From positions 434,001 through 498,000 of the forward strand of contig CAKMXJ010000010.1 of NCBI GenBank assembly GCA_928724745.1: a stretch of 64,000 nt of DNA, in the 5' to 3' direction. Source of the DNA: Anthracocystis setariae (Eukaryota; Basidiomycota; Ustilaginomycetes; Ustilaginales; Ustilaginaceae). The position numbers were made by a program, and so were the translations under genes. Shown here piece by piece: positions 1 through 64,000 of this stretch. The first letter of the stretch is position 1; each line of letters opens with the position of its first letter. The notes under the pieces were generated by a model, which did not search any database, was not told the origin of the DNA, and worked only from the letters and a program-made list of their open reading frames with translations.

Positions 1-515
1 TCAGACTCGGTGTCATGCAACCGCAGAGTCACTTTTGCTCTGGAATTGTCAGCCTCATTCCAACCCAGCTGAGTCCGATGCATTGCCCCATCCTCCCTCC
101 CAACAACCGCGCTTCCACTGCCCCGCACCAGCTGCCGTTCTAATCCGTAATGAGATCAGTATGAGGTGCGGGTGAAGCCACTTGCCTTGCAACCTAACCC
201 ATATCTAAGAATCGCCTTGCATTCCAACTCTATCTCCAACCTGCCACTTACACAGTCCATGCATCAACACAGCATGTGTGCTCGCCTCGATCCTGTCTGT
301 CTCTTGCCTCACATGAAACCTCTCCCTGCACCTCCCTCGACTTATAAAACCAAGCGCTAAACACTTCCACCTCCCTGTCACTCCCCCAGCTTGCACCTTG
401 CCTCCTCTGTGTAGACCGACTCAGCCCCCTCTATCCTTCACACTCTAGCTCAACCCCTGCCTTCCTTATCTCTCTACTCTCCCTCTGGTCTTCACAGTTC
501 TCTACCTCTGCAACC
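1..515. other. Upstream region of the aquaporin gene, no gene seen
   Basis: Pyrimidine-rich intergenic DNA leading to the ATG at 516. The last 150 bases are dominated by CT-rich runs, as is common in fungal promoters and 5' leaders. The only open frames are short and on both strands, with no recognisable product. Confidence 0.5.
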
Positions 516-1703
516 ATGACGGAGCCAGCTATCCACCCCACCTATATCCCTGCCGACAAGATTCACCACGACGTGAGCGACAAGGACGCCCACAGCTCGC
601 ACAGCCACCACTTCCAGCGTCCTGAACGCCGAAACGGTGAGCTCGAGCTCGGTGTCACCGAGATCCTCGAGGGCCGCACTGATGCTCAGCGTACCGTCGC
701 ACGATCCGCCGGTCTTTCCGAATGGTCCGGTCGTGTCAAGTTCGAGCAGGCTATGCCCAAGCTCATCCCTGCTCTCATCGCCGAATTCATCGGAGTGACC
801 ATCTATTGCATGGCTGGAGAGATGGCCACCGCCACCTTCCTCGTCACCACGTATGCTGGCAGCCCCATGGGTAATCTCACTATGATTGGTTTCGCTTACG
901 CTTTCGGAATCATGTTCGCTATCATGATCTGCGCCACCACCTCCGGTGGTCACTTCCACCCCGGTTTCACCGTCGCTCAGGTCGTCTTCAAAGGTTTCCC
1001 TCTCAAGCTTGCTCCTCTTTACATCCTCGCTCAAATCCTCGGTGGAATGTTTGGTGCGCTCATCGTCATGGGTTCATGGCACGACGAACTCATGAAGCTC
1101 ACCACCCTTCTCAGGGCTTCTGGCAAGGGTGCCGAGGTCTTCACCGCCGCAGGTCCTGCAGGTGCCATTGCCCTGTTCGCCACCCCTGGTCGTAGTATGG
1201 GTGCCATCTTCTGGAACGAGTTCATCTGCGACGTTTTTGTCGGTCTGCTTGTCTGGGCCAACCTCGATGGCTCCAACCCCTTCGTCAGCCCTAACCTCGC
1301 TTCCTTCAACATCGGTATGGCTTTCACCCTCGTCGTTTGGTGCTTCTCCCAGTCCAACATCGCTGCCAACACTGCGCGCGACCTCGGTGCACGTCTGGTT
1401 TGCGGCATGTTCTGGGGTAAGGAGTGCTTCCCTGCTGGTTACTCTGCGCTCGCCGCTCTCACCAACATCCCTGCCACCCTTGTTGGTGTCGGTATCTACA
1501 CCTTCTTCCTCTCCGACACTCGTCGTCCTCCTGCCACCGTCATTCACGACCACATGCACCGCGAGTATGTCGAGACCGTCGAGCGCCTCGAGTCCATGCA
1601 CGCCCAGCTCCTCGACGAGAAGATTGCCCAGACCATCAGCCGTGGTGGTGACGCTACCGCCTTGCAGAAGCAGCGCACCAACCTCAGCACCAAGAACTTC
1701 TAG
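516..1703 (+). CDS. Aquaporin/MIP-family channel with altered NPA boxes
   Basis: The 395-aa product belongs to the major intrinsic protein family of water and glycerol channels. Six hydrophobic segments lie between about residues 83 and 332. The first pore half-helix reads SGGHFHPGFT, so the usual NPA is H148-P149-G150. The second reads NTARDLGAR, so NPA is N285-T286-A287. An 80-residue hydrophilic, His-rich N-terminus and a 60-residue helical C-terminal tail extend past the membrane core. The ATG sits in a good context (CAACC before it) and the frame has no intron. The fold assignment is firm. Substrate cannot be predicted, because both selectivity-related boxes are changed; water, glycerol or small uncharged solutes are all possible. 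No neighbour suggests a pathway. Confidence 0.85.
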   Translation: MTEPAIHPTYIPADKIHHDVSDKDAHSSHSHHFQRPERRNGELELGVTEILEGRTDAQRTVARSAGLSEWSGRVKFEQAMPKLIPALIAEFIGVTIYCMAGEMATATFLVTTYAGSPMGNLTMIGFAYAFGIMFAIMICATTSGGHFHPGFTVAQVVFKGFPLKLAPLYILAQILGGMFGALIVMGSWHDELMKLTTLLRASGKGAEVFTAAGPAGAIALFATPGRSMGAIFWNEFICDVFVGLLVWANLDGSNPFVSPNLASFNIGMAFTLVVWCFSQSNIAANTARDLGARLVCGMFWGKECFPAGYSALAALTNIPATLVGVGIYTFFLSDTRRPPATVIHDHMHREYVETVERLESMHAQLLDEKIAQTISRGGDATALQKQRTNLSTKNF

Positions 1704-1912
1704 ATCAATCAATCACCGCGCACGCAACGCATCATCCATGTTCATCCATCACAGTCAATGCGATGAACTCTGACTTGGCATGCGCCAGACGTCACTTGTA
1801 CTTGTCTTCGTCACTCTTACACTTCAGCTGTCACGGGAATTTTACTCTTTAACACATACACGCCTTGTCTTGTCTCGTCGTTCTCTGCGATTGTGATGAT
1901 AGTTGAACGAGC

Positions 1913-3682
1913 TCACCAATCGACTTGGTCGTCAGCTGCATTGATGACCAGCTCGAGCACGGCCTCTTCCTCGTCCAGTAGCTGCTTGACAAAAGCAAAG
2001 CTGAGAGTCGATCCACTGGGTAGAAATACTTCTGGTTTAGAATCGAGCACACTCTTTGCCTCCAGTAGACGCTCGCGAGCTATTTCTGTTTCTTTGCGAC
2101 GCAGACTACAGAGCAGTGCTAGCAATTTGTGTGCCCGCTGCTCATTGTCTTCGGAAACAGTGTCTCTGTAGCCCACCAGTGTCTCTTCCCACTTATCGAC
2201 GTCGGATGTGCTGCGTTCCAGCGACTTGGCCTGAGCATATGCCTTCTTTCCTGCTTTGACACCGGGCTGCGCTTTGACTTTGGCCACTTTTGCGGGCTGC
2301 TCAGCTGTTTGTGCTGAATCCTCAAGATCCAGAGCGGCAAGTCGCAGTGCCGGTACGAGTCGATGCGAGGGATGGGCCGGTTCTGGGTAGGGATGTATGG
2401 TGAATTCGCCCCAGTAGCCTCGATTTTGGAGAAGCTCGATCTTGGCATCACCACGGGCACCTTGCTCCGTCAACATCTGGTGTACTTCAAAGTCAAGCTG
2501 CACATCAACGTAGCGGCTTCCCGGCCACTTGTTCTGCATCTTTGGGAGGTCGTGGTCGATGGAGGCGTCCTGCAAGAACTGCAGCGCGGCTGGGAGCACG
2601 AAGCCGTATTCGGAGAGTAATGCTTCATTAGAATGAGGGCCATATGTGATAAAGCACTCATCGCCCGCCTTCAAACAGCACTTGGCAAGATCCGGCGCGG
2701 AGATCTGGTCTCGTGTTGGGGCGCAGAGTTCGAGACCTCCATCTGCTGCATAGCGGACTTTGCACTCGAGTGCGGGATCGGGCGTGTGATTGGCCATATC
2801 CAGCATAGGTGCCAGGGTGAAGTTGTCAGCGTGGTCTGCAAGGCCGAGCGGAAGAAAGACGCAGCGTGAGTTGACACACAGCCACGCCCACAAGTAGATA
2901 TCGACCCGGATCGAGTGAACGATTCTGCGAGCCAGATAGGGGTTGCTGGATAACAGGGCTGGTTCAGCAAGCAGGTCACAGTTCGAGTCCCGCATGTGAC
3001 AAAAGCATGTCCAATCCCTCTCGAAACGATCTCGAACTTTGCGTTGCAATGCTTGACTGTGACGCGGCAATGCTTGGAGCAACGATCGGAAGAAACGTTG
3101 CTTCCACTTATCGACGTCCTTCCCGTCAACGGTCGTTGGCCTAATGTTTTCGCTTGCTCCGTTGTTCTCGATGCTGTCAACGACCAAGCTCCAGGTCAGC
3201 GGAACGGTGTCGAAGTCGCGAGGGAGGGTTTGCACAAAGAGGCGAAGCACCTCATGTTTGAGCGTAGGATCATCGCCGTTGTTGGCTTCGTCGAGTTCGG
3301 ATTCGATCCTGGACCGTGCAATGAGCAACGACAACAGCTGTGATGACGAGAGTCGCTGGTGACCCGTATTGGCGCTTCCGGCGGCACTGAAAGGGTTGGG
3401 TAGCGTGTCCGTATGGAAGAAGCTGCGAAAGTTTTTGACGTTGATCAACGATTCGGAATGCAATTTTAGCAGGACCTGTCCGGGCTCTACGTTGCTTCTG
3501 AAGACGAGACCTCGACCTGCAGGCACCTGATCCGAGACCTGGACGAGCACGGCATCGTCATCGGAACCATGCTCAAAAGAGAGAACGCCATTTTTCTTCG
3601 AGCTGCTTGAGATAGGATGAATCGACAAAAGATGCGAAAGAAGACGGTTCTGCTCGCTCACCGAGCTGCTACCAACAGTCAT
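1913..3682 (-). CDS. SET-domain protein lysine methyltransferase (SETD3/SETD6/Rubisco-LSMT type)
   Basis: This is a 589-aa single-exon protein. The SET domain opens at about residue 52 (VPAGRGLVFRSNVEPGQVLL), is split by a long insert, and resumes with LAPMLDMANHTPD, where D295 and N298-H299 form the cofactor-binding NH box. It closes with the catalytic-tyrosine segment ITYGPHSNEALLSEYGF (about 345-361). The split SET domain followed by a helical C-terminal region is the layout of the Rubisco-LSMT/SETD6 group, including yeast Rkm enzymes that methylate ribosomal proteins. Family knowledge therefore suggests a cytosolic or nuclear non-histone lysine methyltransferase. The exact substrate is unknown. 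The gene ends about 210 bp from the convergent aquaporin gene. Confidence 0.85.
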   Translation of the reverse strand: MTVGSSSVSEQNRLLSHLLSIHPISSSSKKNGVLSFEHGSDDDAVLVQVSDQVPAGRGLVFRSNVEPGQVLLKLHSESLINVKNFRSFFHTDTLPNPFSAAGSANTGHQRLSSSQLLSLLIARSRIESELDEANNGDDPTLKHEVLRLFVQTLPRDFDTVPLTWSLVVDSIENNGASENIRPTTVDGKDVDKWKQRFFRSLLQALPRHSQALQRKVRDRFERDWTCFCHMRDSNCDLLAEPALLSSNPYLARRIVHSIRVDIYLWAWLCVNSRCVFLPLGLADHADNFTLAPMLDMANHTPDPALECKVRYAADGGLELCAPTRDQISAPDLAKCCLKAGDECFITYGPHSNEALLSEYGFVLPAALQFLQDASIDHDLPKMQNKWPGSRYVDVQLDFEVHQMLTEQGARGDAKIELLQNRGYWGEFTIHPYPEPAHPSHRLVPALRLAALDLEDSAQTAEQPAKVAKVKAQPGVKAGKKAYAQAKSLERSTSDVDKWEETLVGYRDTVSEDNEQRAHKLLALLCSLRRKETEIARERLLEAKSVLDSKPEVFLPSGSTLSFAFVKQLLDEEEAVLELVINAADDQVDW

Positions 3683-4280
3683 GCTCGACTGGATCGCGGT
3701 CTTGCCTGCTTCGTGAAGTCACCGCGACTGCATGCCCGACACGCGCCATTCGTGGCTTCCTTGGACCCCTAATCCAAGTTCGAGCGAATGTGCTTAGCAA
3801 GATGCTTGTGGAAGTTCCGTATAAATGTACCGGTCAGGGCATGTCCGAGAAGTAGGTTGAAACAGGGATTTTTTTTTAATTGGTGTTGAAGTCCCGAAAT
3901 TCCGCAGGTAGGCGTCGGCGACGAACTGGTGATTTCTGGTGCAAGGAAGTCCGCCTGAAGGAGCAAGCATCTGTGAGGTCAGGGTTCAGTCTAGCTGACA
4001 TGGGGAAGTTTTCTGATGCCTTCATGTGGCTGTCAGTCAACGAATCTCTCCTTGGCATGTCATCGAGCATCGCAAACAGTGAGCAGGCGAATCAAGCTGA
4101 ATCATGTTGTAAACAAAGTGGGGTGGGTATATTCAAGTCAATTGTAGATGCACGCCGCGAACAAGGAAGTCGTTCGGCTTGACAGGTGGCGACATGAACT
4201 GATATGTACTGTATGTATGTAACAGAACCTGAATGAGATGATATAAATGCGATCTAAGGACGTTCTCCAGGAACGGCCAT
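3683..4280. other. Intergenic, no gene seen
   Basis: This 598-bp stretch lies between the SET-domain gene start and the end of the RTA1-like gene. It has a short A/T run near 3869-3880 and small overlapping open frames on both strands without recognisable features. It should hold the SET-gene promoter and the RTA1-gene terminator. Confidence 0.5.
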
Positions 4281-5312
4281 CTATGCAGGGCTGTGAGAGC
4301 CTTGCGAATCGTGCGAGCTGGCTGCCGAAGAATCAGCACTTGCAGTAGTTTCTTCCGACTGTTGCGAGATGCCAGTGCCAACTTTGTGAGGCTTTTCTGT
4401 GTCGACAAACTCACAGGCATCGTACATTTCGCCCTTCTTGATGCCCCTGGGCAGCCACCATCCAGGGTGGAAGGGGATAAAGATAGCTATGGCGATGGTG
4501 ATCATCAAACCGTCGAGGACGTCGAAGTAGACTTCGTGGGTAGCAAGGTAGCCGACCCAGCCATTGGCCATTTCGACGATACGGTAGATGCATCGGACAA
4601 GCACAAACATGGTGCTGAAACCGATGGCAGCTGTAAACACTTCAACTCTGCGGTAGGGACGCAGGTGGTTGGGAATGCCAGCCTTCTTCCAGTCGCGAAG
4701 ACGTCGCAAGTTGTAGTCGAAGTACAAGAGCAAGAAGGGTGCAGTCACGGCGACCTGGACGGTCACACCGGCGATCATGACAGCCTTGCCCGTGTTGACC
4801 GCCTTCTCTGTCTCGGCTTCGGCGGAGAGGGCACCACCGACAGCCTGAACAATGAGCGAACAAATATCACCGCAACAGAAGCCGAGCACGTAGTACTTGC
4901 GTGGGATGCGCGACCACTTCTTACCAAAGACGTCCATGGTGTGTTGGAAAGCGATGTAGTTGACGGCACTGATAAAAGCCGGACTGAGGATGAGGCAGAT
5001 GGTTTGGGCGATGTATCCGTTGCGATCGAATGGGTTGGTATGACCATAGGTTCGTGCGATCCATCCTGCGAGTTCACCAACCGCACCTACGATACAAACG
5101 ACCATAAACTTGGGGAAACCTCGATGGTAGGCGAGCAAGCCACAATGGATGATGGTATTCAGACCAAAGAGGCAGCAAAACACAATGCCGGTCCACAGGT
5201 CGGGCTGGAAGCCGTAAGACGAGTATTCAGCTTTGCATCGTGAGCCTGGACTGTTGTTGACATGGTCGCATTGCCGATAAGCTACGCGGTGGTGCGGTGC
5301 CCTCGTAGCCAT
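4281..5312 (-). CDS. RTA1-like seven-helix membrane protein
   Basis: The product is 343 aa from the first in-frame ATG at 5312; the frame is open further upstream but only from a GTG. Seven hydrophobic segments and the motifs QTICLILSPAFISA and GDICSLIVQAVGGA mark the fungal RTA1/RTM1/lipid-translocating exporter family. Members (Rta1, Rsb1, Pug1) are plasma-membrane or vacuolar proteins linked to resistance to 7-aminocholesterol, sphingoid bases or porphyrins. The substrate cannot be read from the sequence. The last 50 residues are hydrophilic and Ser/Glu-rich and presumably cytosolic. The conserved membrane core is complete and there is no intron. Confidence 0.88.
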   Translation of the reverse strand: MATRAPHHRVAYRQCDHVNNSPGSRCKAEYSSYGFQPDLWTGIVFCCLFGLNTIIHCGLLAYHRGFPKFMVVCIVGAVGELAGWIARTYGHTNPFDRNGYIAQTICLILSPAFISAVNYIAFQHTMDVFGKKWSRIPRKYYVLGFCCGDICSLIVQAVGGALSAEAETEKAVNTGKAVMIAGVTVQVAVTAPFLLLYFDYNLRRLRDWKKAGIPNHLRPYRRVEVFTAAIGFSTMFVLVRCIYRIVEMANGWVGYLATHEVYFDVLDGLMITIAIAIFIPFHPGWWLPRGIKKGEMYDACEFVDTEKPHKVGTGISQQSEETTASADSSAASSHDSQGSHSPA

Positions 5313-8300
5313 TCCGGAAGACGAAGGAAGGGAAGTGGCAGCTGTGATGCTCAGAGGGAAGGGCAAGAGATGGAAGGACTGGGGATGGGACTTTTTGACG
5401 CTTGATGGACCAGGGGGGGGGCTAGTGTTTATACTGCGCCGGTTGATGAACGGAATGTGCTGCTTGTCGGCGAATGCGGACACAAAACCAGAGAAGAAGA
5501 CGAAGCTGCCTAGTGAATTGGAATCAAGAATCGAGCCACCACGAGGACGGTGTCGGCGTGTTCACGAGGGGTGAGGCAAGACACTGTACAGGAAGTTTCG
5601 CGCAAGAGAGCTCTCTGGGATTGAATCGTGCTGAAACACATTTGATGATAACGTATGACGGCGACAAGCACTTTATGAGTAATTGCTTGATTCCGACGGT
5701 CGAGTGGGGGAACCGGTGTTCGGTATTGTAAGCTTTGTCAAGGTTTCCGCCCATGATGGAAACCGTTGAGCGAGCCCCGGTGGCTCTTGTCGAACATCAG
5801 CGACCCCATCGGTGGGCCAAAGCCGTGCTTGTTCACATGCAATTAAAGCTGCAGGAGCAATGTCTCCGAGACACAGTCGATGCCCGGCTACAGCACGACA
5901 AACACAAAAGAGCGAGAATCGTAATCAAAGCGAGGTACAGTGGGTGATCATGGACCACTTCTGTTTGATGTCTGACAGCGGATGGAATGGAGTGATGGGA
6001 CGCCAGTGCAGCACTGCGCTAGTCGCTCGTCTTCGGAACGCCGGTTTTTGCATAAGTTTCATGATAGACCGCAAGGTCCTTGGCACGGTCTGTTACGGTA
6101 GCGAGTCATGCTGTCACTGGCTTCGACCCTCCCAACCATATTCAGGCGGAATACGGTACACAATATAGGAAAAATTCCAATCAACTACCCAACTTTGATC
6201 TCTGCCCTGGTGGCTCGCACTGTCCTGTACGCTATCGTCACATCCAAGATGATGACCGTGATCCTCGCACCGATGCTGCGCCATGCTGTGCAAAGTATTC
6301 GACGATTCAGCCACTTGCAGGTTATTTCCACTTTCTCACCATCCCCTCCAAGCTGCTAGTCATATCTGTTAGGACCGGAGCTCACAGCAAGCCACCAAAG
6401 CAATGCTACATGACGACCGTTTGACATGGTGCTTGGGAATGAAGGGACCACCCCTCGAAAGCGATACGCTACCGCACGCTAGTCGTAATTCGAGGCTCGA
6501 AACTGATTTTTGTCTCAGTTGTGCAGGAGGGCGCGAGTTGGCCGTTGTGAATTCAGCATGACAATAGAAACCTGGCAGATTCAGGCGAAAATTTAGCTCT
6601 CACTCGGTAAGCACTCGCTAATGCATGAGCAATAGCGTGTCATCAACTACTTCAGCTTAGCTTGGTGGCTTATACTCAAGTGCACGGATCTAGGATTCCG
6701 CAGCATCATTAGCTTACGGATCTGTCATGGAGCACACAGCATAGTGCTGGCCTCCATCGGGAGCGACCTCGAACTCTTATGTACACGCAACCGTCCTGCA
6801 CTCTTGATCGATCAAGGAAAAAACCCCATCAAGGTAGATACCAAGTGGATGCGCCAACTCCTATTATTATTGTTCAACGTCATTCGAATTTCAGTCCCGT
6901 TGTCTCGGAGTATATCCTGCTTTGATAAGGAAACGTTAGCTTTGGCCGTCGACAGCGCTGCCACCGAATCGGTCCTTGGAGAAGAAGCCGCCGCCGCCTT
7001 GGGCATGCTCGAGCCCGAACTCACCAAAGTCCGCTCATGCGTGTCGTGGCGCTGTTATTTTCGGAGGGTCTCGACTGGACTGTTCCCCGTCTCCAGCCAG
7101 CACCAAGGGCCCAACCGAGGAGGCCCACTTGCCCCTTGTGGTTGGTCGTCCCCCACAGGGAGAGTGGGGGCTTGTTCGCTTTCGCAGCAACATCATATCG
7201 ATTCCTCGACGACAAGACTCGAGCTCCAAATCTTGCTTTGCAAGCGAGTGACCTTGCGATCGGTGATCCAGGCTAGCGATTGTTCTCCATGCTGACATCA
7301 GGGGAGGGGGGTTGGGGGGGGGGGCCCAAATTTCCCGCGATACGCCAAGTTTTGGGACACCGCAAACCAGATGTATTGCTGTTGTTGTTCTTGATACGTA
7401 TATGGCAGCTGGCAGAACGTTACTGTAACCTTGCGACACTCCATGCAGCGTCGATGAAAGGGCAAATGGCATCTCCAACCGCACCGAGTATAACTAAACC
7501 AGGCGGTTTCAATCACGTTCTCATCGTCAGCTTCGACCTGCACAGCTTCCGGCTCATCTGACCCCATGGATGTTCCTAAAAACTCGCAACTTTCGGCCTA
7601 CCATGCAAGAAATCCAAGCTAGAGGGCCTTGCAATCGGCTTTGAATCGGCAACGGCCCTGCCTCAATGTGCACCCCCGCTTCGCATGCTTGGAGCAGCAG
7701 ACAGTGACCGCGGACCTCTCAACGCCTGTCAGAGCAAAGAAACAACGCATCAGCGCAGCTCCGCCTTCGCATTGCCGGCAGGAGGTGGTAACCTTCGGTT
7801 TTGGCCGAGAATCGACACGCGGAGGACCCTAGAAATGACATGTTTCTTTGGTGACCACCGCCGCTTCACATCTAATCTGTAGCAAACGCAGTCCCGTTCT
7901 TGTCTTTGAAGGAAGACTCATAATCATGCCTGAGTGCTCGAAACCTGACAGTCAACATATCTTTGAGACGAGGAAAGCAGACATTCTAACACCATGTCCA
8001 CATCATATTCTTCTTGCAAAGTGTCGGCCGAACATTGCGAATGACGTCTCCTAGAATCCATGAAACCGAGCCAGATCGACAAATTGCAACGGCTGCACGC
8101 AATTTCTAATGCACCGTGTCGTACATATAGTACAGTACAGGGGAGTGTTATATACAATACCGTAGCTTGCTATGCACTGCGGTCCGAGAGGCGTGAAAAT
8201 GGTTGCGATGAGCCTCCAGATCCGCCGCTGGTGCAAGGCAAGCCGCGCATCCTGCGTTGATTTGACCGAGCAAATACTGACCCAGTTTTGCCGTCAAGAC

Positions 8301-8365
8301 TGCATCTTGGATCGAGCTGCGAACTTTCATGCTTCCACCTAATCGCTGTTACACCATCTTCAAGC
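5313..8365. other. Three-kilobase region without a recognisable gene
   Basis: No frame here looks like a conserved protein on either strand. The longest frame (6744-7295, 183 aa) mixes coding-like and non-coding-like composition. A short island around 6940-7030 has the third-position GC and Ala/Glu-rich translation of a real exon but no extension. A G-rich tract lies at 7301-7324. The region may hold long promoters, a non-coding transcript or an old gene remnant. Confidence 0.4.
7301..7324 (+). other. G-quadruplex-prone G tract
   Basis: Runs of four, six and eleven guanines are separated only by A and TT, giving well over four GGG units within 24 bases. This satisfies the usual G-quadruplex pattern on the plus strand. 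It lies in the gene-poor stretch about 1 kb upstream of the reductase gene at 8366. Confidence 0.6.
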
Positions 8366-9478
8366 ATGTTGACTTCGCAGACTTCACAAGGCGCACCGAG
8401 GGTGCTTTTGACCGGCGTCTCCGGCTTCGTTGGCTCGCATGTCCTCGACCAGCTCCTCAAGTCGGATCGTGACTACCACGTCACTTGCGTCATTCGGTCG
8501 AAAGCCAAAACCGAGCCATGGCTTTCGAGCCAGTTTGCTGATCATTTCGGTAAGCGGATCGATGTTGCAGAGGTTGCCGATCTGCTCGCACCAGGCTGTT
8601 TAGACCATGTTGTCGAAGGAAAAGACTACATTGTCCATGTCGCCTCTCCTTACGTCCTCAAGGCACAGAACAATAAAAAGGACATCATCGAGCCCGCCAT
8701 CACTATGACCCGCAACGTCCTCGAAGCCGCACTCAAAGCGGAGACAGCCGCCAAACAAGCCGGCCGCGTCCCCCGACTCAAGCGCATCGTCGTCACCTCA
8801 TCTTTCGCTGCAATTCTCAACCCTCTTCGTGGGATCGAAAAGCGCGATCATACTTACACCGAAGCTGACTGGCAGCCGATCACGTCGATCTTCATCGCTC
8901 AGTGGTATACACCTCTCGCCTACTTGGTCAGCAAGACACTCGCAGAGAAGGAAGTGTGGAACTTTATCGAAAAGCACCAACCCTCGTTCGACGCTGCAAC
9001 GGTCAATCCGCCCCAAATTTACGGTCCGATCATTCATCAAGTCAAATCCGAGCAAGCGCTCAACACTTCGTCAGAAGAGCCTTGGAAGCTGTACAAAGCT
9101 GGCGGTCCAGGTGGCGATGGCAAAGTGCCTGTAGAGAGCTTCTGGTCGTTCTGCGATGTTCGGGATGTCGCCCTCATCCACGTCGCTGCACTGGACAGCC
9201 CCAGTGCCTCCAACAAACGATTCTTGGCCTGCGGTGGCAGTGTGTCTTGGCAAGAAGTCGCCGACGAAATTCACGACAACCCAGAATACCCACCAGAACT
9301 GAAAACCCACATCCCCAAGGGCAACCATGGTGCCAAACACCGTCCTACCCCCTTCGCAAAGCTCGATACGACCCGAGCACAACAGGATCTCGGAATCAAA
9401 TTCAGAGACTGGAAGGACTCCATCATCAAAGGCTCGCTTTACAGTTTCATGGAGATCGAACAGAGTTGGGGCAGGTGA
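8366..9478 (+). CDS. NAD(P)-dependent reductase of the extended SDR family (dihydroflavonol-reductase/GRE2 type)
   Basis: The product is 370 aa from ATG 8366; an upstream in-frame extension to 8288 starts with a non-ATG codon and lacks family similarity. The Rossmann nucleotide site is VLLTGVSGFVGSHV (residues 13-26). The catalytic pair is Y186-x3-K190 in YLVSK, preceded by the conserved VVTSSFAAI strand. A substrate-side block is NPPQIYGP. This arrangement is that of the dihydroflavonol-4-reductase/GRE2/cinnamoyl-CoA-reductase branch, which reduces aldehydes or ketones with NADPH in the cytosol. The specific substrate is not predictable. No biosynthetic cluster surrounds it. Confidence 0.87.
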   Translation: MLTSQTSQGAPRVLLTGVSGFVGSHVLDQLLKSDRDYHVTCVIRSKAKTEPWLSSQFADHFGKRIDVAEVADLLAPGCLDHVVEGKDYIVHVASPYVLKAQNNKKDIIEPAITMTRNVLEAALKAETAAKQAGRVPRLKRIVVTSSFAAILNPLRGIEKRDHTYTEADWQPITSIFIAQWYTPLAYLVSKTLAEKEVWNFIEKHQPSFDAATVNPPQIYGPIIHQVKSEQALNTSSEEPWKLYKAGGPGGDGKVPVESFWSFCDVRDVALIHVAALDSPSASNKRFLACGGSVSWQEVADEIHDNPEYPPELKTHIPKGNHGAKHRPTPFAKLDTTRAQQDLGIKFRDWKDSIIKGSLYSFMEIEQSWGR

Positions 9479-9643
9479 TTTTCTTACAATCCTCTTCTGT
9501 ATACTCGTTCGCCTGTTGATAGAATCTTGCTATATACCCCACTTCGGAACTTGCCTTCTCTCGTAACGCAATACAATCAAGGAATGCTTGCAAATTTTGG
9601 AGCCAAATGTAAAGAGACAATGTGGTTGATCTGATGAATGGAA

Positions 9644-11068
9644 TCAAGTCTCTACTCGATGCCCACTGGCCGCCTGCTTGGCTGCCTGCAATGCACCCAA
9701 CGCAGCACCTACACCACTTCCATCCTTTGCCAACCCAATCTTGACCCTCTTCTCCCCCTCTTCACCAAGCAACTCCCTCAACGCGCCTCTCATCCTCTCC
9801 TCAAAGTGCGGGTAGAACTCGATGACACTTCCATCCATGCCCACCTTGACCCCGTCGTCTTCCGGGCCTGTACTCTGCACACGGCCCATTTGAATCACAG
9901 TCGCAGCGACAGCGACCGCACTTAGGCGCGCTGCACGTGTGCCTACAAGCGCTACCACCTTTCGCACCGTCTCGATGTCTTCAGCGGATACGTACTTGTT
10001 GTTGATCTTGAGTGTGTCGACAAGGACCTTGCGTGTCGCGCTGGTCGGCGACGAAGCATCCTCTTTGTCCGCCTCGATCGCCGACATGTAAGCTGTGTCA
10101 AGTCCGTAATGCGTGTTCAGCAGCTCCGAGGAGAATCCCTGAAAGAGGACAAGTTGGTCGATGAGATGGACGAGAACAACTCGTGTCACTTCACCAAGGT
10201 ACATGCCACTGATCATCTTCTCGAAGACGTGATTTCTCGGTCGGATCGAAGTGCGGTCGACGTGGTTGTCAAAGATGGTCACTGGCAACGCCTTTCGTTC
10301 GTCGTCGTATCCTCCCCATTCCGTATTGACGATCATATGACGAACGGAGCCTTGGGCGGTTTTTAGCTTTTTGATCTTGCTAATATCTTCGAGGTATGCA
10401 CCGTTTGTACCGGTACCAAAGATGGCGCTGATCGAAGCCCCTTTCGAGGCGTAAGCGTGGGCGAGCAAAGCACCGACAGTGTCGTTAACGAGAGCACTGC
10501 ACTTGACCTTGATGTGCTTGCGATCGAGCGCATCTTGCAGCAACTGCACGACATCTTTGCCTGGAGCGTCTGGGCAATCGAATCCCTTAGTCCAGTGAAT
10601 CAGGTGGCCGCGGTCAATGGCGGTCTGTTCGACGGGGAAACTGAAAGTGAATCCAAGGTGGAGCACATCGTCCGTCGAAGTGGTGCCAAAGTCGGTAAGG
10701 AAGTTATCGACACTCGTGGCCATGTAGTCAAACAGGTGGTTGACGGGGCCCTGCTTGAGCTGATCCGAGACCTTGTACTTTTCTTGCTTGATGGTGAAGT
10801 TAGCTTGCCCGTCAAGTGCCACTTCGCAGACACGCAGATTCGTACCTCCCAGATCTAAAGCGAGATAGGTTCCCTTTTCCGAACCCGTCGGAACGCCAGT
10901 GACGAACGAAGGAATCATCTGCATTTCGGCGCCATGGTGGGAAAGGCCGTATTCGTAAAGCTCATGAAAGCGAGCGACGAGCGACTCGAGAAGGGACTTA
11001 TCGAGAGTGAACTGCTCCTCGATGGCCTTGATGGCTTCCTGCCGCGATACGGGTGGGACTGCGGGCAT
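9644..11068 (-). CDS. Hexokinase
   Basis: The 474-aa product phosphorylates glucose and other hexoses with ATP, the first step of glycolysis. Visible family blocks are the phosphate-1 loop LALDLGGTNLRV (69-80), the sugar-binding segment FTFSFPVEQTAIDRGHLIHWTKGF (140-163), the catalytic D196 in LVNDTVGA, and the adenosine-side loop IFGTGTNGAYLE (216-227). Length matches fungal hexokinases, which are about 470-500 aa. The start is the ATG at 11068; the open frame upstream has no earlier ATG. It is transcribed divergently from the SDHAF3 gene across a 1.4-kb spacer. Whether it also acts in sugar sensing, like yeast Hxk2, cannot be seen. Confidence 0.95.
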   Translation of the reverse strand: MPAVPPVSRQEAIKAIEEQFTLDKSLLESLVARFHELYEYGLSHHGAEMQMIPSFVTGVPTGSEKGTYLALDLGGTNLRVCEVALDGQANFTIKQEKYKVSDQLKQGPVNHLFDYMATSVDNFLTDFGTTSTDDVLHLGFTFSFPVEQTAIDRGHLIHWTKGFDCPDAPGKDVVQLLQDALDRKHIKVKCSALVNDTVGALLAHAYASKGASISAIFGTGTNGAYLEDISKIKKLKTAQGSVRHMIVNTEWGGYDDERKALPVTIFDNHVDRTSIRPRNHVFEKMISGMYLGEVTRVVLVHLIDQLVLFQGFSSELLNTHYGLDTAYMSAIEADKEDASSPTSATRKVLVDTLKINNKYVSAEDIETVRKVVALVGTRAARLSAVAVAATVIQMGRVQSTGPEDDGVKVGMDGSVIEFYPHFEERMRGALRELLGEEGEKRVKIGLAKDGSGVGAALGALQAAKQAASGHRVET

Positions 11069-11425
11069 GATGACAGTGCGCGCGAGAAAGGAAGGTTCCC
11101 ACGCCTTGCTTCGTAGATCGGATTGACCAGAATCGTCCCCGCAACAAGCTAACGCGCTCGGAGGAGATCCGACGAAGTGTGCTATTCGACAAGTCGATGA
11201 AGTGAAACGTAGACAACCGAGACGGGATACGAGCAGGTCTATAGGCAAGGCGAGAAGACCAAAATGGCTGGCTGATCAACCCACAGCCTTGGCTCATGCG
11301 CAGCCATTGTGGACAATCGCCTCGATCTGGCCAGGTCACGAGGATCAAGCTAAGTCCTCCACCACAGGACAATTCATGCACGAGATGGGCACAGGTTCTT
11401 AGCGTCAGACAATTCACCCTGTCAG

Positions 11426-11456
<31 letters not shown>

Positions 11457-12516
11457 GCCAGCCAGCCATTCTAATCAATAAATTGTCCGTTCACCATTTG
11501 TAGGCGTAATCCTCTTGGCAGGCTTGTTTCGTAGGGCGCCTGACGCCAGAGTAGTGGAAATTTTAGGATTTTGGTTTGACTCTGCTGCACGTCTGAGAGT
11601 TCTCGGCGGAACTCAGGGAGGAGTTTGAGACTGTTCTGCTGCCTTTGCAACTGCAATTGAACTGGGCAGTACGTCAGGTTGCAGCCACGAGACATGTAAC
11701 ACTTTGTGGAAAATCTAAGAAGCAAGTCCCGATTCTGACGCCATCGGGAAAGTTCATCCGTGTCAGACACGAAGAAGGGATCTCTCACATACACTTGCAA
11801 GTCAGATAGGCATGTGTTGCTGCGAGGATGCTTACAAATGTGAAGACATTTCGCTGGACATCCCCTGTGAGATCGCTGTCACCTTGGCTCAATTTGACGT
11901 GCTGTAGAAAACGTTCGTTCAGTCCCATGCTTTGTCTCATGGTCGCAAACGAAGGACCTCTCCTTTGAAACCTCAGTAGTCTGGATTTGCGGAGAGATCG
12001 ATCGGCAGTCTCTCACTGAATCGGGAATAATAGGAAGGAAACGGAAAAAGAAAAAAGGAACTGCCTGCGGTGGAATTTCGTAAGCTGGTTGAGGCGATAC
12101 AAGTACCTTCTCGCAACTCTCAGATTCCTTCCGTCCTACGTCCATCATCATCATGCAAAAGCTTCCAGAACTTCACTGAAAACCGTATGTATCCTCCGTC
12201 AATCTCTCTTATCACTGTCAACAGTGTAACCGTTGATTCTACGCCGGCAATGAGCGATCGCGCTAGGTTTTAAAAAGCGCTCAATCTATCTGGCACCTCT
12301 TCGCCGAGCCCTTGGTTCCGATGGCAGACGCAAGTTTGTCCATCTTGCCTTGGTCGATGCCGCAACTTCTCAATCTGAGCCGTCCCCTTCTCAAAAGATG
12401 GGCTTGAACACAACGGCAGCATTTGACAACCTTCCCGATTCCCTCCTACATACGGGAAGAAGATTTGCTGACTTCGCTGTGATTTGACACTCCAGTAGGA
12501 TAACCGCTCGGCCACG
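11069..12516. other. Divergent promoter region between hexokinase and SDHAF3
   Basis: No protein or RNA gene is recognisable in these 1.45 kb. It contains a (CAAT) microsatellite at 11427-11454 and an A-rich stretch near 12035-12058. It must serve as promoter space for both flanking genes. Confidence 0.5.
11427..11454. repeat. (CAAT)7 microsatellite
   Basis: Seven perfect CAAT units are followed directly by three CAGC-type units. It lies about 360 bp upstream of the hexokinase start. Confidence 0.9.
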
Positions 12517-13038
12517 ATGTTCAGACCAACACAGAACACTCTTTTGCGCACTTCGCTGCGTCAGATGGCTTCCGCATCGAATCAGCCTATCCCTCCCGGC
12601 TCCGAGATTAATGCAGTGAAGCGGACGGTCGCCACGATCCTTCCTCCTGTGAAGCTGTATCGCCGATTGCTGCGAGCACACAGGAAGCTCGACGCCGACA
12701 TGCGCGCTGTTGGCGACAACTACATCAAGGATGAATTTCGTCGTCACAAGGGTATCGACAATCCACTGCAAATCGTCGGCTTCTTGAGCTCCTGGAAGAT
12801 GTATCTCGATCAGCTCGAAGTGGAACATGGCCACCCTGGTGGGTTCCGTGGACAGAGACTTGATCCTCAGCTGCTGGAAAAGATGTCCGACGAGCAGATC
12901 TACCAGATCCATGACCTCATGACAGCTACGCAAGAGGCATATTCCGATAAAGCACAGGCCCATCCTCCCGCTCAGCAGCGCGAGATGGCCGAGAAGGCCG
13001 CTGCCGAAGCTGGCTTGTCGGTCAAGAAAGACAGCTAG
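12517..13038 (+). CDS. Succinate dehydrogenase assembly factor 3 (SDHAF3/Acn9/Sdh7), LYR protein
   Basis: This 173-aa protein has an Arg-rich, acid-free N-terminus typical of a mitochondrial presequence (first about 20 residues). The signature LYR tripeptide follows at residues 47-49 in KLYRRLLRAHRKL. Downstream blocks VGDNYIKDEFRRHK and FLSSWKMYLDQL match the ACN9 family. Family members act in the mitochondrial matrix, where they help insert or protect the iron-sulfur subunit of complex II. ATG 12517 gives the full presequence; a second ATG at residue 17 would remove it. Confidence 0.92.
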   Translation: MFRPTQNTLLRTSLRQMASASNQPIPPGSEINAVKRTVATILPPVKLYRRLLRAHRKLDADMRAVGDNYIKDEFRRHKGIDNPLQIVGFLSSWKMYLDQLEVEHGHPGGFRGQRLDPQLLEKMSDEQIYQIHDLMTATQEAYSDKAQAHPPAQQREMAEKAAAEAGLSVKKDS

Positions 13039-13474
13039 GTTGTCTCCTCCTCTTTGCAGTAGACGCTGTTCGATACCTTTGATCCTTTCATTCTTCGGCA
13101 CTCGTCTGCCATTATACCATCTAGTCCCTTCATGTCGCATAACATCGCCTGGTCTTCGCATTGCTGTATTTCTAATAACATCGTTATTGCATATCCTTTC
13201 TTCAGTCTGAAAGTACCTTTTTGTGCTGTTCGCGATGCTTTTGTGATTCTATACTCTCCAGGCGACCCTGAGCAACGTTTCTTAATTGAGAGCATTCAAT
13301 CTCGGAAGTCGGAAGCCGTTTGAGCCAGTCGCCTTGAATTTTCTCTGAATAGGAAGAATTGCGTACTGTGCAGTGAGGACATACCAGTCAGGAATTGCAT
13401 GGACCCCACTTGCTCAAGCCTCGTCATCTTTCCCAACTCGCCAATCCTTGCATCACCGCCGGCAACTCTGCAAG
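13039..13474. other. Intergenic, no gene seen
   Basis: This spacer of 436 bp separates two genes read in the same direction. The frame of the next gene is open from a GTG at 13373, but the first ATG is at 13475. Confidence 0.5.
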
Positions 13475-16400
13475 ATGGGTGATCACCGCAAGGACAATGG
13501 TTCTTCCAGCATCACCACCATTCAACATGGTCTCCGCAGAACACAGCCTTACTGGTACGAGTTCCAAACATATGCTAAGCTGCGGTGGTTCGGACGGGAG
13601 CTCATCGAGATCATGACGACCGAGTTTCGCGATCGCACCAAGGAATACTACGTATGGGCAATCCACAAGGGTATCTGTACAGTCAATGGAAGCAAGGCCG
13701 ACATACATCATGTCATTGGCGATGGAGACAAGATCTGTAACAGTGTCCATCGTCACGAACCGCCTGTCACAGACGAACCTATCAAGATCATCCATCGAGA
13801 CGATCAAGAAGGCTTGCTAGTCATTGTCAAACCTGGCTCGATTCCTGTTCATGCTGCTGGAAGGTACATGCGACACACGCTTACAGGTCTCCTTAAGTCG
13901 GAACATGGCATCGAAATGGTCTACACTACCAACCGTCTCGACCGGCTCACAAGCGGCATCATGGTCTGTTCCACCAAGAAGGAGACTGCCTCCCGTCTCG
14001 GCTCACAATTCGCTGCTGGTCAAGTAAGCAAAGCGTACGTCTGCCGTGTGCGAGGCAAGTTTCCTGAGGGTGAGATCACCTGCAAAGAGCCCATCCTCAC
14101 CATCGACCGTCAGAGCGGAGTTAACATCGTTCATCCGAAAGGAAAGCACTGCGAGACCATCTTCGTCCGTCTCTCTTACGATGCTCAAACCGACTCTTCT
14201 GTCGTGTTCTGTCGTCCCATCACGGGCCGAACCCATCAGATCCGCGTCCATGTCCAGTACCTCGGTCACCCGATTTGCAACGATCCAATCTACGGCCACG
14301 ACGTATGGACCAAAGTCGACCGTTCTTCATTCGCCGAGGTCGTTCCGGATCAGTGGAAGAAGGTCGGAGGCGAGATTGGGCAGAAAGAAGTAGAGATGGT
14401 TGTGGACGCCATCAAAGGCGATCAGGATGGACAGGAAGATTGGGCGAGATGGAAAGATGAAGTTCTCTTTAAAGACATGATCGCTCAGGAAGGACTCGAA
14501 AATGTCCACGTCCCCGGCCCCAACGGCCGCTCTAGCCGTCCATCGGACGAACTCCTGAAACGTGCGCTTGCCAAGCTGGAGGAAGATCGAGGCGATGTTC
14601 CCGCCAAAGGTCTTAATCGACCGGTGGACATCGAGACAGCGTGGCAGAAGAGAGTTCGCGAACAGTCATCCGACTTCTGTCCGGAGTGCAAGATTCCTCT
14701 TCTTCCCGATCCCAAGCCAGAGGAGCTCTACATCTACTTGCATGCAATCAAGTACTGGACGGACGAATGGTCTTTTGAAGACGCTCTGCCTTGGTGGGCG
14801 CGAGAGGATTGGAAGTCGATCTCCCCCCACGGTTCGGGTACTCGAGATGGAGCCAAGGAAGCCACATTGCCAGAATGTTTGGCAGCAGCTCACAAGACTG
14901 AAGCGCAGCTCTCCAGCTCATCCGCAATCTCAAGCCTGATTACGAGCGAGATCGAGGAGAAAGCAGCTCGTCTTGCTGAACCTGAACGATTTACGGAAAC
15001 AGATTTGGGTGTGCACCTCACCCAACCGAGGCAGCTTGTTGATTATCCGCCTGTCAATGTTGGTGTAACCTCATCAATGAGCGTCGACGCACTGACCGAG
15101 GTAGCCCAGGAGATCAGTGTTCCGGTTGTGTTCCAAGTCTTTGGCGGATTCGAAGATTTCGCCCAGCGCGAGATTCTCCAGCAAACCCTAGCTCGCAGCA
15201 ATATCAAGCTGACACCTCAGCTCGCCACTTCTTCCAGCATACATTCAGGTCACGTCCGAGTTCTCGACACTCGACTGGCCAGTGATGCCCTTGGTGCATT
15301 CTTTGACGCAAAACTTGGCATCGCCAAGACGGCTTACCTGCTCATGGCTCTAGAAGAGTTCCCACGAGGTCTGGCAAAGGAGTTGAAGCACGACAAGTAC
15401 ATCGGCGGTCCTAGCAAGCGAGCCAAATGGAAGGCCAAGGAGCTACGAAAAGCACTTGCAAGGAAAGAGGGAAAGAAGTTAGGAACGCAAAAGACTACGC
15501 CGGGGATCATTGCAAAGCCAACCATTTTTCGCGAAGCAGGCGAACCGAGTGCACCTCTGGCAGCTTCCAACGATGACAACACCAAGACGATAGAAGACGC
15601 TCGTACTGCCAGGCCTGAAATGAGCCTAGCAGATAGCGAAACAGACGCCGATGAAGGCTCTCCGTTCCCCTCCGAAGTGAAGCTGCTGCGACTTTTGGAA
15701 AGCATTTGGGAGGCTTCTCGCCCCCAGCTCGACGCCGCTCTGGCGGCGTGGGACAAGATCCATTCGGCATCGACTGGCAGCAACACACCCGGCCAACGCA
15801 CATACCGCGCCACAGTCGATCGATCTACCTACAACCTGCCGTCGCTGAACTCGCAGACCATGGAACGATACGTCGGAGAACTGGCGTGGGATTGGCTCAA
15901 TGGCCTTAATGACCCCAACACGGACCCGAACGCTGATCGACCTTGGAAAGTGGACCTGGAAAGGCCGTTGCTGGATGTCACGCTCAAATTCCTGCCCGGG
16001 TTTGGAGTTGGGGACGAGTTCGACAAGGAGTTAGGTGAGGCGGATGATCAAGAGCTCAAGACTGAAGGACAGATCGCTTTCATGCTTCGTCTTCCTTCTC
16101 CCGTCACCCAGCACTTACGAAGGCCAGCAGAGCGGAATGCGATCCTTGTAGGAGGAACGACCATGGCAGAGTACAGAGCCGCATCTCTTGCATTGGCCCT
16201 TCCGTTACCGTTAGAGAGACGAGGCAAAAACGGCATCGAGAGTGGCACTGATGTTGCGCCAATCAGAGTACTCGAGCCTTGCTGTGGGCATGGCTCGATT
16301 GTATTTGAGACGGCGGCGATGATGGAAGCTCGGGGTATCAAGGGTGAGGTTCTTGGTTGCGATGTGGACGAGGATACGGTTGAACGAGCAAGGAAGATTG

Positions 16401-16900
16401 GCTCTCTGGCTGGCTTCTCTGCTGATTCTGGAGATGTGAAGGTGTCTCTGGAGGGTATCGATGTGACGGACCGCTCACTGCTCGAATCCTTCGTGGGCGG
16501 TCGCGCTACCATCGACGCGATTATTACGGACCTGCCCTGGGGTAAGCGCGAGAAGGCTTCGCAATCTCTGTCCAAGCTATACCACTTGTTTCTTGAAAGC
16601 TGGTTCAGCGTGCTCCGAACGGGGGGATACATTGTGACAGTCACAGCGGAGCACAGAACGTTGTCACGGGCCTTGTCGGTGTTTGAAACGACGTGCAAGA
16701 AGAAGAGGCTGGGAGCTTGTTTCAAGATGGAAGATGTTAGAATGCTTGGCGATGCAAGCGGCAATAAGGGCGTGGAGGAATGGGAGGAGGAGAAGGTGAA
16801 AAAACAGGGCGCGCTTGAGGCGCAGAGAAACGGGCAGATGAGGAAGATCGAGATTGGGTATCATGTGTATGTGTTCCTGATCAAGAAGATTGCTCTCTAA
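13475..16900 (+). CDS. RluA-type RNA pseudouridine synthase fused to a THUMP/Rossmann RNA methyltransferase
   Basis: One uninterrupted frame encodes 1141 aa with two enzymes. Residues 1 to about 440 resemble the eukaryotic Pus9/Rib2/RPUSD2 group: catalytic D156 in TNRLDRLTSG, the GRTHQIRVH block (about 251-259), and the RPUSD2-like tail with C402-x2-C405 followed by YLHAIKYW. From about residue 550 a second module begins: a THUMP-like region (VFQVFGGFEDFAQREIL), an S-adenosylmethionine loop LEPCCGHGSI near 932 and the catalytic-type motif TDLPWGKR near 1018. This resembles THUMPD2/THUMPD3/Trm14 guanosine-N2 methyltransferases. The likely role is two modifications of tRNA or other structured RNA by one polypeptide. 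The motif loop has CCGHG where relatives usually have MCGSG. Start 13475 is the first ATG. Confidence 0.85.
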   Translation: MGDHRKDNGSSSITTIQHGLRRTQPYWYEFQTYAKLRWFGRELIEIMTTEFRDRTKEYYVWAIHKGICTVNGSKADIHHVIGDGDKICNSVHRHEPPVTDEPIKIIHRDDQEGLLVIVKPGSIPVHAAGRYMRHTLTGLLKSEHGIEMVYTTNRLDRLTSGIMVCSTKKETASRLGSQFAAGQVSKAYVCRVRGKFPEGEITCKEPILTIDRQSGVNIVHPKGKHCETIFVRLSYDAQTDSSVVFCRPITGRTHQIRVHVQYLGHPICNDPIYGHDVWTKVDRSSFAEVVPDQWKKVGGEIGQKEVEMVVDAIKGDQDGQEDWARWKDEVLFKDMIAQEGLENVHVPGPNGRSSRPSDELLKRALAKLEEDRGDVPAKGLNRPVDIETAWQKRVREQSSDFCPECKIPLLPDPKPEELYIYLHAIKYWTDEWSFEDALPWWAREDWKSISPHGSGTRDGAKEATLPECLAAAHKTEAQLSSSSAISSLITSEIEEKAARLAEPERFTETDLGVHLTQPRQLVDYPPVNVGVTSSMSVDALTEVAQEISVPVVFQVFGGFEDFAQREILQQTLARSNIKLTPQLATSSSIHSGHVRVLDTRLASDALGAFFDAKLGIAKTAYLLMALEEFPRGLAKELKHDKYIGGPSKRAKWKAKELRKALARKEGKKLGTQKTTPGIIAKPTIFREAGEPSAPLAASNDDNTKTIEDARTARPEMSLADSETDADEGSPFPSEVKLLRLLESIWEASRPQLDAALAAWDKIHSASTGSNTPGQRTYRATVDRSTYNLPSLNSQTMERYVGELAWDWLNGLNDPNTDPNADRPWKVDLERPLLDVTLKFLPGFGVGDEFDKELGEADDQELKTEGQIAFMLRLPSPVTQHLRRPAERNAILVGGTTMAEYRAASLALALPLPLERRGKNGIESGTDVAPIRVLEPCCGHGSIVFETAAMMEARGIKGEVLGCDVDEDTVERARKIGSLAGFSADSGDVKVSLEGIDVTDRSLLESFVGGRATIDAIITDLPWGKREKASQSLSKLYHLFLESWFSVLRTGGYIVTVTAEHRTLSRALSVFETTCKKKRLGACFKMEDVRMLGDASGNKGVEEWEEEKVKKQGALEAQRNGQMRKIEIGYHVYVFLIKKIAL

Positions 16901-18988
16901 ACAGCGTCCAGACGCATATCGCAGAATACAGCTTGAATCATTTGGCGATGTTTTTATGCTAATGTGTTGCTGATGAGCTAACGATCACACCAGGCCCGCC
17001 ATTGGTTTCATCGAATGTACTCGATGGACGAAGACCAAGAGCCTGGATGGAGAGAGTGGGACAACCATGATCGAAACCAGATCTAATAAGTTTAGCAAGG
17101 TCGTGGCCCACGGTGCAAGCGCAAGGCGGTAGCAATTGCTCAGTGGGTTTCACTACAGACGCTCTGGATTTCGCTAGCAGATACTGAAGAGCTAAGCTGA
17201 AGCGAAATTGAAGTCAGTTTAGGGTCTCGGAGATGCACAACTTGCCATGCGCCCCGATGGTGAGGTTGTGCCGATCTAGCCTACCGTATACCGTATTGAG
17301 GCGGTGCAGCGGAATTGCCGTGACACGCGTTGCAAAAAATTCGGCAGAATCAGCCACGGTCGTTGCCCTCTGACGTCGCACACAGCCTTAGTACAAAGTA
17401 TTGGGCTGAGACAGATCGCCTTGTTGTTGTTGTAGTTTTTGTTTTCAAGGCGAGGTGTGAAACTGTGCGACCGACCTTGGCGCCGAAACAAAGTTGCTTT
17501 CAATCAGCTCCAAATCTTCGAAACTTGCATGCCATTCCAATGAGTAGGTCGTGCAAATGACATGCGGTTCTATTTCATCGTCCGCAGGTGGGCTCGGCAT
17601 AAGCGAAAAAGAAGCTCTCGCTGGGTTATGCAAGGTTGGCAAGGCTGTCGGTATGACGACAAAAGGGTCCAACATCGAAAGAGATGCTTTGGTGATGGAA
17701 TCTCCTCGTCTTTGGCTGAATACTCGGAGCGTGGTATTTCCAGCACGAAGAGGCAGTGCGGTGACGACAGGAAAAACATTTATTATTCGAAATTCTTTGC
17801 TCACACAGTCTCGGTCGTTCGGCTTTTGCGAACCGCTGACCTGACAACCTAGGTCAGTGCCAGAGCACAGTGAATTAAAAAAAAAAAAACAAAAATAATA
17901 AAATAAAACTAAAGAAAAAACGAAAAAGGGAGCAAATGACAAGCGGCGAGAGTAAGCTTGTCGTCACACGACGTGAAAACCGGCACGTCCGCAATGTACT
18001 GTAACGCAGTGCTACACATCGGCACCTCGTGCGGTAAGCTAGAACAGAACCCATCAACGTCTCTCGGAGGCGATAGTGTCTTAGCACCGCAATGAGGAGC
18101 AGATGACAACGCTGGCGGTGCTTACTGCTGGTACACTGTATGGACGCCGTAGTAAGAGTCGGTGTTTGCGCTCTGGACTTTTGAACAACGTCGTGTCAGC
18201 AGCCAGGCGGTGACCTCAACCTCTCCAGATTCGAAATACAGCACACTTCCATTACACTCACCCATTCTGTTTACAGTACCTGGCCACCGACCTGAGCCCC
18301 GAAAGCCAGCAATTGGACATGCAGGGCCGCAGGGACACGGCATTGCAAGACCGCGGGTTCGCCCTGTGATGCAAATCTGACTACGGCACCGCTCCTCTCA
18401 CGCCTTGGCCTTCGGCGAACACCGTTTTAAACATCACCAGCAAAACACGAATTGTTGATTTCCAGGCGGCACAGGAACACAGCACAACGGGTAGAACCAT
18501 ACACTTTAGAGTGTCGTCACGAACCTTGACGAGGTCAGTCTTCACTGCCGCTCCCATGCCAAGCGACGACAGCACAACGTTTTGCGTGTCAGTGTGCCAC
18601 ACGGATTCACCGGCCATTTTGTCGGAATCTCCAGATGTCGCCCTGAAGTGTACAGCACTGTTCAGTACAGTGATGATGCACGCATGTTGCCACCCTGGCC
18701 TCCCTCATTGCTGAGCTCTGTTTTGGCAAGTTTGACGGTGCTGCCGCCACTGTCCTGTACTGTACCAGGCACTTCTCCCGACTGATGTCACTCAACTCCG
18801 CTCCGCACTGAATGTGAGTCCGCTCAGTCCGTAGCTTTCTCTTCCTCTTTCCCATAAGAACTCATACATTCTCCCTATCTACCATACGTTCCATCATCAA
18901 ACCCCCGCACTTTTGATTGCCATCTTCACCATCATCTAGCACAGAGTGCTCACATTCATCGGGCGCCAGTCGCACTACATATCGCAAC
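16901..18988. other. Two-kilobase intergenic region, no convincing gene
   Basis: Only short overlapping frames occur. The largest (17445-17942, minus) begins in a translated poly-A/T tract and shows no family. A-rich DNA at 17876-17935 and several GTACAGTAC-like motifs between about 18650 and 18770 are the only visible features. The right end should contain the aspartic protease promoter. Confidence 0.45.
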
Positions 18989-20329
18989 ATGAAGCTCACG
19001 GCCGCTACAACGGTGATGGCTTCGACGCTTCTCGTCGCCTCAACGAGCCTGGCCGCTCCCACCTCCAACAAACCGTCGAATCCCATTCACGTTCCCATTC
19101 ACAAGCGATCCAAGGTGGAACGTACAGGCGATGATCTGCTCGCCTGGGCCAACGAACAGAAAGCCATGCTGCAGTCCAAATACAAGCTAAACTCTGCCGC
19201 CAACACCAAGCGCGCTGCCTCCGGCACGTCCTTGATTAACGTTCAGTACGATTCGTCTTGGTCGGCCACCGTGTACGGCGGCACGCCTGCTAAGGCCTTC
19301 GAGTTAGTTCTGGACACTGGTTCGGCTGACCTTTGGATCGACTCTACATACTATCAACCATCTTCCTCAAGCACCTTCACGAACCGATCAACGCCATTCA
19401 GCATTCAGTATGGGTCCGGTCAAGTCGAGGGCTACGAGGGAACCGACACATTCACCCTTGCAGGCACTACCCTCAACAATCTGTACGTTGCCGTGGCCGA
19501 ACAGGTAACTTCGGGTTTGGCCGGCACGAACATGGAGGGAATTATGGGTATGGGCTTCCAGCGGCTCTCTAGCTCAGGCGATCCTCCATTCTGGGTAGCT
19601 GCCGACGTCGACACTTTCTCATTCTACCTCGAGAGGGCTAGTCTCACTTCTCCCAACACTGTCCAGCCGGGCGGAATCTTTACTCTTGGTGGAACCAACT
19701 CGAGTCTCTATCAGGGAAGCATCAACTACAATCCGCTCATCGAGGAGTTGTACTGGATGGTCAGGCTCGCCGGAGCTGGAGCGAAGGGCTCTTCGGCTAA
19801 CCTGAATGGTTTGAGCCGTGCTGCTATTGACACTGGCACAACGCTCATTGGAGGTCCTGATTCGGTCGTCTCTGAAATCTACGCCAACATCCCAGGCTCG
19901 AGTTCGCAGGGCAATGGATACTATTCTTACCCTTGCAGCTCCACCATTGACGCCACGCTTACCTTCGGAGACATCCAATATACCATTCCTGACCGAGACT
20001 TCTACGCCGGCCAGCTGGACCAGTCGGGCTCGCAGTGTCTCGGTGCTTTCTTCGGCTTGGGCTCCAATGCGCAGACCGACCTCCAGTGGATCGTGGGTGA
20101 CTCGTTCCTGAAGGGAGTCTATTCGGTGTTCACGATCGGTTCCAATGGTCCGGCGGTCGGATTCGCCAGCTTGGCCTCCGGTCTCAACTCGGGCACCACT
20201 TCCAGGCAGGTCAGCAATACTGCCTCTGGTAACGGCAGCTCCAGCCCTGCAGCCGAGAGCAACTTTGTCAGTATCAAGAGCGTTGCGCTGGCGGCCGCAT
20301 TGACATCGCTGGCCATGCTCTTTACATAA
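18989..20329 (+). CDS. Secreted pepsin-like aspartic protease, probably GPI-anchored
   Basis: The product is 446 aa from ATG 18989; the open frame further upstream starts at TTG. A signal peptide covers residues 1 to about 22 (cleavage near LAA-PTS). A propeptide ends at a dibasic Kex2-like site, K74-R75. The two catalytic aspartates are D109 in LDTGSADLWI and D281 in AIDTGTTLIGG, giving a complete A1-family bilobal enzyme. A Ser/Thr/Asn-rich linker follows the core, and the protein ends in a hydrophobic stretch, VALAAALTSLAMLF, with no charged tail. That pattern suggests a GPI anchor, as in yapsins. It likely acts at the cell surface or wall. The substrate is unknown. Confidence 0.92.
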   Translation: MKLTAATTVMASTLLVASTSLAAPTSNKPSNPIHVPIHKRSKVERTGDDLLAWANEQKAMLQSKYKLNSAANTKRAASGTSLINVQYDSSWSATVYGGTPAKAFELVLDTGSADLWIDSTYYQPSSSSTFTNRSTPFSIQYGSGQVEGYEGTDTFTLAGTTLNNLYVAVAEQVTSGLAGTNMEGIMGMGFQRLSSSGDPPFWVAADVDTFSFYLERASLTSPNTVQPGGIFTLGGTNSSLYQGSINYNPLIEELYWMVRLAGAGAKGSSANLNGLSRAAIDTGTTLIGGPDSVVSEIYANIPGSSSQGNGYYSYPCSSTIDATLTFGDIQYTIPDRDFYAGQLDQSGSQCLGAFFGLGSNAQTDLQWIVGDSFLKGVYSVFTIGSNGPAVGFASLASGLNSGTTSRQVSNTASGNGSSSPAAESNFVSIKSVALAAALTSLAMLFT

Positions 20330-20391
20330 ATTATAGTCCAAGCATAAAGTTTTAGTCCCGAATCCACAGCTGTAGCATAATTTAGCATTTT

Positions 20392-20425
20392 CCTTCTTCT
20401 TCTTCTTCTTCTTCTTCTTCTTCTC
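20392..20425. repeat. (CTT)n microsatellite
   Basis: About eleven CTT units lie just downstream of the aspartic protease stop codon. Confidence 0.9.
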
Positions 20426-20523
20426 ATTCTCTAGTGATGCATGGTCGATCTTTTGATTCTCTCATTCTGTTGTAGAGATATGTGAGATCATGAGCTATGG
20501 ATTGCGAGGTTTGAGATGCGAGG

Positions 20524-22158
20524 TTACTGAAAACGGTGTACAATGTGAAGTGGCGATTCGGATCTGAGAAGGGGGGTGGATTTGTCTGGGATAAATTTGT
20601 TTACCAGTAAACCGAGGGCTGGACTTGAGCCTCTTCTTGCTGCCGTTGGGCCGGTTGGTTTTGACTTTGCATCGTGGGTTCGGATTCTCGTGAGTGCCTT
20701 ATCTTCGACCATTGTGGGAAAGTGAGCTGAGGAAGGGATGCTGAATCTACGAGCTGCGGGATCGGCTGCGTGGAGTTGTTGTTGATGAAGACAGTGGGCC
20801 ATTGCGAATTGATTGACTTGATGTTTCCAGATACGCCTGCCTTTGTCTTCTTTAACCGCTTTGGTGGCCAGGGTCTTGACGTCGATGGGTGCTGGGTTCG
20901 AGTCGATTGAGCGGAACGAGATGGCGTCGATGCTCTTTCTGGCCAGACCGGGGGTTCGACCTCGGTTCGAGGCGACGGAAGGCGGACGAGTGATGGCGGT
21001 GGCAGGTGCCGATTGACCATCGTCATCGAATAGATCATCCGATCCGTTTTCGGTGCTGCTCAGAGGCGAGGCTACGTTTGCGGTGGTGGTGTGGGAAAGC
21101 GGCGAGGATTCAAGATGAGTATCGAGCGAGAGTTTGGGCCGATTTTGCTGCCGCAATTGCTGCTTAGCCTTACTCGTCATACCCACATCGAGGTCACCGC
21201 TAGCAAATGGATTGCGGAAAGCCGGTTCCAACGGAGATGGACCCAGGCAGAGTGCTCCAGCTGGGAGCCGAACTGCTGTGGGCGCATGCAAGACATTACC
21301 AACAGCTGCAACTCGGCCTCCTCCTGATGCTTTTCTGGTGGTAAGGTGTCCGCCTTCGAAACCTCCCGAAGCGGCAAAACTGTCTTTTTCAGCTACATGT
21401 ACAGCCGACTTGTCAGCCACTGCAGCGATCGAAGGAGGCTTGGAGCTCTTCGTCGAGTGAACGACTCTCCTGCGAACCACTGGTGCTGCCGAAAGATTGC
21501 GCTGAGTATGCATGCGTCGTAGGACGCTTTCGTCGATCCTGCTCTCGGATGATGCCGAAGAAAGAGTTGGAGACATGGGTGTCGATGGATCGACTCCCTC
21601 GTATGGATCCATCTTTACTTGCGCATTTCGACCAGGCTGGATGTTGCCCATGACCCACAACTTGCCCCTTTCTCGCTCCTGTATCGTCTCCCTGTCGCTA
21701 TGTGGTCTCGCGGGTGGAGCAGTGGCTACAGCGCCCAAACTCATCCTTATCCGCTCCTTCTCGTTTACGCGCGTGACATGTACGCTCTCGACCTTATCGT
21801 GCCCCTTTTCGCTCCTGGTTTGACTTTTATGCCTGCGCAAAGCTTCAATACCCAAGGCAGCCGCCTCGGCCCTCTTGCGCCTCTCGCTGCGTCTCTTCTT
21901 GTCGTCCTCTCTCTGTTGGATGCGTGAGGCAGGCACTATGCATACGTTTCCTGGCGCACATAGAACAGTGTTGGAAGGACAAGGAGCCGAATCGTCGGAG
22001 AAAACGACATCGTATCCGAACAATCGACCGAAGAAGAGCGAAGAGAGGTGCGAAAGTTTGCGATTGATGAAACGAAGGATGTGGTCGATGATGCGAGCAA
22101 ATGAGAGGAAGGTGGAATCGATGAGGTTGGAAGCATGATGACTGAGGATGTTTCCCAT
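20524..22158 (-). CDS. Hypothetical protein with N-myristoylation motif
   Basis: This 544-aa protein has no domain I recognise. It begins MGNILS: G2 followed by S6 is the textbook N-myristoylation signal, so membrane attachment is plausible. Residues 1-60 are amphipathic and hydrophobic-rich. A Lys/Arg/Glu-rich, probably helical block follows (about 80-115). The remaining 400 residues are low-complexity, Ser/Pro/Ala-rich and likely disordered, with many possible phosphorylation sites. The frame has no intron and the ATG is well placed. Function is unknown. It could be a peripheral membrane scaffold, but that is a guess from composition. Confidence 0.7.
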   Translation of the reverse strand: MGNILSHHASNLIDSTFLSFARIIDHILRFINRKLSHLSSLFFGRLFGYDVVFSDDSAPCPSNTVLCAPGNVCIVPASRIQQREDDKKRRSERRKRAEAAALGIEALRRHKSQTRSEKGHDKVESVHVTRVNEKERIRMSLGAVATAPPARPHSDRETIQERERGKLWVMGNIQPGRNAQVKMDPYEGVDPSTPMSPTLSSASSESRIDESVLRRMHTQRNLSAAPVVRRRVVHSTKSSKPPSIAAVADKSAVHVAEKDSFAASGGFEGGHLTTRKASGGGRVAAVGNVLHAPTAVRLPAGALCLGPSPLEPAFRNPFASGDLDVGMTSKAKQQLRQQNRPKLSLDTHLESSPLSHTTTANVASPLSSTENGSDDLFDDDGQSAPATAITRPPSVASNRGRTPGLARKSIDAISFRSIDSNPAPIDVKTLATKAVKEDKGRRIWKHQVNQFAMAHCLHQQQLHAADPAARRFSIPSSAHFPTMVEDKALTRIRTHDAKSKPTGPTAARRGSSPALGLLVNKFIPDKSTPLLRSESPLHIVHRFQ

Positions 22159-23201
22159 CCTAGCTGGTTGACTAGATCTGTGATCAGATCAACCGATGGG
22201 TGGTGTTGTGGTGGTAATGCACTTGGTCGCAGTTGAGATTATGAAGTAGTGCTGAATGAGTGGATCGAGATTAAAGTTGCATCGTAGAGGGTATATGGTT
22301 GATATGTAGGATGATGTTCGTGAATGTCGTAGCCCGAATCGTGGCAGGGTCGTTGATGATGTCGTTAGAGAGAGAGGAGGGGGGAGGGGGGAGGGGTCCG
22401 GATGTGATATGTCTTGGGAAGAAAGGATCACCAAGCTTACAGAACTCCAGTCGGCGCACATCAAGGCGGCAAATGAATGCTCAGTCACCCTTCTCTTCCT
22501 AAAGCTGTCTCACTGGGCTTAGATATGAATGTGCAGTACTGGATAAGGTGTGTAAGGGACACTATGCTGTTCTGCAATGTCAGTAAGCTCGAGGATGTGA
22601 AGCGGCGACTGAAATAGGGGCAAATGTTGCACTTTGCAAAGCGGCGCCATAGTTGGAATTTCATTCAGGGGCCGTCAGACACATCGCCAACGCCTAAACC
22701 AAAGTTGGTACTACAGCTGCAGCTGTCGGTCGGACTTTGACAGCTTTGCATACTGTATGACCAGCATTAATTGAATTCCCTTTGCAAAAGCAGCATTTGA
22801 CAATCCTTCTTCAATCCTGCTTAAGACACAACCAACGTTGCACTTTTGTGCGTCTATCAACGATATCCATTCACCGCGGGGTGCAGCAGGAAGAAGCCGC
22901 CGAAAAACGTTAGGCCATCTGCGCGTGTTCAACATCTCCTTTTTCGATTTTCCAGTCTGGGATCCTGTGTCTCTCTCTCTCTCTGCCCAAAAAAAGAATT
23001 CAAAAAGAAAAAGAAAAGAAAAAAAAAATCCAGTCTTGCTGCAACGTCGATCAATTCCAGCAGCTCTGCATCTTGCTGCTCACACGGTGTGTGTTGATTG
23101 ATGCAAGTCAGGATATCAGACACAAGACGATCACCACATACACCTTCAACAAACGGTTTCCTATCTTATAATGCGTTTGTGTACAAGCGAGTCCTTCAAG
23201 T
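22159..23201. other. Intergenic, no gene seen
   Basis: This is 1.04 kb between two minus-strand genes. It contains a G-rich run at 22376-22396, a CT repeat near 22973-22984 and an A-rich tract at 22987-23030. No conserved frame was found. Confidence 0.5.
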
Positions 23202-25238
23202 CTAAGTGTGCGTATCAGTGATCTTTGAAGCCAGTGTACCCAGTTCGATCGTCTCCCCGCGCTCTTGAACTTGAGCGCCAACATCTTGCTTCTGAGCCCC
23301 CTCAATATTCTCAACCTGCTTGGTCGCTGCCGACTCCATTCGCATTTGATTCACCTTCATGTCTACATCCTTAGCAAATGCCTCTAGCAGTTTTTCCTCG
23401 ACCTCAGCCTTCTTCTTGCTCCTCTCACCACCTTTCCAGATAAACACCGCGGCTGCGATGCCCGCCAGGAACGAGCACGGCATAAACGTTCCTGTCGACC
23501 ACGCAGGCCTGTCATGGTAGTGCGTCGCGTCACCCCACATGTAGCCGCAGAGCAGACACTGGAACAGCGAGTTGAGGTCGTTGAAGATGGTGATCCAAAG
23601 CGCCATAGAAATCGAAAAGGCATGGTGTGTAAATGTCTCGTGAGGTCGGTACCACGACTGCGATTCGGCAAAGAGGGTCTGGAGACGATGCAGGTCATTC
23701 GCCTGGTGAGGGTCGAGAAGCGTGTCCGGTGCAACAGGGAGCTCAAACTCGTCTTGCGGTTCGTCGGATGAGACGTCGACATCGTCTCGTTGAGAACCCT
23801 GGTCGGCTTTCGTGTTGCGCTTCCTCTTCTTGTTTTCGACGGATGCCACGGAAGGGATGTCGTTCTTGTCCTCAAGTTTGGGCAAGCCCTGCTTGTTTCT
23901 CAATCTCGCTGTGAGGTGTTGGTAGTAACAGATCCAAGCCATCCTCCAGGTGTCCCTTAGCCTCCACGGGATCAAACCCACTCCTGGAATAGTGAACAGT
24001 CCATTCTCGAATTGCGAGAACACCTCGACCCAGAAGTCCTTGTTCTTGCCTCCGTCTATCGCCCCGATCAAGAACAGCACCAAGGCTGCACCACCAAACA
24101 CCACCAAGAATCCATAGATACCAGCGATCACACCGATCGGAGTCTTGAGGAACGCCCAGACACCTTGCATAACTCGATTGAACTTTTGCTTCTTGGTGAG
24201 CAGCTCGTGAACGTAAGCGTCGAGATGCAGGTCGTCTTGCTCGGCGCAAGTGGCATCGATGGGTGAGGTTACACGCGTGCCATCTTCGAGCTGGAGTTGG
24301 GCTTCGGTGGACGTGGCGATGGAATCCACTTGTTGCGCGGGCAGGTCGATCACGGGACGTCGATCATATAAACCAGGAATGTTGGGGAACATCAACGAGT
24401 TTCCGATATTGGACAAATGACCGGCAGCGGAAACGCCTGGGTCGACGATATCTAGAGTATCGACGAGGTAGGCAGAATGCTCGTCCATCGAAGAGGTCTC
24501 GCTCTGTGGTTCTGTTACTTCTAGTGGCGTGGTCGATTCTCGACGACCTAGGGTGGACTGATCAGCGGTCTTGTTTCGACGTGATTCGTCTTGCGCCATT
24601 CCTCCGTACTTTCTTATCAGCGCCATGAACGTGGTCTCTTTGGCCTGACCTTTTTGTCGCTCGGCTTCCTTGAGGGGATCAAGTGCAGCAATACGCCTCA
24701 TCCTCTCTCGTCTCCTCTGCTTCTCCCTCTGTTCGACTTTCCTGTGATGTCTCTCGGCTAGCTTTCTCACTACGCCAACCTTGCTTGGACGCGGTCCGTA
24801 GACAGATTCGTCATCATCCGACCCGTTAGCGTGTCTCTTGTTCTTCTTCTTGCCCGCAGCAGCCTGTTCGGCCTCGGCCTGAGCGGACAACCTGGTGAGG
24901 TATGAGCCTGTCTCGGATGTGACACTACTTAACGCGGCAGGTTGATTTACGTGTGCGGATTGCGTGTGAGCGTGGGTGGCATGGCGGATCTCGGAATTGA
25001 GGAAAAGCTCGGCCTTGCGTCGTTTCGTCTGGAGCTCATCTGGGCGTTGGCGCTCGTCGTGGGTCTCTTTTGCGTCAGAAGGGAGGCGGGTGGTGGGGGC
25101 AGCCGGTTTCTTGTGGGTGAAAGTACTTGAATCCGAGGCGGATGAAACTTGTGGTAGACGAGTGGATGAAGTGGTGGTGGGACGACGACGATGCTTACGC
25201 AACCGCATGGAGCGGTGGCGTGGATGACGGTGAGCCAT
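23202..25238 (-). CDS. DUF2985-family membrane protein
   Basis: The 678-aa protein has a long charged, disordered N-terminal half (residues 1 to about 330), including a Lys/Arg-rich coiled segment near 140-190. A membrane-associated core follows. Its hydrophobic segments are IGVIAGIYGFLVVFGGAALVLFLIG (about 360-385), a later one near 540 and one near 590. The block FWVEVFSQFENGLFTIPGVGLIPWRLRDTWRM is the hallmark of the fungal DUF2985 family, whose biochemical function is not established. The C-terminus is a charged helix. It is transcribed divergently from the gene at 25972. Confidence 0.78.
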   Translation of the reverse strand: MAHRHPRHRSMRLRKHRRRPTTTSSTRLPQVSSASDSSTFTHKKPAAPTTRLPSDAKETHDERQRPDELQTKRRKAELFLNSEIRHATHAHTQSAHVNQPAALSSVTSETGSYLTRLSAQAEAEQAAAGKKKNKRHANGSDDDESVYGPRPSKVGVVRKLAERHHRKVEQREKQRRRERMRRIAALDPLKEAERQKGQAKETTFMALIRKYGGMAQDESRRNKTADQSTLGRRESTTPLEVTEPQSETSSMDEHSAYLVDTLDIVDPGVSAAGHLSNIGNSLMFPNIPGLYDRRPVIDLPAQQVDSIATSTEAQLQLEDGTRVTSPIDATCAEQDDLHLDAYVHELLTKKQKFNRVMQGVWAFLKTPIGVIAGIYGFLVVFGGAALVLFLIGAIDGGKNKDFWVEVFSQFENGLFTIPGVGLIPWRLRDTWRMAWICYYQHLTARLRNKQGLPKLEDKNDIPSVASVENKKRKRNTKADQGSQRDDVDVSSDEPQDEFELPVAPDTLLDPHQANDLHRLQTLFAESQSWYRPHETFTHHAFSISMALWITIFNDLNSLFQCLLCGYMWGDATHYHDRPAWSTGTFMPCSFLAGIAAAVFIWKGGERSKKKAEVEEKLLEAFAKDVDMKVNQMRMESAATKQVENIEGAQKQDVGAQVQERGETIELGTLASKITDTHT

Positions 25239-25971
25239 ACTCTTACGATGCCACTTTGTTTCGTTGCTTGATTGAATATGAGCGTGATGGTATGATCAAA
25301 GGCAGAGTTGATATGGCTAGCATCTCTTTATGTGATAAGCACACGGCAGAAAAGACACTACTTCTGTACCGGTGCAATGCACGTGCGGTGTTGTGCGGTA
25401 TGTGGCAGCACAGGCAAGTGCAGGCAAGAGCCGGTGTGGTTGTTGTCTTTGGATTGATTTTTTTTGGTTGATTGTTCGATTGGGGAAGATATCGATCGCA
25501 TTTTTATTTAATTTAATTAATCAAAATAATAATAATAATAATAATAAATATTATTTGCTTTCCCCGCGCGGACGATACCGATGAATCGAGACAAACGCAC
25601 AGCTCAGCTGTAGCGCTTTGCTCTCTGCCGCGGAGAAAAGCGAGCGACACAGCAATCGACTCGCTTTTGCCATCTGTGTTCCCCACTTGACCACCTCATT
25701 CCTAACGGATCTCTCGGCTCACTCTTCCAGCCTAAGCGCTTTCTACACTTGGACCTTGCCTTGCACCTGCAGTCATCGTCATTGTTCCATCCTCCTCAAG
25801 CCACATCCCCCGCCTCTGACTTACTCGTTCCCCACATATTTTAGCCGTCGTTCCAATCCATCACCGCTCACCTCGACCCATTGTCGTTACGACACTTTCA
25901 ATGTCCCTTCACGCTGTCCGCTTATAGATCTTCCAGTCGAGTATACTTGGACAATCGGCGTCGCTGCCGCT
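25239..25971. other. Divergent promoter region
   Basis: This 733 bp separates the DUF2985 gene from the 584-aa gene. It includes an AT-rich block at 25495-25555 with an AAT microsatellite. The downstream gene's frame is open from a TTG at 25618, but no ATG occurs before 25972. Confidence 0.5.
25525..25550. repeat. (AAT)n microsatellite
   Basis: About eight AAT units lie inside the AT-rich divergent promoter region. Confidence 0.85.
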
Positions 25972-27726
25972 ATGTCGACTGTTCAAACACCGTGCCACCA
26001 ATCCGGAATCATGGCCGCATCAACTGTCTCCGATTCGCCAATCAAAGAGCACCATATCCTTCTCTCTACCGGCTCTCCATCTCAAGCCCCTTCCCCGGAC
26101 GAAACCGCTTCCAACTCGTCCAACGGCGCCGGCTTTGTCTCGGACAGCGCTGGTGCACCCAAGTTGAAGGGCATCCTCGACAACCCACACCAAGTCATCC
26201 CATCCAAAGCCGCACGCTCCGCCCCTGAATCTGGTTTCAAGGCTGCACTCAAGGCTACCTTTCTTCCGCCGCCTACACCAGGCCGTCAGATCAAGGTGAA
26301 AGGCGGCAAACCTCTGGGAAAGTCGTTTATACGCACAGAACCTCGTGGCGTCGACTTTCAAGGCGGCCAAGTACTCGACTACGATCCAAGAGGCGAAAAT
26401 GCAACGGCGGGTGATGGCATCCTGCCACCTGGCTGCTTGAAAACACCGCCCGAATCCATCGACTCTGCCAGCGATGCAGGCTACGGTAGCGATCGTGAAA
26501 GCAGTCTCGGTGCTCCCAGCGAGACCGGAGATACTAGCGACCTTTCGCGTTCATCTACGTCCGAATCCAGTTCAGTCTGGTCCGAGCGTGGGCGTTCGTC
26601 CGTCTCTATACCGAGCAGGGTGAGACAAGCATCGATGGCAAGTACCACTTCAAGTAGCAGCGGTGCCGCCATCAAATTTGCTCCTCTTCCCATGTCAGGA
26701 CGCTTAAAACGTGCCAACTCCATCACAATTGGCGTTGCTGCTCGTTCCCACTTGCTGCAGTCGCAGGGCACGGCCGCTCCACCAAGACCATCGTACTTGC
26801 CCCAGCATATGCACGGCTCGCAGTCGTGGTACACCGGCCATTCGCATCTGCACCCGCGTCACCAAGATGTGGTGGATGTTGGCGAAGAGATTCGAAAGGG
26901 CGCATCCAAAGCATGGAAGCTCATTCGCGGCGGTGGAGGCAACAGCAGCGATGGTGCCAAGTCCAAGCAAGGTGACAGCGGTTCGCAAGCGGAAAAGAAA
27001 CCAGCACCAGAAACAGCATTGCTCACCAAACCCAAGAAAGAGTATCCAAAGGAAGGCGCTCCTGTCACTGACCCACAGACGGGCCAACTCAAGATGGCCA
27101 ATGCTTCCTCGGCAGCTACCGACACAGGGCCGAATGTGTCTGGCGGTCAGGAGGTGTCTGAAGGTGCAAAAAAGGCTTCGGTTCTAGACTCGAGACATGG
27201 CGGTGCTGGCGATCAGACACCGAAGCGCACCGCTAGCCCGACAGCACAGTTAGGCGACATATCGATCGCTGAAGACAGGGAAGCGGAAGAGGCGGCAGCA
27301 GCTATGGAAGCCGCGCATGCCAAGAATGCAACCAAAGCAGCGCACATGCCTAATGGTCATCACCCACACGACCTCGAGGATGGGCCCCACCACGACAACT
27401 TCCACCTGGCCGATGAGCATGATGCCACCTTGCTCGACTCGGGCGCAGCAACGCCCAGAAGCGGAATGCAGCGAAGATTGTCCACGGGTGCATTCCTGAA
27501 GGGCTTGTCATTGCGAGGTATTCAGGAGGATAGGAGAAGAAATCTGTTGGGTCTGGATGAGAGTGAGGATGGTGACAGGAGAGATAGCAGTGATGTGGCT
27601 GCCGACGCTGACAGAAAAAAGTCAACAGAGGGGAACAGACATGGAATTGCGGTACGAGGACCTTCGGGTAAAGAGGAAGAGCTCGGGTTGGAGGGATACG
27701 GTCATTCAAGGCCAATTCAGTCCTAG
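25972..27726 (+). CDS. Hypothetical serine-rich protein
   Basis: The 584-aa product from ATG 25972 has no recognised domain; a second in-frame ATG at 26011 is also possible. Readable blocks that look constrained are LKGILDNPHQVIPSK, KATFLPPPTPGRQIKVKGGKPLGKSF and FAPLPMSGRLKRANSITIGVAARSHLL. A His-rich patch follows near residue 285, then a Gly-rich turn. The C-terminal half is Ala/Glu/Asp-rich and probably disordered. The last block, RRLSTGAFLKGLSLRGIQEDRRRNLLG, is a basic amphipathic segment. Third-position GC bias across the whole frame supports coding. Function is unknown; composition suggests a phosphorylated cytosolic or nuclear protein. Confidence 0.72.
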   Translation: MSTVQTPCHQSGIMAASTVSDSPIKEHHILLSTGSPSQAPSPDETASNSSNGAGFVSDSAGAPKLKGILDNPHQVIPSKAARSAPESGFKAALKATFLPPPTPGRQIKVKGGKPLGKSFIRTEPRGVDFQGGQVLDYDPRGENATAGDGILPPGCLKTPPESIDSASDAGYGSDRESSLGAPSETGDTSDLSRSSTSESSSVWSERGRSSVSIPSRVRQASMASTTSSSSGAAIKFAPLPMSGRLKRANSITIGVAARSHLLQSQGTAAPPRPSYLPQHMHGSQSWYTGHSHLHPRHQDVVDVGEEIRKGASKAWKLIRGGGGNSSDGAKSKQGDSGSQAEKKPAPETALLTKPKKEYPKEGAPVTDPQTGQLKMANASSAATDTGPNVSGGQEVSEGAKKASVLDSRHGGAGDQTPKRTASPTAQLGDISIAEDREAEEAAAAMEAAHAKNATKAAHMPNGHHPHDLEDGPHHDNFHLADEHDATLLDSGAATPRSGMQRRLSTGAFLKGLSLRGIQEDRRRNLLGLDESEDGDRRDSSDVAADADRKKSTEGNRHGIAVRGPSGKEEELGLEGYGHSRPIQS

Positions 27727-27840
27727 CATAGATCGAGGTGCCATGGTGTTGATTGTTGTGTACTGTACAATTCCAACGTGTGCTTTAGTTTGTCTTTTAT
27801 GCGGTCGAGTGGGCGATTGCAACGGTGGGTGGGATAAGAT

Positions 27841-28710
27841 TCAGTCGAGTCTTGGTCGTTTGAAGAGTGCACTTGGGTCGACGGTGACATCGAATGCTAG
27901 TAAAGTCGTCGTCGCTGCTGTTGACGTCTGTTGCTGCTGCGTTGGAGGTGGATGCTGTAATGGTGGAAGGTGCAGCTGTGCAGTGACTAGGTCTCTCCAC
28001 TCGCCCTTTCTAGGCCCATCGATCATCCTAACCGCGCGTGATTGCGTTCCGACCACATGGAACCCACACTTGTGCAACAACCTGCTGCACGCTTCGTTCT
28101 CCGGGAAATAGCTCGCCTGAACTTTAGAGTATCGAGTGTCTGCGGCTATGGATGACAGTATGGCTTTGATGAGGAAAGTGGCTACGCCTCGCATTCGTTC
28201 TGCTTGTGCCACCATGACTTGGACTTGGGCTACACCGCCCTGCCTGCCATCCTCTGCGGTGTCCATTTGGGACTCGTTGTGCGGATCGTGTTGGTAGAGG
28301 GCGGAGAGGGGGAAGGGATGAAAGCAAGCGATCCAGCCGAGAGTGCGATTGTCGCGTGGATCTACGGCGATATGGCGATGGCGTTTGATCATGACGGCAT
28401 CGAACTGCTTCCACGATGGGACACGGGTAGTGGTGATTGCTGCATCGCCGGTGTTGATTCCAGAAGCGTAGATGCGTGCCCAAGCTGCTTTTCGAAGTTC
28501 GGTGAGCGCGAGCAGGTTTGCTACACGACGCTTGGTGTCCTTGGTGTCGTTGCCATTGGTGCTAAGCGTTGAGCCAGATGCGGGCGAAAGGGTGGATAGC
28601 TGACTTGGAGATGCGGCGGATACGGAAGGCGAGGGGACGGAGGGGATGACGAGATGGGACCAGCCGGTATCTTGGCCGCCGAAAGCGTCTTGAAATGAGT
28701 GCGTACTCAT
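27841..28710 (-). CDS. GNAT-family N-acetyltransferase
   Basis: The 289-aa protein carries a GNAT acetyl-CoA fold. LGWIACFHPFPLSALYQ is the central strand region, VQVMVAQAERMRGVATFLIKAIL is the motif-A strand and helix (with RMRGVA replacing the canonical Q/R-x2-G-x-G/A loop), and NEACSRLLHKCGFHVVGTQ is motif B. The ending RMIDGPRKGEWRDLVTAQLHL resembles phosphinothricin-type acetyltransferases. About 85 Ser/Thr-rich residues precede the domain, and a Gln/Thr-rich tail follows. The substrate is unknown. The stop lies 115 bp from the convergent neighbour's stop. Confidence 0.78.
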   Translation of the reverse strand: MSTHSFQDAFGGQDTGWSHLVIPSVPSPSVSAASPSQLSTLSPASGSTLSTNGNDTKDTKRRVANLLALTELRKAAWARIYASGINTGDAAITTTRVPSWKQFDAVMIKRHRHIAVDPRDNRTLGWIACFHPFPLSALYQHDPHNESQMDTAEDGRQGGVAQVQVMVAQAERMRGVATFLIKAILSSIAADTRYSKVQASYFPENEACSRLLHKCGFHVVGTQSRAVRMIDGPRKGEWRDLVTAQLHLPPLQHPPPTQQQQTSTAATTTLLAFDVTVDPSALFKRPRLD

Positions 28711-29439
28711 GCGATGAGGGTTGAAGCACGGATGAGCCCAGCGTGCATGGTTGTTCGCTGAGGTGGTGAGACGATGGTGTTCTCCACACTCTGATTATTA
28801 TTTGCGTCGTGGAAATGAGAATTGGCCGACGAAACTGTCACTCTGAAATGCGACTGACTTTGACGCGGGGAAAAAAAGAAAAGAAACGTCCAAAATTAAA
28901 TTTACTGTACCCTTTTTTCTTTTTCTTTTTTCTTTTTCTGTTTCTCTCTTATTTTTTTTGTTTTGCTACAGTGTTCAGGTACGAAATGCACTACTGCCGG
29001 TCAATCACCGCGGCAGACGTATGACGCCGTCCTAACTCGATGAAAAGTACCCCGCACAAAGTATTATACTGTAGCATCTCGGCTGCCGCCGTCCCCATTG
29101 TCGCCTCCACTAACGCCTCAACACCCGCTACCGTCAACTGCACAACTGTTTTCTTTTCGTTCACCGCTTCGGCAATACCTGTCTCCTGCCTTCGGTTGTA
29201 CCCCCCGCGTACACCCGAAAAGTAGTCGACCGCACTCTGGCTTTCCTTGTCCTTCCACCTTTGCACCGTGCTCGTCTCACCACCATCATCCTTCCGACCC
29301 GCCATATGTGTCCACATCGCAAAGCCAGGCAACCCTACTATACATGACATCTGCCTGCTCAGATTTCGCTGCATAGACGCGCACCACACATTTAGGCTCC
29401 CCAATCCGACCATAGACCCAGACCAGCTGACGCCTCAGC
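28711..29439. other. Divergent promoter region between GNAT and HPP genes
   Basis: These 729 bp hold a marked pyrimidine tract at 28908-28965 and no convincing gene. Small frames at 28991-29413 overlap each other on both strands and lack family features. Confidence 0.5.
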
Positions 29440-30732
29440 ATGCGTCAACACGCCTCTCCTCCGTCCACAGCCCCCAACGAGCTCTCTCCAGACCGCTCCA
29501 ACCGCTCACGTTCCAGGGGTCGTGCCAACTTCATTGGTTCCAACTCGGAGCAACTTCCACGCCAGTCCATTCGTTCTTCTTCTCGAGCCAGCTTCCTTGG
29601 TCGTCCTCGTCAGCGCATCTATCACATCTACAACGACGACCAATCATCTGACAATACGCAGCACAGATGGAGGAGCGAGTCACGCACTGTCAGGGGCAGC
29701 CTCGATGTCGACGATGGCTACGTCTTCACCGATGACGACGATGCACCTGGCGACCAAATCACTGCTTCATCCAACAACAAAAAGCCACACAAACCCGCTA
29801 CAACACCCCAACAACACGCCACAGCACGCTCACTAGCGACAACAGCCACCCAAACTTCCACTTTACACAATGCCGCTCCCATCCAAATGCCAAAGATCTC
29901 CAAACAATGCTCGCCAGCCGAAAACAAAGATGTCGAGGCGCAGCACAACCATCCTCCCAAACCCGTCTCTCGCCTCTCACGCATTCCGTATCCTATCGCG
30001 CATTTCCTTGGATACCGCTCCAAGCACACCCAAGGCCATGCCATCCTGCGCCCCGTAGAGAAGCTGCCGCGAAACATCGAGACCTACATCTGGGCTTGGA
30101 TCGGTGCCATGCTGGGTCTTGGCTTTGTCATGATCACCTTTTCACGATGGGACAAGTTCTCCATGTCCTCCAATCAACCCGAAACCCTCTGGACCGCACC
30201 CATCATCATCGGCTCCTTCGGTGCTTCCAGTGTCATCCTCTACGGCACGCCTGCATCCCCTCTCGGTCAACCAAGAGCCTTTTTCGGCGGCCAGTTCCTC
30301 TGCGCCCTCACCTCGGTCTGCATTACCAAACTCTTCCAACTCAACCCTCACTACAACCCAAACCTCATCGACACTCCATACAGCCTTGTCTGGCTCGCAG
30401 GTGGAATCGCCACAGGAACCGCCTTGTGCGTCATGATCTTGACCGACACCGTCCATCCTCCAGGCGGTGCCACTGCATTGTTGGCTGCGACAAGTCCGCC
30501 GGTGGTCAGGCTCGGTTGGAGGTATTTGCCGGTAGTGCTCTTATCCAGCGTCATCATGGTGGTGTGGGCGATGCTTTGGATGAATCTTGGAAGAGCAAGA
30601 TATCCACACTACTGGTACTCTCCATTAGATCAAAAGGGCGATCAGAGAGATTTCCGTCTGAGATTCCCAGGTTTTAACGCATCAAATAAGAAACCCAACT
30701 CGAAAGGCAATCATACCAACAAGTCGAATTGA
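29440..30732 (+). CDS. HPP-family integral membrane protein
   Basis: The 430-aa protein has a disordered Arg/Ser/Thr/Gln-rich N-terminus (residues 1 to about 185), followed by a four- to five-helix membrane domain. The signature TVHPPGGATALLAA contains the HPP triplet that names the family. It is preceded by WTAPIIIGSFGASSVILYG and LGQPRAFFGGQFL, both typical of this family. Plant and cyanobacterial HPP proteins have been tied to nitrite transport in plastids; the role of fungal members is not settled. The core is complete, and a short polar tail follows the last helix. Confidence 0.88.
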   Translation: MRQHASPPSTAPNELSPDRSNRSRSRGRANFIGSNSEQLPRQSIRSSSRASFLGRPRQRIYHIYNDDQSSDNTQHRWRSESRTVRGSLDVDDGYVFTDDDDAPGDQITASSNNKKPHKPATTPQQHATARSLATTATQTSTLHNAAPIQMPKISKQCSPAENKDVEAQHNHPPKPVSRLSRIPYPIAHFLGYRSKHTQGHAILRPVEKLPRNIETYIWAWIGAMLGLGFVMITFSRWDKFSMSSNQPETLWTAPIIIGSFGASSVILYGTPASPLGQPRAFFGGQFLCALTSVCITKLFQLNPHYNPNLIDTPYSLVWLAGGIATGTALCVMILTDTVHPPGGATALLAATSPPVVRLGWRYLPVVLLSSVIMVVWAMLWMNLGRARYPHYWYSPLDQKGDQRDFRLRFPGFNASNKKPNSKGNHTNKSN

Positions 30733-31307
30733 ATCTCATACTACTGTAGGTTCCTGCTGTATGCCGTTCATCGCTTTAATTTATTCATTCAATCCAGTAT
30801 CCTGGTTTTGACGATTCGCAACAAGGGCAAGTTTCAGCGTGATTATCTTTCGGGTCGTCGACTGTCTGTGTGAGGTAGACACTTTTACGGCGGGATTATG
30901 GGTGGGTCAGGCGTTGAGTGCGTGATTGTCATATCGGCCGTCGCCACCAGCCCACCATTTTTTCCTCATCACGATCATTGTTCCGCTAGCGTGGAGCAAT
31001 GTTGGCGGTCGACTCAAATTTTCAGCCATGAAGCGTATTGATCCTGACTGTGAATCTGTCCTTGATCGATCCAGAGTTGTGGGTCTTGATCAATTTGTTG
31101 CTGTGCAAGTGGGTTGTGATACATGAAGTGGTGCTCAATCAGGAGCAGGCAAGCCACGTAGCCATGCGTTGTGGACTGACACCAGCTCCAAGGCACAAGG
31201 TTGATAAAGAGGGACGCCCGGTCTGAATTCTCCCAATTTGCTTATCCCTACCCAGAGCTGGAACGTCTGCTGTTCAGCTATTCTATCCCCCCTATACGCT
31301 CAACAAG
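30733..31307. other. Intergenic, no gene seen
   Basis: This is 575 bp between two plus-strand genes, presumably terminator and promoter. Nothing else was identified. Confidence 0.5.
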
Positions 31308-32129
31308 ATGATCGCGTCCAACTCTCGCCTGTTCATGTTGGTCTCGGCGTTCGCATGCCTCTTTTGCTGGTTCGCACTCAGCGATGCCTCTCCCGTGGAT
31401 GCTTCGCCTTCCGGCCTCGACCATTCGCACTTGGTCAAACGTATGGATGATTTCCACCAATTCGAAAAGCGAATGTATCGCATCCCCCGTGGAGGTGACG
31501 GAATCCAACCGTACGACTTCTACAACGGACCCATGTTCGTCCGTCCTCGCGAACCTCCTCAACTGACCGAAGCTCAAATCGAATCCGAATTTTCCAACGC
31601 CATTCACCACAATGGAAAACCGATCCTGTACGCCGACGAAATCGTTCCCAACACTGCCCATCGCGCTATCCACGCCTACGATGACTTCTACCTCGTCCCC
31701 AAGCGTCCGCAAAATCCTGTGCTACCTCAGCACTATTCGCAAGTCACCCGACTCGATTATTCAGGTCGATTGAGTGGTACTCAGTGGGATTCGCTGTACG
31801 CTCGGGTGAAAGCTGCCGAGGATGCCGGCCAGACATATGGTCAGGTTCATAAAGCGATCCTGTACGGTCGACCCTTCAAGCCGGATCCTCAACGCTCCGA
31901 TCACAACCTGTTCGGGTTGACCGGTAGCCCAAAATGGACCAAGGTGGAGAAAAAGGCCACACGGTTTCCCATCGCTACCTCGGATTTGTATCGGATCCGT
32001 CAGGAGTTGAACAACAACCGCATGGTGATCACGTCGAACGGTGACACCGGAAGGTTCCACGGCTACGTGCTGAACAAGTCCGGAAAGGTGTTCTTCAAGG
32101 ACATCACCGATCTGATCAGGCTCCATTGA
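31308..32129 (+). CDS. Secreted protein with Kex2-like sites, candidate effector
   Basis: The 273-aa protein has a clear signal peptide: a hydrophobic core LFMLVSAFACLFCWFALSDA, with cleavage near residue 27-28. Three dibasic KR sites follow (LVKR, FEKR and VPKR), so it may be processed by Kex2 in the Golgi. The mature part contains no cysteine and is rich in Tyr, Pro and basic residues. Its C-terminal 60 residues (from SPKWTKVEKK) look compact and may fold. I know no family for it. It opens a zone of secreted-protein genes that continues beyond the transposon block, the context in which smut effectors usually occur. A role in plant infection is inference only. Confidence 0.75.
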   Translation: MIASNSRLFMLVSAFACLFCWFALSDASPVDASPSGLDHSHLVKRMDDFHQFEKRMYRIPRGGDGIQPYDFYNGPMFVRPREPPQLTEAQIESEFSNAIHHNGKPILYADEIVPNTAHRAIHAYDDFYLVPKRPQNPVLPQHYSQVTRLDYSGRLSGTQWDSLYARVKAAEDAGQTYGQVHKAILYGRPFKPDPQRSDHNLFGLTGSPKWTKVEKKATRFPIATSDLYRIRQELNNNRMVITSNGDTGRFHGYVLNKSGKVFFKDITDLIRLH

Positions 32130-33012
32130 TACGTGCACTGCTTCTCGACGCTTTTCTGCCAGTTGCTCAGGCTGGACGCACAGGAAAGACAGCGGGGAGG
32201 TTGGCCTGGAGTGGCCGTACAGGCCCACATGGTGTGTCAGAATGGTGGTCAACCGCAGGCGGGGCCACGGGCAGGCTTTACTTCATTTTGTCATTTCACA
32301 AGTGTTTGTCCCACCTATCGTCTTCATGTCGCTCCGAAATTGTATGCAGTCACTCTGTCGATACAGTGTGTGGGCTGTGGTGGGGATCAAGTGCTGATCC
32401 CGCACTCCTTTCATAGCCGAGGATGCGGATCGACTCTTCCTTGCGAGTTGATCGCATGTTGAGCTGAGACCAGGACACGTCATCATGGGATGAATGCACT
32501 ACGGAGTCGTAGCACGAAACCGAATCATCCCGGTTCAATACCCCGACCAACCCATGCCCCGCAGTGCAAATCGAGCACTAGCGCGTCTAACCCAAGCCGA
32601 ACACTTTTGCACGCCAACATGGCTTTCTCGCCATGCGACTCACCCACGGCCGTCCGTTTCAGAGTGGGAACTACAAAGATCAAGGATTGGAACAAGGTCG
32701 GAAGAGACGCGGAAAGATTACCGGTGGCTTCCAAACAAGGCTAGCGAGTTGCGATAGCGAGTTGCGTATCAGCCTACAGGAGGCCGGTATGATCGTGACT
32801 ATCGACCCACGCAGACCAAAGAACTTGATGGATTCCAGTTGGGCAAGACAGGTGAGGTCGTCTTTCACCATTTTCGTGACCTTTGATATAATCACACCCC
32901 GGCAGCCCCTTTCAGCGTATTATTGCGCATTACAATTCTTTCCTCTACTCACACTCAATACACTCGTTAAACGTTGGCATTCACAACGTAAAAGTACAGT
33001 AGAGTTGCTGTT
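32130..33012. other. Intergenic, no gene seen
   Basis: This 883-bp spacer lies between the stop codons of the secreted-protein gene and the convergent P450 gene. Only short frames without features occur. Confidence 0.5.
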
Positions 33013-34692
33013 TTAGATATGGTTCAGTGGAACGAGCTCGACATAAAGATCGTGAGCCTCCAAGAACCATGCGCTCCTACCCTGAAAACAAGGCTGTCTC
33101 CGCTTCCCCGATCCCCCATCTCGAGCATCCGGATGAGCCGCTGGTTTCTTGACATCATACCTCAGCAGAATCTCCGGGATGATCTTGGACAATTCCATCA
33201 GACTGATATTTTTACCAATGCAAGCCCTCGACCCACCACCAAACGTCATGTTGAAACGCTCGGTAGCCTTCCTACCTTCCTCGCCCCGCTCAAGCCATCG
33301 CTCAGGACGGTACACTTGCGCATCCGCACCAAACGCCTCGGTGTTTCGATGGAGGACGTAAGGGCTGATCCCAACCGTGGTACCGGCGGGGATGAGGTGT
33401 GGGTTGCGCCCAATCACTGCACCGCCGGCAGGGACATAGCGGGGAAGGTCCATCGAGATGGGCGGCGAGAGTCGCAGTGCCTCCTTGATACACGCTTGAA
33501 GATACTCGAGCTGGGAACCTTTGGCGTACTTGACAGGCGTTGAAAGGTTGCCGCATTCGACAGCTGCGTCGATCTCTTGGCGGAGCTTAGCGTAGCAGCG
33601 AGGGTTTTCGAGGAGGTAGCCAAAGAAGATGGTGAGAGAGGTCGCAGTGGTGTCGGAGCCAGCGGACATCACGGATGAGGCCGAGAAGAGGACTTGTTGC
33701 ATCGTATACTTCTGTTTTGTGTCAGGATCACGGGCATCCATAAACTTGGTGAGCATGTCCGGTCGTGAGGGTATGCCTCCATTATCGTGCACTTCTGCAT
33801 ATCTGGTTTGAATCCGAGACGTGGTCTTGTCTCCAATCACACTGCCTCCAGGCTGGCCAGTGATGCGAGGGAAAAGCCAAAGGATCCAAGAAGAAAGCAA
33901 GGGCATACAACCAGCGACGGCTCCCCATTGCGACAAGTTCAAGACCCCAGTCAAGAACCTCTCGTCATCCCTGCCTCGATGGAGGAGGTTGAACGACTGA
34001 CCAAACGCAAGCTCGCCCACAACATCCATGGCGAAAAAATGGAACCACGGATCCAGTTTTATGGCCTTGGTCTTGACCTTTTCGTGGTCGCCGTTCTCCT
34101 CGATCACGGCTTGTGTCTCGACGAGCTCATCAAGTCGCTTGAGTAGAAGCTCGGAGACATCTTCCACATACTCCTCGAGCTTGACAAGGCTGTTCATGCT
34201 GTAGGCGCTGGCGACTGCACGTCGGCGCTTGCTGTGTTGATGTGGATCGCGCTCGCTGAAGATCGAAGGATGAGCCTTGAACACCTGGAACGAACGGTAG
34301 AAGTTGGATTTTCGGAACTTGCTGGAGACGCCTTCGGAAAGACTGTAGATCGAGTTCATCGCACCGGTGTCGGAGAAGGAGAGGTGGGTAGGGCCTATGC
34401 GCACAACGTCGCCATGTTGCTTGTGAAGAGCATAGAGAGCCGGTGCATAATCTCCCTGCAAAGCGTGCCAGAAGCGCCAGAAGGGGATGCCGAGTCTGGC
34501 GGACAGAGGGCCTGGGTATCTAGAGAGAGGCGAGACGGCAACGTTGTACACCATCCATGCTGATAGAAGGACGATGACGGCGAGAACGAATTGCAAGGTG
34601 AAAGGAAGGCCCGAAAATGGTGTGAAGACTGTCTTGGCGATGGTGCCCACGACGGAGCTATCGCTGTTACTGAGCGGAAGTGTTGCCGTCAT
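33013..34692 (-). CDS. Cytochrome P450 monooxygenase
   Basis: This is a full-length 559-aa microsomal-type P450. An N-terminal membrane anchor (about residues 30-55) is followed by the proline hinge YPGPLSARLG. The oxygen-binding I helix reads SAGSDTTATS near 344, the ExxR pair lies in KEALRLSPP near 402, and the heme loop FGGGSRACIG near 492 contains the axial cysteine. The enzyme would hydroxylate or otherwise oxidise a lipophilic substrate on the ER using a P450 reductase. Overall layout recalls fungal pisatin-demethylase-like P450s, but that subfamily call is weak. No other secondary-metabolism gene sits beside it. A TATATAG element lies about 120 bp upstream of the ATG. Confidence 0.93.
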   Translation of the reverse strand: MTATLPLSNSDSSVVGTIAKTVFTPFSGLPFTLQFVLAVIVLLSAWMVYNVAVSPLSRYPGPLSARLGIPFWRFWHALQGDYAPALYALHKQHGDVVRIGPTHLSFSDTGAMNSIYSLSEGVSSKFRKSNFYRSFQVFKAHPSIFSERDPHQHSKRRRAVASAYSMNSLVKLEEYVEDVSELLLKRLDELVETQAVIEENGDHEKVKTKAIKLDPWFHFFAMDVVGELAFGQSFNLLHRGRDDERFLTGVLNLSQWGAVAGCMPLLSSWILWLFPRITGQPGGSVIGDKTTSRIQTRYAEVHDNGGIPSRPDMLTKFMDARDPDTKQKYTMQQVLFSASSVMSAGSDTTATSLTIFFGYLLENPRCYAKLRQEIDAAVECGNLSTPVKYAKGSQLEYLQACIKEALRLSPPISMDLPRYVPAGGAVIGRNPHLIPAGTTVGISPYVLHRNTEAFGADAQVYRPERWLERGEEGRKATERFNMTFGGGSRACIGKNISLMELSKIIPEILLRYDVKKPAAHPDARDGGSGKRRQPCFQGRSAWFLEAHDLYVELVPLNHI

Positions 34693-35196
34693 GATGCAAA
34701 GTTGCTGAGGCTACTGTGGTGAACAGGTAGCAGAGGGAAGCACAGATAAACAGGGTTGGGCCTGGGGCAAGTATGAGGAAAAGTAATGGCCGCATGGCCA
34801 GCCTCATTACTATATAGTTTCAGTGCGGGCCACGCAGCCGCTCGAAGCAGACCAGGGAGGATATGCTCCGGCCCGAGTCTGGCAGAAGCTGGGGTCGCAC
34901 CGTTTGCTACCTTACAGGCCACATGTGGGGAAAGGGGGACACTGGACCGTGTATTGTCATCATCAAGTTACTCTGCTGAAGCCAAGCGGAAACCATGTAA
35001 CGGCGTCCATTGCTCTGTGTCTTGAGACTGCTGAACAAGGTCGGATGTGTCGTGTGGAGCTGCGAGTGTGGGGTGCATAAGAGCTTCAACATGTGTCAAC
35101 CAACGCCGACTCCGACTGATACTTAACTTGCCGGCATTTCCAGCTCTGCCACTTTAGAATTGCTTTTGCTTCTCGTCCGACACGCGCCAGCCGCTC
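34693..35196. other. P450 upstream region up to the transposon
   Basis: These 504 bp hold the P450 promoter (TATATAG on the minus strand near 34810) and otherwise no recognisable feature. The copia element starts at its right edge. No open gene is obviously interrupted by the insertion. Confidence 0.5.
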
Positions 35197-35201
35197 CTTA
35201 C
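35197..35201. repeat. Target-site duplication of the copia element (left)
   Basis: CTTAC directly precedes the 5' LTR and is repeated at 48377-48381 directly after the 3' LTR. Five bases is the normal Ty1/copia duplication length. Confidence 0.88.
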
Positions 35202-35392
35202 AGTTCAAGGGGGACGTGTCTCTCAGAACTGAAAATTGGATCTGAGAGACACGTCCCCCACTGTGCTGTGCTGCCTAAAATTCCTGCAGAAATTTGGGCC
35301 TCCAGGAACTTGGAAATTGGAAATTAGAAATTCTCACTCTGCTCACCTGTACACTAGCCTCACGTCTATCATCAATCAAGCACCCTTCAACT
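35202..35392 (+). repeat. Copia 5' LTR
   Basis: This 191-bp direct repeat is matched by 48186-48376 with no difference that I can find. It begins AGTTCAAGGG and ends CCCTTCAACT, a 10-bp terminal inverted repeat with one mismatch. The ends are AG...CT instead of TG...CA. It contains a perfect 19-bp inverted repeat. Confidence 0.92.
35209..35259 (+). repeat. Perfect 19-bp inverted repeat (hairpin) in the copia 5' LTR
   Basis: Arms 35209-35227 and 35241-35259 are exact reverse complements with a 13-base spacer. The arms begin with five G and end with five C. The same structure is at 48193-48243 in the 3' LTR. RNA or single-stranded DNA from this region would form a very stable hairpin. Confidence 0.93.
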
Positions 35393-35409
35393 GATTAAGA
35401 GTCTGAAGC
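35393..35409 (+). other. Primer-binding site matching an internal region of tRNA-Lys(CUU)
   Basis: The bases immediately after the 5' LTR read GATTAAGAGTCTGAAGC. The reverse complement contains GACTCTTAATC, the conserved anticodon loop and flanking stem of eukaryotic tRNA-Lys(CUU). The match ends near tRNA nucleotide 40 rather than at the CCA end, as expected for half-tRNA priming in Drosophila copia and some Candida elements. No TGG start, the usual mark of 3'-end priming, is present. Confidence 0.75.
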
Positions 35410-35415
35410 TTCAGA

Positions 35416-36462
35416 ATGCCGCCATCCACAAGAGCTGGTCAGGTAGGAAGAGGGGATGATGATCAAGCCGCAGTAGCAAGTGGTCCACAGGAAGGACTAC
35501 TGACTGAGTGCGTTAGGATCTTGCAACTGGCAAACCCAACGCTCAGCACAGAGGAAGCCCTGGTCCACGCAATGGGTGTGCTCAGAGTCAGCAACCCACC
35601 AGTCCATCAAGAAAGAGAGAAGATCCCAAAAGACGTATCAAGCTCCATCACACACATCAAGAAACTGAACGACAGCAACTGGCACACATGGGAGCCCACC
35701 TTCATTGACTGTATTCAGAGAGTACACCATGCCAAGGAAATCCTGTACGGTATCATTGCACCTGGCAATGAAGACTACGATGAAGATCTAGATAAAGCAC
35801 TGGTAGGCCTCATCCACTCCAGCTGTGACAATAGCCCAGAAAGCCGCATCGACACTTACACTGTCAGAGGTGCCGATGAAAAGGTCCAGCTGGGTAGCAC
35901 CCTTTACGCCAAGCTCAAGAAGGCGCTAACCCTGAATGATGCTGTCAAACTTTCTGGACTGCAAGACCGCATTCACACAGTGCGCCTGCACAACCGTGAC
36001 GTGGTTAGATTGGGCAGAGAGTTGGACACCATCTGGAATGACGCTGCCCGTCTTGGCAAGCGCCTGGATGAAGACCTTAAGACTTCAACGCTGTACCGCT
36101 GCACTGCCCAAGATTGGTACTATGCAAATGCAGTTGATGCACTCAAGACAGCTAGACCTGACTGCACATACGAAGAAGCATACCATGCACTGGCCAAGAA
36201 ACAGCAAGATGGGGAACTCTCTGGCCGTATCAAAGGTGCAGCTAGGGTTGCAACCAGCACCGGGCAACACGATCAACGCTCTACCATGCAAGCACCCAGA
36301 GGCAGGCGTGATCCCCGCAACCCATCAGCTCCTCCCAAGTGCTACAATTGTGGGCAGCCAAACCACATTGCGCGCAACTGCACCAATCCCAATCCCTCCC
36401 AATTTCCGGCACCCAACACGGCAGAGCCCACTGCTCACCTGGCCCAGGAGACAGAGGAATAG
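35416..36462 (+). CDS. Copia Gag with CCHC zinc knuckle
   Basis: This is a 348-aa capsid/nucleocapsid protein. The middle resembles the UBN2-type gag region of copia elements (LNDSNWHTWEPTFIDCI near residue 82). A basic stretch precedes a single CX2CX4HX4C knuckle, CYNCGQPNHIARNC (about 312-325), which binds the RNA genome. The frame ends in UAG at 36460-36462. The same frame continues open after the stop straight into the protease, so Gag is either terminated here with partial readthrough or cut off by a point mutation. ATG 35416 follows the primer site by six bases. Confidence 0.9.
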   Translation: MPPSTRAGQVGRGDDDQAAVASGPQEGLLTECVRILQLANPTLSTEEALVHAMGVLRVSNPPVHQEREKIPKDVSSSITHIKKLNDSNWHTWEPTFIDCIQRVHHAKEILYGIIAPGNEDYDEDLDKALVGLIHSSCDNSPESRIDTYTVRGADEKVQLGSTLYAKLKKALTLNDAVKLSGLQDRIHTVRLHNRDVVRLGRELDTIWNDAARLGKRLDEDLKTSTLYRCTAQDWYYANAVDALKTARPDCTYEEAYHALAKKQQDGELSGRIKGAARVATSTGQHDQRSTMQAPRGRRDPRNPSAPPKCYNCGQPNHIARNCTNPNPSQFPAPNTAEPTAHLAQETEE

Positions 36463-38546
36463 GAACTCGGGTGCACCTATCTTGCAAATGGCCGCTACCA
36501 GCAAGCGGTAGACAAACTCTGGATTGTTGACTCCGGAGCAACTCATCATATGGTAAATGATCGGAATATGTTGCTCACCTGGACGGACAAAACAGGACAG
36601 ATCAGCACAGCAGGAGATGAAAAGCTTCAAGTGAAGGCTATAGGAGATGCGTCACTCCAAGTTGGGGATGCAACAATCCAACTACTGGATGTACTCTACG
36701 TGCCAAAACTTAATGCAAATCTATTGTCTGTACAAGGCTTGATAGAGAATGGTGCACGTGTAACCTTCGATGAACACGGAACTGTCATTAGGCAGAATGA
36801 TGGTACTCAAGTACACTACAAGAGAAACAGGAAGCAAGGGCGTTTTGAAGTGCATGGACAAGCACTTGCCCTAGAACTAGAAGAAGCATTGGACGATGTC
36901 CCAGAGGACAGCCAGAACACAGGAACAAACCACGATAGCAAGAAAGACAAGGATAGCCAACTGTGGCACGAAAGATTTGGTCACCCAGGACGAGACAAGA
37001 CAAAGCAGATTCAAGAGCACTACCTGGGCACCGATAGCAAATTGGAACACGAGTCAAAGAACTGCAATGCCTGCAGCCAAGGCAAACAAACAAGGGCCAG
37101 GATGGGCCATTCCAAGACGGAACGTGCAGCAGCACCGTTGGAGCTAGTTCACATTGACCTGATGACAAACTATAAGGGTCATGCCAATTACCATTATGCA
37201 CTGGTGGCTGTTGATGATTTCTCGTCACTGATTTATGTGGAACCACTTTGCACCAAAGGCAGTGCACTCCATGCACTGAAAAGGTGGATCACAAAGATGG
37301 AACGGACAACAGACAGAAAACTCAAGACACTGCGCAGTGACAACGGTGGGGAGTGGCTCAGCCAAGAGGCCCTGGACTGGCAAATCCAGGAGGGATTCAA
37401 ATGGCAAAAGACAGTGCCAGGAATTAGCATTCAAAATGGACGTGCAGAGCGGGCAATCAGGTCAGTCCAGGAGAAAATGCGGGCAATGCTCATCGGCCGA
37501 GGCTGCCGCAGAGAATTATGGCCTTATGCAATTACTGCTGCAGCACACGTGATGAACCTGACACCGTCAGTCACAGGGTCCATCCCACATGAAAAATTCT
37601 ACGGCACCACAGCACATGGGCTTGTACAACAGCTCCGTGTGTTTGGCTGCCTGGCATGGGTACACATTCAGCCAAAGGAGCAACGGAGCTTGCAGATGGG
37701 CAAACATGGTGCAAGAGCATTACCAGCAATCATGATTGGATATGATGATGAACACAAAGCATGGAAGTTCTGCAATCCAGACAAGCCGTCATCAATCCGA
37801 TGGAGTAACTCTGCAACCTTTCATGAGGACAAGGGTTGGAGCAATCGCATGCAGGTGATGGAGCACCCCTTGCACAATGTTACAGGGACTCAGGATCTGG
37901 ATGCAGTACCACTGGACAATGATGACGACACTGCATCAGAGGCAGCGGTTGAAGACCTGCTGCCAGCAATGGACAATGCAGTTGGCTCTGCCAACACAGC
38001 TGCCCTAAATTTGGACCCCACACTAAAGGAGGCAATGAACAGCGGTGATGCGCAACTGTGGAAGGAAGCAATACGCAAAGAGCTCGAGGGATTGGAGGCA
38101 ATGGGCACATGGGAAATAGTAGACCATCCCCCTGGCGCACCGCTAGTGGACTCCAAGATAGTTCTCCGCTTAAAGCTGGACGCTGATGGTGTACCACTCA
38201 AGCACAAGGCCCGTCTTGTGGCAAGGGGGTTTATGCAAAGAGAAGGCATTGACTATCAAGAGACCTTCTCACCGGTTGCACCCCTTGGAGCCATTAGAGC
38301 CATCCTTGCACTGGCGGTACAGAATGATTGGGAAGTCCATGCACTTGATATCACAATGGCATACCTCAACTCAACATTGAAGGAAGCTATATTCATGAAG
38401 CCACCGGAAGGTTCTGATGTACCAGCTGGAAAGGTGTACAAGGTGGTCAAGGGCCTGTATGGCCTCAAACAGTCTGGACGGGAATGGAACTTGGAGTTTG
38501 ACAAGTCCCTGCGGCGCATTGGATTTTGTCAGGTAGAGTGTGCTCC
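36463..38546 (+). pseudogene. Copia Pol, 5' part: protease, integrase and start of reverse transcriptase
   Basis: This is in the same frame as gag, directly after its UAG. The protease active site DSGATHHM lies near 36527-36550. The integrase zinc finger (HERFGH ... CNACSQGK) is at about 36966-37085, followed by the catalytic core with VAVDDFSSL and LRSDNGGEW and the third acidic residue in QNGRAERAI. The reverse transcriptase starts at about 38060 and includes LDITMAYLNSTL and KGLYGLKQSGREW. The coding sequence is broken at 38546 by the chromovirus insertion, so no complete Pol can be made from this copy. An ATG at 36550 exists but lies past the protease active site and is unlikely to be the native start. 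Confidence 0.92.
38542..38546. repeat. Target-site duplication of the nested chromovirus (left)
   Basis: GCTCC precedes the chromovirus 5' LTR and is repeated at 47073-47077 after its 3' LTR. Confidence 0.92.
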
Positions 38547-38982
38547 TGTTACGGCTGGATGGGGGGCCCCAGCCAGCGCGCCACGGGAGTGCCGCCAGGC
38601 GCGTGCCGCGCGATGTGTGGCCACTAGGGCGCGCCGCGCGGTACGCCGTGAAGGAGGGGGCGCGCCACGCGTGACATGACAAGGTCCACCCCGCGATTCA
38701 GGACCGCGCGCGGCCTACGTTCCGTTGCGCGCCGCGCGGTACGCGTGATGCTTTATAAGTGAGCAGCCGCGCGTCACCTCCCTGTCGTCCGCTCGTCGAA
38801 TGTATTCTTAGTTACCTTGAGTAATAGCGAATATCAGACCCAACGGTAGAACCGTTAACCTCAGGATCGTGCTCGGTGACTCTCGTGGCCACCACTCCCG
38901 CCACGCGCTCTCAAGCCCAAGCCTCGCGCACCGCGTGCCACGCCGCACAGTCAGGAGGTTGTCAGACCCTTGGCGCTTAACA
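38547..38982 (+). repeat. Chromovirus 5' LTR
   Basis: This 436-bp LTR has canonical TG...CA ends and matches 46637-47072 base for base as far as I can read. It contains a TATAA box at 38754-38758. The ten-base segment GTCGAATGTA at 38795-38804 is complementary to bases just after the LTR. Confidence 0.94.
38754..38758 (+). promoter_or_regulatory. TATA box of the chromovirus LTR
   Basis: TTTATAAGT is the only good TATA element in the LTR, about 40 bp upstream of the predicted self-priming segment. The copy in the 3' LTR is at 46844-46848. Confidence 0.6.
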
Positions 38983-38983
38983 T

Positions 38984-38993
38984 TACATTCGAC
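38984..38993 (+). other. Putative self-priming site of the chromovirus
   Basis: TACATTCGAC starts one base after the 5' LTR and is the exact reverse complement of 38795-38804 inside the LTR, about 41 bp downstream of the TATA box. In Tf1-type elements the first bases of the transcript fold back on this position and prime minus-strand synthesis. No tRNA 3'-end match (TGG...) is seen here. Confidence 0.65.
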
Positions 38994-39020
38994 CTACCCG
39001 TCACCCCGCACGCTCAAACA

Positions 39021-41507
39021 ATGCTCCCCATGCCGGTGACTCGCAGCCAGGTCGCCAACCAAAACCCCTTGGACGACTGGTCCTCCGCCGGGGAAGACCC
39101 TCCCATGGTCGTCGCACCCTCCTCGGCGAGCGCGACCACCACCAACTCTCCCGCGCCCACCCCGGAGGCCGCTGTCCCGCTGATGGCGGTGCTCCAGGAG
39201 CAAATGGCCGTCCTGCAGGAATTGGTCCTGGAGATGCGCGCGTTGCGCCGCAAGCAAAGGGGCCAACCACCCCCCGCGGCTACCCCCTCCCAGCGCTCGC
39301 CCAGGGCCGCCGAAGCGGAGCCCCCCAGAGAGGCTCCCAACCCGGCGACGGATCGCGAGACATCCGAGCAGCGCTACGAGCGCGCCACCCGCCGGATGGA
39401 GCAGGACCCCCACCACGCCCGCGAGCCGCAGCCCGGGTACTCCCTCCCGGTCCCCCCTCTGGTGCCGTGGACCGCTCCCCTGGACGCGAGCCTCGACAAA
39501 GCTCCTGAACTCCGCATCGCTGCCCCCGACTGGGACGGTAAGCGGGAAGAGCTGGAGGCCTACATTGAGCAGTGCGAGCTGCACTTCGACCTCAACCCGG
39601 CACGCTTTGCCACAGACAACCGCCGGGTCCTCTGGGCCCTGGCACACGTGGGTGGCGCGCCTCGCGACCACCTGCGCAACATGCGCCAGGCGAGCCCCCA
39701 CGACCCGATCTTCCACGACTGGCCGCGCTACTGCGGTTCCCTACGCCGCACGTACGGCGATCCTCACCCAGGACATACGGCCAGGATGCAGCTGCAGAAG
39801 CTGCGTCAAACCGGGAGCGTCAGCCGCTTCGCTGCCGAGTTTCAGGCGCTGGCCACGCGAGCCAACGCTACCGACAAGCAGCAGCTGCTCACTACGTTCC
39901 AGCTGGGACTCCGTGAGACGTTCCGGCGCCACCTCCTACATGTGCAGACCCACGACCTGCAGGAGTACATCAACGCTGCTGTACGCACCGAGCAGCAGAT
40001 GCTCGAAACCGGCCTCGACTCAGCCGGAACCGCCCACATTCCGGGCCGCGCGACGGGCCGCAATGACGAGCGCCCCCGACCGGAGCCCGGTACGACCCCG
40101 ACGGGAGCCCCGACTGGTGGGCTGAACGCCGCTCGCCCCGCCGCCGCCCCGGCCGCCGCGCGCCCAGCTTTCCATGCTCCGGCCCGCGCCAACACGGCTT
40201 TGCAGAAGCTCACGGAGGACACACGCCGCTACCGGCGCGAGAACAACCTGTGCTACACCTGTGGCGAGAAGCACCTCGCGCGCGATTGCCCACAGGCCAC
40301 GCAGGAGCGCGCGCTGCGCGCTAATGTCATTACGGTTGAGCCCACTACAGGCAACTACCTCCTGCCGCCCGAAGGAGAAGATCCCGCTTCAGACCACGCG
40401 CCTACCGAGTGCGACCCCCCGGCCGAAAGGGGTGCCTACGACGAAGCGGTCTACGACCCCACCCTCGACCCCCTGGGTTTTGAGGACGCCCTTTTCCCTC
40501 CGCGCGCGGCCGTGGCTCAACTACTGACTCACCCCGATTGGTTCCCACTCCGCACGCATGTCGCCGCACTGGAACCCATCGCGGAGCCATCCGTCCAGAG
40601 CGACCACATCCGTGTGGGTCGTCACCCCAGCATTCCGGCCTACGAGTGCTGGGTCACCATTGACCACCTGCGGGCGCGCGCTCTCATCGACGGCGGCGCT
40701 ACTGCGTCCTTCGTGGCGAAGGATCTCCTCGAGGGCGCGGGCATTGACCTGCACGGGTTGGCCACTCCGGTTAAGACAGCGACGTTCGACGCAGCCTCGG
40801 AGCCCATCACTCATACCTGCAGGGCAGCCGTGGGGCTGGCGGGCCTCACCGTCGCCCCCCACCACCGCTTCTTCGTGGCCCCGCGCATATCGAGCTACGA
40901 CGTCGTCTTAGGCTTGGACTGGATCGAGGCCACGCGCCCCGTCCTCGACTACGAGGCTCGCGCCATGCAATTTCCCCTGCCCGGGCAAGGCGAGCCCGAG
41001 CCCGCGACGCCCCCGGCCGGGGCCATCCCCCCGCTGCCGTTTACCGACAATGCCGCCGAACACTGCGTCCTTGCCCAGGCGCACGCGGACGAGCTCGCCG
41101 CCGTACCGTCGACTAAGGACATCCCCGCCGCGTACCAGGAGTTTGCGGAGGTATTCAACGAGGCCAACGCCGACATCCTGCCGCGCCCGCGCCCCCAGGA
41201 CCACGAGATCAACCTCCTGCCGGGGGCCAAGATCCCACACGGGCCACTATACTCCCTGTCCGCACGCGAGCTCGATGAGCTCAAGAAGTACATTGACAAG
41301 ATGCTTGCTATTGGGTTCATTCGGGAATCGCAGAGCCCCGCCGCGGCCCCTATCATCTTTGTACCTAAAAAAGACGGTCGCCTCCGACCATGTGTAGACT
41401 ACCGCGCGCTCAACAGCGTGACCATCAAAGACAAGTACCCCATACCCCTCATCGCCGAACACTTGGACTGCCTCGCGCGAGCGCTGTCTTCACCAAACTC
41501 GACCTGA
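39021..41507 (+). pseudogene. Chromovirus Gag-protease-RT, first frame (ends at a frameshift)
   Basis: From ATG 39021 one frame encodes a Ty3-type Gag; a capsid-like helical region lies at about 39500-40000. A short zinc knuckle follows at 40251-40288 with spacing CX2CX3HX4C, one residue shorter than usual. The protease is IDGGATASF near 40687. The start of reverse transcriptase runs from about 41200 (PLYSLSARELDEL, FVPKKDGRLRPCVDYRALN). The frame then runs into a stop at 41505-41507, because the continuing RT motif (VFTKLDLKGAYN) lies in another frame from about 41483. The open frame upstream of 39021 has no ATG and lies partly in the LTR. Confidence 0.9.
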
Positions 41508-42780
41508 AGGGGGCGTACAACCTCCTCCGTATCAAGGAGGGGCACGAATGGAAAACGGCATTCCGCACGCGCTACGGTAGCTTCGAATACATGGTAATGC
41601 CATTCGGGTTGTGCAACGCGCCATCTACGTTCCAGCGCTTAATGAACCACATCCTGCACGACCTGCTCGACGTGTCCGTGGTGGTGTACCTGGACGACAT
41701 CCTCGTGTTCTCCCGCGATCCCGCCGAGCACGACGCACACGTGCGCGAGGTACTCCGCCGTTTGCGCCATAACCAGCTATATTGCGCTGCCGACAAGTGC
41801 GAATTTGGGGTCACCTCGGTGGAGTTCCTGGGCTACCGAGTCAGCCCGGCCGGCATCTCCATGGACCCGGCGAAGGTCGAGGCCGTAACTACCTGGCCCG
41901 CACCCACGACCATTCGTGACATCCAGGTATTCCTTGGCTTTGCCAACTTCTACCGACGATTCATCAAGCACTATTCGCGCGTGGCTCGCCCGCTCACAGA
42001 CCGCCTTAAGGGCAAAGCAAGCGGGCGCATCTCCTTAGAGCCCGCCGAGCTGGCCGCATTCGAGACCCTCAAGCGCGCATTCACCACGGCTCCTATCCTG
42101 CAGCATTTTGACCCAGCGCTGCCCACAGTAGTGGAAACCGACGCCAGCGACTACGTCGTGGCGGCCGTCCTGTCCCAATGGTACCCAATCAACCCCGCCA
42201 CTACGACAGCGCCGCGCCCGAGCACGCACCGTCTCCACCCAGTGGCGTATTGGTCACGGAAGATGCAGCCTGCCGAGCGCAACTACGAGATCCACGATAA
42301 GGAGCTCCTGGCCATCGTCGACTCCCTTCAAGCGTGGCGCCACTACTTACACGGGCTGCACGCACCGTTTGATGTCCTCACAGACCACCAAGCTCTCCAG
42401 TACTTCCAAACCAAGCGCCAGCTCAATCGCCGTCAGGCCCGTTGGGGCATCGCCCTGGCGGAGTTCGCATTCTCCATCACCTACCGCCCGGGCACAGAGG
42501 CCGCGCGGCCGGACGCCCTGTCACGCCGATCCGATGGCCACCCAAACCTCGCGGACGCCCAACGCCATGGCGACCCCGCTAATGTAGCTACCCTCTTGCC
42601 GCCCTCCCTGTTCATCCACCCCGAGACAACCGGCGCCGACCCCGTCAACTTCCCGGCCCCGGCCGCGCGCCGCGCGGCTCTCCTCCCGGCGACCGCCTTT
42701 CCGGCCACCCCGTCCAGCGCGGCTGACATCGCCGCCATCCTGTCCCGCTATCATGACCACCCCACCGCGGGGCACCCCCG
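41483..42780 (+). pseudogene. Chromovirus RT-RNase H, second frame
   Basis: This continues RT after the first frameshift: FTKLDLKGAYNLLRIKEG, MPFGLCNAPSTFQ and the catalytic YLDDILVFSR (about 41690-41720). It is followed by the thumb/connection region (FLGFANFYRRFI) and RNase H (ETDASDY, KELLAIVDSLQAW). It ends in the first half of the integrase zinc finger (HDHPTAGHP), where a second frameshift at about 42773-42784 moves the sequence into a third frame. Both shifts are equivalent to loss of one base (or gain of two). Confidence 0.9.
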
Positions 42781-42783
42781 GGC

Positions 42784-44019
42784 GTGGCTACTACCACCGC
42801 GCTCGTCCGCCGCCACCACAACTGGCCCACCCTCGCGCAAGATGTTGTCACCTACGTCGCCACCTGCTCTGCCTGCAAGCGCGCCAAAGCCCCGCGCCAT
42901 AAACCTTATGGGCTGCTACTTCCGTTGGGCGCGCCCGACCGTCCGTTCGGGTCCATCTCCATGGATCACATCGAGGGCCTCCCGCGCTCGCGCGTGGGCG
43001 GCACACTCTTCGATTCCATCCTTGTAGTCGTAGACCGCCTCACCAAGTTTGTGATTTTTATCCCAGCGCGGCAATCCGACACCGTTCCCGACCTCGCACG
43101 CATGCTCTTTACAAGTGTGTTCTGTTATTTTGGGTTGCCTGACCAGATTGTCTCCGACCGCGGGCGCACTTTCATCGCCTCCCTCTGGCGAGCGGTGCTA
43201 CAGCAACTCCAGGTCCGCCCGGCACTATCCACGGCCTACCACCCTCAAACTGACGGCCAAACCGAGCGCACCAATCAAACCCTGGAGGTCTTTTTGCGCT
43301 TCTACGTCAACTACCAGCAGGATGACTGGGCCGCGTGGCTCCCGCACGCGCAGCTTGCCATCAACAACCGCCCCGCTGGCGCCACCGGCCTCCCATCCAC
43401 CCTCCCCCTTTTTGGTTTTACGCCCAAAACGCTCCCGGGTTCCCCCGCGCTCGCCCCCGATGGGGCGCCACCCTCCCCGGCTTCCCTGCAGGTGCTCATC
43501 GCGTCCTGCCAGGACAACATCGCGCGTGCCGCGCGCGCCATGGCGAGCCTCGCAAACCGATCCAGGACGGATCGGTCTTACACCGGGGGTGACCAAGTAC
43601 TGCTGCGCACCAGACACCTGCGCCAGGACAGACCGTCCAAGAAGCTGTCCAACCCCCTCGCCGGACCATTTACGGTTCTAGAGGCCGTGGGCCAGCGCGC
43701 GTACAGGTTGGACCTGCCAGCAGGCTCCCGCGTTCACCCGGTATTCCATGTGAGCTTGCTCGAGCCATACCCAGCGGGCGCGCGCCCCACGGAGCACGCG
43801 CCACAAGCCACCAACCTCCAAGACGACCGCCAAGACTTCGAGGTGGAACGACTGCTGGAGGCACGAACGAGCAGACGGGGCCTCGAGTACCAGGTCAAGT
43901 GGGCCGGTTATGACGAGCCCACATGGGAGCCAGCGCATCACCTCGCCAATAGCCAAGAGCTGGTGGACGAGTTCCACAGGTCACACCCAGGAGCGCCCAC
44001 GGGACGAAGTCAGGCCTGA
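42784..44019 (+). pseudogene. Chromovirus integrase with C-terminal chromodomain, third frame
   Basis: This carries the rest of the HHCC finger (TCSACKRAK), then the DDE core: MDHIEGLP, VVDRLTKFVIFIP, IVSDRGRTFIASLW and YHPQTDGQTERTNQ. A GPY/F-type module follows (LSNPLAGPFTVLE, HPVFHVSLLEPY). The chromodomain is at about 43835-43975 (VERLLEART, YQVKWAGYDEPTWEP). Chromodomains in such integrases are known to steer insertion towards modified histones. The frame ends at a normal stop at 44017-44019. No ATG lies at its start, so it is only expressed if joined to the upstream frames. Confidence 0.92.
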
Positions 44020-44128
44020 CGGCGGCCGGGGGCAAGCGGCAACCTCCTAAGGCCGCGCGCTCCCTCAGGGCGAACCCCTAACCCGCCTCGCGTCGTCCTG
44101 CTCTTGGCGCGCTCGCCACCGTCGTTGG

Positions 44129-44216
44129 CGCGCGCACCCCCAGGACGAGCTTCCAGCCCGCCTCGCGTCAGCCCGCGCGCACCCCCAGGACGAGCTCCCA
44201 GCCCGCCTCGCGCCGG
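44129..44216. repeat. 45-bp tandem duplication in the chromovirus 3' region
   Basis: Two nearly identical 45-bp units (CGCGCACCCCCAGGACGAGC...) lie back to back, with a degenerate third unit upstream near 44055-44100. They sit between the pol stop and the end of the opposite-strand gene. Confidence 0.7.
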
Positions 44217-44496
44217 CTTACCCACGGCGTGCTCGCCACCCTTACGGGCGTGCCCGCTGCCCTCACACAGCCCCCCACTACCGCGCGGCATGCCAGAGGT
44301 CCTGGAACCCCGCGCGCCACAGCACTCGCGGAACCTCGCCACGCTCACTCCTCACTCTAATTCAGACACAAACGCTACAACACAAGCACAACAGCACGGA
44401 AAGCATTTTGGATTTCACGGCCGGCCACGGGGTCACCGGAGCCGGCCAGCAGACGTTGGGGAAACAGAGCAAGGGGCGCGCGGTACAGTTGAGGAC

Positions 44497-46359
44497 TCAG
44501 GCCGGAGCCGCGCCCTCTCCACCATCAAGAAGCGCTTGCCGGCGCGGACGCTTTGGCGTGCGAGGAGCCTCCGCCGCCAAGGGAGACGAGGGCGACGCGC
44601 GGCGCGCGGGTACCGCAGCGACGGGAGAGTCAGTAGCCGGGTGCGGGACGCCAGCCGGTGGCGCGCGATCCAGAAGGCGCCCAACACGCTCGCGAGCAGC
44701 GGCAACATGGGACGCGCTGTCCGAGTCCGACGAGTCCGAGGCAATCAGATACGCGGGACCGCTCACCCGCCAGTAGTCTACAAGCTCGTGCAGAGTCGTT
44801 CGCAGGGCGGCGGGCGTAGACTCCAGCATCATCAGGTGCCGCTTCATGGTGGAAGACTGCACGTCCATACCCTCCAGCAGGCCAGCGGCGGCGCACTGCC
44901 GAATCGTAACCTTGAGATCGTCGAGCGCGCGCTCGATGGCCTCCGTGCTGCGCTGGAGGTGCACCGCCTGCTTCCGGTAAGAAGCCGATGGCGCCGGCGG
45001 ATTGGAACCCAGGGACGACGACCCCCCAGCTTCCTCGTCACGACTACGCGGCGTCGCGCGGATGGTAGCGCTCACCCCCGGAGCGGCGCTGAGGGGTTTA
45101 CGCGCGGCAGCGCGGCGGGGACGAAGAGCCTTAGGCGAGCTCAGAGGACGGGGACGGTCGGCAGCCCGGGCTCGGGTAGCACGGGTCGCGCGGGGGCTGG
45201 GGGTAGCGGGCTCGGGCTCCTCCTCCACGGATTCGCCATCGCTCTCACTGCTCTCGTTGTCACCGCTTTGGTCGGCCCTAGTCCGACGACTGGTACGCGG
45301 CCAACGGCGCCTGGCGTAACGCTGCGCGACAGCGGCGCGCTCAGTCTCCATGTAGGGCGGGAGGGAGCCGACCGGCACCATCGACGGGGTCAGGGCGGGG
45401 TTAGGACGGTGGCCCAGGACGCGCATCCAGAGGTAGGCTTCCATCAGCCACGGGCCCTCGAGCCGATTCCCCAGCCACGGGATCCTGCCGCGCCAGTCGC
45501 ACTTACGCTTCGTGCCGCACGCGCTGCAAGGCGTCGGCATGCCCTCGAAGGCTTGGGCGATCTCTTCGGGGATCCTGGCGCCAGCGTCGCGCTTGCCCGT
45601 CACGGCGCCACGCTCGGGATCCACGTGGCATGCCGCGGCGTCGCAGCCCTTATGCTCGCATGCATAGCAGGGTGCCATGAATTCCTCGCAGTCGGGATCG
45701 CTGAGCACCAGAGCGGCCTTGATGAGACGTACCACGAAGGGGACGTCGCCGATGGGCTGGTCTTTGCGCTCCCGCATCAGGGAGTCCACGATAGGGCAGC
45801 TCCGCTCGCCCCACGGCAGGATCTCCCACACTTGATAGCGGAATTGACTCTGGTCGGCACGATCGTCGACGGAGGAGGGAGCTCGGTCGCGAGCCTCGGG
45901 GGAAGGTGGGTCGCGCACCTTGGGGGAAGGTGCACCATCGCAAACCTGGGGCGGCGGCGAAGAAGGGATCTCGATCACAGGAGCGCTCGGCGTTACGGGT
46001 ACTGTCAGACACCGCATCCCCACCGGGAAGATCGGAGTCAGTACGTGCACCGCATCAAAACGCCCGGGGAAGGGGCTACTTACCGGTCTTGTCGGTCGGA
46101 GAGGGTGCAGCTGGAGGGGGCCCGGCCACAGCCACCACCGGGGGCGGGACGGCGGTATCGCTGCTTGCCCGAGGATCGGGGACCACGGCCAAGATTGCAC
46201 GAAGGGTGGACGCGGCCTCAGCTTCAGCGCGCGTCTTCTCGTTCGAAGGCTTGTCGGCTGGCCAGGCACAGGAACCGGAAATTCAGAGCCACGCGTCAGT
46301 CAACGCCTCGCCGCAGGTGCCGTACCCCAAACGTGCTCATACTTACTATTGGTGGTCAT
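44497..46359 (-). CDS. Opposite-strand, probably spliced gene inside the chromovirus; Cys-cluster protein
   Basis: The gene lies between pol and the 3' LTR on the minus strand. Proposed exons are 46347-46359, 46084-46257 and 44497-46001, giving about 563 aa. Both introns (46258-46346, 89 nt; 46002-46083, 82 nt) start GTAAGT, contain CTGAC branch-like sequences and end CAG. Splicing joins an ATG in good context to the 1.5-kb frame without a stop, and exon 2 reads in a different raw frame from the long ORF. The protein has two cysteine clusters, C174-x2-C177-x4-C182-x4-C187 and C221-x2-C224-x5-C230-D-W, an acidic Ser/Glu patch, Arg/Ala/Pro-rich linkers and a helical C-terminal segment. It may bind zinc, DNA or RNA. 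I recognise no named family. Because it is antisense to the element's genomic RNA, its introns would survive retrotransposition. Confidence 0.72.
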
Positions 46360-46621
46360 TGTTGTTCAGCTAACTCGGTGTTCCAGCGTAAGGGGGCGAG
46401 ATGTAGTCAGGTGGTGGAAGGAGGGAGAAGTGTACACCCCCGTCGATCGGCCATTGCGAGCCGCAGCACCCAAATGAGGCTGAGTCCCTCCGCTGCGCAA
46501 CGCTTTGTGCGCCCAGCGATCGACGCGTGCGCCGCGCCACGCCCCACGAGTGAAAATTTTTGGGACCACTCCCGCCCGCCGCCGCGAGTGGGGACTGCGC
46601 GCTCCGGAGTGCGCGCACCCC

Positions 46622-46636
46622 GAGGCGGGGGGGTAA
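46622..46636 (+). other. Polypurine tract of the chromovirus
   Basis: A G-rich purine run ending GGGGGGGTAA abuts the 3' LTR at 46637. This is the usual plus-strand primer position. Confidence 0.65.
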
Positions 46637-47072
46637 TGTTACGGCTGGATGGGGGGCCCCAGCCAGCGCGCCACGGGAGTGCCGCCAGGCGCGTGCCGCG
46701 CGATGTGTGGCCACTAGGGCGCGCCGCGCGGTACGCCGTGAAGGAGGGGGCGCGCCACGCGTGACATGACAAGGTCCACCCCGCGATTCAGGACCGCGCG
46801 CGGCCTACGTTCCGTTGCGCGCCGCGCGGTACGCGTGATGCTTTATAAGTGAGCAGCCGCGCGTCACCTCCCTGTCGTCCGCTCGTCGAATGTATTCTTA
46901 GTTACCTTGAGTAATAGCGAATATCAGACCCAACGGTAGAACCGTTAACCTCAGGATCGTGCTCGGTGACTCTCGTGGCCACCACTCCCGCCACGCGCTC
47001 TCAAGCCCAAGCCTCGCGCACCGCGTGCCACGCCGCACAGTCAGGAGGTTGTCAGACCCTTGGCGCTTAACA
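46637..47072 (+). repeat. Chromovirus 3' LTR
   Basis: 436 bp, matching 38547-38982 without visible differences. Confidence 0.94.
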
Positions 47073-47077
47073 GCTCC
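47073..47077. repeat. Target-site duplication of the nested chromovirus (right)
   Basis: GCTCC, identical to 38542-38546. Confidence 0.92.
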
Positions 47078-48143
47078 CTGCATCTACATCAAGGGACACG
47101 GCAAGGATTTGGTCATTGTTGTCATCTACGTTGATGACACATTGGTGATCGCACCAAAACTAGAAGCTGTACTCGAAGTCAAGAAGCAGATCGGTGAAAA
47201 GTGGAAGATGGAGGACAGCGGTGATGTCTCCCATTTCCTAGGGATTAAGATCAACCGTGACCGTGTCAACCACACAATGAACTTAGGTCAAGCCAGCTAC
47301 ATCGATCAAGTCCTCAAGAAACACCTTGACAAGCGCACACGGCCAGTGGCTGTCCCAATGCAAGAGATCCCAGAGGGAACTGTTGTTGCTACTAGCGCAC
47401 AACAAAAGGAGTACCCAATAATTGTTGGCAAGCTGCTCTGGCTTGCAAACTGCACACGCCCAGACCTTAGTCTAGCAGTGAGTGTCCTGGCAAGGCACAT
47501 GCGGCAACCCTCACAGGAGCACTACAATGCAGCACAGCGTGTGCTTCGATACCTTGAGGGCACAAAGGACATCGGACTTGTATACAAGGCCAACACGGTG
47601 CAAGAGCCATTGACAGCTCACTGTGATGCAAACTGGGCTAGTGATGCCACAGTACAAAGGAGAAGTACTTCCGGCTCAGTTGCGCTTGTGTATGGCAACC
47701 CGGTTGCTTGGAAGTCTGCCACACAGAAATGTGTATCGCTCTCAGCAGTGGAAGCTGAGTTTGTTGCCGCAACAGAGGCAACAAGGGAGGTACTGTTCCT
47801 CAAGCAACTATTCCGGTCAATTGGCATCGCTACAGGTATGCCAACAATCTACTCAGACAACACTGGTTGCATCCAAGTCAGCAAAGACCCAGCTCAACAC
47901 TGGAAGCTAAAGCACATTGACACCAAGTACCATTTCATTCGAGATAATGTTCAGGAGGGGAAGGTGCAAGTCAAGTACGTCGACACAAAGCGCAACTTGG
48001 CAGACATGCTCACTAAGCCGGTGGGGAAGCAGGTTATACAGAATGCAAGGATTGGACTACGCTTGCAACAGCCAGTTGCAGGTGCTAGCAAAGGTGCACT
48101 CAGCTATGCTGATGTAGTAAAAGGAGGAAGGGCAAATGTCTAG
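47073..48143 (+). pseudogene. Copia Pol, 3' part: rest of reverse transcriptase and RNase H
   Basis: This continues the copia RT interrupted at 38546. The catalytic YVDD is in VVIYVDDTLVIAP (about 47130). The connection region follows (FLGIKINRD, KLLWLANCTRPDLSLAVSVLARHM), then RNase H with CDANWASD and SLSAVEAEFVAATEA and the C-terminal KHIDTKYHFIRD and RNLADMLTKPV blocks typical of copia. Leaving out one GCTCC copy, the two pol parts add up to 3150 bases, a multiple of three. No lesion other than the insertion is therefore present in pol. The stop is at 48141-48143. Confidence 0.93.
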
Positions 48144-48175
48144 CAACAACATGCTGTGATTGGAGCGCATGTTGT

Positions 48176-48185
48176 TGAGGGGGTG
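48176..48185 (+). other. Polypurine tract of the copia element
   Basis: GAGGGGGTG-type purine-rich run immediately before the 3' LTR. Confidence 0.55.
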
Positions 48186-48376
48186 AGTTCAAGGGGGACG
48201 TGTCTCTCAGAACTGAAAATTGGATCTGAGAGACACGTCCCCCACTGTGCTGTGCTGCCTAAAATTCCTGCAGAAATTTGGGCCTCCAGGAACTTGGAAA
48301 TTGGAAATTAGAAATTCTCACTCTGCTCACCTGTACACTAGCCTCACGTCTATCATCAATCAAGCACCCTTCAACT
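48186..48376 (+). repeat. Copia 3' LTR
   Basis: 191 bp, identical to 35202-35392 as read. It includes the 19-bp inverted repeat arms at 48193-48211 and 48225-48243. Confidence 0.93.
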
Positions 48377-48381
48377 CTTAC
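48377..48381. repeat. Target-site duplication of the copia element (right)
   Basis: CTTAC, identical to 35197-35201. Confidence 0.88.
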
Positions 48382-49098
48382 CGCTCATCCGTGCTTGCCG
48401 AAGCTGTTCGGAGCCTTTCGCGCGTTAGACCCTTTTTTTCAATCCTTTTGATTCTATGCGAGTTGGTGGCCTAACATTTCTGAACTTTCCATCGTAATTC
48501 TATCGTGATTATATCAGGTTGTGGGCCAACTGTTGCCGTGTGTGCATATAGAGCAAAAGGCGATGCAAGATGATACGAGCTGTAGGATTGTGGTACCTTG
48601 GTATTTGTCACAACCATGCAAAGTTCCCGTCCATCTGTTCATTTGGACATTCAGCCAAAGTGACATTGTGAAAAAGAGGCTTTCAAGAGTCGAATCCTTG
48701 CTCGTTTAGCAAGGTTGTTGGACGCTAGGTCGGATTTATCCAGGACTGACGAGAGGTGATGTTCACTTCACTACCGAGTTCAAAAGAGTTTGATCCCAAT
48801 CTCTTCGGTGAGACTTGTTATGTTGTTGCGTAAGAGTGGGCAAGCGATGCGGATAGTAAAATTGGCAGTCAACGAAGGTGCTTGTTGCTGCAAAGCACGG
48901 TGGGGTTTGCCTCTGCTTCCCAGATGAAGCAGCTCAGAGCAAGTCGTATAGTCAACTACAGAGGACAGTAGCATCGACCAATCATTGCTTTCGTCAAAGA
49001 TGAGCGATTCTTATATTAAGCACGGAAACGGAGCTGGGGTCAGTCGACCATGCCTTTTACAAGCTCTCAACATTTCGCCCATCCTTCTACCGACTACA
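48382..49098. other. Intergenic between transposon and first small secreted protein
   Basis: No gene was found in these 717 bp. A TTATATTAAG element near 49012 lies about 85 bp upstream of the ATG at 49099 and could be its TATA box. Confidence 0.45.
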
Positions 49099-49482
49099 AT
49101 GAAGCTCCGCCTCTTATTCCTCTGCTGCCTTGGGGTCATCGTCATTTCTGGGCACGTCAAGTCGTCACCCACTCTTCCTTCCATCGAATTTGTCGAGAAG
49201 GTCGCAGAGGGCGCATCGAAAGAATCGAACAGTGTCGCGCATCCTCTTGGCAAACCCCCTCAATTTGTGGACAAGCTTCCCGAGATGCTGCAAAAACTAC
49301 CTCGCATCAAAACTGGGTCGGAGCGCGAACCTTTGATACTGAGTCCCACTGTATCCAATAGGCTGCGGATCTCAAACGCCCTGAACCCTCCTAACAGGAT
49401 CCTGTCCCCACCACATGACGTGCAAGTTTCAAGCAACATGCCTCAGAGCCCGCGTACGAACGTCATGAACCGTGGTGTGTGA
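49099..49482 (+). CDS. Small secreted protein, candidate effector
   Basis: The product is 127 aa from ATG 49099. An in-frame upstream extension to 48985 would bury the signal peptide internally and is rejected. The signal peptide is about residues 1-21 (MKLRLLFLCCLGVIVISG core). The mature protein has no cysteine and is rich in Pro, Ser and Asn, with several short basic patches and two repeated-looking Pro/Leu segments (KPPQFVDKLPEML and KLPRIKTG). No family was recognised. Small size, secretion and position in a run of secreted-protein genes beside transposons make it a candidate smut effector. That role is inference. Confidence 0.68.
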   Translation: MKLRLLFLCCLGVIVISGHVKSSPTLPSIEFVEKVAEGASKESNSVAHPLGKPPQFVDKLPEMLQKLPRIKTGSEREPLILSPTVSNRLRISNALNPPNRILSPPHDVQVSSNMPQSPRTNVMNRGV

Positions 49483-50618
49483 GCCAAAGAGTTGGTTCAT
49501 CTGGCGCTTTGCTGGTCTGATCTTCTCATCAGATATGTCACATCACAACAGCTCGTCCATTATTGTTACCATAATAATGGATCTGAAACGTAGCAATGAG
49601 AGTGGGTGGCTAGTGTTTAAAATAACCGAGCGCGTGATGAGGATCATTGTAGGATCATTCTGTAGAGGGACGGGAATCGCAGGGACGCTGCGACTTCATT
49701 CTGCTGGAAAAGTGAAGGCGTGGGAGGTTGTCAAGGCAGCAAGCCGGAGGTAGGCACTCCTTCGCTTCCAATGACCAAGAAGCGTTTCTGAAGGATTTTC
49801 GTCTTCTTCAAGATGGGTGACAAATCAGTGGATTGCCACAGACCAAGCTTGGCACCAAACCAAATATAAGACAGCGTGTCATCATGCAAACACCTTCTTC
49901 CACGTTTCCTCTCTTCGAGGAAACCGTTCGGTCGCCGTGCGGTATTGCTTGCCTTACTCTCTCCCTCATCCAAACCAATCTTACTCCTTTGTTCTTCCAT
50001 TCGTGAGCCTACTTGACGTCTGCGAAAGAAATGAACAAAGTAATTGTTGCGACCTAGTCGTCCAAGATCTATTTGCTGCAGCCAATGATGAGTACGTTTA
50101 GCATCGTGGGATTCCGAAATCCAGCTTGGTTCCAACGTACTAGCAGTCTAAATGTCTTAATGACTGAGCTGTTACAGTGTTGCTACGCTGTTGCACCCCT
50201 CCAAGTCTTCCATACCGAACCCCATCCGATGACCGGGGAGAATTTCGGTCTAGCTTCGGTGCAGTGCAGATCGCCATGCAGTACGAGACCATTTGTGGTA
50301 GCTCTAGTGGGCACCTCTGTGACACTGTATGTACCACCATGAAAGACTTCTCTGGACGTCAAAGTGGGAGGTTGAAGCTGGACTCTAGATGATTGGTCGT
50401 TACTGCAGCTGTTTAGTAGTTTGTGATGAAATGGCTGGGCTTGGTTTTATTGGTGCAAACGAGTTCCGAGACAATGATTGGACATGCTTTTGGCTGGCTG
50501 ATGGAAGAACGTCCAATTCGCTGACTCTTTGCGTGGATGGATTTATAGTCGCCATCTCGACTGGGTCAAGCGTCGGAGAGTATATCCTCAAACTCCTGTC
50601 GACTACGTCCAATTCACG
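49483..50618. other. Intergenic, no gene seen
   Basis: 1.1 kb between two small secreted-protein genes. Only overlapping short frames are present. TTTATAG at about 50543-50549 lies some 70 bp upstream of the next ATG and may be its TATA element. Confidence 0.45.
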
Positions 50619-50912
50619 ATGCGACTCGGTGTCTTGCTAATTTTCGGAGCTCTGGTCAGCTCTGTGGCTCTCGCCGCACCCTTGCCTCCTCGGGACGAGG
50701 TCGAAGAGGCAAGCGAGATCCTGCTCGCCATGATGCAACATGGAAACAATCCTCCAGCGCGTGCGACTACGCCTCCCCCGCGCGTCGTCCAAGTGGTGGA
50801 ACAACCACTCGAGAGGCCCTCCGCCAACGGAAGCCGCATGCCAGGAAACAGGCGAATTCAAGGTCTAGACTCAATCGATAGGGCTATTCTCGAAATGAGC
50901 AGCCGTCCATAA
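50619..50912 (+). CDS. Very small secreted protein, candidate effector
   Basis: The product is 97 aa from ATG 50619. It opens with a strong signal peptide (MRLGVLLIFGALVSSVALAA, cleavage before PLPP). The mature 77 residues have no cysteine. They begin with an acidic helix-like stretch (RDEVEEASEILLAMM), pass through a Pro-rich linker, and end with an Arg-rich segment (GNRRIQGLDSIDRAILEM). The frame is also open upstream, but with no hydrophobic start. Unknown family; secretion is well supported. An effector role is suggested only by size and neighbours. Confidence 0.66.
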   Translation: MRLGVLLIFGALVSSVALAAPLPPRDEVEEASEILLAMMQHGNNPPARATTPPPRVVQVVEQPLERPSANGSRMPGNRRIQGLDSIDRAILEMSSRP

Positions 50913-51492
50913 AAGGGCTTCTCTCACCTGCAAGCCAAGTCTAACATGCTGGGACCTTTCCTCTTCGCGGGGACGCGGTTACAGCAGGCACTGGAGAAGT
51001 TGCGCACGTCCTCTTGTCTCCCTGAACATCCTCGTTTCTCCCTTTCTCTAATCTTATTGCATGCAAATAGCGTCGTTCGTTTCCGAATTTGGCGGTGTCT
51101 TGGAAGGACCTTGATATCTCCGGTAAAGTATAGTGAGTGAGACGGGGATGAGGGGCGATATTATTAGGACTTGTGACGGGACTGGCGTCGTCACGCGTTG
51201 CAGTCTGATGTGAGTTGGAAAACCCCACCAAAAGCATTTCAAGCAGAGGTACAGTATGTAAGCTTTCGGCAACTGGACTTTACCGACCTCTTGCCGGAAC
51301 CGGCTTCACAGTTTACATTCGAGCTTCGAAGAGAACCACCTACCTTCATCTTATCCCTATCGCGCTGTCCCTCCGTGTCCAAGCGTATGGCCGTGGGGGG
51401 AGCGCGAAAGGATAAAATCCACCCCAATCCTGGCTGTTCCCTCCTCAGATTCTCACAGCTAAACCATTGCATCACTCGAAGCGTTGATCTTT
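50913..51492. other. Intergenic, no gene seen
   Basis: These 580 bp between two plus-strand secreted-protein genes contain no recognisable feature. Confidence 0.45.
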
Positions 51493-52338
51493 ATGATGCG
51501 ACACCTTGTGCTGCGTTTGATTTTCTTCTCAGCAGTTCTGCTGGTGGCGATTTCGGCGGCGCCGACGTTTCGGCTTCCGGAAGAGGTCGCTCATCTAGCA
51601 TCGCCCTTTGACTATCCGCTTCCTTCGATCAAGCAAGACTTTGGAGTGGGATTCAAAGCCTTAATCCGTCGACTGCGTGCCAAATTTTCACGCAAGAAGA
51701 CGTCGCAACGCTTCTCTTTCAACTACCGTCCCAATTCCCATCCCCGTCCGCAGCCTCCCGCTCAAGTTTCAGACCAAAGAATCCCGGTCACCACCAAGTA
51801 CGCTTCTACTCCTCCGTCCACGCCTACCACTCCTGAAGTTCAGGCTGAAGAAAGCAGAATGGAAGCGAAAACTTCGCCACCGGCACGCTTGGAGAATCGC
51901 GTTGCGCGATTTAGTCTCGACGAAACCCGCCCTACGCGGGACCTGCTTGCTGCCCGGTTGAGGATGAGCGTTGATGCGCTTTCACCGCGACGCGTGCCAA
52001 GACTCGGGATGATGGGTGGTGTCGAGACGTTCTCCCCTCGTGTGCGTCAACGCGGAAGCGAACTGGAACGGAGTCCACGACTTAAGATGGGCAGCGAACG
52101 CGGTGGAGCATCAAAAAGATTGGCTGTCGGTCATAGAGCGAATTACAGATGGATGAAATCGGTCGATGAGCTGAGAAGGCTGCCGAGTTTCAACGAACGC
52201 GTGGAGGAGATCGCTGCTAGCAAGAGACGTGATGAGAGCTTGGTGGGAGCTGAAACAGACAGGCATATCACAGGTGTAGATCCGACGAAAGGTTGGGTCA
52301 AAAGCGCTAGCGACCGATACAACCCTCTACCCTTGTAG
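51493..52338 (+). CDS. Secreted basic protein, candidate effector
   Basis: The product is 281 aa from ATG 51493; a second ATG follows at once at 51496. The signal peptide ends near residue 23 (RLIFFSAVLLVAISAA-PTF). The mature protein lacks cysteine and is strongly basic, with an RRLRAKFSRKK patch near residue 60, a Pro/Thr linker and repeated RxSP/SPR motifs in the middle. A C-terminal part (YRWMKSVDELRRLPSFNERVEEI) looks helical. The first mature residues (PTFRLPEEVAHLAS) loosely resemble those of the 127-aa neighbour, so a shared origin is possible but unproven. No family was recognised. Confidence 0.68.
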   Translation: MMRHLVLRLIFFSAVLLVAISAAPTFRLPEEVAHLASPFDYPLPSIKQDFGVGFKALIRRLRAKFSRKKTSQRFSFNYRPNSHPRPQPPAQVSDQRIPVTTKYASTPPSTPTTPEVQAEESRMEAKTSPPARLENRVARFSLDETRPTRDLLAARLRMSVDALSPRRVPRLGMMGGVETFSPRVRQRGSELERSPRLKMGSERGGASKRLAVGHRANYRWMKSVDELRRLPSFNERVEEIAASKRRDESLVGAETDRHITGVDPTKGWVKSASDRYNPLPL

Positions 52339-52462
52339 ACGATACACTCTGTCGCACCTCATAACAGTCCCTTCCGTTAGGTTGAAAGACTAATCAAATT
52401 GAATGCAATGCGAAATACCAACGTATACAAAGATACTCTGACCTGGGGGATGAGAACGGCAA

Positions 52463-54673
52463 TTACGTACGTTTCTCACCCGGCCTCCAAGGACAAGGAC
52501 AAGGCCCGCTCGCCACTTCCTCCTTTGCATCGATACCCAACCCAGCACTTCCTCTCGGCTGCGTTGCCGTCCCTGCATCCAACAACGCCAAAGCCTGCTT
52601 GACTGCCTCCCTATCGATCAAGATCCTCCTCCTCTTGGTTTCCCTCTCTTCCTCGCCGAGTTCGACCTTGACCCTAGTTACGCTCGCGTCCGAGCTGGAA
52701 TGCGAAAGCGTAGGTTTAGCACGGTCGTTGCTCGTCACCGCACCGGTCATGGTTGTGCGTGGGGTTTCGATCTCGACGCTCTCCTCCCTGGGCCGTTTGG
52801 CGTTGGCAAGGAGCGGAGAGTTGATATTCCCAGAGCGCTTCGAGACGACTTCGGCGAGCAGGTCCAACCCGCCTTGCCACTGCGAGAAACGCGGGTGCGA
52901 ACGAATCTGCTTCCACGCCGAGGGAATCGTCTCGGCGCTGCCCGAACCAGACGAGCTCGAGGAGACGAGACCGGTGGTTCCTGACCTGAGCACATGTGGC
53001 CTGGTGGCAGATACCCGCACTGGAGGGACCGGAGTCGAAGATGTCTTCGACGGGCCCGAGGTGGCTGTAGAAACAGCCTCGCAGAATGCGGCAAGACCCG
53101 GGTCGGACGAGCAGGCGCCACATGTGCTTGGATCTCCCGTGCAGATCGGTTCGGGCGATGTGGACGCGGGCCCAACGACCCAGAGCTTGTTCCTACTTTT
53201 GTTCGAGGATGGTCTGAGCGAGAGGGGAACAGACGAGGGTGGTGAATCGGACTGGTTTACAGTATACCAAAGCTTGTTGTTGGTACGACGGCGTTGGTCG
53301 AGTGGCAGGTTGTTGGCGTGGGTGAGTGAACCGATACTCATGCGACGAGAAGTTTCGGCCGCGTTGGACGCAGAAGTCAAGGATGGGGAATGAGCAGGGT
53401 TCCGCTTGGGAAGAAGTACTGCAGAGGGTGAATCTTCGGGAACAGCGATGTGGGAAGGCTGCGACTGAGAGGAGAGATCGAGGAAATCGTCGGCACAGAC
53501 ACAAGGGGAGGCTTCAGTGCAGAATCCACACCCACCATCGACAGACAGATGACCACCTTCAGGATATAGAGAGGGTGAGTGGACGGAAGACGACTTGTCT
53601 GAGCTGCTGCAAGTGGCGGAGGCAGCTTTCTGGTTGGAAGAGGGCTTTGGCGTCTCGAATGACCACAGAGGTGGCTTTACACCTTTGCGTGGTTTTTGTG
53701 TTGGTTGCTCATCAGGATGGCTAGCAATGGCGATGGCCAAGGCAGATCTCGAAGAGGAGGAAGAAGAAGAAGAAGTCGCGACTGGTGAAGCAGCAGGTGG
53801 AGAAGAATGGGTCGACGTCCTAACTCGAAGAGGCACTGCTGCAGTCACCTCAGGCTGTGATTTGCTCTCAACTGCATCAGCAAATCGAACCCCACCAGAA
53901 GTGTTGTCCTTGGCTTTCGCACTCTTGGTACCTGGAGCCACCAGCACGCCTCTCTTTGGCATCGCTGCTCGCTCGTGAGCAGGCGCCTTGCATCCTGGCC
54001 CGATTTTGCTGCTCGGCACAACAGGCCGCTGCAATCTGCCACCATCATCGGCCTTTGCCTGGACCAAGGCTCTTTCCAGCTGCGCACACTTGTCCTTCCA
54101 CACAGCGAGTTCTTTGCGCAGAGTATCGTTGTCGAGCCTGAGTTTCTGTGCGGCTTTCTGTATCTCGACGGTGCGGTCGATCTCGGCGGCTTCGTAAGCT
54201 GCGACTTTGGCCTCGAGATCGGCGAGGTAGGTCTGCTTTCGTTCGCGAAAGGCGCGCTGAGAGGCGCGATTCTGAGCTTTGCGTTTGGTCAAGGGTTCTG
54301 TTTCGGAAGGCTTTCGACCTGGTTTGGCGCGCGCAGGGAGAACCCATTCCTTTGAGGGCTGGACAAGAGGGCCGTTTCCGTTGTCCTTTTTAGCGACAAC
54401 GGCATGGGCGATCGGCGCAGGCGAAGGGGTGATGGTTGGCACGAGAGGGATGGATTTGGATTTGGGTGGGGAGGCAGCGAGGATGGGTTGGTTCGAGGAA
54501 GATGATGATGCAGGCGCTGGTGCAAGCTGGGAAGAAGAAGATATTGCTTGAGCTGGTCTGTGGCTTGTGGTAGGGGGTGGCAGTGGTCGTTGAACGAGAT
54601 TTCGATGAGCTGTGATAGATGAGGCGGATGGACCAGAGGACGGGAGGATGGATACTGTTGATGCGGATGACAT
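52463..54673 (-). CDS. HapX-like bZIP transcription factor (iron regulator)
   Basis: The 736-aa protein begins with a Ser/Pro-rich region. It then has the HAP4-like motif KEWVLPARAKPGRKP (residues 108-122), which in other fungi contacts the CCAAT-binding complex. A bZIP follows directly, with basic region RKAQNRASQRAFRERK (131-146) and a coiled coil to about 205. Two cysteine-rich regions typical of HapX follow: CGFCTEASPCVC near 380 and CTGDPSTCGACSSDPGLAAFC near 511-530. In HapX these sense iron-sulfur status. The order HAP4L-bZIP-CRR distinguishes it from Yap1-type factors. The expected role is repression of iron-using genes, and activation of uptake, under iron starvation. GATA and CCAAT motifs lie upstream. 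Confidence 0.88.
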   Translation of the reverse strand: MSSASTVSILPSSGPSASSITAHRNLVQRPLPPPTTSHRPAQAISSSSQLAPAPASSSSSNQPILAASPPKSKSIPLVPTITPSPAPIAHAVVAKKDNGNGPLVQPSKEWVLPARAKPGRKPSETEPLTKRKAQNRASQRAFRERKQTYLADLEAKVAAYEAAEIDRTVEIQKAAQKLRLDNDTLRKELAVWKDKCAQLERALVQAKADDGGRLQRPVVPSSKIGPGCKAPAHERAAMPKRGVLVAPGTKSAKAKDNTSGGVRFADAVESKSQPEVTAAVPLRVRTSTHSSPPAASPVATSSSSSSSSRSALAIAIASHPDEQPTQKPRKGVKPPLWSFETPKPSSNQKAASATCSSSDKSSSVHSPSLYPEGGHLSVDGGCGFCTEASPCVCADDFLDLSSQSQPSHIAVPEDSPSAVLLPKRNPAHSPSLTSASNAAETSRRMSIGSLTHANNLPLDQRRRTNNKLWYTVNQSDSPPSSVPLSLRPSSNKSRNKLWVVGPASTSPEPICTGDPSTCGACSSDPGLAAFCEAVSTATSGPSKTSSTPVPPVRVSATRPHVLRSGTTGLVSSSSSGSGSAETIPSAWKQIRSHPRFSQWQGGLDLLAEVVSKRSGNINSPLLANAKRPREESVEIETPRTTMTGAVTSNDRAKPTLSHSSSDASVTRVKVELGEEERETKRRRILIDREAVKQALALLDAGTATQPRGSAGLGIDAKEEVASGPCPCPWRPGEKRT

Positions 54674-55051
54674 GATGCTGAAGTGGTAGGATCACTCGGA
54701 AGATCTACGACGGCGGAATGGAAGGCATCTGACAGCGCTGCTTGACACCTCGGGCTTGAAATAAGATGTCGGTTTGGGAAGGTGTTGGTGAGCGTTGCGT
54801 TGTTGGATGCGATGTTGAGCGGGATGGTATTGACTTTTGAATTGCGGTGGAAGCAATGTGGACGATGGAAAGGGTTGAAGCTGTGCAGGTGGTGAGGAGG
54901 AGCGATGATCGGAGCGAGGGCTGAGCCTGCAGCGTGAACCCGAGGCAGCGACCAGACACACTGGTGCAGTGCCGGAGAATGTGGACGTGCCAAACAAGGG
55001 GAATTTTTTTTTCGTTATCTGATTAGAATCGTTCCCCCCCGGCTGCCTTGT

Positions 55052-55080
55052 CTGCACTGCACTGCACTGCACTGCACTGC
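55052..55080. repeat. (CTGCA)n pentanucleotide repeat
   Basis: Nearly six perfect units lie about 380-400 bp upstream of the HapX-like start codon. Confidence 0.9.
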
Positions 55081-55409
55081 TACGCTTTGCATTCGAATGG
55101 CAGACACAGACACAGCTGCAGTTAAAGTCGAGTTGGCTAATTGGCTGGCCGACCCTTCTTCGCACTGTTGGAGTGACCTGTTGCACCCTGAGCCAGGTCT
55201 CCCCTTTCTCCCCCACTTGAGCCTGTATGCGCCAAGCTTTCGCCTTGCCTCCTTCTAAAACGTCTAGATGCAACCAGCCAGTAACTTCGATTGCCTTCTA
55301 GATTTTCAACGTACTTTTTTCGTCCTGCCAAGTTGCAGCAAGTTCTCTCGGTAGGAACGGTGCCGATGAGTCACACAATCCAACTGAGTGAGACGAGGGT
55401 ATCGCGCTA

Positions 55410-55420
55410 TTATCAGATAA
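55410..55420. promoter_or_regulatory. Back-to-back GATA-factor sites upstream of the HapX-like gene
   Basis: TTATCAGATAA contains AGATAA on the plus strand and TGATAA on the minus strand, overlapping. A further AGATAA (minus) is at 55015-55020. Fungal iron-responsive GATA repressors (Urbs1/SreA type) bind such WGATAA motifs. Confidence 0.45.
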
Positions 55421-57515
55421 GTGTCAGTGGCCTTGATCAGCCGAAATGAGAAGATCTGTGATTGGTCGGCTTGTCTTGCCTCTCTGTTCGCCTTCTCAAG
55501 AGACTTCGGCGACAATGTCAAGGTTCGGATGCATCGATCTCCTGACCCTTGTCCAAACCACCTAGCCTGTTTCGACTCGATTCTTGGCACCGTTGTGGGT
55601 CATTGGCTCTCACACCATGAGTCATGCCACTTGCAGGAAAGCAAGGAAGAGGAAAGCAAATGGGGGGATCGTATGAGCATTCAGTCGAGAACATCAGCTT
55701 CGGAAGAGGTCAGGAGCAATTACATCCAGAGTAGTAGAGTAGTGGCTGATGTGGGAAGGCTGAAACACGTATCAAGCCCGATGCATCTCCAACGTGGTAC
55801 AGCGATCGGTGGAACGAGTTGCATCCGAATGTAAATTTCGTTTCTATAGTGTCGCGTCTACCTTTCTAACACTGACAAATCTCACAATTCTTTTCGCGTA
55901 TCATCGCTATCGTGCCGCTTCCACTTTGCACTTTGCCATCCATCTTTGCCCAACTTGTTCACAGAATGGGCCTGATGACAGCCCGGGTCGAAAGGTTGCC
56001 GTCGAGCCGGTAGCCTGTCTCGTGACGCCGACGTCATCGGCCCGCTTGTCATAGCCGGCGGCTCGTTTTCTCAAAGCGTTCCGGCTCACGGCGCGATTTT
56101 GTACCCGGTAACCGGTGGTCGGCCGTTAGCGCGTCAGATGACCGAAATTAGCCCATTTTTACGGCCGTAAGATGTTAGCTCGCACGCAATCTGTGCCACG
56201 CGAAGTCGTCCGAGAGCTCGGAAATGTTCGGTGAAGGGCTTCTCTGTGGTGTGTAAATGCGATTTGAAAGTTTCTCGAAATTGCCCGACCTGCATATGCT
56301 CGATCCCGATCTCGCCCACGTTGTCAGCATCGCTGATTGACGATTGGTTCTTGTGCTGCGTGACACTGAACTTGAGCCAATAGACAGAAAACGAAACGAA
56401 ACTTTGCAATCGATGAGTCAAAAAGAGAGGTTGCTATCGTTGTGCTAGCCACTGGCATGCTTAGCTCAGGCGCGTGTTCGGCGAGAAACACGGCGCAGTA
56501 CAGTAGCCGGTTGACGTTTAAAACATCACATCACGTTGTCCTACTGGTTTACAATTCGCGTCCACCCAAGTCGGCCAAACCCCCACATGACAGCACCATC
56601 ATTCGAGTATTGTGATCACCATCGTACCATACCTGAACAGACATTTGTAACGTAAATCGTCGCAAAGCACGGCAATGACGAGAATGGCGTGAGTGAGTCG
56701 AGCGAGTGCCGAGCAAGAGCAAGCGAGCGAGACGCGAGTCATGGTGGTCCACGGAGTTTGGCAATAAGTTGTTTGAGTCGAGTCTACGCCTAAACAACGG
56801 CAGTGTCAGAGTGTCACCGGCCAAAGCATTCGGATATGTATACTACCGCTTCGGACTTTTTCGCGTATTTTTACAGCAAAGCCACTATGTCCGTCTAAAC
56901 TACACTACTGTATCATCCATCATTTTTGGGAATTTCCGAGGTGTTTGCGTAGGGCGATCCGTCCGGTGAGTTTCTGTCTGTCATTGAACCCTTTTCCAAA
57001 GCGCTACCCAATTTCATCCGCGGACGGGTGCAGTACAGAGCAGCGTCGCGTGTCAGCCAAGACTTGAAATCACATCACCCCTGTCGTTCTTTTTCTTTTT
57101 TTTTTTTTTTTCCGGAAAGCTTGATTGCCGTAGACGCTCTCGCCTAAACTTGCTCCGGTGGCTATCACGCTATCACCAACCACAGCTTAGCTTGATATTA
57201 ACTTGCTTGACTCATAACTCCATGGCACAATTATCTCCTTTCCATTCCACTCTCTTCCCACCCATACACCACTACCATAGCCGAGCTTAACCTAGCCTTG
57301 TCAAAGCTTGCAATCTCTGCCCCGCACTTGCCGCATCTTGTTCCTTGACAGCCAGCACCCACACGTACTCCACATCTACACACGATACCCGCCGACTCAG
57401 CAGCATCACTGTGACTCACAGCTAAGCACATATATACAGACCCTTTTACCCCACATCCCTATCCCCCTCCATCACCGCTACGCCCACAAACCTAGCCAAC
57501 AGCAGCAATCATACC

Positions 57516-58193
57516 ATGCCTTACCAATACCTCACATTCAGCGACCTCTACGAGGAGCAGGTGCGCTCATCAGCCCCGTCCTCACCTGTCATGAACGCTA
57601 CCCCATCTTCATCCACCCTCCACCCGGTCTTCCTGCTCCCCACAGCCAGTACATCATCATCATCATCATCATCATCTCATCACACCTATCACATCTCCTC
57701 TGAACATCCCTCTCGTCACCACCACCACTCGTCGACGCACCTCTCACCTTGTCGTTCGCAGATGCAATCCAAACGACGAGATGCACACGACCACGCGCTG
57801 CTACAAACCTTGACTCAGGACTCGGAAGATGTCGCCTCTCCCACCTCATCCACGTCGCATGCACTTGACTTTTTCAAACTTTTTAAACGTCGTGCCTCGA
57901 CCAAAACAAGCAGATCCATCGCTTCCGACTCGACTTTCTCCACCCCGGCCAGTTCCAGGAGAAGCTCGTTTACCTCGCATCTTGCGTTCGCCTCGCTCAA
58001 TCCTGCCTCGGCGGCCTCGAGTGCAAACACTAGCCCCGCCATCTCGAGACAAGTCACCAAAGTCTCGGACTACGAATCGCTACTCCACAGAACCGCAAGG
58101 CAAGAACTTCAGGAAGAGTTGGATAGGCAACGCGATCTTCACGCGTACTTCAATCAGGCCGCCGAAACAGGACTTAGTCTCAGGAGGTTTTAA
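57516..58193 (+). CDS. Hypothetical Ser/His-rich protein
   Basis: This 225-aa protein has no known domain. A CAT microsatellite inside the gene (57651-57676) encodes a run of serines. His- and Ser-rich low-complexity sequence fills residues 40-75. Residues about 115-135 (HALDFFKLFKRRAS) are amphipathic and basic. The last 40 residues (VSDYESLLHRTARQELQEELDRQRDLHAYFNQA) form a likely coiled helix and look like the constrained part. The ATG is in a favourable context after a CT/CA-rich leader. Possibly a small regulatory or adaptor protein; function is unknown. Confidence 0.65.
   Translation: MPYQYLTFSDLYEEQVRSSAPSSPVMNATPSSSTLHPVFLLPTASTSSSSSSSSHHTYHISSEHPSRHHHHSSTHLSPCRSQMQSKRRDAHDHALLQTLTQDSEDVASPTSSTSHALDFFKLFKRRASTKTSRSIASDSTFSTPASSRRSSFTSHLAFASLNPASAASSANTSPAISRQVTKVSDYESLLHRTARQELQEELDRQRDLHAYFNQAAETGLSLRRF
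57651..57676. repeat. (CAT)n microsatellite within coding sequence
   Basis: About nine CAT units, read as serine codons (TCA) in the 225-aa protein. Length changes here would be in frame. Confidence 0.85.
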
Positions 58194-58291
58194 CAGTGAT
58201 GGCAAGATAGATGCAAAGATGATTTTGATACCCCCCTACCTAGTCGTAAGAAAGTGTGGTTGGCGATAGGAAGGACTGTTTTTGTATACCT

Positions 58292-58327
58292 CACACACAC
58301 ACACACACACACACTCTCTCTCTCTCT
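58292..58327. repeat. Compound (CA)n(CT)n microsatellite
   Basis: About eleven CA units followed by seven CT units, in the spacer between two convergent genes. Confidence 0.92.
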
Positions 58328-58486
58328 TACAACACCGCTTTATTCCTTTTGAATGAAATACGCCGCGTAAAGTTGGCGCTTTTGTTCAAATCACATTCCC
58401 CTTCTGAAATCGACTGTGCAGGTTTGAACGTGTAACTTGATTGCTCCAAGTATGTACAATTTGGGCTACAGTGGTGAGTCTTTTGA

Positions 58487-59587
58487 TTAGACGTCTTCTC
58501 GGCCTTGGCGGAATTCGTCCCTTCCCACCGCGGCACGGAGGGCTTTGAACGCGACGGCAAAGTCTTTATCCTGATACTCTTCGTTGCCACCTAGTGCTTG
58601 GTAAATGCTTGCGGTGAGTTGGCCGAGCGGGGTTGGGACGCCTTGGAGTTTGGCGGTGTTCATGGCGAGTTTAAGGTCCTTGGCCATGAGTTTGGCGGCG
58701 AAGCCGCCTTGATAGTCGCGGTCTGCGGGAGGCGAGTGTTTGGTTCCCTCGAGGGCGCCGGGGCAGGGGTTGTTGATTTCGGAACTCCAGCATTTGCCCG
58801 TGGATGTATTGATGATGCCAGCGAGCACCGAAGGGGGTAGACCGTGCGCAGTGCCGAGTAGCATCGCTTCGGTGGTGCCCAGCATTGAGATGCCCAAAAG
58901 AAGGTTGTTGGCGATCTTGGCGATCAGGCCGTTGCCGTTTTTACCGCAGTGGATGATGCGTGCGCCCATTTTGGAAATGTAGCTTTCGGCCTGCTTGAAT
59001 GTTTCGGTAGAGTCGGAACCAACCATGAACGAGAGTGTGCCCGCATTGGCACCGACAACTCCACCGGACACGGGCGCGTCGATCATGTCGAATGCGCCGT
59101 TGGTGTTGGCGTTCTTGATCATCTGCGCCGTCCGAACCGCCACATCAGGGTCGAGAGTCGTCGAGTCAATGCACAGCGTTTTCGCACGCACGTCATCCTT
59201 TGCCGCCGAAGCGTACGATTCCAGTCCTTGCAGAATGCCATTCTCCCCAGTATACACCGACGTCACTTGGGGCGACGATGGAAGCATCGTCACAATGGTA
59301 CCGCACGCTCTGGAGATTGCAGCGGGTGAAGCAGCACAGAGGATGTGTCGGTTCGGGTACAGCGATTGGTTTGCGGTCAAGAAGCGTGTGATGGATTGAT
59401 CGAATGCATCGTGCACCAAAAATGCCACGGCAGGGTCAGGGTTGGCCGCCATGGTTTTCGAGAGTAGGTTGTTGGCCATTTCCATGCCCATAGCGCCGAG
59501 GCCGATGAAGCCGATCGCTTTGCTGCGATCATGAGCAGTATTGCGACGCAGCGTATGTCGCAGCGCAACACGGGCAGTGGGCATCAT
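58487..59587 (-). CDS. 3-hydroxyisobutyrate dehydrogenase, mitochondrial
   Basis: This 366-aa NAD-dependent enzyme of valine breakdown oxidises 3-hydroxyisobutyrate to methylmalonate semialdehyde. An Arg-rich, acid-poor N-terminus (VALRHTLRRNTAH) suggests import into mitochondria. The dinucleotide site is IGFIGLGAMGMEMANNLL (25-42). The substrate loop DAPVSGGVVGANAGTL and the catalytic-lysine segment GNGLIAKIANNLLLG (lysine near 223) are both intact. It ends with the conserved KDLKLAMNTA helix region and a short tail. ATGs at 59587 and 59584 are equivalent starts. Confidence 0.93.
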   Translation of the reverse strand: MMPTARVALRHTLRRNTAHDRSKAIGFIGLGAMGMEMANNLLSKTMAANPDPAVAFLVHDAFDQSITRFLTANQSLYPNRHILCAASPAAISRACGTIVTMLPSSPQVTSVYTGENGILQGLESYASAAKDDVRAKTLCIDSTTLDPDVAVRTAQMIKNANTNGAFDMIDAPVSGGVVGANAGTLSFMVGSDSTETFKQAESYISKMGARIIHCGKNGNGLIAKIANNLLLGISMLGTTEAMLLGTAHGLPPSVLAGIINTSTGKCWSSEINNPCPGALEGTKHSPPADRDYQGGFAAKLMAKDLKLAMNTAKLQGVPTPLGQLTASIYQALGGNEEYQDKDFAVAFKALRAAVGRDEFRQGREDV

Positions 59588-59999
59588 CTTGTACGAGTGG
59601 ACGAGGAGGAGGATGAACGAATGAATGAGTGGTATCGTTCAGAAGAAGCTGTCGACAAATAGGTGACGGTGACGCTCAGGCGCTGATGCCGCTTGTTGAT
59701 TGATTTCGGCCCAAAAATTGTGAATAATGCGGGGAATGATCCCTTAAGATCGCCGTCTGCTGCCTTAAAAAACGTTTCTGTACCTCTCCCCACTGCCGCG
59801 TTAAAAACGTCGGATTTGGCGGTTTGCCCTAACTCCGTTTTGTCTCAACACAAACACATCACACCGTCGTCAAAGTGTCGTGACCATGTCAATGGCACCT
59901 GGTGGTTCGTGTACCTCGGGTTGCACTATGGCGAACCATCTATGCCCTATACGGTAGTGATTGTACATCTATTCTTGCACCCAAAGTCACATCTATCCA
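59588..59999. other. Intergenic, no gene seen
   Basis: 412 bp upstream of the 3-hydroxyisobutyrate dehydrogenase gene and downstream of the next minus-strand gene. No feature was recognised. Confidence 0.5.
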
Positions 60000-62042
60000 T
60001 TACTTACTCTCTGTGCTATCGACAGACACACCAGTAGTAGCATTCCTCTCGCTTGCCCTTCGACCCTGTCTAGCCATCCGACGGATCCTCCTCCGCTCGT
60101 CCAACTTTTGCCTAATCCTAGCTTCCTCCTCTCGCGCAACATCCTTGCCCAGCACATACTGTCGGAAACCTTTCCTCATATTTAGGAATCCCTTACTAAA
60201 CCAACCCATGTTCATCAACTCCTGCTGATCCTGCAATCTCAACTCCTCCCTCAACCTCTCTTCCCTCTGCCTCCTGGCGCGCGCAGCGACCGTTAGGATT
60301 TCGTCCGTGAAGAAACATTCGCTGAAATGCGTCAGAGCGGAGACCGGAATCAGTGCACTCTCCTCGGAGCCCTTTGTATGATATGGGGACAGCGAAGACG
60401 ACGAAACGGAGCTTGGGGGCAGCAAAGCAGAATTCACTCCGAGGCCATTTGCTGTGACGTTTGAGGGCGCAGAGCCCGCGCCCAACGTACTTGTGCCTGG
60501 GTTGGAATCATTCAAGGCGGCGGCCTGAATCCTGCTCAACGCCTCAAACCTCTGCACCATGATCCTGTATGCTTGGTCTTGGAACGGTCGGAACAGATGA
60601 GATAGCCATTTGTGGACGACGTTGAAGTCGTTGCCATGACTAAGGAAAACCGCGGCTGCGTAGGCTTCGAACATGTCCGCATTCCGCTTGAGAACATGCC
60701 ATGCTTTCTCCTCCTCCATCGGTACTGCATTGGCTGCTTTCTTCTTGTTGTCCGTTTTGTTTTTGTTGCTCTTTTGATCAGCTTCACCTTCCATACGTGC
60801 CTGCCGCAACTCGCTTAACAGTTCTTCTCGCCGAGCAGCCAAGCCGGACTCCTGAAACAGGAGAGCGAGAAAGTTGTTCTGTGTCGGATAATTGGACAGA
60901 CGTGAAAGCGAACCTTCGTGGACGTCTGGGTAGGAGAGGTAAGCGAGTAGCCTCGATGACATGTTGACGATCGAGTCTCCAAGCTGCTCCAATCGTTCGT
61001 AGTCCTCCAAGTCGTAATCTTCAACCAGATCATTGAATCTCGGCATGTCGTCTTTGGTCAGCTCGGCTTCATCCAATTCAGCTTGCTCGACTGCAGCACC
61101 ACCGGAAGAACAGCCTCTGAACTCCTTGGCCAGATCAAACGCGAGCACTTCGAGCCATCTGTCTTTGACGGGTGGAACCTCTTTGGCCCACGACTCGGGA
61201 TCAGAGCCGAGATCGAGCCAGAATGCGTTCCGGCCTTCAGCGTCTTCTGGTGGTACGCCTTCTGGATAGGGGTAGAGGAAGGACTCATTTTCGTCCACGA
61301 TGCCGCGTTCCCGCGCTTCTTTAATGGCTTGTGAGATGACGCGTACTTGCGTATCCAATCTCTCGGATTTGGACATACTGGGCACGTTGGCACTATCCTG
61401 GGCGTCGCTCTGCTCGCTATTGGTCGACGAAACATTCGCCTGTCCCTCGCTAGTGCTCGTATTCAACGGAGTGATTGGCGTAGTCAAGTGCGAACCCGAC
61501 AGTGGTGTGGTGGGCGATGTAACAGAACGAGAGAAAAGCGTCTGAATACGGCTTAAGAGCGAACCACTGAATGCAGCCGTTCGATAAGCCTTATCGTCTT
61601 CAACAATTTGCGCTTGCGACTTGCGCTCCGGCCGTTCCTTGTTTGCTAGGATTCCAGAACTTGGGTTGTGTGCGCCTTGCAATACATGCTTCACCCTGAC
61701 GATCATGTTAGCCTGCACATTCTCGTTGTTCGTTGAAGTAGACGCTTGACCAGCTTGTTCGTCTGCCTTGGCTTTTGCCTTTGCTTCCTTGGCAAGACGT
61801 TCTTCTTCCTCGCGTTGTCGAACCTTCTTTCGCGCACGTTTGCTCAGCTTCTGTGGCTCTACCGTCGATACAACAGAGTCAGAGGTGTCATGTGATTTGT
61901 TGGCTTGATCGTCCTGAACTTGAGCCCTACGCATGTGAGAAGATGAGATGCGTCTCGTGCCGGTCGACAAGATTTGTCCGTGTCGAACTGCGGCCGTCAA
62001 GGCTGACCGCACTTGAACGGCGCGGAAAGTTATCCCCATCAT
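60000..62042 (-). CDS. RNase III-domain protein, probably mitochondrial
   Basis: The product is 680 aa from ATG 62042; the open frame reaches 62051 only through TTG. The N-terminus (FRAVQVRSALTAAVRHG, basic and acid-free) resembles a mitochondrial presequence. A Lys/Glu-rich coiled segment follows. Near residue 350 is YERLEQLGDSIVN, the RNase III signature in slightly degenerate form; the usual final Asp of ERLExLGDAVLD is Asn. Near 450-470 is ADMFEAYAAAVFL, the second conserved RNase III segment with its Glu. It lacks helicase and PAZ regions, so it is not Dicer. It may be a mitochondrial large-subunit ribosomal protein of the mL44/mL57 type or a mitochondrial RNase III. The C-terminus is Arg/Glu-rich. 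Confidence 0.72.
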   Translation of the reverse strand: MMGITFRAVQVRSALTAAVRHGQILSTGTRRISSSHMRRAQVQDDQANKSHDTSDSVVSTVEPQKLSKRARKKVRQREEEERLAKEAKAKAKADEQAGQASTSTNNENVQANMIVRVKHVLQGAHNPSSGILANKERPERKSQAQIVEDDKAYRTAAFSGSLLSRIQTLFSRSVTSPTTPLSGSHLTTPITPLNTSTSEGQANVSSTNSEQSDAQDSANVPSMSKSERLDTQVRVISQAIKEARERGIVDENESFLYPYPEGVPPEDAEGRNAFWLDLGSDPESWAKEVPPVKDRWLEVLAFDLAKEFRGCSSGGAAVEQAELDEAELTKDDMPRFNDLVEDYDLEDYERLEQLGDSIVNMSSRLLAYLSYPDVHEGSLSRLSNYPTQNNFLALLFQESGLAARREELLSELRQARMEGEADQKSNKNKTDNKKKAANAVPMEEEKAWHVLKRNADMFEAYAAAVFLSHGNDFNVVHKWLSHLFRPFQDQAYRIMVQRFEALSRIQAAALNDSNPGTSTLGAGSAPSNVTANGLGVNSALLPPSSVSSSSLSPYHTKGSEESALIPVSALTHFSECFFTDEILTVAARARRQREERLREELRLQDQQELMNMGWFSKGFLNMRKGFRQYVLGKDVAREEEARIRQKLDERRRIRRMARQGRRASERNATTGVSVDSTESK

Positions 62043-62556
62043 GGTCCTCAACGATCAAGTGAGTCTAGCTCACAGCTGCTCCTATCGAGAAGCCATAGTG
62101 GAATGAAAGGCGGTGTTGAGAATGGGAAGGAAGGAAAGAGAATGGCCAGGATGGCCAAAAAGTTCCGGTGACTAATTCTTTTTTTTTTTTTTTACTTTTT
62201 CTTTTTTGCTTGGTTTGGAGCCTCCACTTTCGTCCTTTTCTTCCGATTTTCCATTTCAGTTGAGGATGTTCAGATCGGGAAGAGTTGGATCGGACAAAGT
62301 CAAATGAACATGCCCCACCTCACCACACACTCTACTGTCGTACGGTGTGACTAGCAACCAAGCTTCGTTACCCACCAACACTGCTACAGTTGAGGTGGTG
62401 CAGTTGGAGCACAATGCAACCGAGATGAAGCCGCAGCTAGAGCTGATTGGGCATTGGCAGGACACCTGTGCACGAAAATTCGCAGTAGCTTGCTGACCAC
62501 CACCACCTTCCAAGTCTTCTTTCGCGCTCTTTCGCACGTGTTCTTCGTTCGTCAAG
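62043..62556. other. Divergent promoter region
   Basis: 514 bp between the RNase III-like gene and a secreted-protein gene. A T-rich tract lies at 62176-62209. No gene was seen. Confidence 0.5.
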
Positions 62557-63302
62557 ATGCGATTTCTTCTTCTGACACCTTTGCTGATCGCATCGTTGAG
62601 TTTCAATATGTGCAGTGCGATCCACTCGAAGCATGCGATTCCGCTTGGTGGCTCGCTGCGCAAACGAAACCTCGGCGGCGAGTTCAAAGATTGGTACCTG
62701 TCCAAGTTCACCAAGAACTACTTTTGCACCGATACTGGCCGTCTGGTTCCCGTCGACCCAGAGACGGGTCACATGCTTCTTCGAGGACTGCGAAAGAGGT
62801 CTACAGAGGGATTTTGGAATGATCTGTTCCGACATGACCACAGGACTGAAAAAGGCAACTGTCACAATCGTAAGTCCGCCATCGCCTTGCCCACTTTGCC
62901 TGCCGTGCCACCTTGAGAGAGCCAAGCTACTGACATTCTCGAGCTTGTTATATCGTATCTGACCTACCAGCTACATGGGTGTTGCTGGAAGGCTGGACGC
63001 AGCCGATCCCCGTGACACAACTTTTGGCACAGTACCCATGGCTGAAAGTTGATGAGAGGGGCCAGGTCCATTTGGACCCGGAATACAGACAGTGGTTGGA
63101 GCAGCAGGGCGCTGCGAGGCAGAACGCTGCCACGAATCCGATGAATGGAGGGGCAGGTGTACTTTCGCCTAGTGGTGTCGTGGCTCCGGATGGAGGAGCT
63201 GGCTTCGTGCCTGCGTCAGCTCTGAATATTGGGACAGGAGCGGGGTTTGGTGGGACCAGCCTTGGTAACGGAGTACAGGCCGGTGCTGTTGCCCATGTCT
63301 GA
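62557..63302 (+). CDS. Secreted protein with one intron, candidate effector
   Basis: Proposed exons are 62557-62869 and 62971-63302, 214 aa in total. The 101-nt intron starts GTAAGT and ends CTACCAG after a CTGAC branch-like sequence, and it joins two open frames in phase. The signal peptide is MRFLLLTPLLIASLSFNMCSA. A dibasic KR site lies near residue 37 and another at RGLRKR. Exon 1 also encodes a compact block, FKDWYLSKFTKNYFCTDTGRLVP. Exon 2 adds TWVLLEGWTQPIPVTQLLAQYPWLKVDERGQ, then a Gly/Ala-rich tail. Family unknown. Without splicing the first frame would end at 62916, soon after the donor. Confidence 0.68.
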
Positions 63303-63460
63303 TAATTCTACGTGCTTCAGCTTTCCTGCTGTACTGAGTAAATGCCTAGTTTTGAGCAAAAGCTCGACCGCTGTTTGACCATCCGTTCCTTCACAATGCC
63401 ACTACATTCCTTGCTCGTCACGAATATGAGCTTGTATAGGGTGCTCGATACGCGATCTCA

Positions 63461-63928
63461 TCATTTGCCGATCGCTTTCAGGGCGATCGGATTAGCATGC
63501 ACCGTCACGCCTGTCATCCTGATCTCCACTTTCGGCCTGTTCTTGGTATCGACCTCGACCCTCTCCATGACATCCAACGTGCCTCCATCTTCCGCCCCAT
63601 CGATGACTTTACCAATGATGGTATATTTACCGTCCAGATGAGGCTGTTTGGCATATGTGATGAAGAACTGCGATTTGTTCGTGTCTGGACCGGCGTTGGC
63701 ACATGCTACGATGCCGCGTCGATCGAATTTCAGGGACGAGCGAATCTCGTCAGCGAAGGGTTTGCCCCATATGGATTGACCACCTTTACCGGTGCCCGTG
63801 GGATCGCCAGTCTGAATCATGAACGTCTTGATATTGCGGTGCCATTTGACATCGTCGTATGTACCGGCGGCGCAGTGGCCTAGGAAGTTCTCGGCGGCAC
63901 GGGGCGTGGTATCGCAGAACACTTCGAT
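63461..63928 (-). CDS. Cyclophilin-type peptidyl-prolyl isomerase (PPIL3-like), 3' exon, partial
   Basis: About 155 residues of a small cyclophilin, starting at IEVFCDTTPRAAENFLG. Active-site blocks are present: HRNIKTFMIQTGDPTGTGKGG (catalytic Arg in HRNIK and the FMIQTGD segment), then ANAGPDTNKSQFFITYA and LDGKYTIIGKVIDG. The absence of the long insert and the DPTGTGKGG loop fit the spliceosome-associated PPIL1/PPIL3 group. A CTACAG acceptor on the minus strand ends at 63929, so the first exon(s), including the start codon, lie upstream and apparently beyond the window edge. Codon phase at the junction is zero. Confidence 0.88.
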   Translation of the reverse strand: MEVFCDTTPRAAENFLGHCAAGTYDDVKWHRNIKTFMIQTGDPTGTGKGGQSIWGKPFADEIRSSLKFDRRGIVACANAGPDTNKSQFFITYAKQPHLDGKYTIIGKVIDGAEDGGTLDVMERVEVDTKNRPKVEIRMTGVTVHANPIALKAIGK

Positions 63929-64000
63929 CTGTAGCCAAACGAAAGGAGAGAAGAAAGCGTCAGCGAACGTTCACGGGATTGAGAGAATGTTTCGGTTCCG

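What the first reader, a model, noticed from the sequence alone, without database searches (positions are those of the whole stretch)
44497..46359. Intron-bearing gene on the opposite strand of a chromovirus
Seen: between pol and the 3' LTR the minus strand holds a 1.5-kb frame. Two GTAAGT...CAG introns of 89 and 82 nt, each with a CTGAC-like branch sequence, connect it in frame to an ATG. The exon between them is open in a different raw frame from the long ORF, so the splice model is not a by-product of one long frame. Known: antisense ORFs occur in some plant Ty3/gypsy lineages, and introns in sense genes are lost on retrotransposition. Inference: this is a real accessory gene kept by the element. 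Its antisense position lets it keep introns, because they cannot be removed from the genomic RNA. A product with two Cys clusters could regulate, silence or protect the element, and its mRNA would be complementary to the genomic RNA.
Basis: partly seen in the sequence, partly recalled or inferred. Interest (0 to 1): 0.9.

Follow-up and report, generated by a model that had tools for sequence, protein, structure and literature searches.

The report
Spliced antisense gene in fungal retrotransposons
A virus-like jumping element in a smut-like fungus carries, on its opposite strand, what looks like a real protein-coding gene with introns that natural selection has preserved, and similar genes sit in the same place in three other element families of the same genome.

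Summary
The minus strand between pol and the 3' LTR of a young chromovirus (38547-47072, identical 436-bp LTRs) encodes 563 aa in three exons with 89- and 82-nt introns. Eighteen near-full-length copies show that it is a gene. Changes fall at its third codon positions (dN/dS 0.14-0.29 in nine pairs; gag-pol 0.15-0.33). The 886-aa sense ORF over it is not constrained (0.8-2.1). Both introns keep GT(A/G)AGT...(C/T)AG in 18 of 18 copies while they diverge. Three more chromovirus families here carry an antisense Cys-cluster gene downstream of integrase: 76 of 92 merged integrase places have one, none seen in sense. F2 and F3 genes also have introns; F4 lacks the F3 intron exactly at the predicted junction. 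Antisense gene plus U3 is exchanged as a block (dS about 0.4 there, 0.05-0.09 in gag-pol). Antisense accessory genes are known in plant elements and Boty, spliced ones in deltaretroviruses; an intron-bearing, selected one in several fungal chromovirus families is a new variant. F1/F2 and F3/F4 proteins are not proven homologous. Expression and function are untested; a nuclear, metal-binding regulator of the element is my best guess.

The parts
38547..47072 (+). Ty3/gypsy chromovirus copy (family F1, group A) inserted in a Ty1/copia pol; target-site duplication GCTCC
38547..38982 (+). 5' LTR, 436 bp
   Evidence: 100% identical to the 3' LTR
46637..47072 (+). 3' LTR, 436 bp; its first 180 bp (to 46816, called U3 here from the divergence pattern alone) belong to the divergent 3' block
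38970..41507 (+). gag, aspartic protease and weak zinc-knuckle frame
41390..43027 (+). reverse transcriptase and RNase H frame
42784..44019 (+). integrase and chromodomain frame
46347..46359 (-). antisense gene exon 1 (13 nt, ATG)
46258..46346 (-). antisense intron 1 (89 nt); 24 of 89 columns vary, ends kept
   Evidence: GT(A/G)AGT and (C/T)AG in 18 of 18 copies
46084..46257 (-). antisense gene exon 2 (174 nt), constrained in the spliced frame
46002..46083 (-). antisense intron 2 (82 nt); 38 of 82 columns vary, ends kept
44497..46001 (-). antisense gene exon 3, 500 full codons and stop; dN/dS 0.12-0.28 in nine pairs
45625..45669 (-). first Cys cluster (C111 C114 C119 C124 H125 of exon 3), unchanged in 18 of 18 copies; C124 is not shared with F2
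45493..45528 (-). second Cys cluster (C158 C161 C167, then D-W); the three Cys unchanged in 18 of 18 copies
44054..44217 (+). 44-nt imperfect repeats; identity between groups drops here (likely breakpoint of the exchanged 3' block)
44170..46816 (.). exchangeable 3' block: antisense gene plus U3 (exchange inferred)
44104..46764 (+). 886-aa sense ORF over the antisense gene: a by-product, not under coding constraint
   Evidence: dN/dS 0.8-2.1 over exon 3 in nine pairs

Best explanation
It is a real protein-coding accessory gene of the element, transcribed against gag-pol and spliced (probability about 0.95). Because the introns are antisense, the spliceosome does not recognise them in the genomic RNA, so each new copy inherits them (inferred). 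The product, with two conserved Cys clusters, low-complexity flanks and a helical C-terminal part (low-confidence model), most likely binds metal and nucleic acid in the nucleus and tunes the element's own transcription or its fate in the host, as has been proposed for antisense proteins of other LTR elements (about 0.45). It moves with U3 as one block that recombines between subfamilies, which fits a protein matched to its own promoter region; the single breakpoint explains it equally well. Shown here by sequence comparison: gene, frame, intron boundaries, selection, a like-placed gene in four families, a 3' block of different age. Inferred: transcription, splicing in cells, the exchange as such, nuclear location, metal binding, target.
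For: Codon-position bias and dN/dS 0.14-0.29 in the spliced frame; exon 2 constrained in the spliced frame; both introns' ends kept in 18 of 18 copies. Homologues in F2 (hhalign E 3e-14), with a 7-nt exon 1 and a 75-79-nt intron in 5 of 5 fetched copies. F3 antisense gene: 4 of 4 tested copies intact, dN/dS 0.17-0.24; implied intron 68-75 nt, in all three remainders mod 3, in 23 of 24 exon pairs, 106 in one. F4 homologue of the F3 protein intronless at the same junction. Antisense place kept: 51 of 60 F1/F2 places and 24 of 25 F3 places, none in sense, the rest unassigned. TATATAA 88-89 bp before the F2 ATG in the three loci scanned. Cys codons unchanged in 18 of 18 F1 copies.
Against: No RNA data. 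No family, fold or PDB relative and weak models (mean pLDDT 43 and 56), so the role is a guess. Eight of 18 F1 copies and 1 of 5 F2 copies carry frame damage that shortens or alters the product, and a further F2 copy (L029) has a short local excursion. F1/F2 and F3/F4 proteins are not demonstrably homologous to each other (E 0.0027, probability 11%). No TATA-like box in the F3 and F4 loci or in three of the four F1 copies scanned; the window copy has one 488 bp upstream. Five of 38 F2 integrase places lack the gene within 4 kb.
Confidence: 0.6

Rival explanations
1. The antisense RNA, not the protein, is what matters: it pairs with genomic RNA and feeds host RNA interference, or lowers expression as a copy-number control.
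For: The host genome has one Argonaute (Piwi) frame and three RdRP frames over the families' cut-offs. The transcript would be complementary to the 3' part of the genomic RNA.
Against: An RNA-only function does not explain codon-level selection, in-frame exon indels shared by groups, or unchanged Cys codons. It may act in addition.
Confidence: 0.15
2. The protein is structural or acts in the particle or the pre-integration complex (nuclear import, integration), not in regulation.
For: Basic, low-complexity stretches and Cys clusters would also suit nucleic-acid chaperones; the review PMC7264820 (parts 1-2 of 3 read) discusses nuclear entry and other accessory roles for plant antisense ORFs.
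Against: No Pfam, PDB-sequence or fold similarity to capsid, nucleocapsid or integrase-binding proteins was found; with models this weak that is little evidence.
Confidence: 0.25
3. The minus-strand frame is only a shadow of a long sense gene or of high G+C.
For: A sense ORF of 886 aa covers the region and is free of stops over exon 3 in 18 of 18 copies.
Against: Sense-frame dN/dS is 0.8-2.1 in nine pairs and above the antisense value (0.14-0.29) in each of them; for window versus L013 1.98 (95% bootstrap 1.39-3.24) against 0.16 (0.12-0.22).
Confidence: 0.01
4. A passenger host gene captured once and not used by the element.
For: It has introns like a host gene.
Against: No clear host paralogue was found: 51 of 60 F1/F2 places lie by an element integrase; the other 9 have none within 4 kb and were not all inspected. 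The window copy and L012, each with identical LTRs, differ with dN/dS 0.21 (0.10-0.41), and antisense genes stand in the same place in four families.
Confidence: 0.04

Closest known systems
Boty-like chromoviruses of Botrytis cinerea with the antisense gene brtn (Zhao et al. 2011; known here only from its title in reference lists and from mentions in PMC8365987, PMC4227169 and PMC7264820)
   Same: Fungal element whose gag-pol ends in a chromodomain (PMC4227169, passage); additional antisense gene, between pol and 3' LTR according to PMC7264820.
   Different: The paper is not held, so introns, sequence and selection of brtn could not be compared; ascomycete host.
Plant antisense additional ORFs: Grande gene23, RIRE2, Retand (TRP28 domain), PvRetro13
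   Same: Antisense gene between pol and 3' LTR, kept in most copies; gene23 has its own promoter and a nuclear product (PMC7264820, parts 1-2 of 3 read).
   Different: The parts and passages read mention no introns in these genes. No Pfam match here, so no TRP28 or SMC domain. Plant elements; Retand is a non-chromovirus lineage (PMC11963269, abstract start and passages).
HBZ and APH genes of deltaretroviruses
   Same: Antisense, 3' region, spliced (PMC10186651, passages).
   Different: Retroviral; promoter in the 3' LTR; HBZ is bZIP-type. No sequence comparison was made.

Membership tests
Chromovirus (Ty3/gypsy with chromodomain) | gag, protease, RT, RNase H, integrase then chromodomain | tested here: met
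   for the window copy; F2-F4 only by integrase matches that run through the chromodomain region
Chromovirus (Ty3/gypsy with chromodomain) | paired LTRs and target-site duplication | tested here: met
   (window copy)
Antisense additional ORF of LTR retrotransposons (aORF-3R) | ORF between pol and 3' LTR, antisense, present in most copies | tested here: met
   18 of 18 F1 and 33 of 38 F2 integrase places; 24 of 25 F3 exon-2 places lie by an integrase
Antisense additional ORF of LTR retrotransposons (aORF-3R) | conserved like the other element proteins | tested here: met
   dN/dS 0.14-0.29 against gag-pol 0.15-0.33 in F1; but between F1 and F2 the antisense protein is far less alike (31%) than integrase (71%)
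Antisense additional ORF of LTR retrotransposons (aORF-3R) | transcribed antisense, in Grande from its own promoter | not testable with these tools
   no RNA data; TATATAA near the F2 ATG is only suggestive
Retand/TRP28 antisense proteins | Pfam PF04195 domain | tested here: not met
   no match in F1, F2 or F3 proteins up to E 10 other than weak SOG2; F4 not scanned
Fungal Zn2Cys6 transcription factors | Zn_clus domain, six Cys with short linker | tested here: not met
   no Zn_clus match in F1-F3; the CxxC-x4-10-C pairs only resemble it (motif recalled), linkers longer
brtn of Boty | sequence similarity to brtn | not tested
   sequence and paper not available here

The most novel reading that the evidence does not exclude
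Chromoviruses of smut-like fungi share an ancient class of intron-bearing antisense regulator genes with a double Cys cluster, an HBZ-like control gene outside retroviruses. It evolves fast, recombines as a cassette with its own promoter region between subfamilies, and can gain or lose introns because splicing acts only on the strand that is not packaged.
Probability: 0.3. Interest if true: 0.82.

Novelty: new variant of a known kind. Interest (0 to 1): 0.64.

Why it matters
Retrotransposition removes sense introns, so genes with introns inside LTR elements are unexpected. Antisense placement is a simple way round, and here it is seen in three families, with a fourth that lacks one intron exactly at the predicted junction. 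That makes the rule directly testable. Codon-level selection suggests that such elements depend on more than gag-pol. The apparent exchange of antisense gene plus U3 as a block suggests that control modules, not only replication genes, are traded between subfamilies. Routine repeat masking would hide such genes (my expectation, not tested).

Tried and rejected
Protein searches: the 5.8-billion set gave no relative of exon 3 (E up to 0.001) or of alignment A1 (E up to 0.01), about 8000 candidates scored each. As a control, the integrase finds 2444 proteins, with Ustilago hordei at 44% among the best, so fungi are in the set, but no listed hit is a close F1 relative. Viral contigs: none for A3 or A2. 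Pfam: nothing above cut-off for the antisense proteins; SOG2 at E 0.66 is taken as chance. PDB by sequence: nothing below E 0.45. Structure: mean pLDDT 43 and 56; a fold search with the latter gave no match better than E 3.9.

Considered and rejected: a shadow of the sense ORF. Faster evolution alone as the reason for the divergent 3' block: rejected because synonymous divergence rises about 8-fold for the same pair at one place. One homology for all four families: only suggestive (E 0.0027), so not claimed. An antisense gene in every Ty3 family: two loci downstream of integrases at 31% and 33% identity show no antisense frame over 143 codons, counted stop to stop, in about 2.4 kb.

Literature: the listings (open-access library only, best hits shown) held no title or abstract start that reports introns in an antisense gene of an LTR retrotransposon. 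The key brtn paper is not held, so this is not a claim that none exists.

Rows dropped: dN/dS for F1 used 7 of 18 copies (WIN, L009, L012, L013, L015, L018, L024), chosen without exon frameshifts; gag-pol used 4 F1 copies (L009, L012, L020, L024); F2 used 4 of 5 (L030 stops after 84 codons); F3 used 4 of 5 fetched (L035 has its 5' part replaced). Five fragmentary F1 matches of 23 were left out of the alignment. Columns inserted relative to the window were left out of the F1 counts. L029 (F2) contains a short local frame excursion that was left as it is. The antisense place lists hold only scored candidates.

Full report
What was given. Searches confirm the coordinates, both introns and the frames. 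The element is a Ty3/gypsy element with gag, protease, RT, RNase H, integrase and chromodomain. Its two 436-bp LTRs are identical and flanked by GCTCC. It sits inside a Ty1/copia pol (frames, assigned by eye). In this copy gag-pol is split over three frames; some siblings have one frame of 1712 codons.

Copies. The genome (21.5 Mb, 36 contigs, unnamed) holds 23 DNA matches. Eighteen are near full length, the window included, and fall into groups A (window, L009-L012), B (L013-L017, L025) and C (L018-L024). The frame is clean in 10 of 18. Six have indels that lead to early stops, and two (L021, L025) have local damage but keep overall length modulo three. About 16 of the 20 indels of one or two bases listed for seven copies lie in runs of G or C, so assembly error is possible.

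Is it a gene? Between the window and L013, exon 3 differs at 28, 29 and 112 first, second and third positions; between the window and L018 at 27, 31 and 112 (p about 1e-18 each). In the spliced frame dS is 0.38-0.42 and dN about 0.06 between the window (group A) and groups B and C, dN/dS 0.14-0.17. It is 0.19-0.29 for the other five pairs computed. The 95% bootstrap for window versus L013 is 0.12-0.22. The sense ORF of 886 codons is open over exon 3 in 18 of 18 copies, but its dN/dS is 0.8-2.1 over nine pairs and 1.8-2.0 with bootstrap 1.3-3.2 for the two pairs tested so. One other sense frame has a low ratio (0.21-0.34) because its third positions pair with the antisense third positions, but it holds 7-9 stops in every copy. 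F1 gag-pol gives 0.15-0.33, so the antisense gene is constrained about as much.

Are the introns real? Exon 2 has dS 0.42-0.61 and dN 0.14-0.21 in the spliced frame over six pairs. In the raw frame of the long ORF dN exceeds dS in the four comparisons with the window (the two B-C pairs give dS 0.30 and 0.27, dN 0.21 and 0.18), and both group B copies examined have stops there (gap codons were counted as stops for group C, so those counts are not used). Both introns keep GT(A/G)AGT and (C/T)AG in 18 of 18 copies, while 24 of 89 and 38 of 82 columns vary. The introns have single-base length changes. Exon indels shared by the whole of group C are of 15 and 27 nt.

Other families. A protein search of the same genome found, besides F1, 37 merged places at 31-44% identity. 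Five were fetched. They are a second family, F2 (integrase 71% identical), with an antisense gene of 613-617 codons, a 7-nt first exon and an intron of 75-79 nt with GTAAGT, CTGAC and CAG. Four of five fetched copies are open; L030 stops after 84 codons. dN/dS is 0.14-0.28, and 0.05-0.11 in the core. F1 and F2 proteins are homologous (hhalign E 3e-14), with a shared core CxxC...C...H...CxxC...CDWxGR(I/V)P...EGxxLMEAYLxxRxxGxRPNP. In the F2 element of L033 the antisense ATG lies 286 bp before the start of the 3' LTR, and TATATAA stands 88-89 bp upstream of the ATG in the three loci scanned. No such box was found in the F3 and F4 loci scanned or in F1 copies L013, L018 and L024; the window copy has TATAAAG 488 bp upstream, in the LTR.

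A third family, F3 (integrase 42% identical to F1), has an antisense gene of 505-522 codons with one intron of 70-73 nt: 4 of 4 tested copies intact, dN/dS 0.17-0.24, and 0.05-0.09 in the last 215 codons. From the hit coordinates exon pairs imply intron lengths of 68-75 nt (23 pairs) and 106 nt (one, in a decayed copy), in all three remainders modulo 3. Splicing is the simplest way to reconcile that with open exons. A fourth family, F4 (one antisense region fetched of two integrase places), has an intronless antisense frame of 611 codons homologous to F3 (31% over 197 aa, E 8e-16). The DNA is continuous exactly where F3 has its intron (GTACC|ATG). That is independent support for the F3 boundaries. 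Both F3 and F4 have two CxxC-x6-7-C clusters, as F1 and F2 have similar ones (x4-10), but homology between the two pairs is not established (E 0.0027, probability 11%).

Place and orientation. Of 60 merged F1/F2 antisense places, 51 lie antisense within 4 kb downstream of an F1/F2 integrase, none lies in sense, and 9 have no integrase in that range; two of these 9 lie antisense 9.3 and 9.5 kb from an F2 integrase and a third 8.1 kb from a 43% one. Of F1 integrase places 18 of 18 have the gene, of F2 33 of 38. For F3, 24 of 25 exon-2 places lie 224-460 nt downstream of an integrase, antisense, none in sense, one without integrase. Four of 27 integrase places at 42-47% lack the F3 gene, among them the two F4 places; 8 of 9 at 31-36% lack it. 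With the one F4 copy read (L040), 76 of 92 merged integrase places (one search merge of the 102 hits) carry an antisense gene of this kind. Only the best candidates were scored, so these are counts of what was found. Two loci of more distant Ty3 families show none.

Block exchange. Group A and the other groups share about 97% identity in gag-pol but about 85% from 44170 to U3. For one and the same pair, L009 and L024, synonymous divergence is 0.052 (bootstrap 0.040-0.066) in gag-pol and 0.406 (0.329-0.496) in the antisense gene. The drop falls at 44-nt repeats just after pol. One template switch there would replace antisense gene and U3 together. I infer recombination between subfamilies.

How it may work. 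Inferred: the transcript starts upstream of 46359, from an internal promoter as the F2 box suggests or from the LTR, is spliced, and is translated into a protein with Cys clusters. Copying uses the sense RNA, where these introns are not recognised, so they persist. The role is unknown. A nuclear regulator is preferred by analogy with GENE23 of Grande (nuclear, own promoter; PMC7264820, parts 1-2 of 3 read), with the proposal for Retand TRP28 proteins (PMC11963269, passages) and with HBZ (PMC10186651, passages). The host has Argonaute and RdRP frames, so an RNA-level effect is possible in addition.

Known or new. Antisense genes in this place are known in plants and in the fungal element Boty (brtn; PMC8365987 and PMC4227169, passages; the original paper not held). 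A survey of fungal LTR elements does not hold the word antisense in its main text (PMC3248453, passages). PMC7264820 ends by asking for a search for antisense and spliced transcripts. I saw no report of introns in such a gene of an LTR retrotransposon in the listings of ten searches of an open-access library. I therefore file it as a new variant of a known kind.

Noticed in passing
36550-38546 and 47073-48143: The chromovirus is nested in a Ty1/copia-like pol that continues on the other side of the 5-bp duplication.
   Followed up: partly
38970-44019: gag-pol of the window copy is split over three frames, while L009, L020 and L024 have one 1712-codon frame.
   Followed up: partly
44054-44217: Imperfect 44-nt repeats lie where identity between subfamilies drops.
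   Followed up: partly
L014, L017, L019-L023 exons: Seven copies have indels of one or two bases, mostly in G or C runs, some at the same place in different groups, as expected of long-read assembly error or slippage.
   Followed up: partly
G000 C11:421877-422797, C20:365967-367769, C3:1018875-1020653, C34:363373-365331: The host has one Argonaute (Piwi) frame and three RdRP frames, so RNA interference genes are present.
   Followed up: yes
L040:413-2248: The F4 antisense protein has repeated RRSARLAGS-like segments in its N-terminal half; F3 has one RRSARLA.
   Followed up: no
L029, L031-L033 antisense C-termini: F2 proteins end in an acidic stretch with VVMVDSD, which looks like a SUMO-interacting motif (recalled, not tested).
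   Followed up: no
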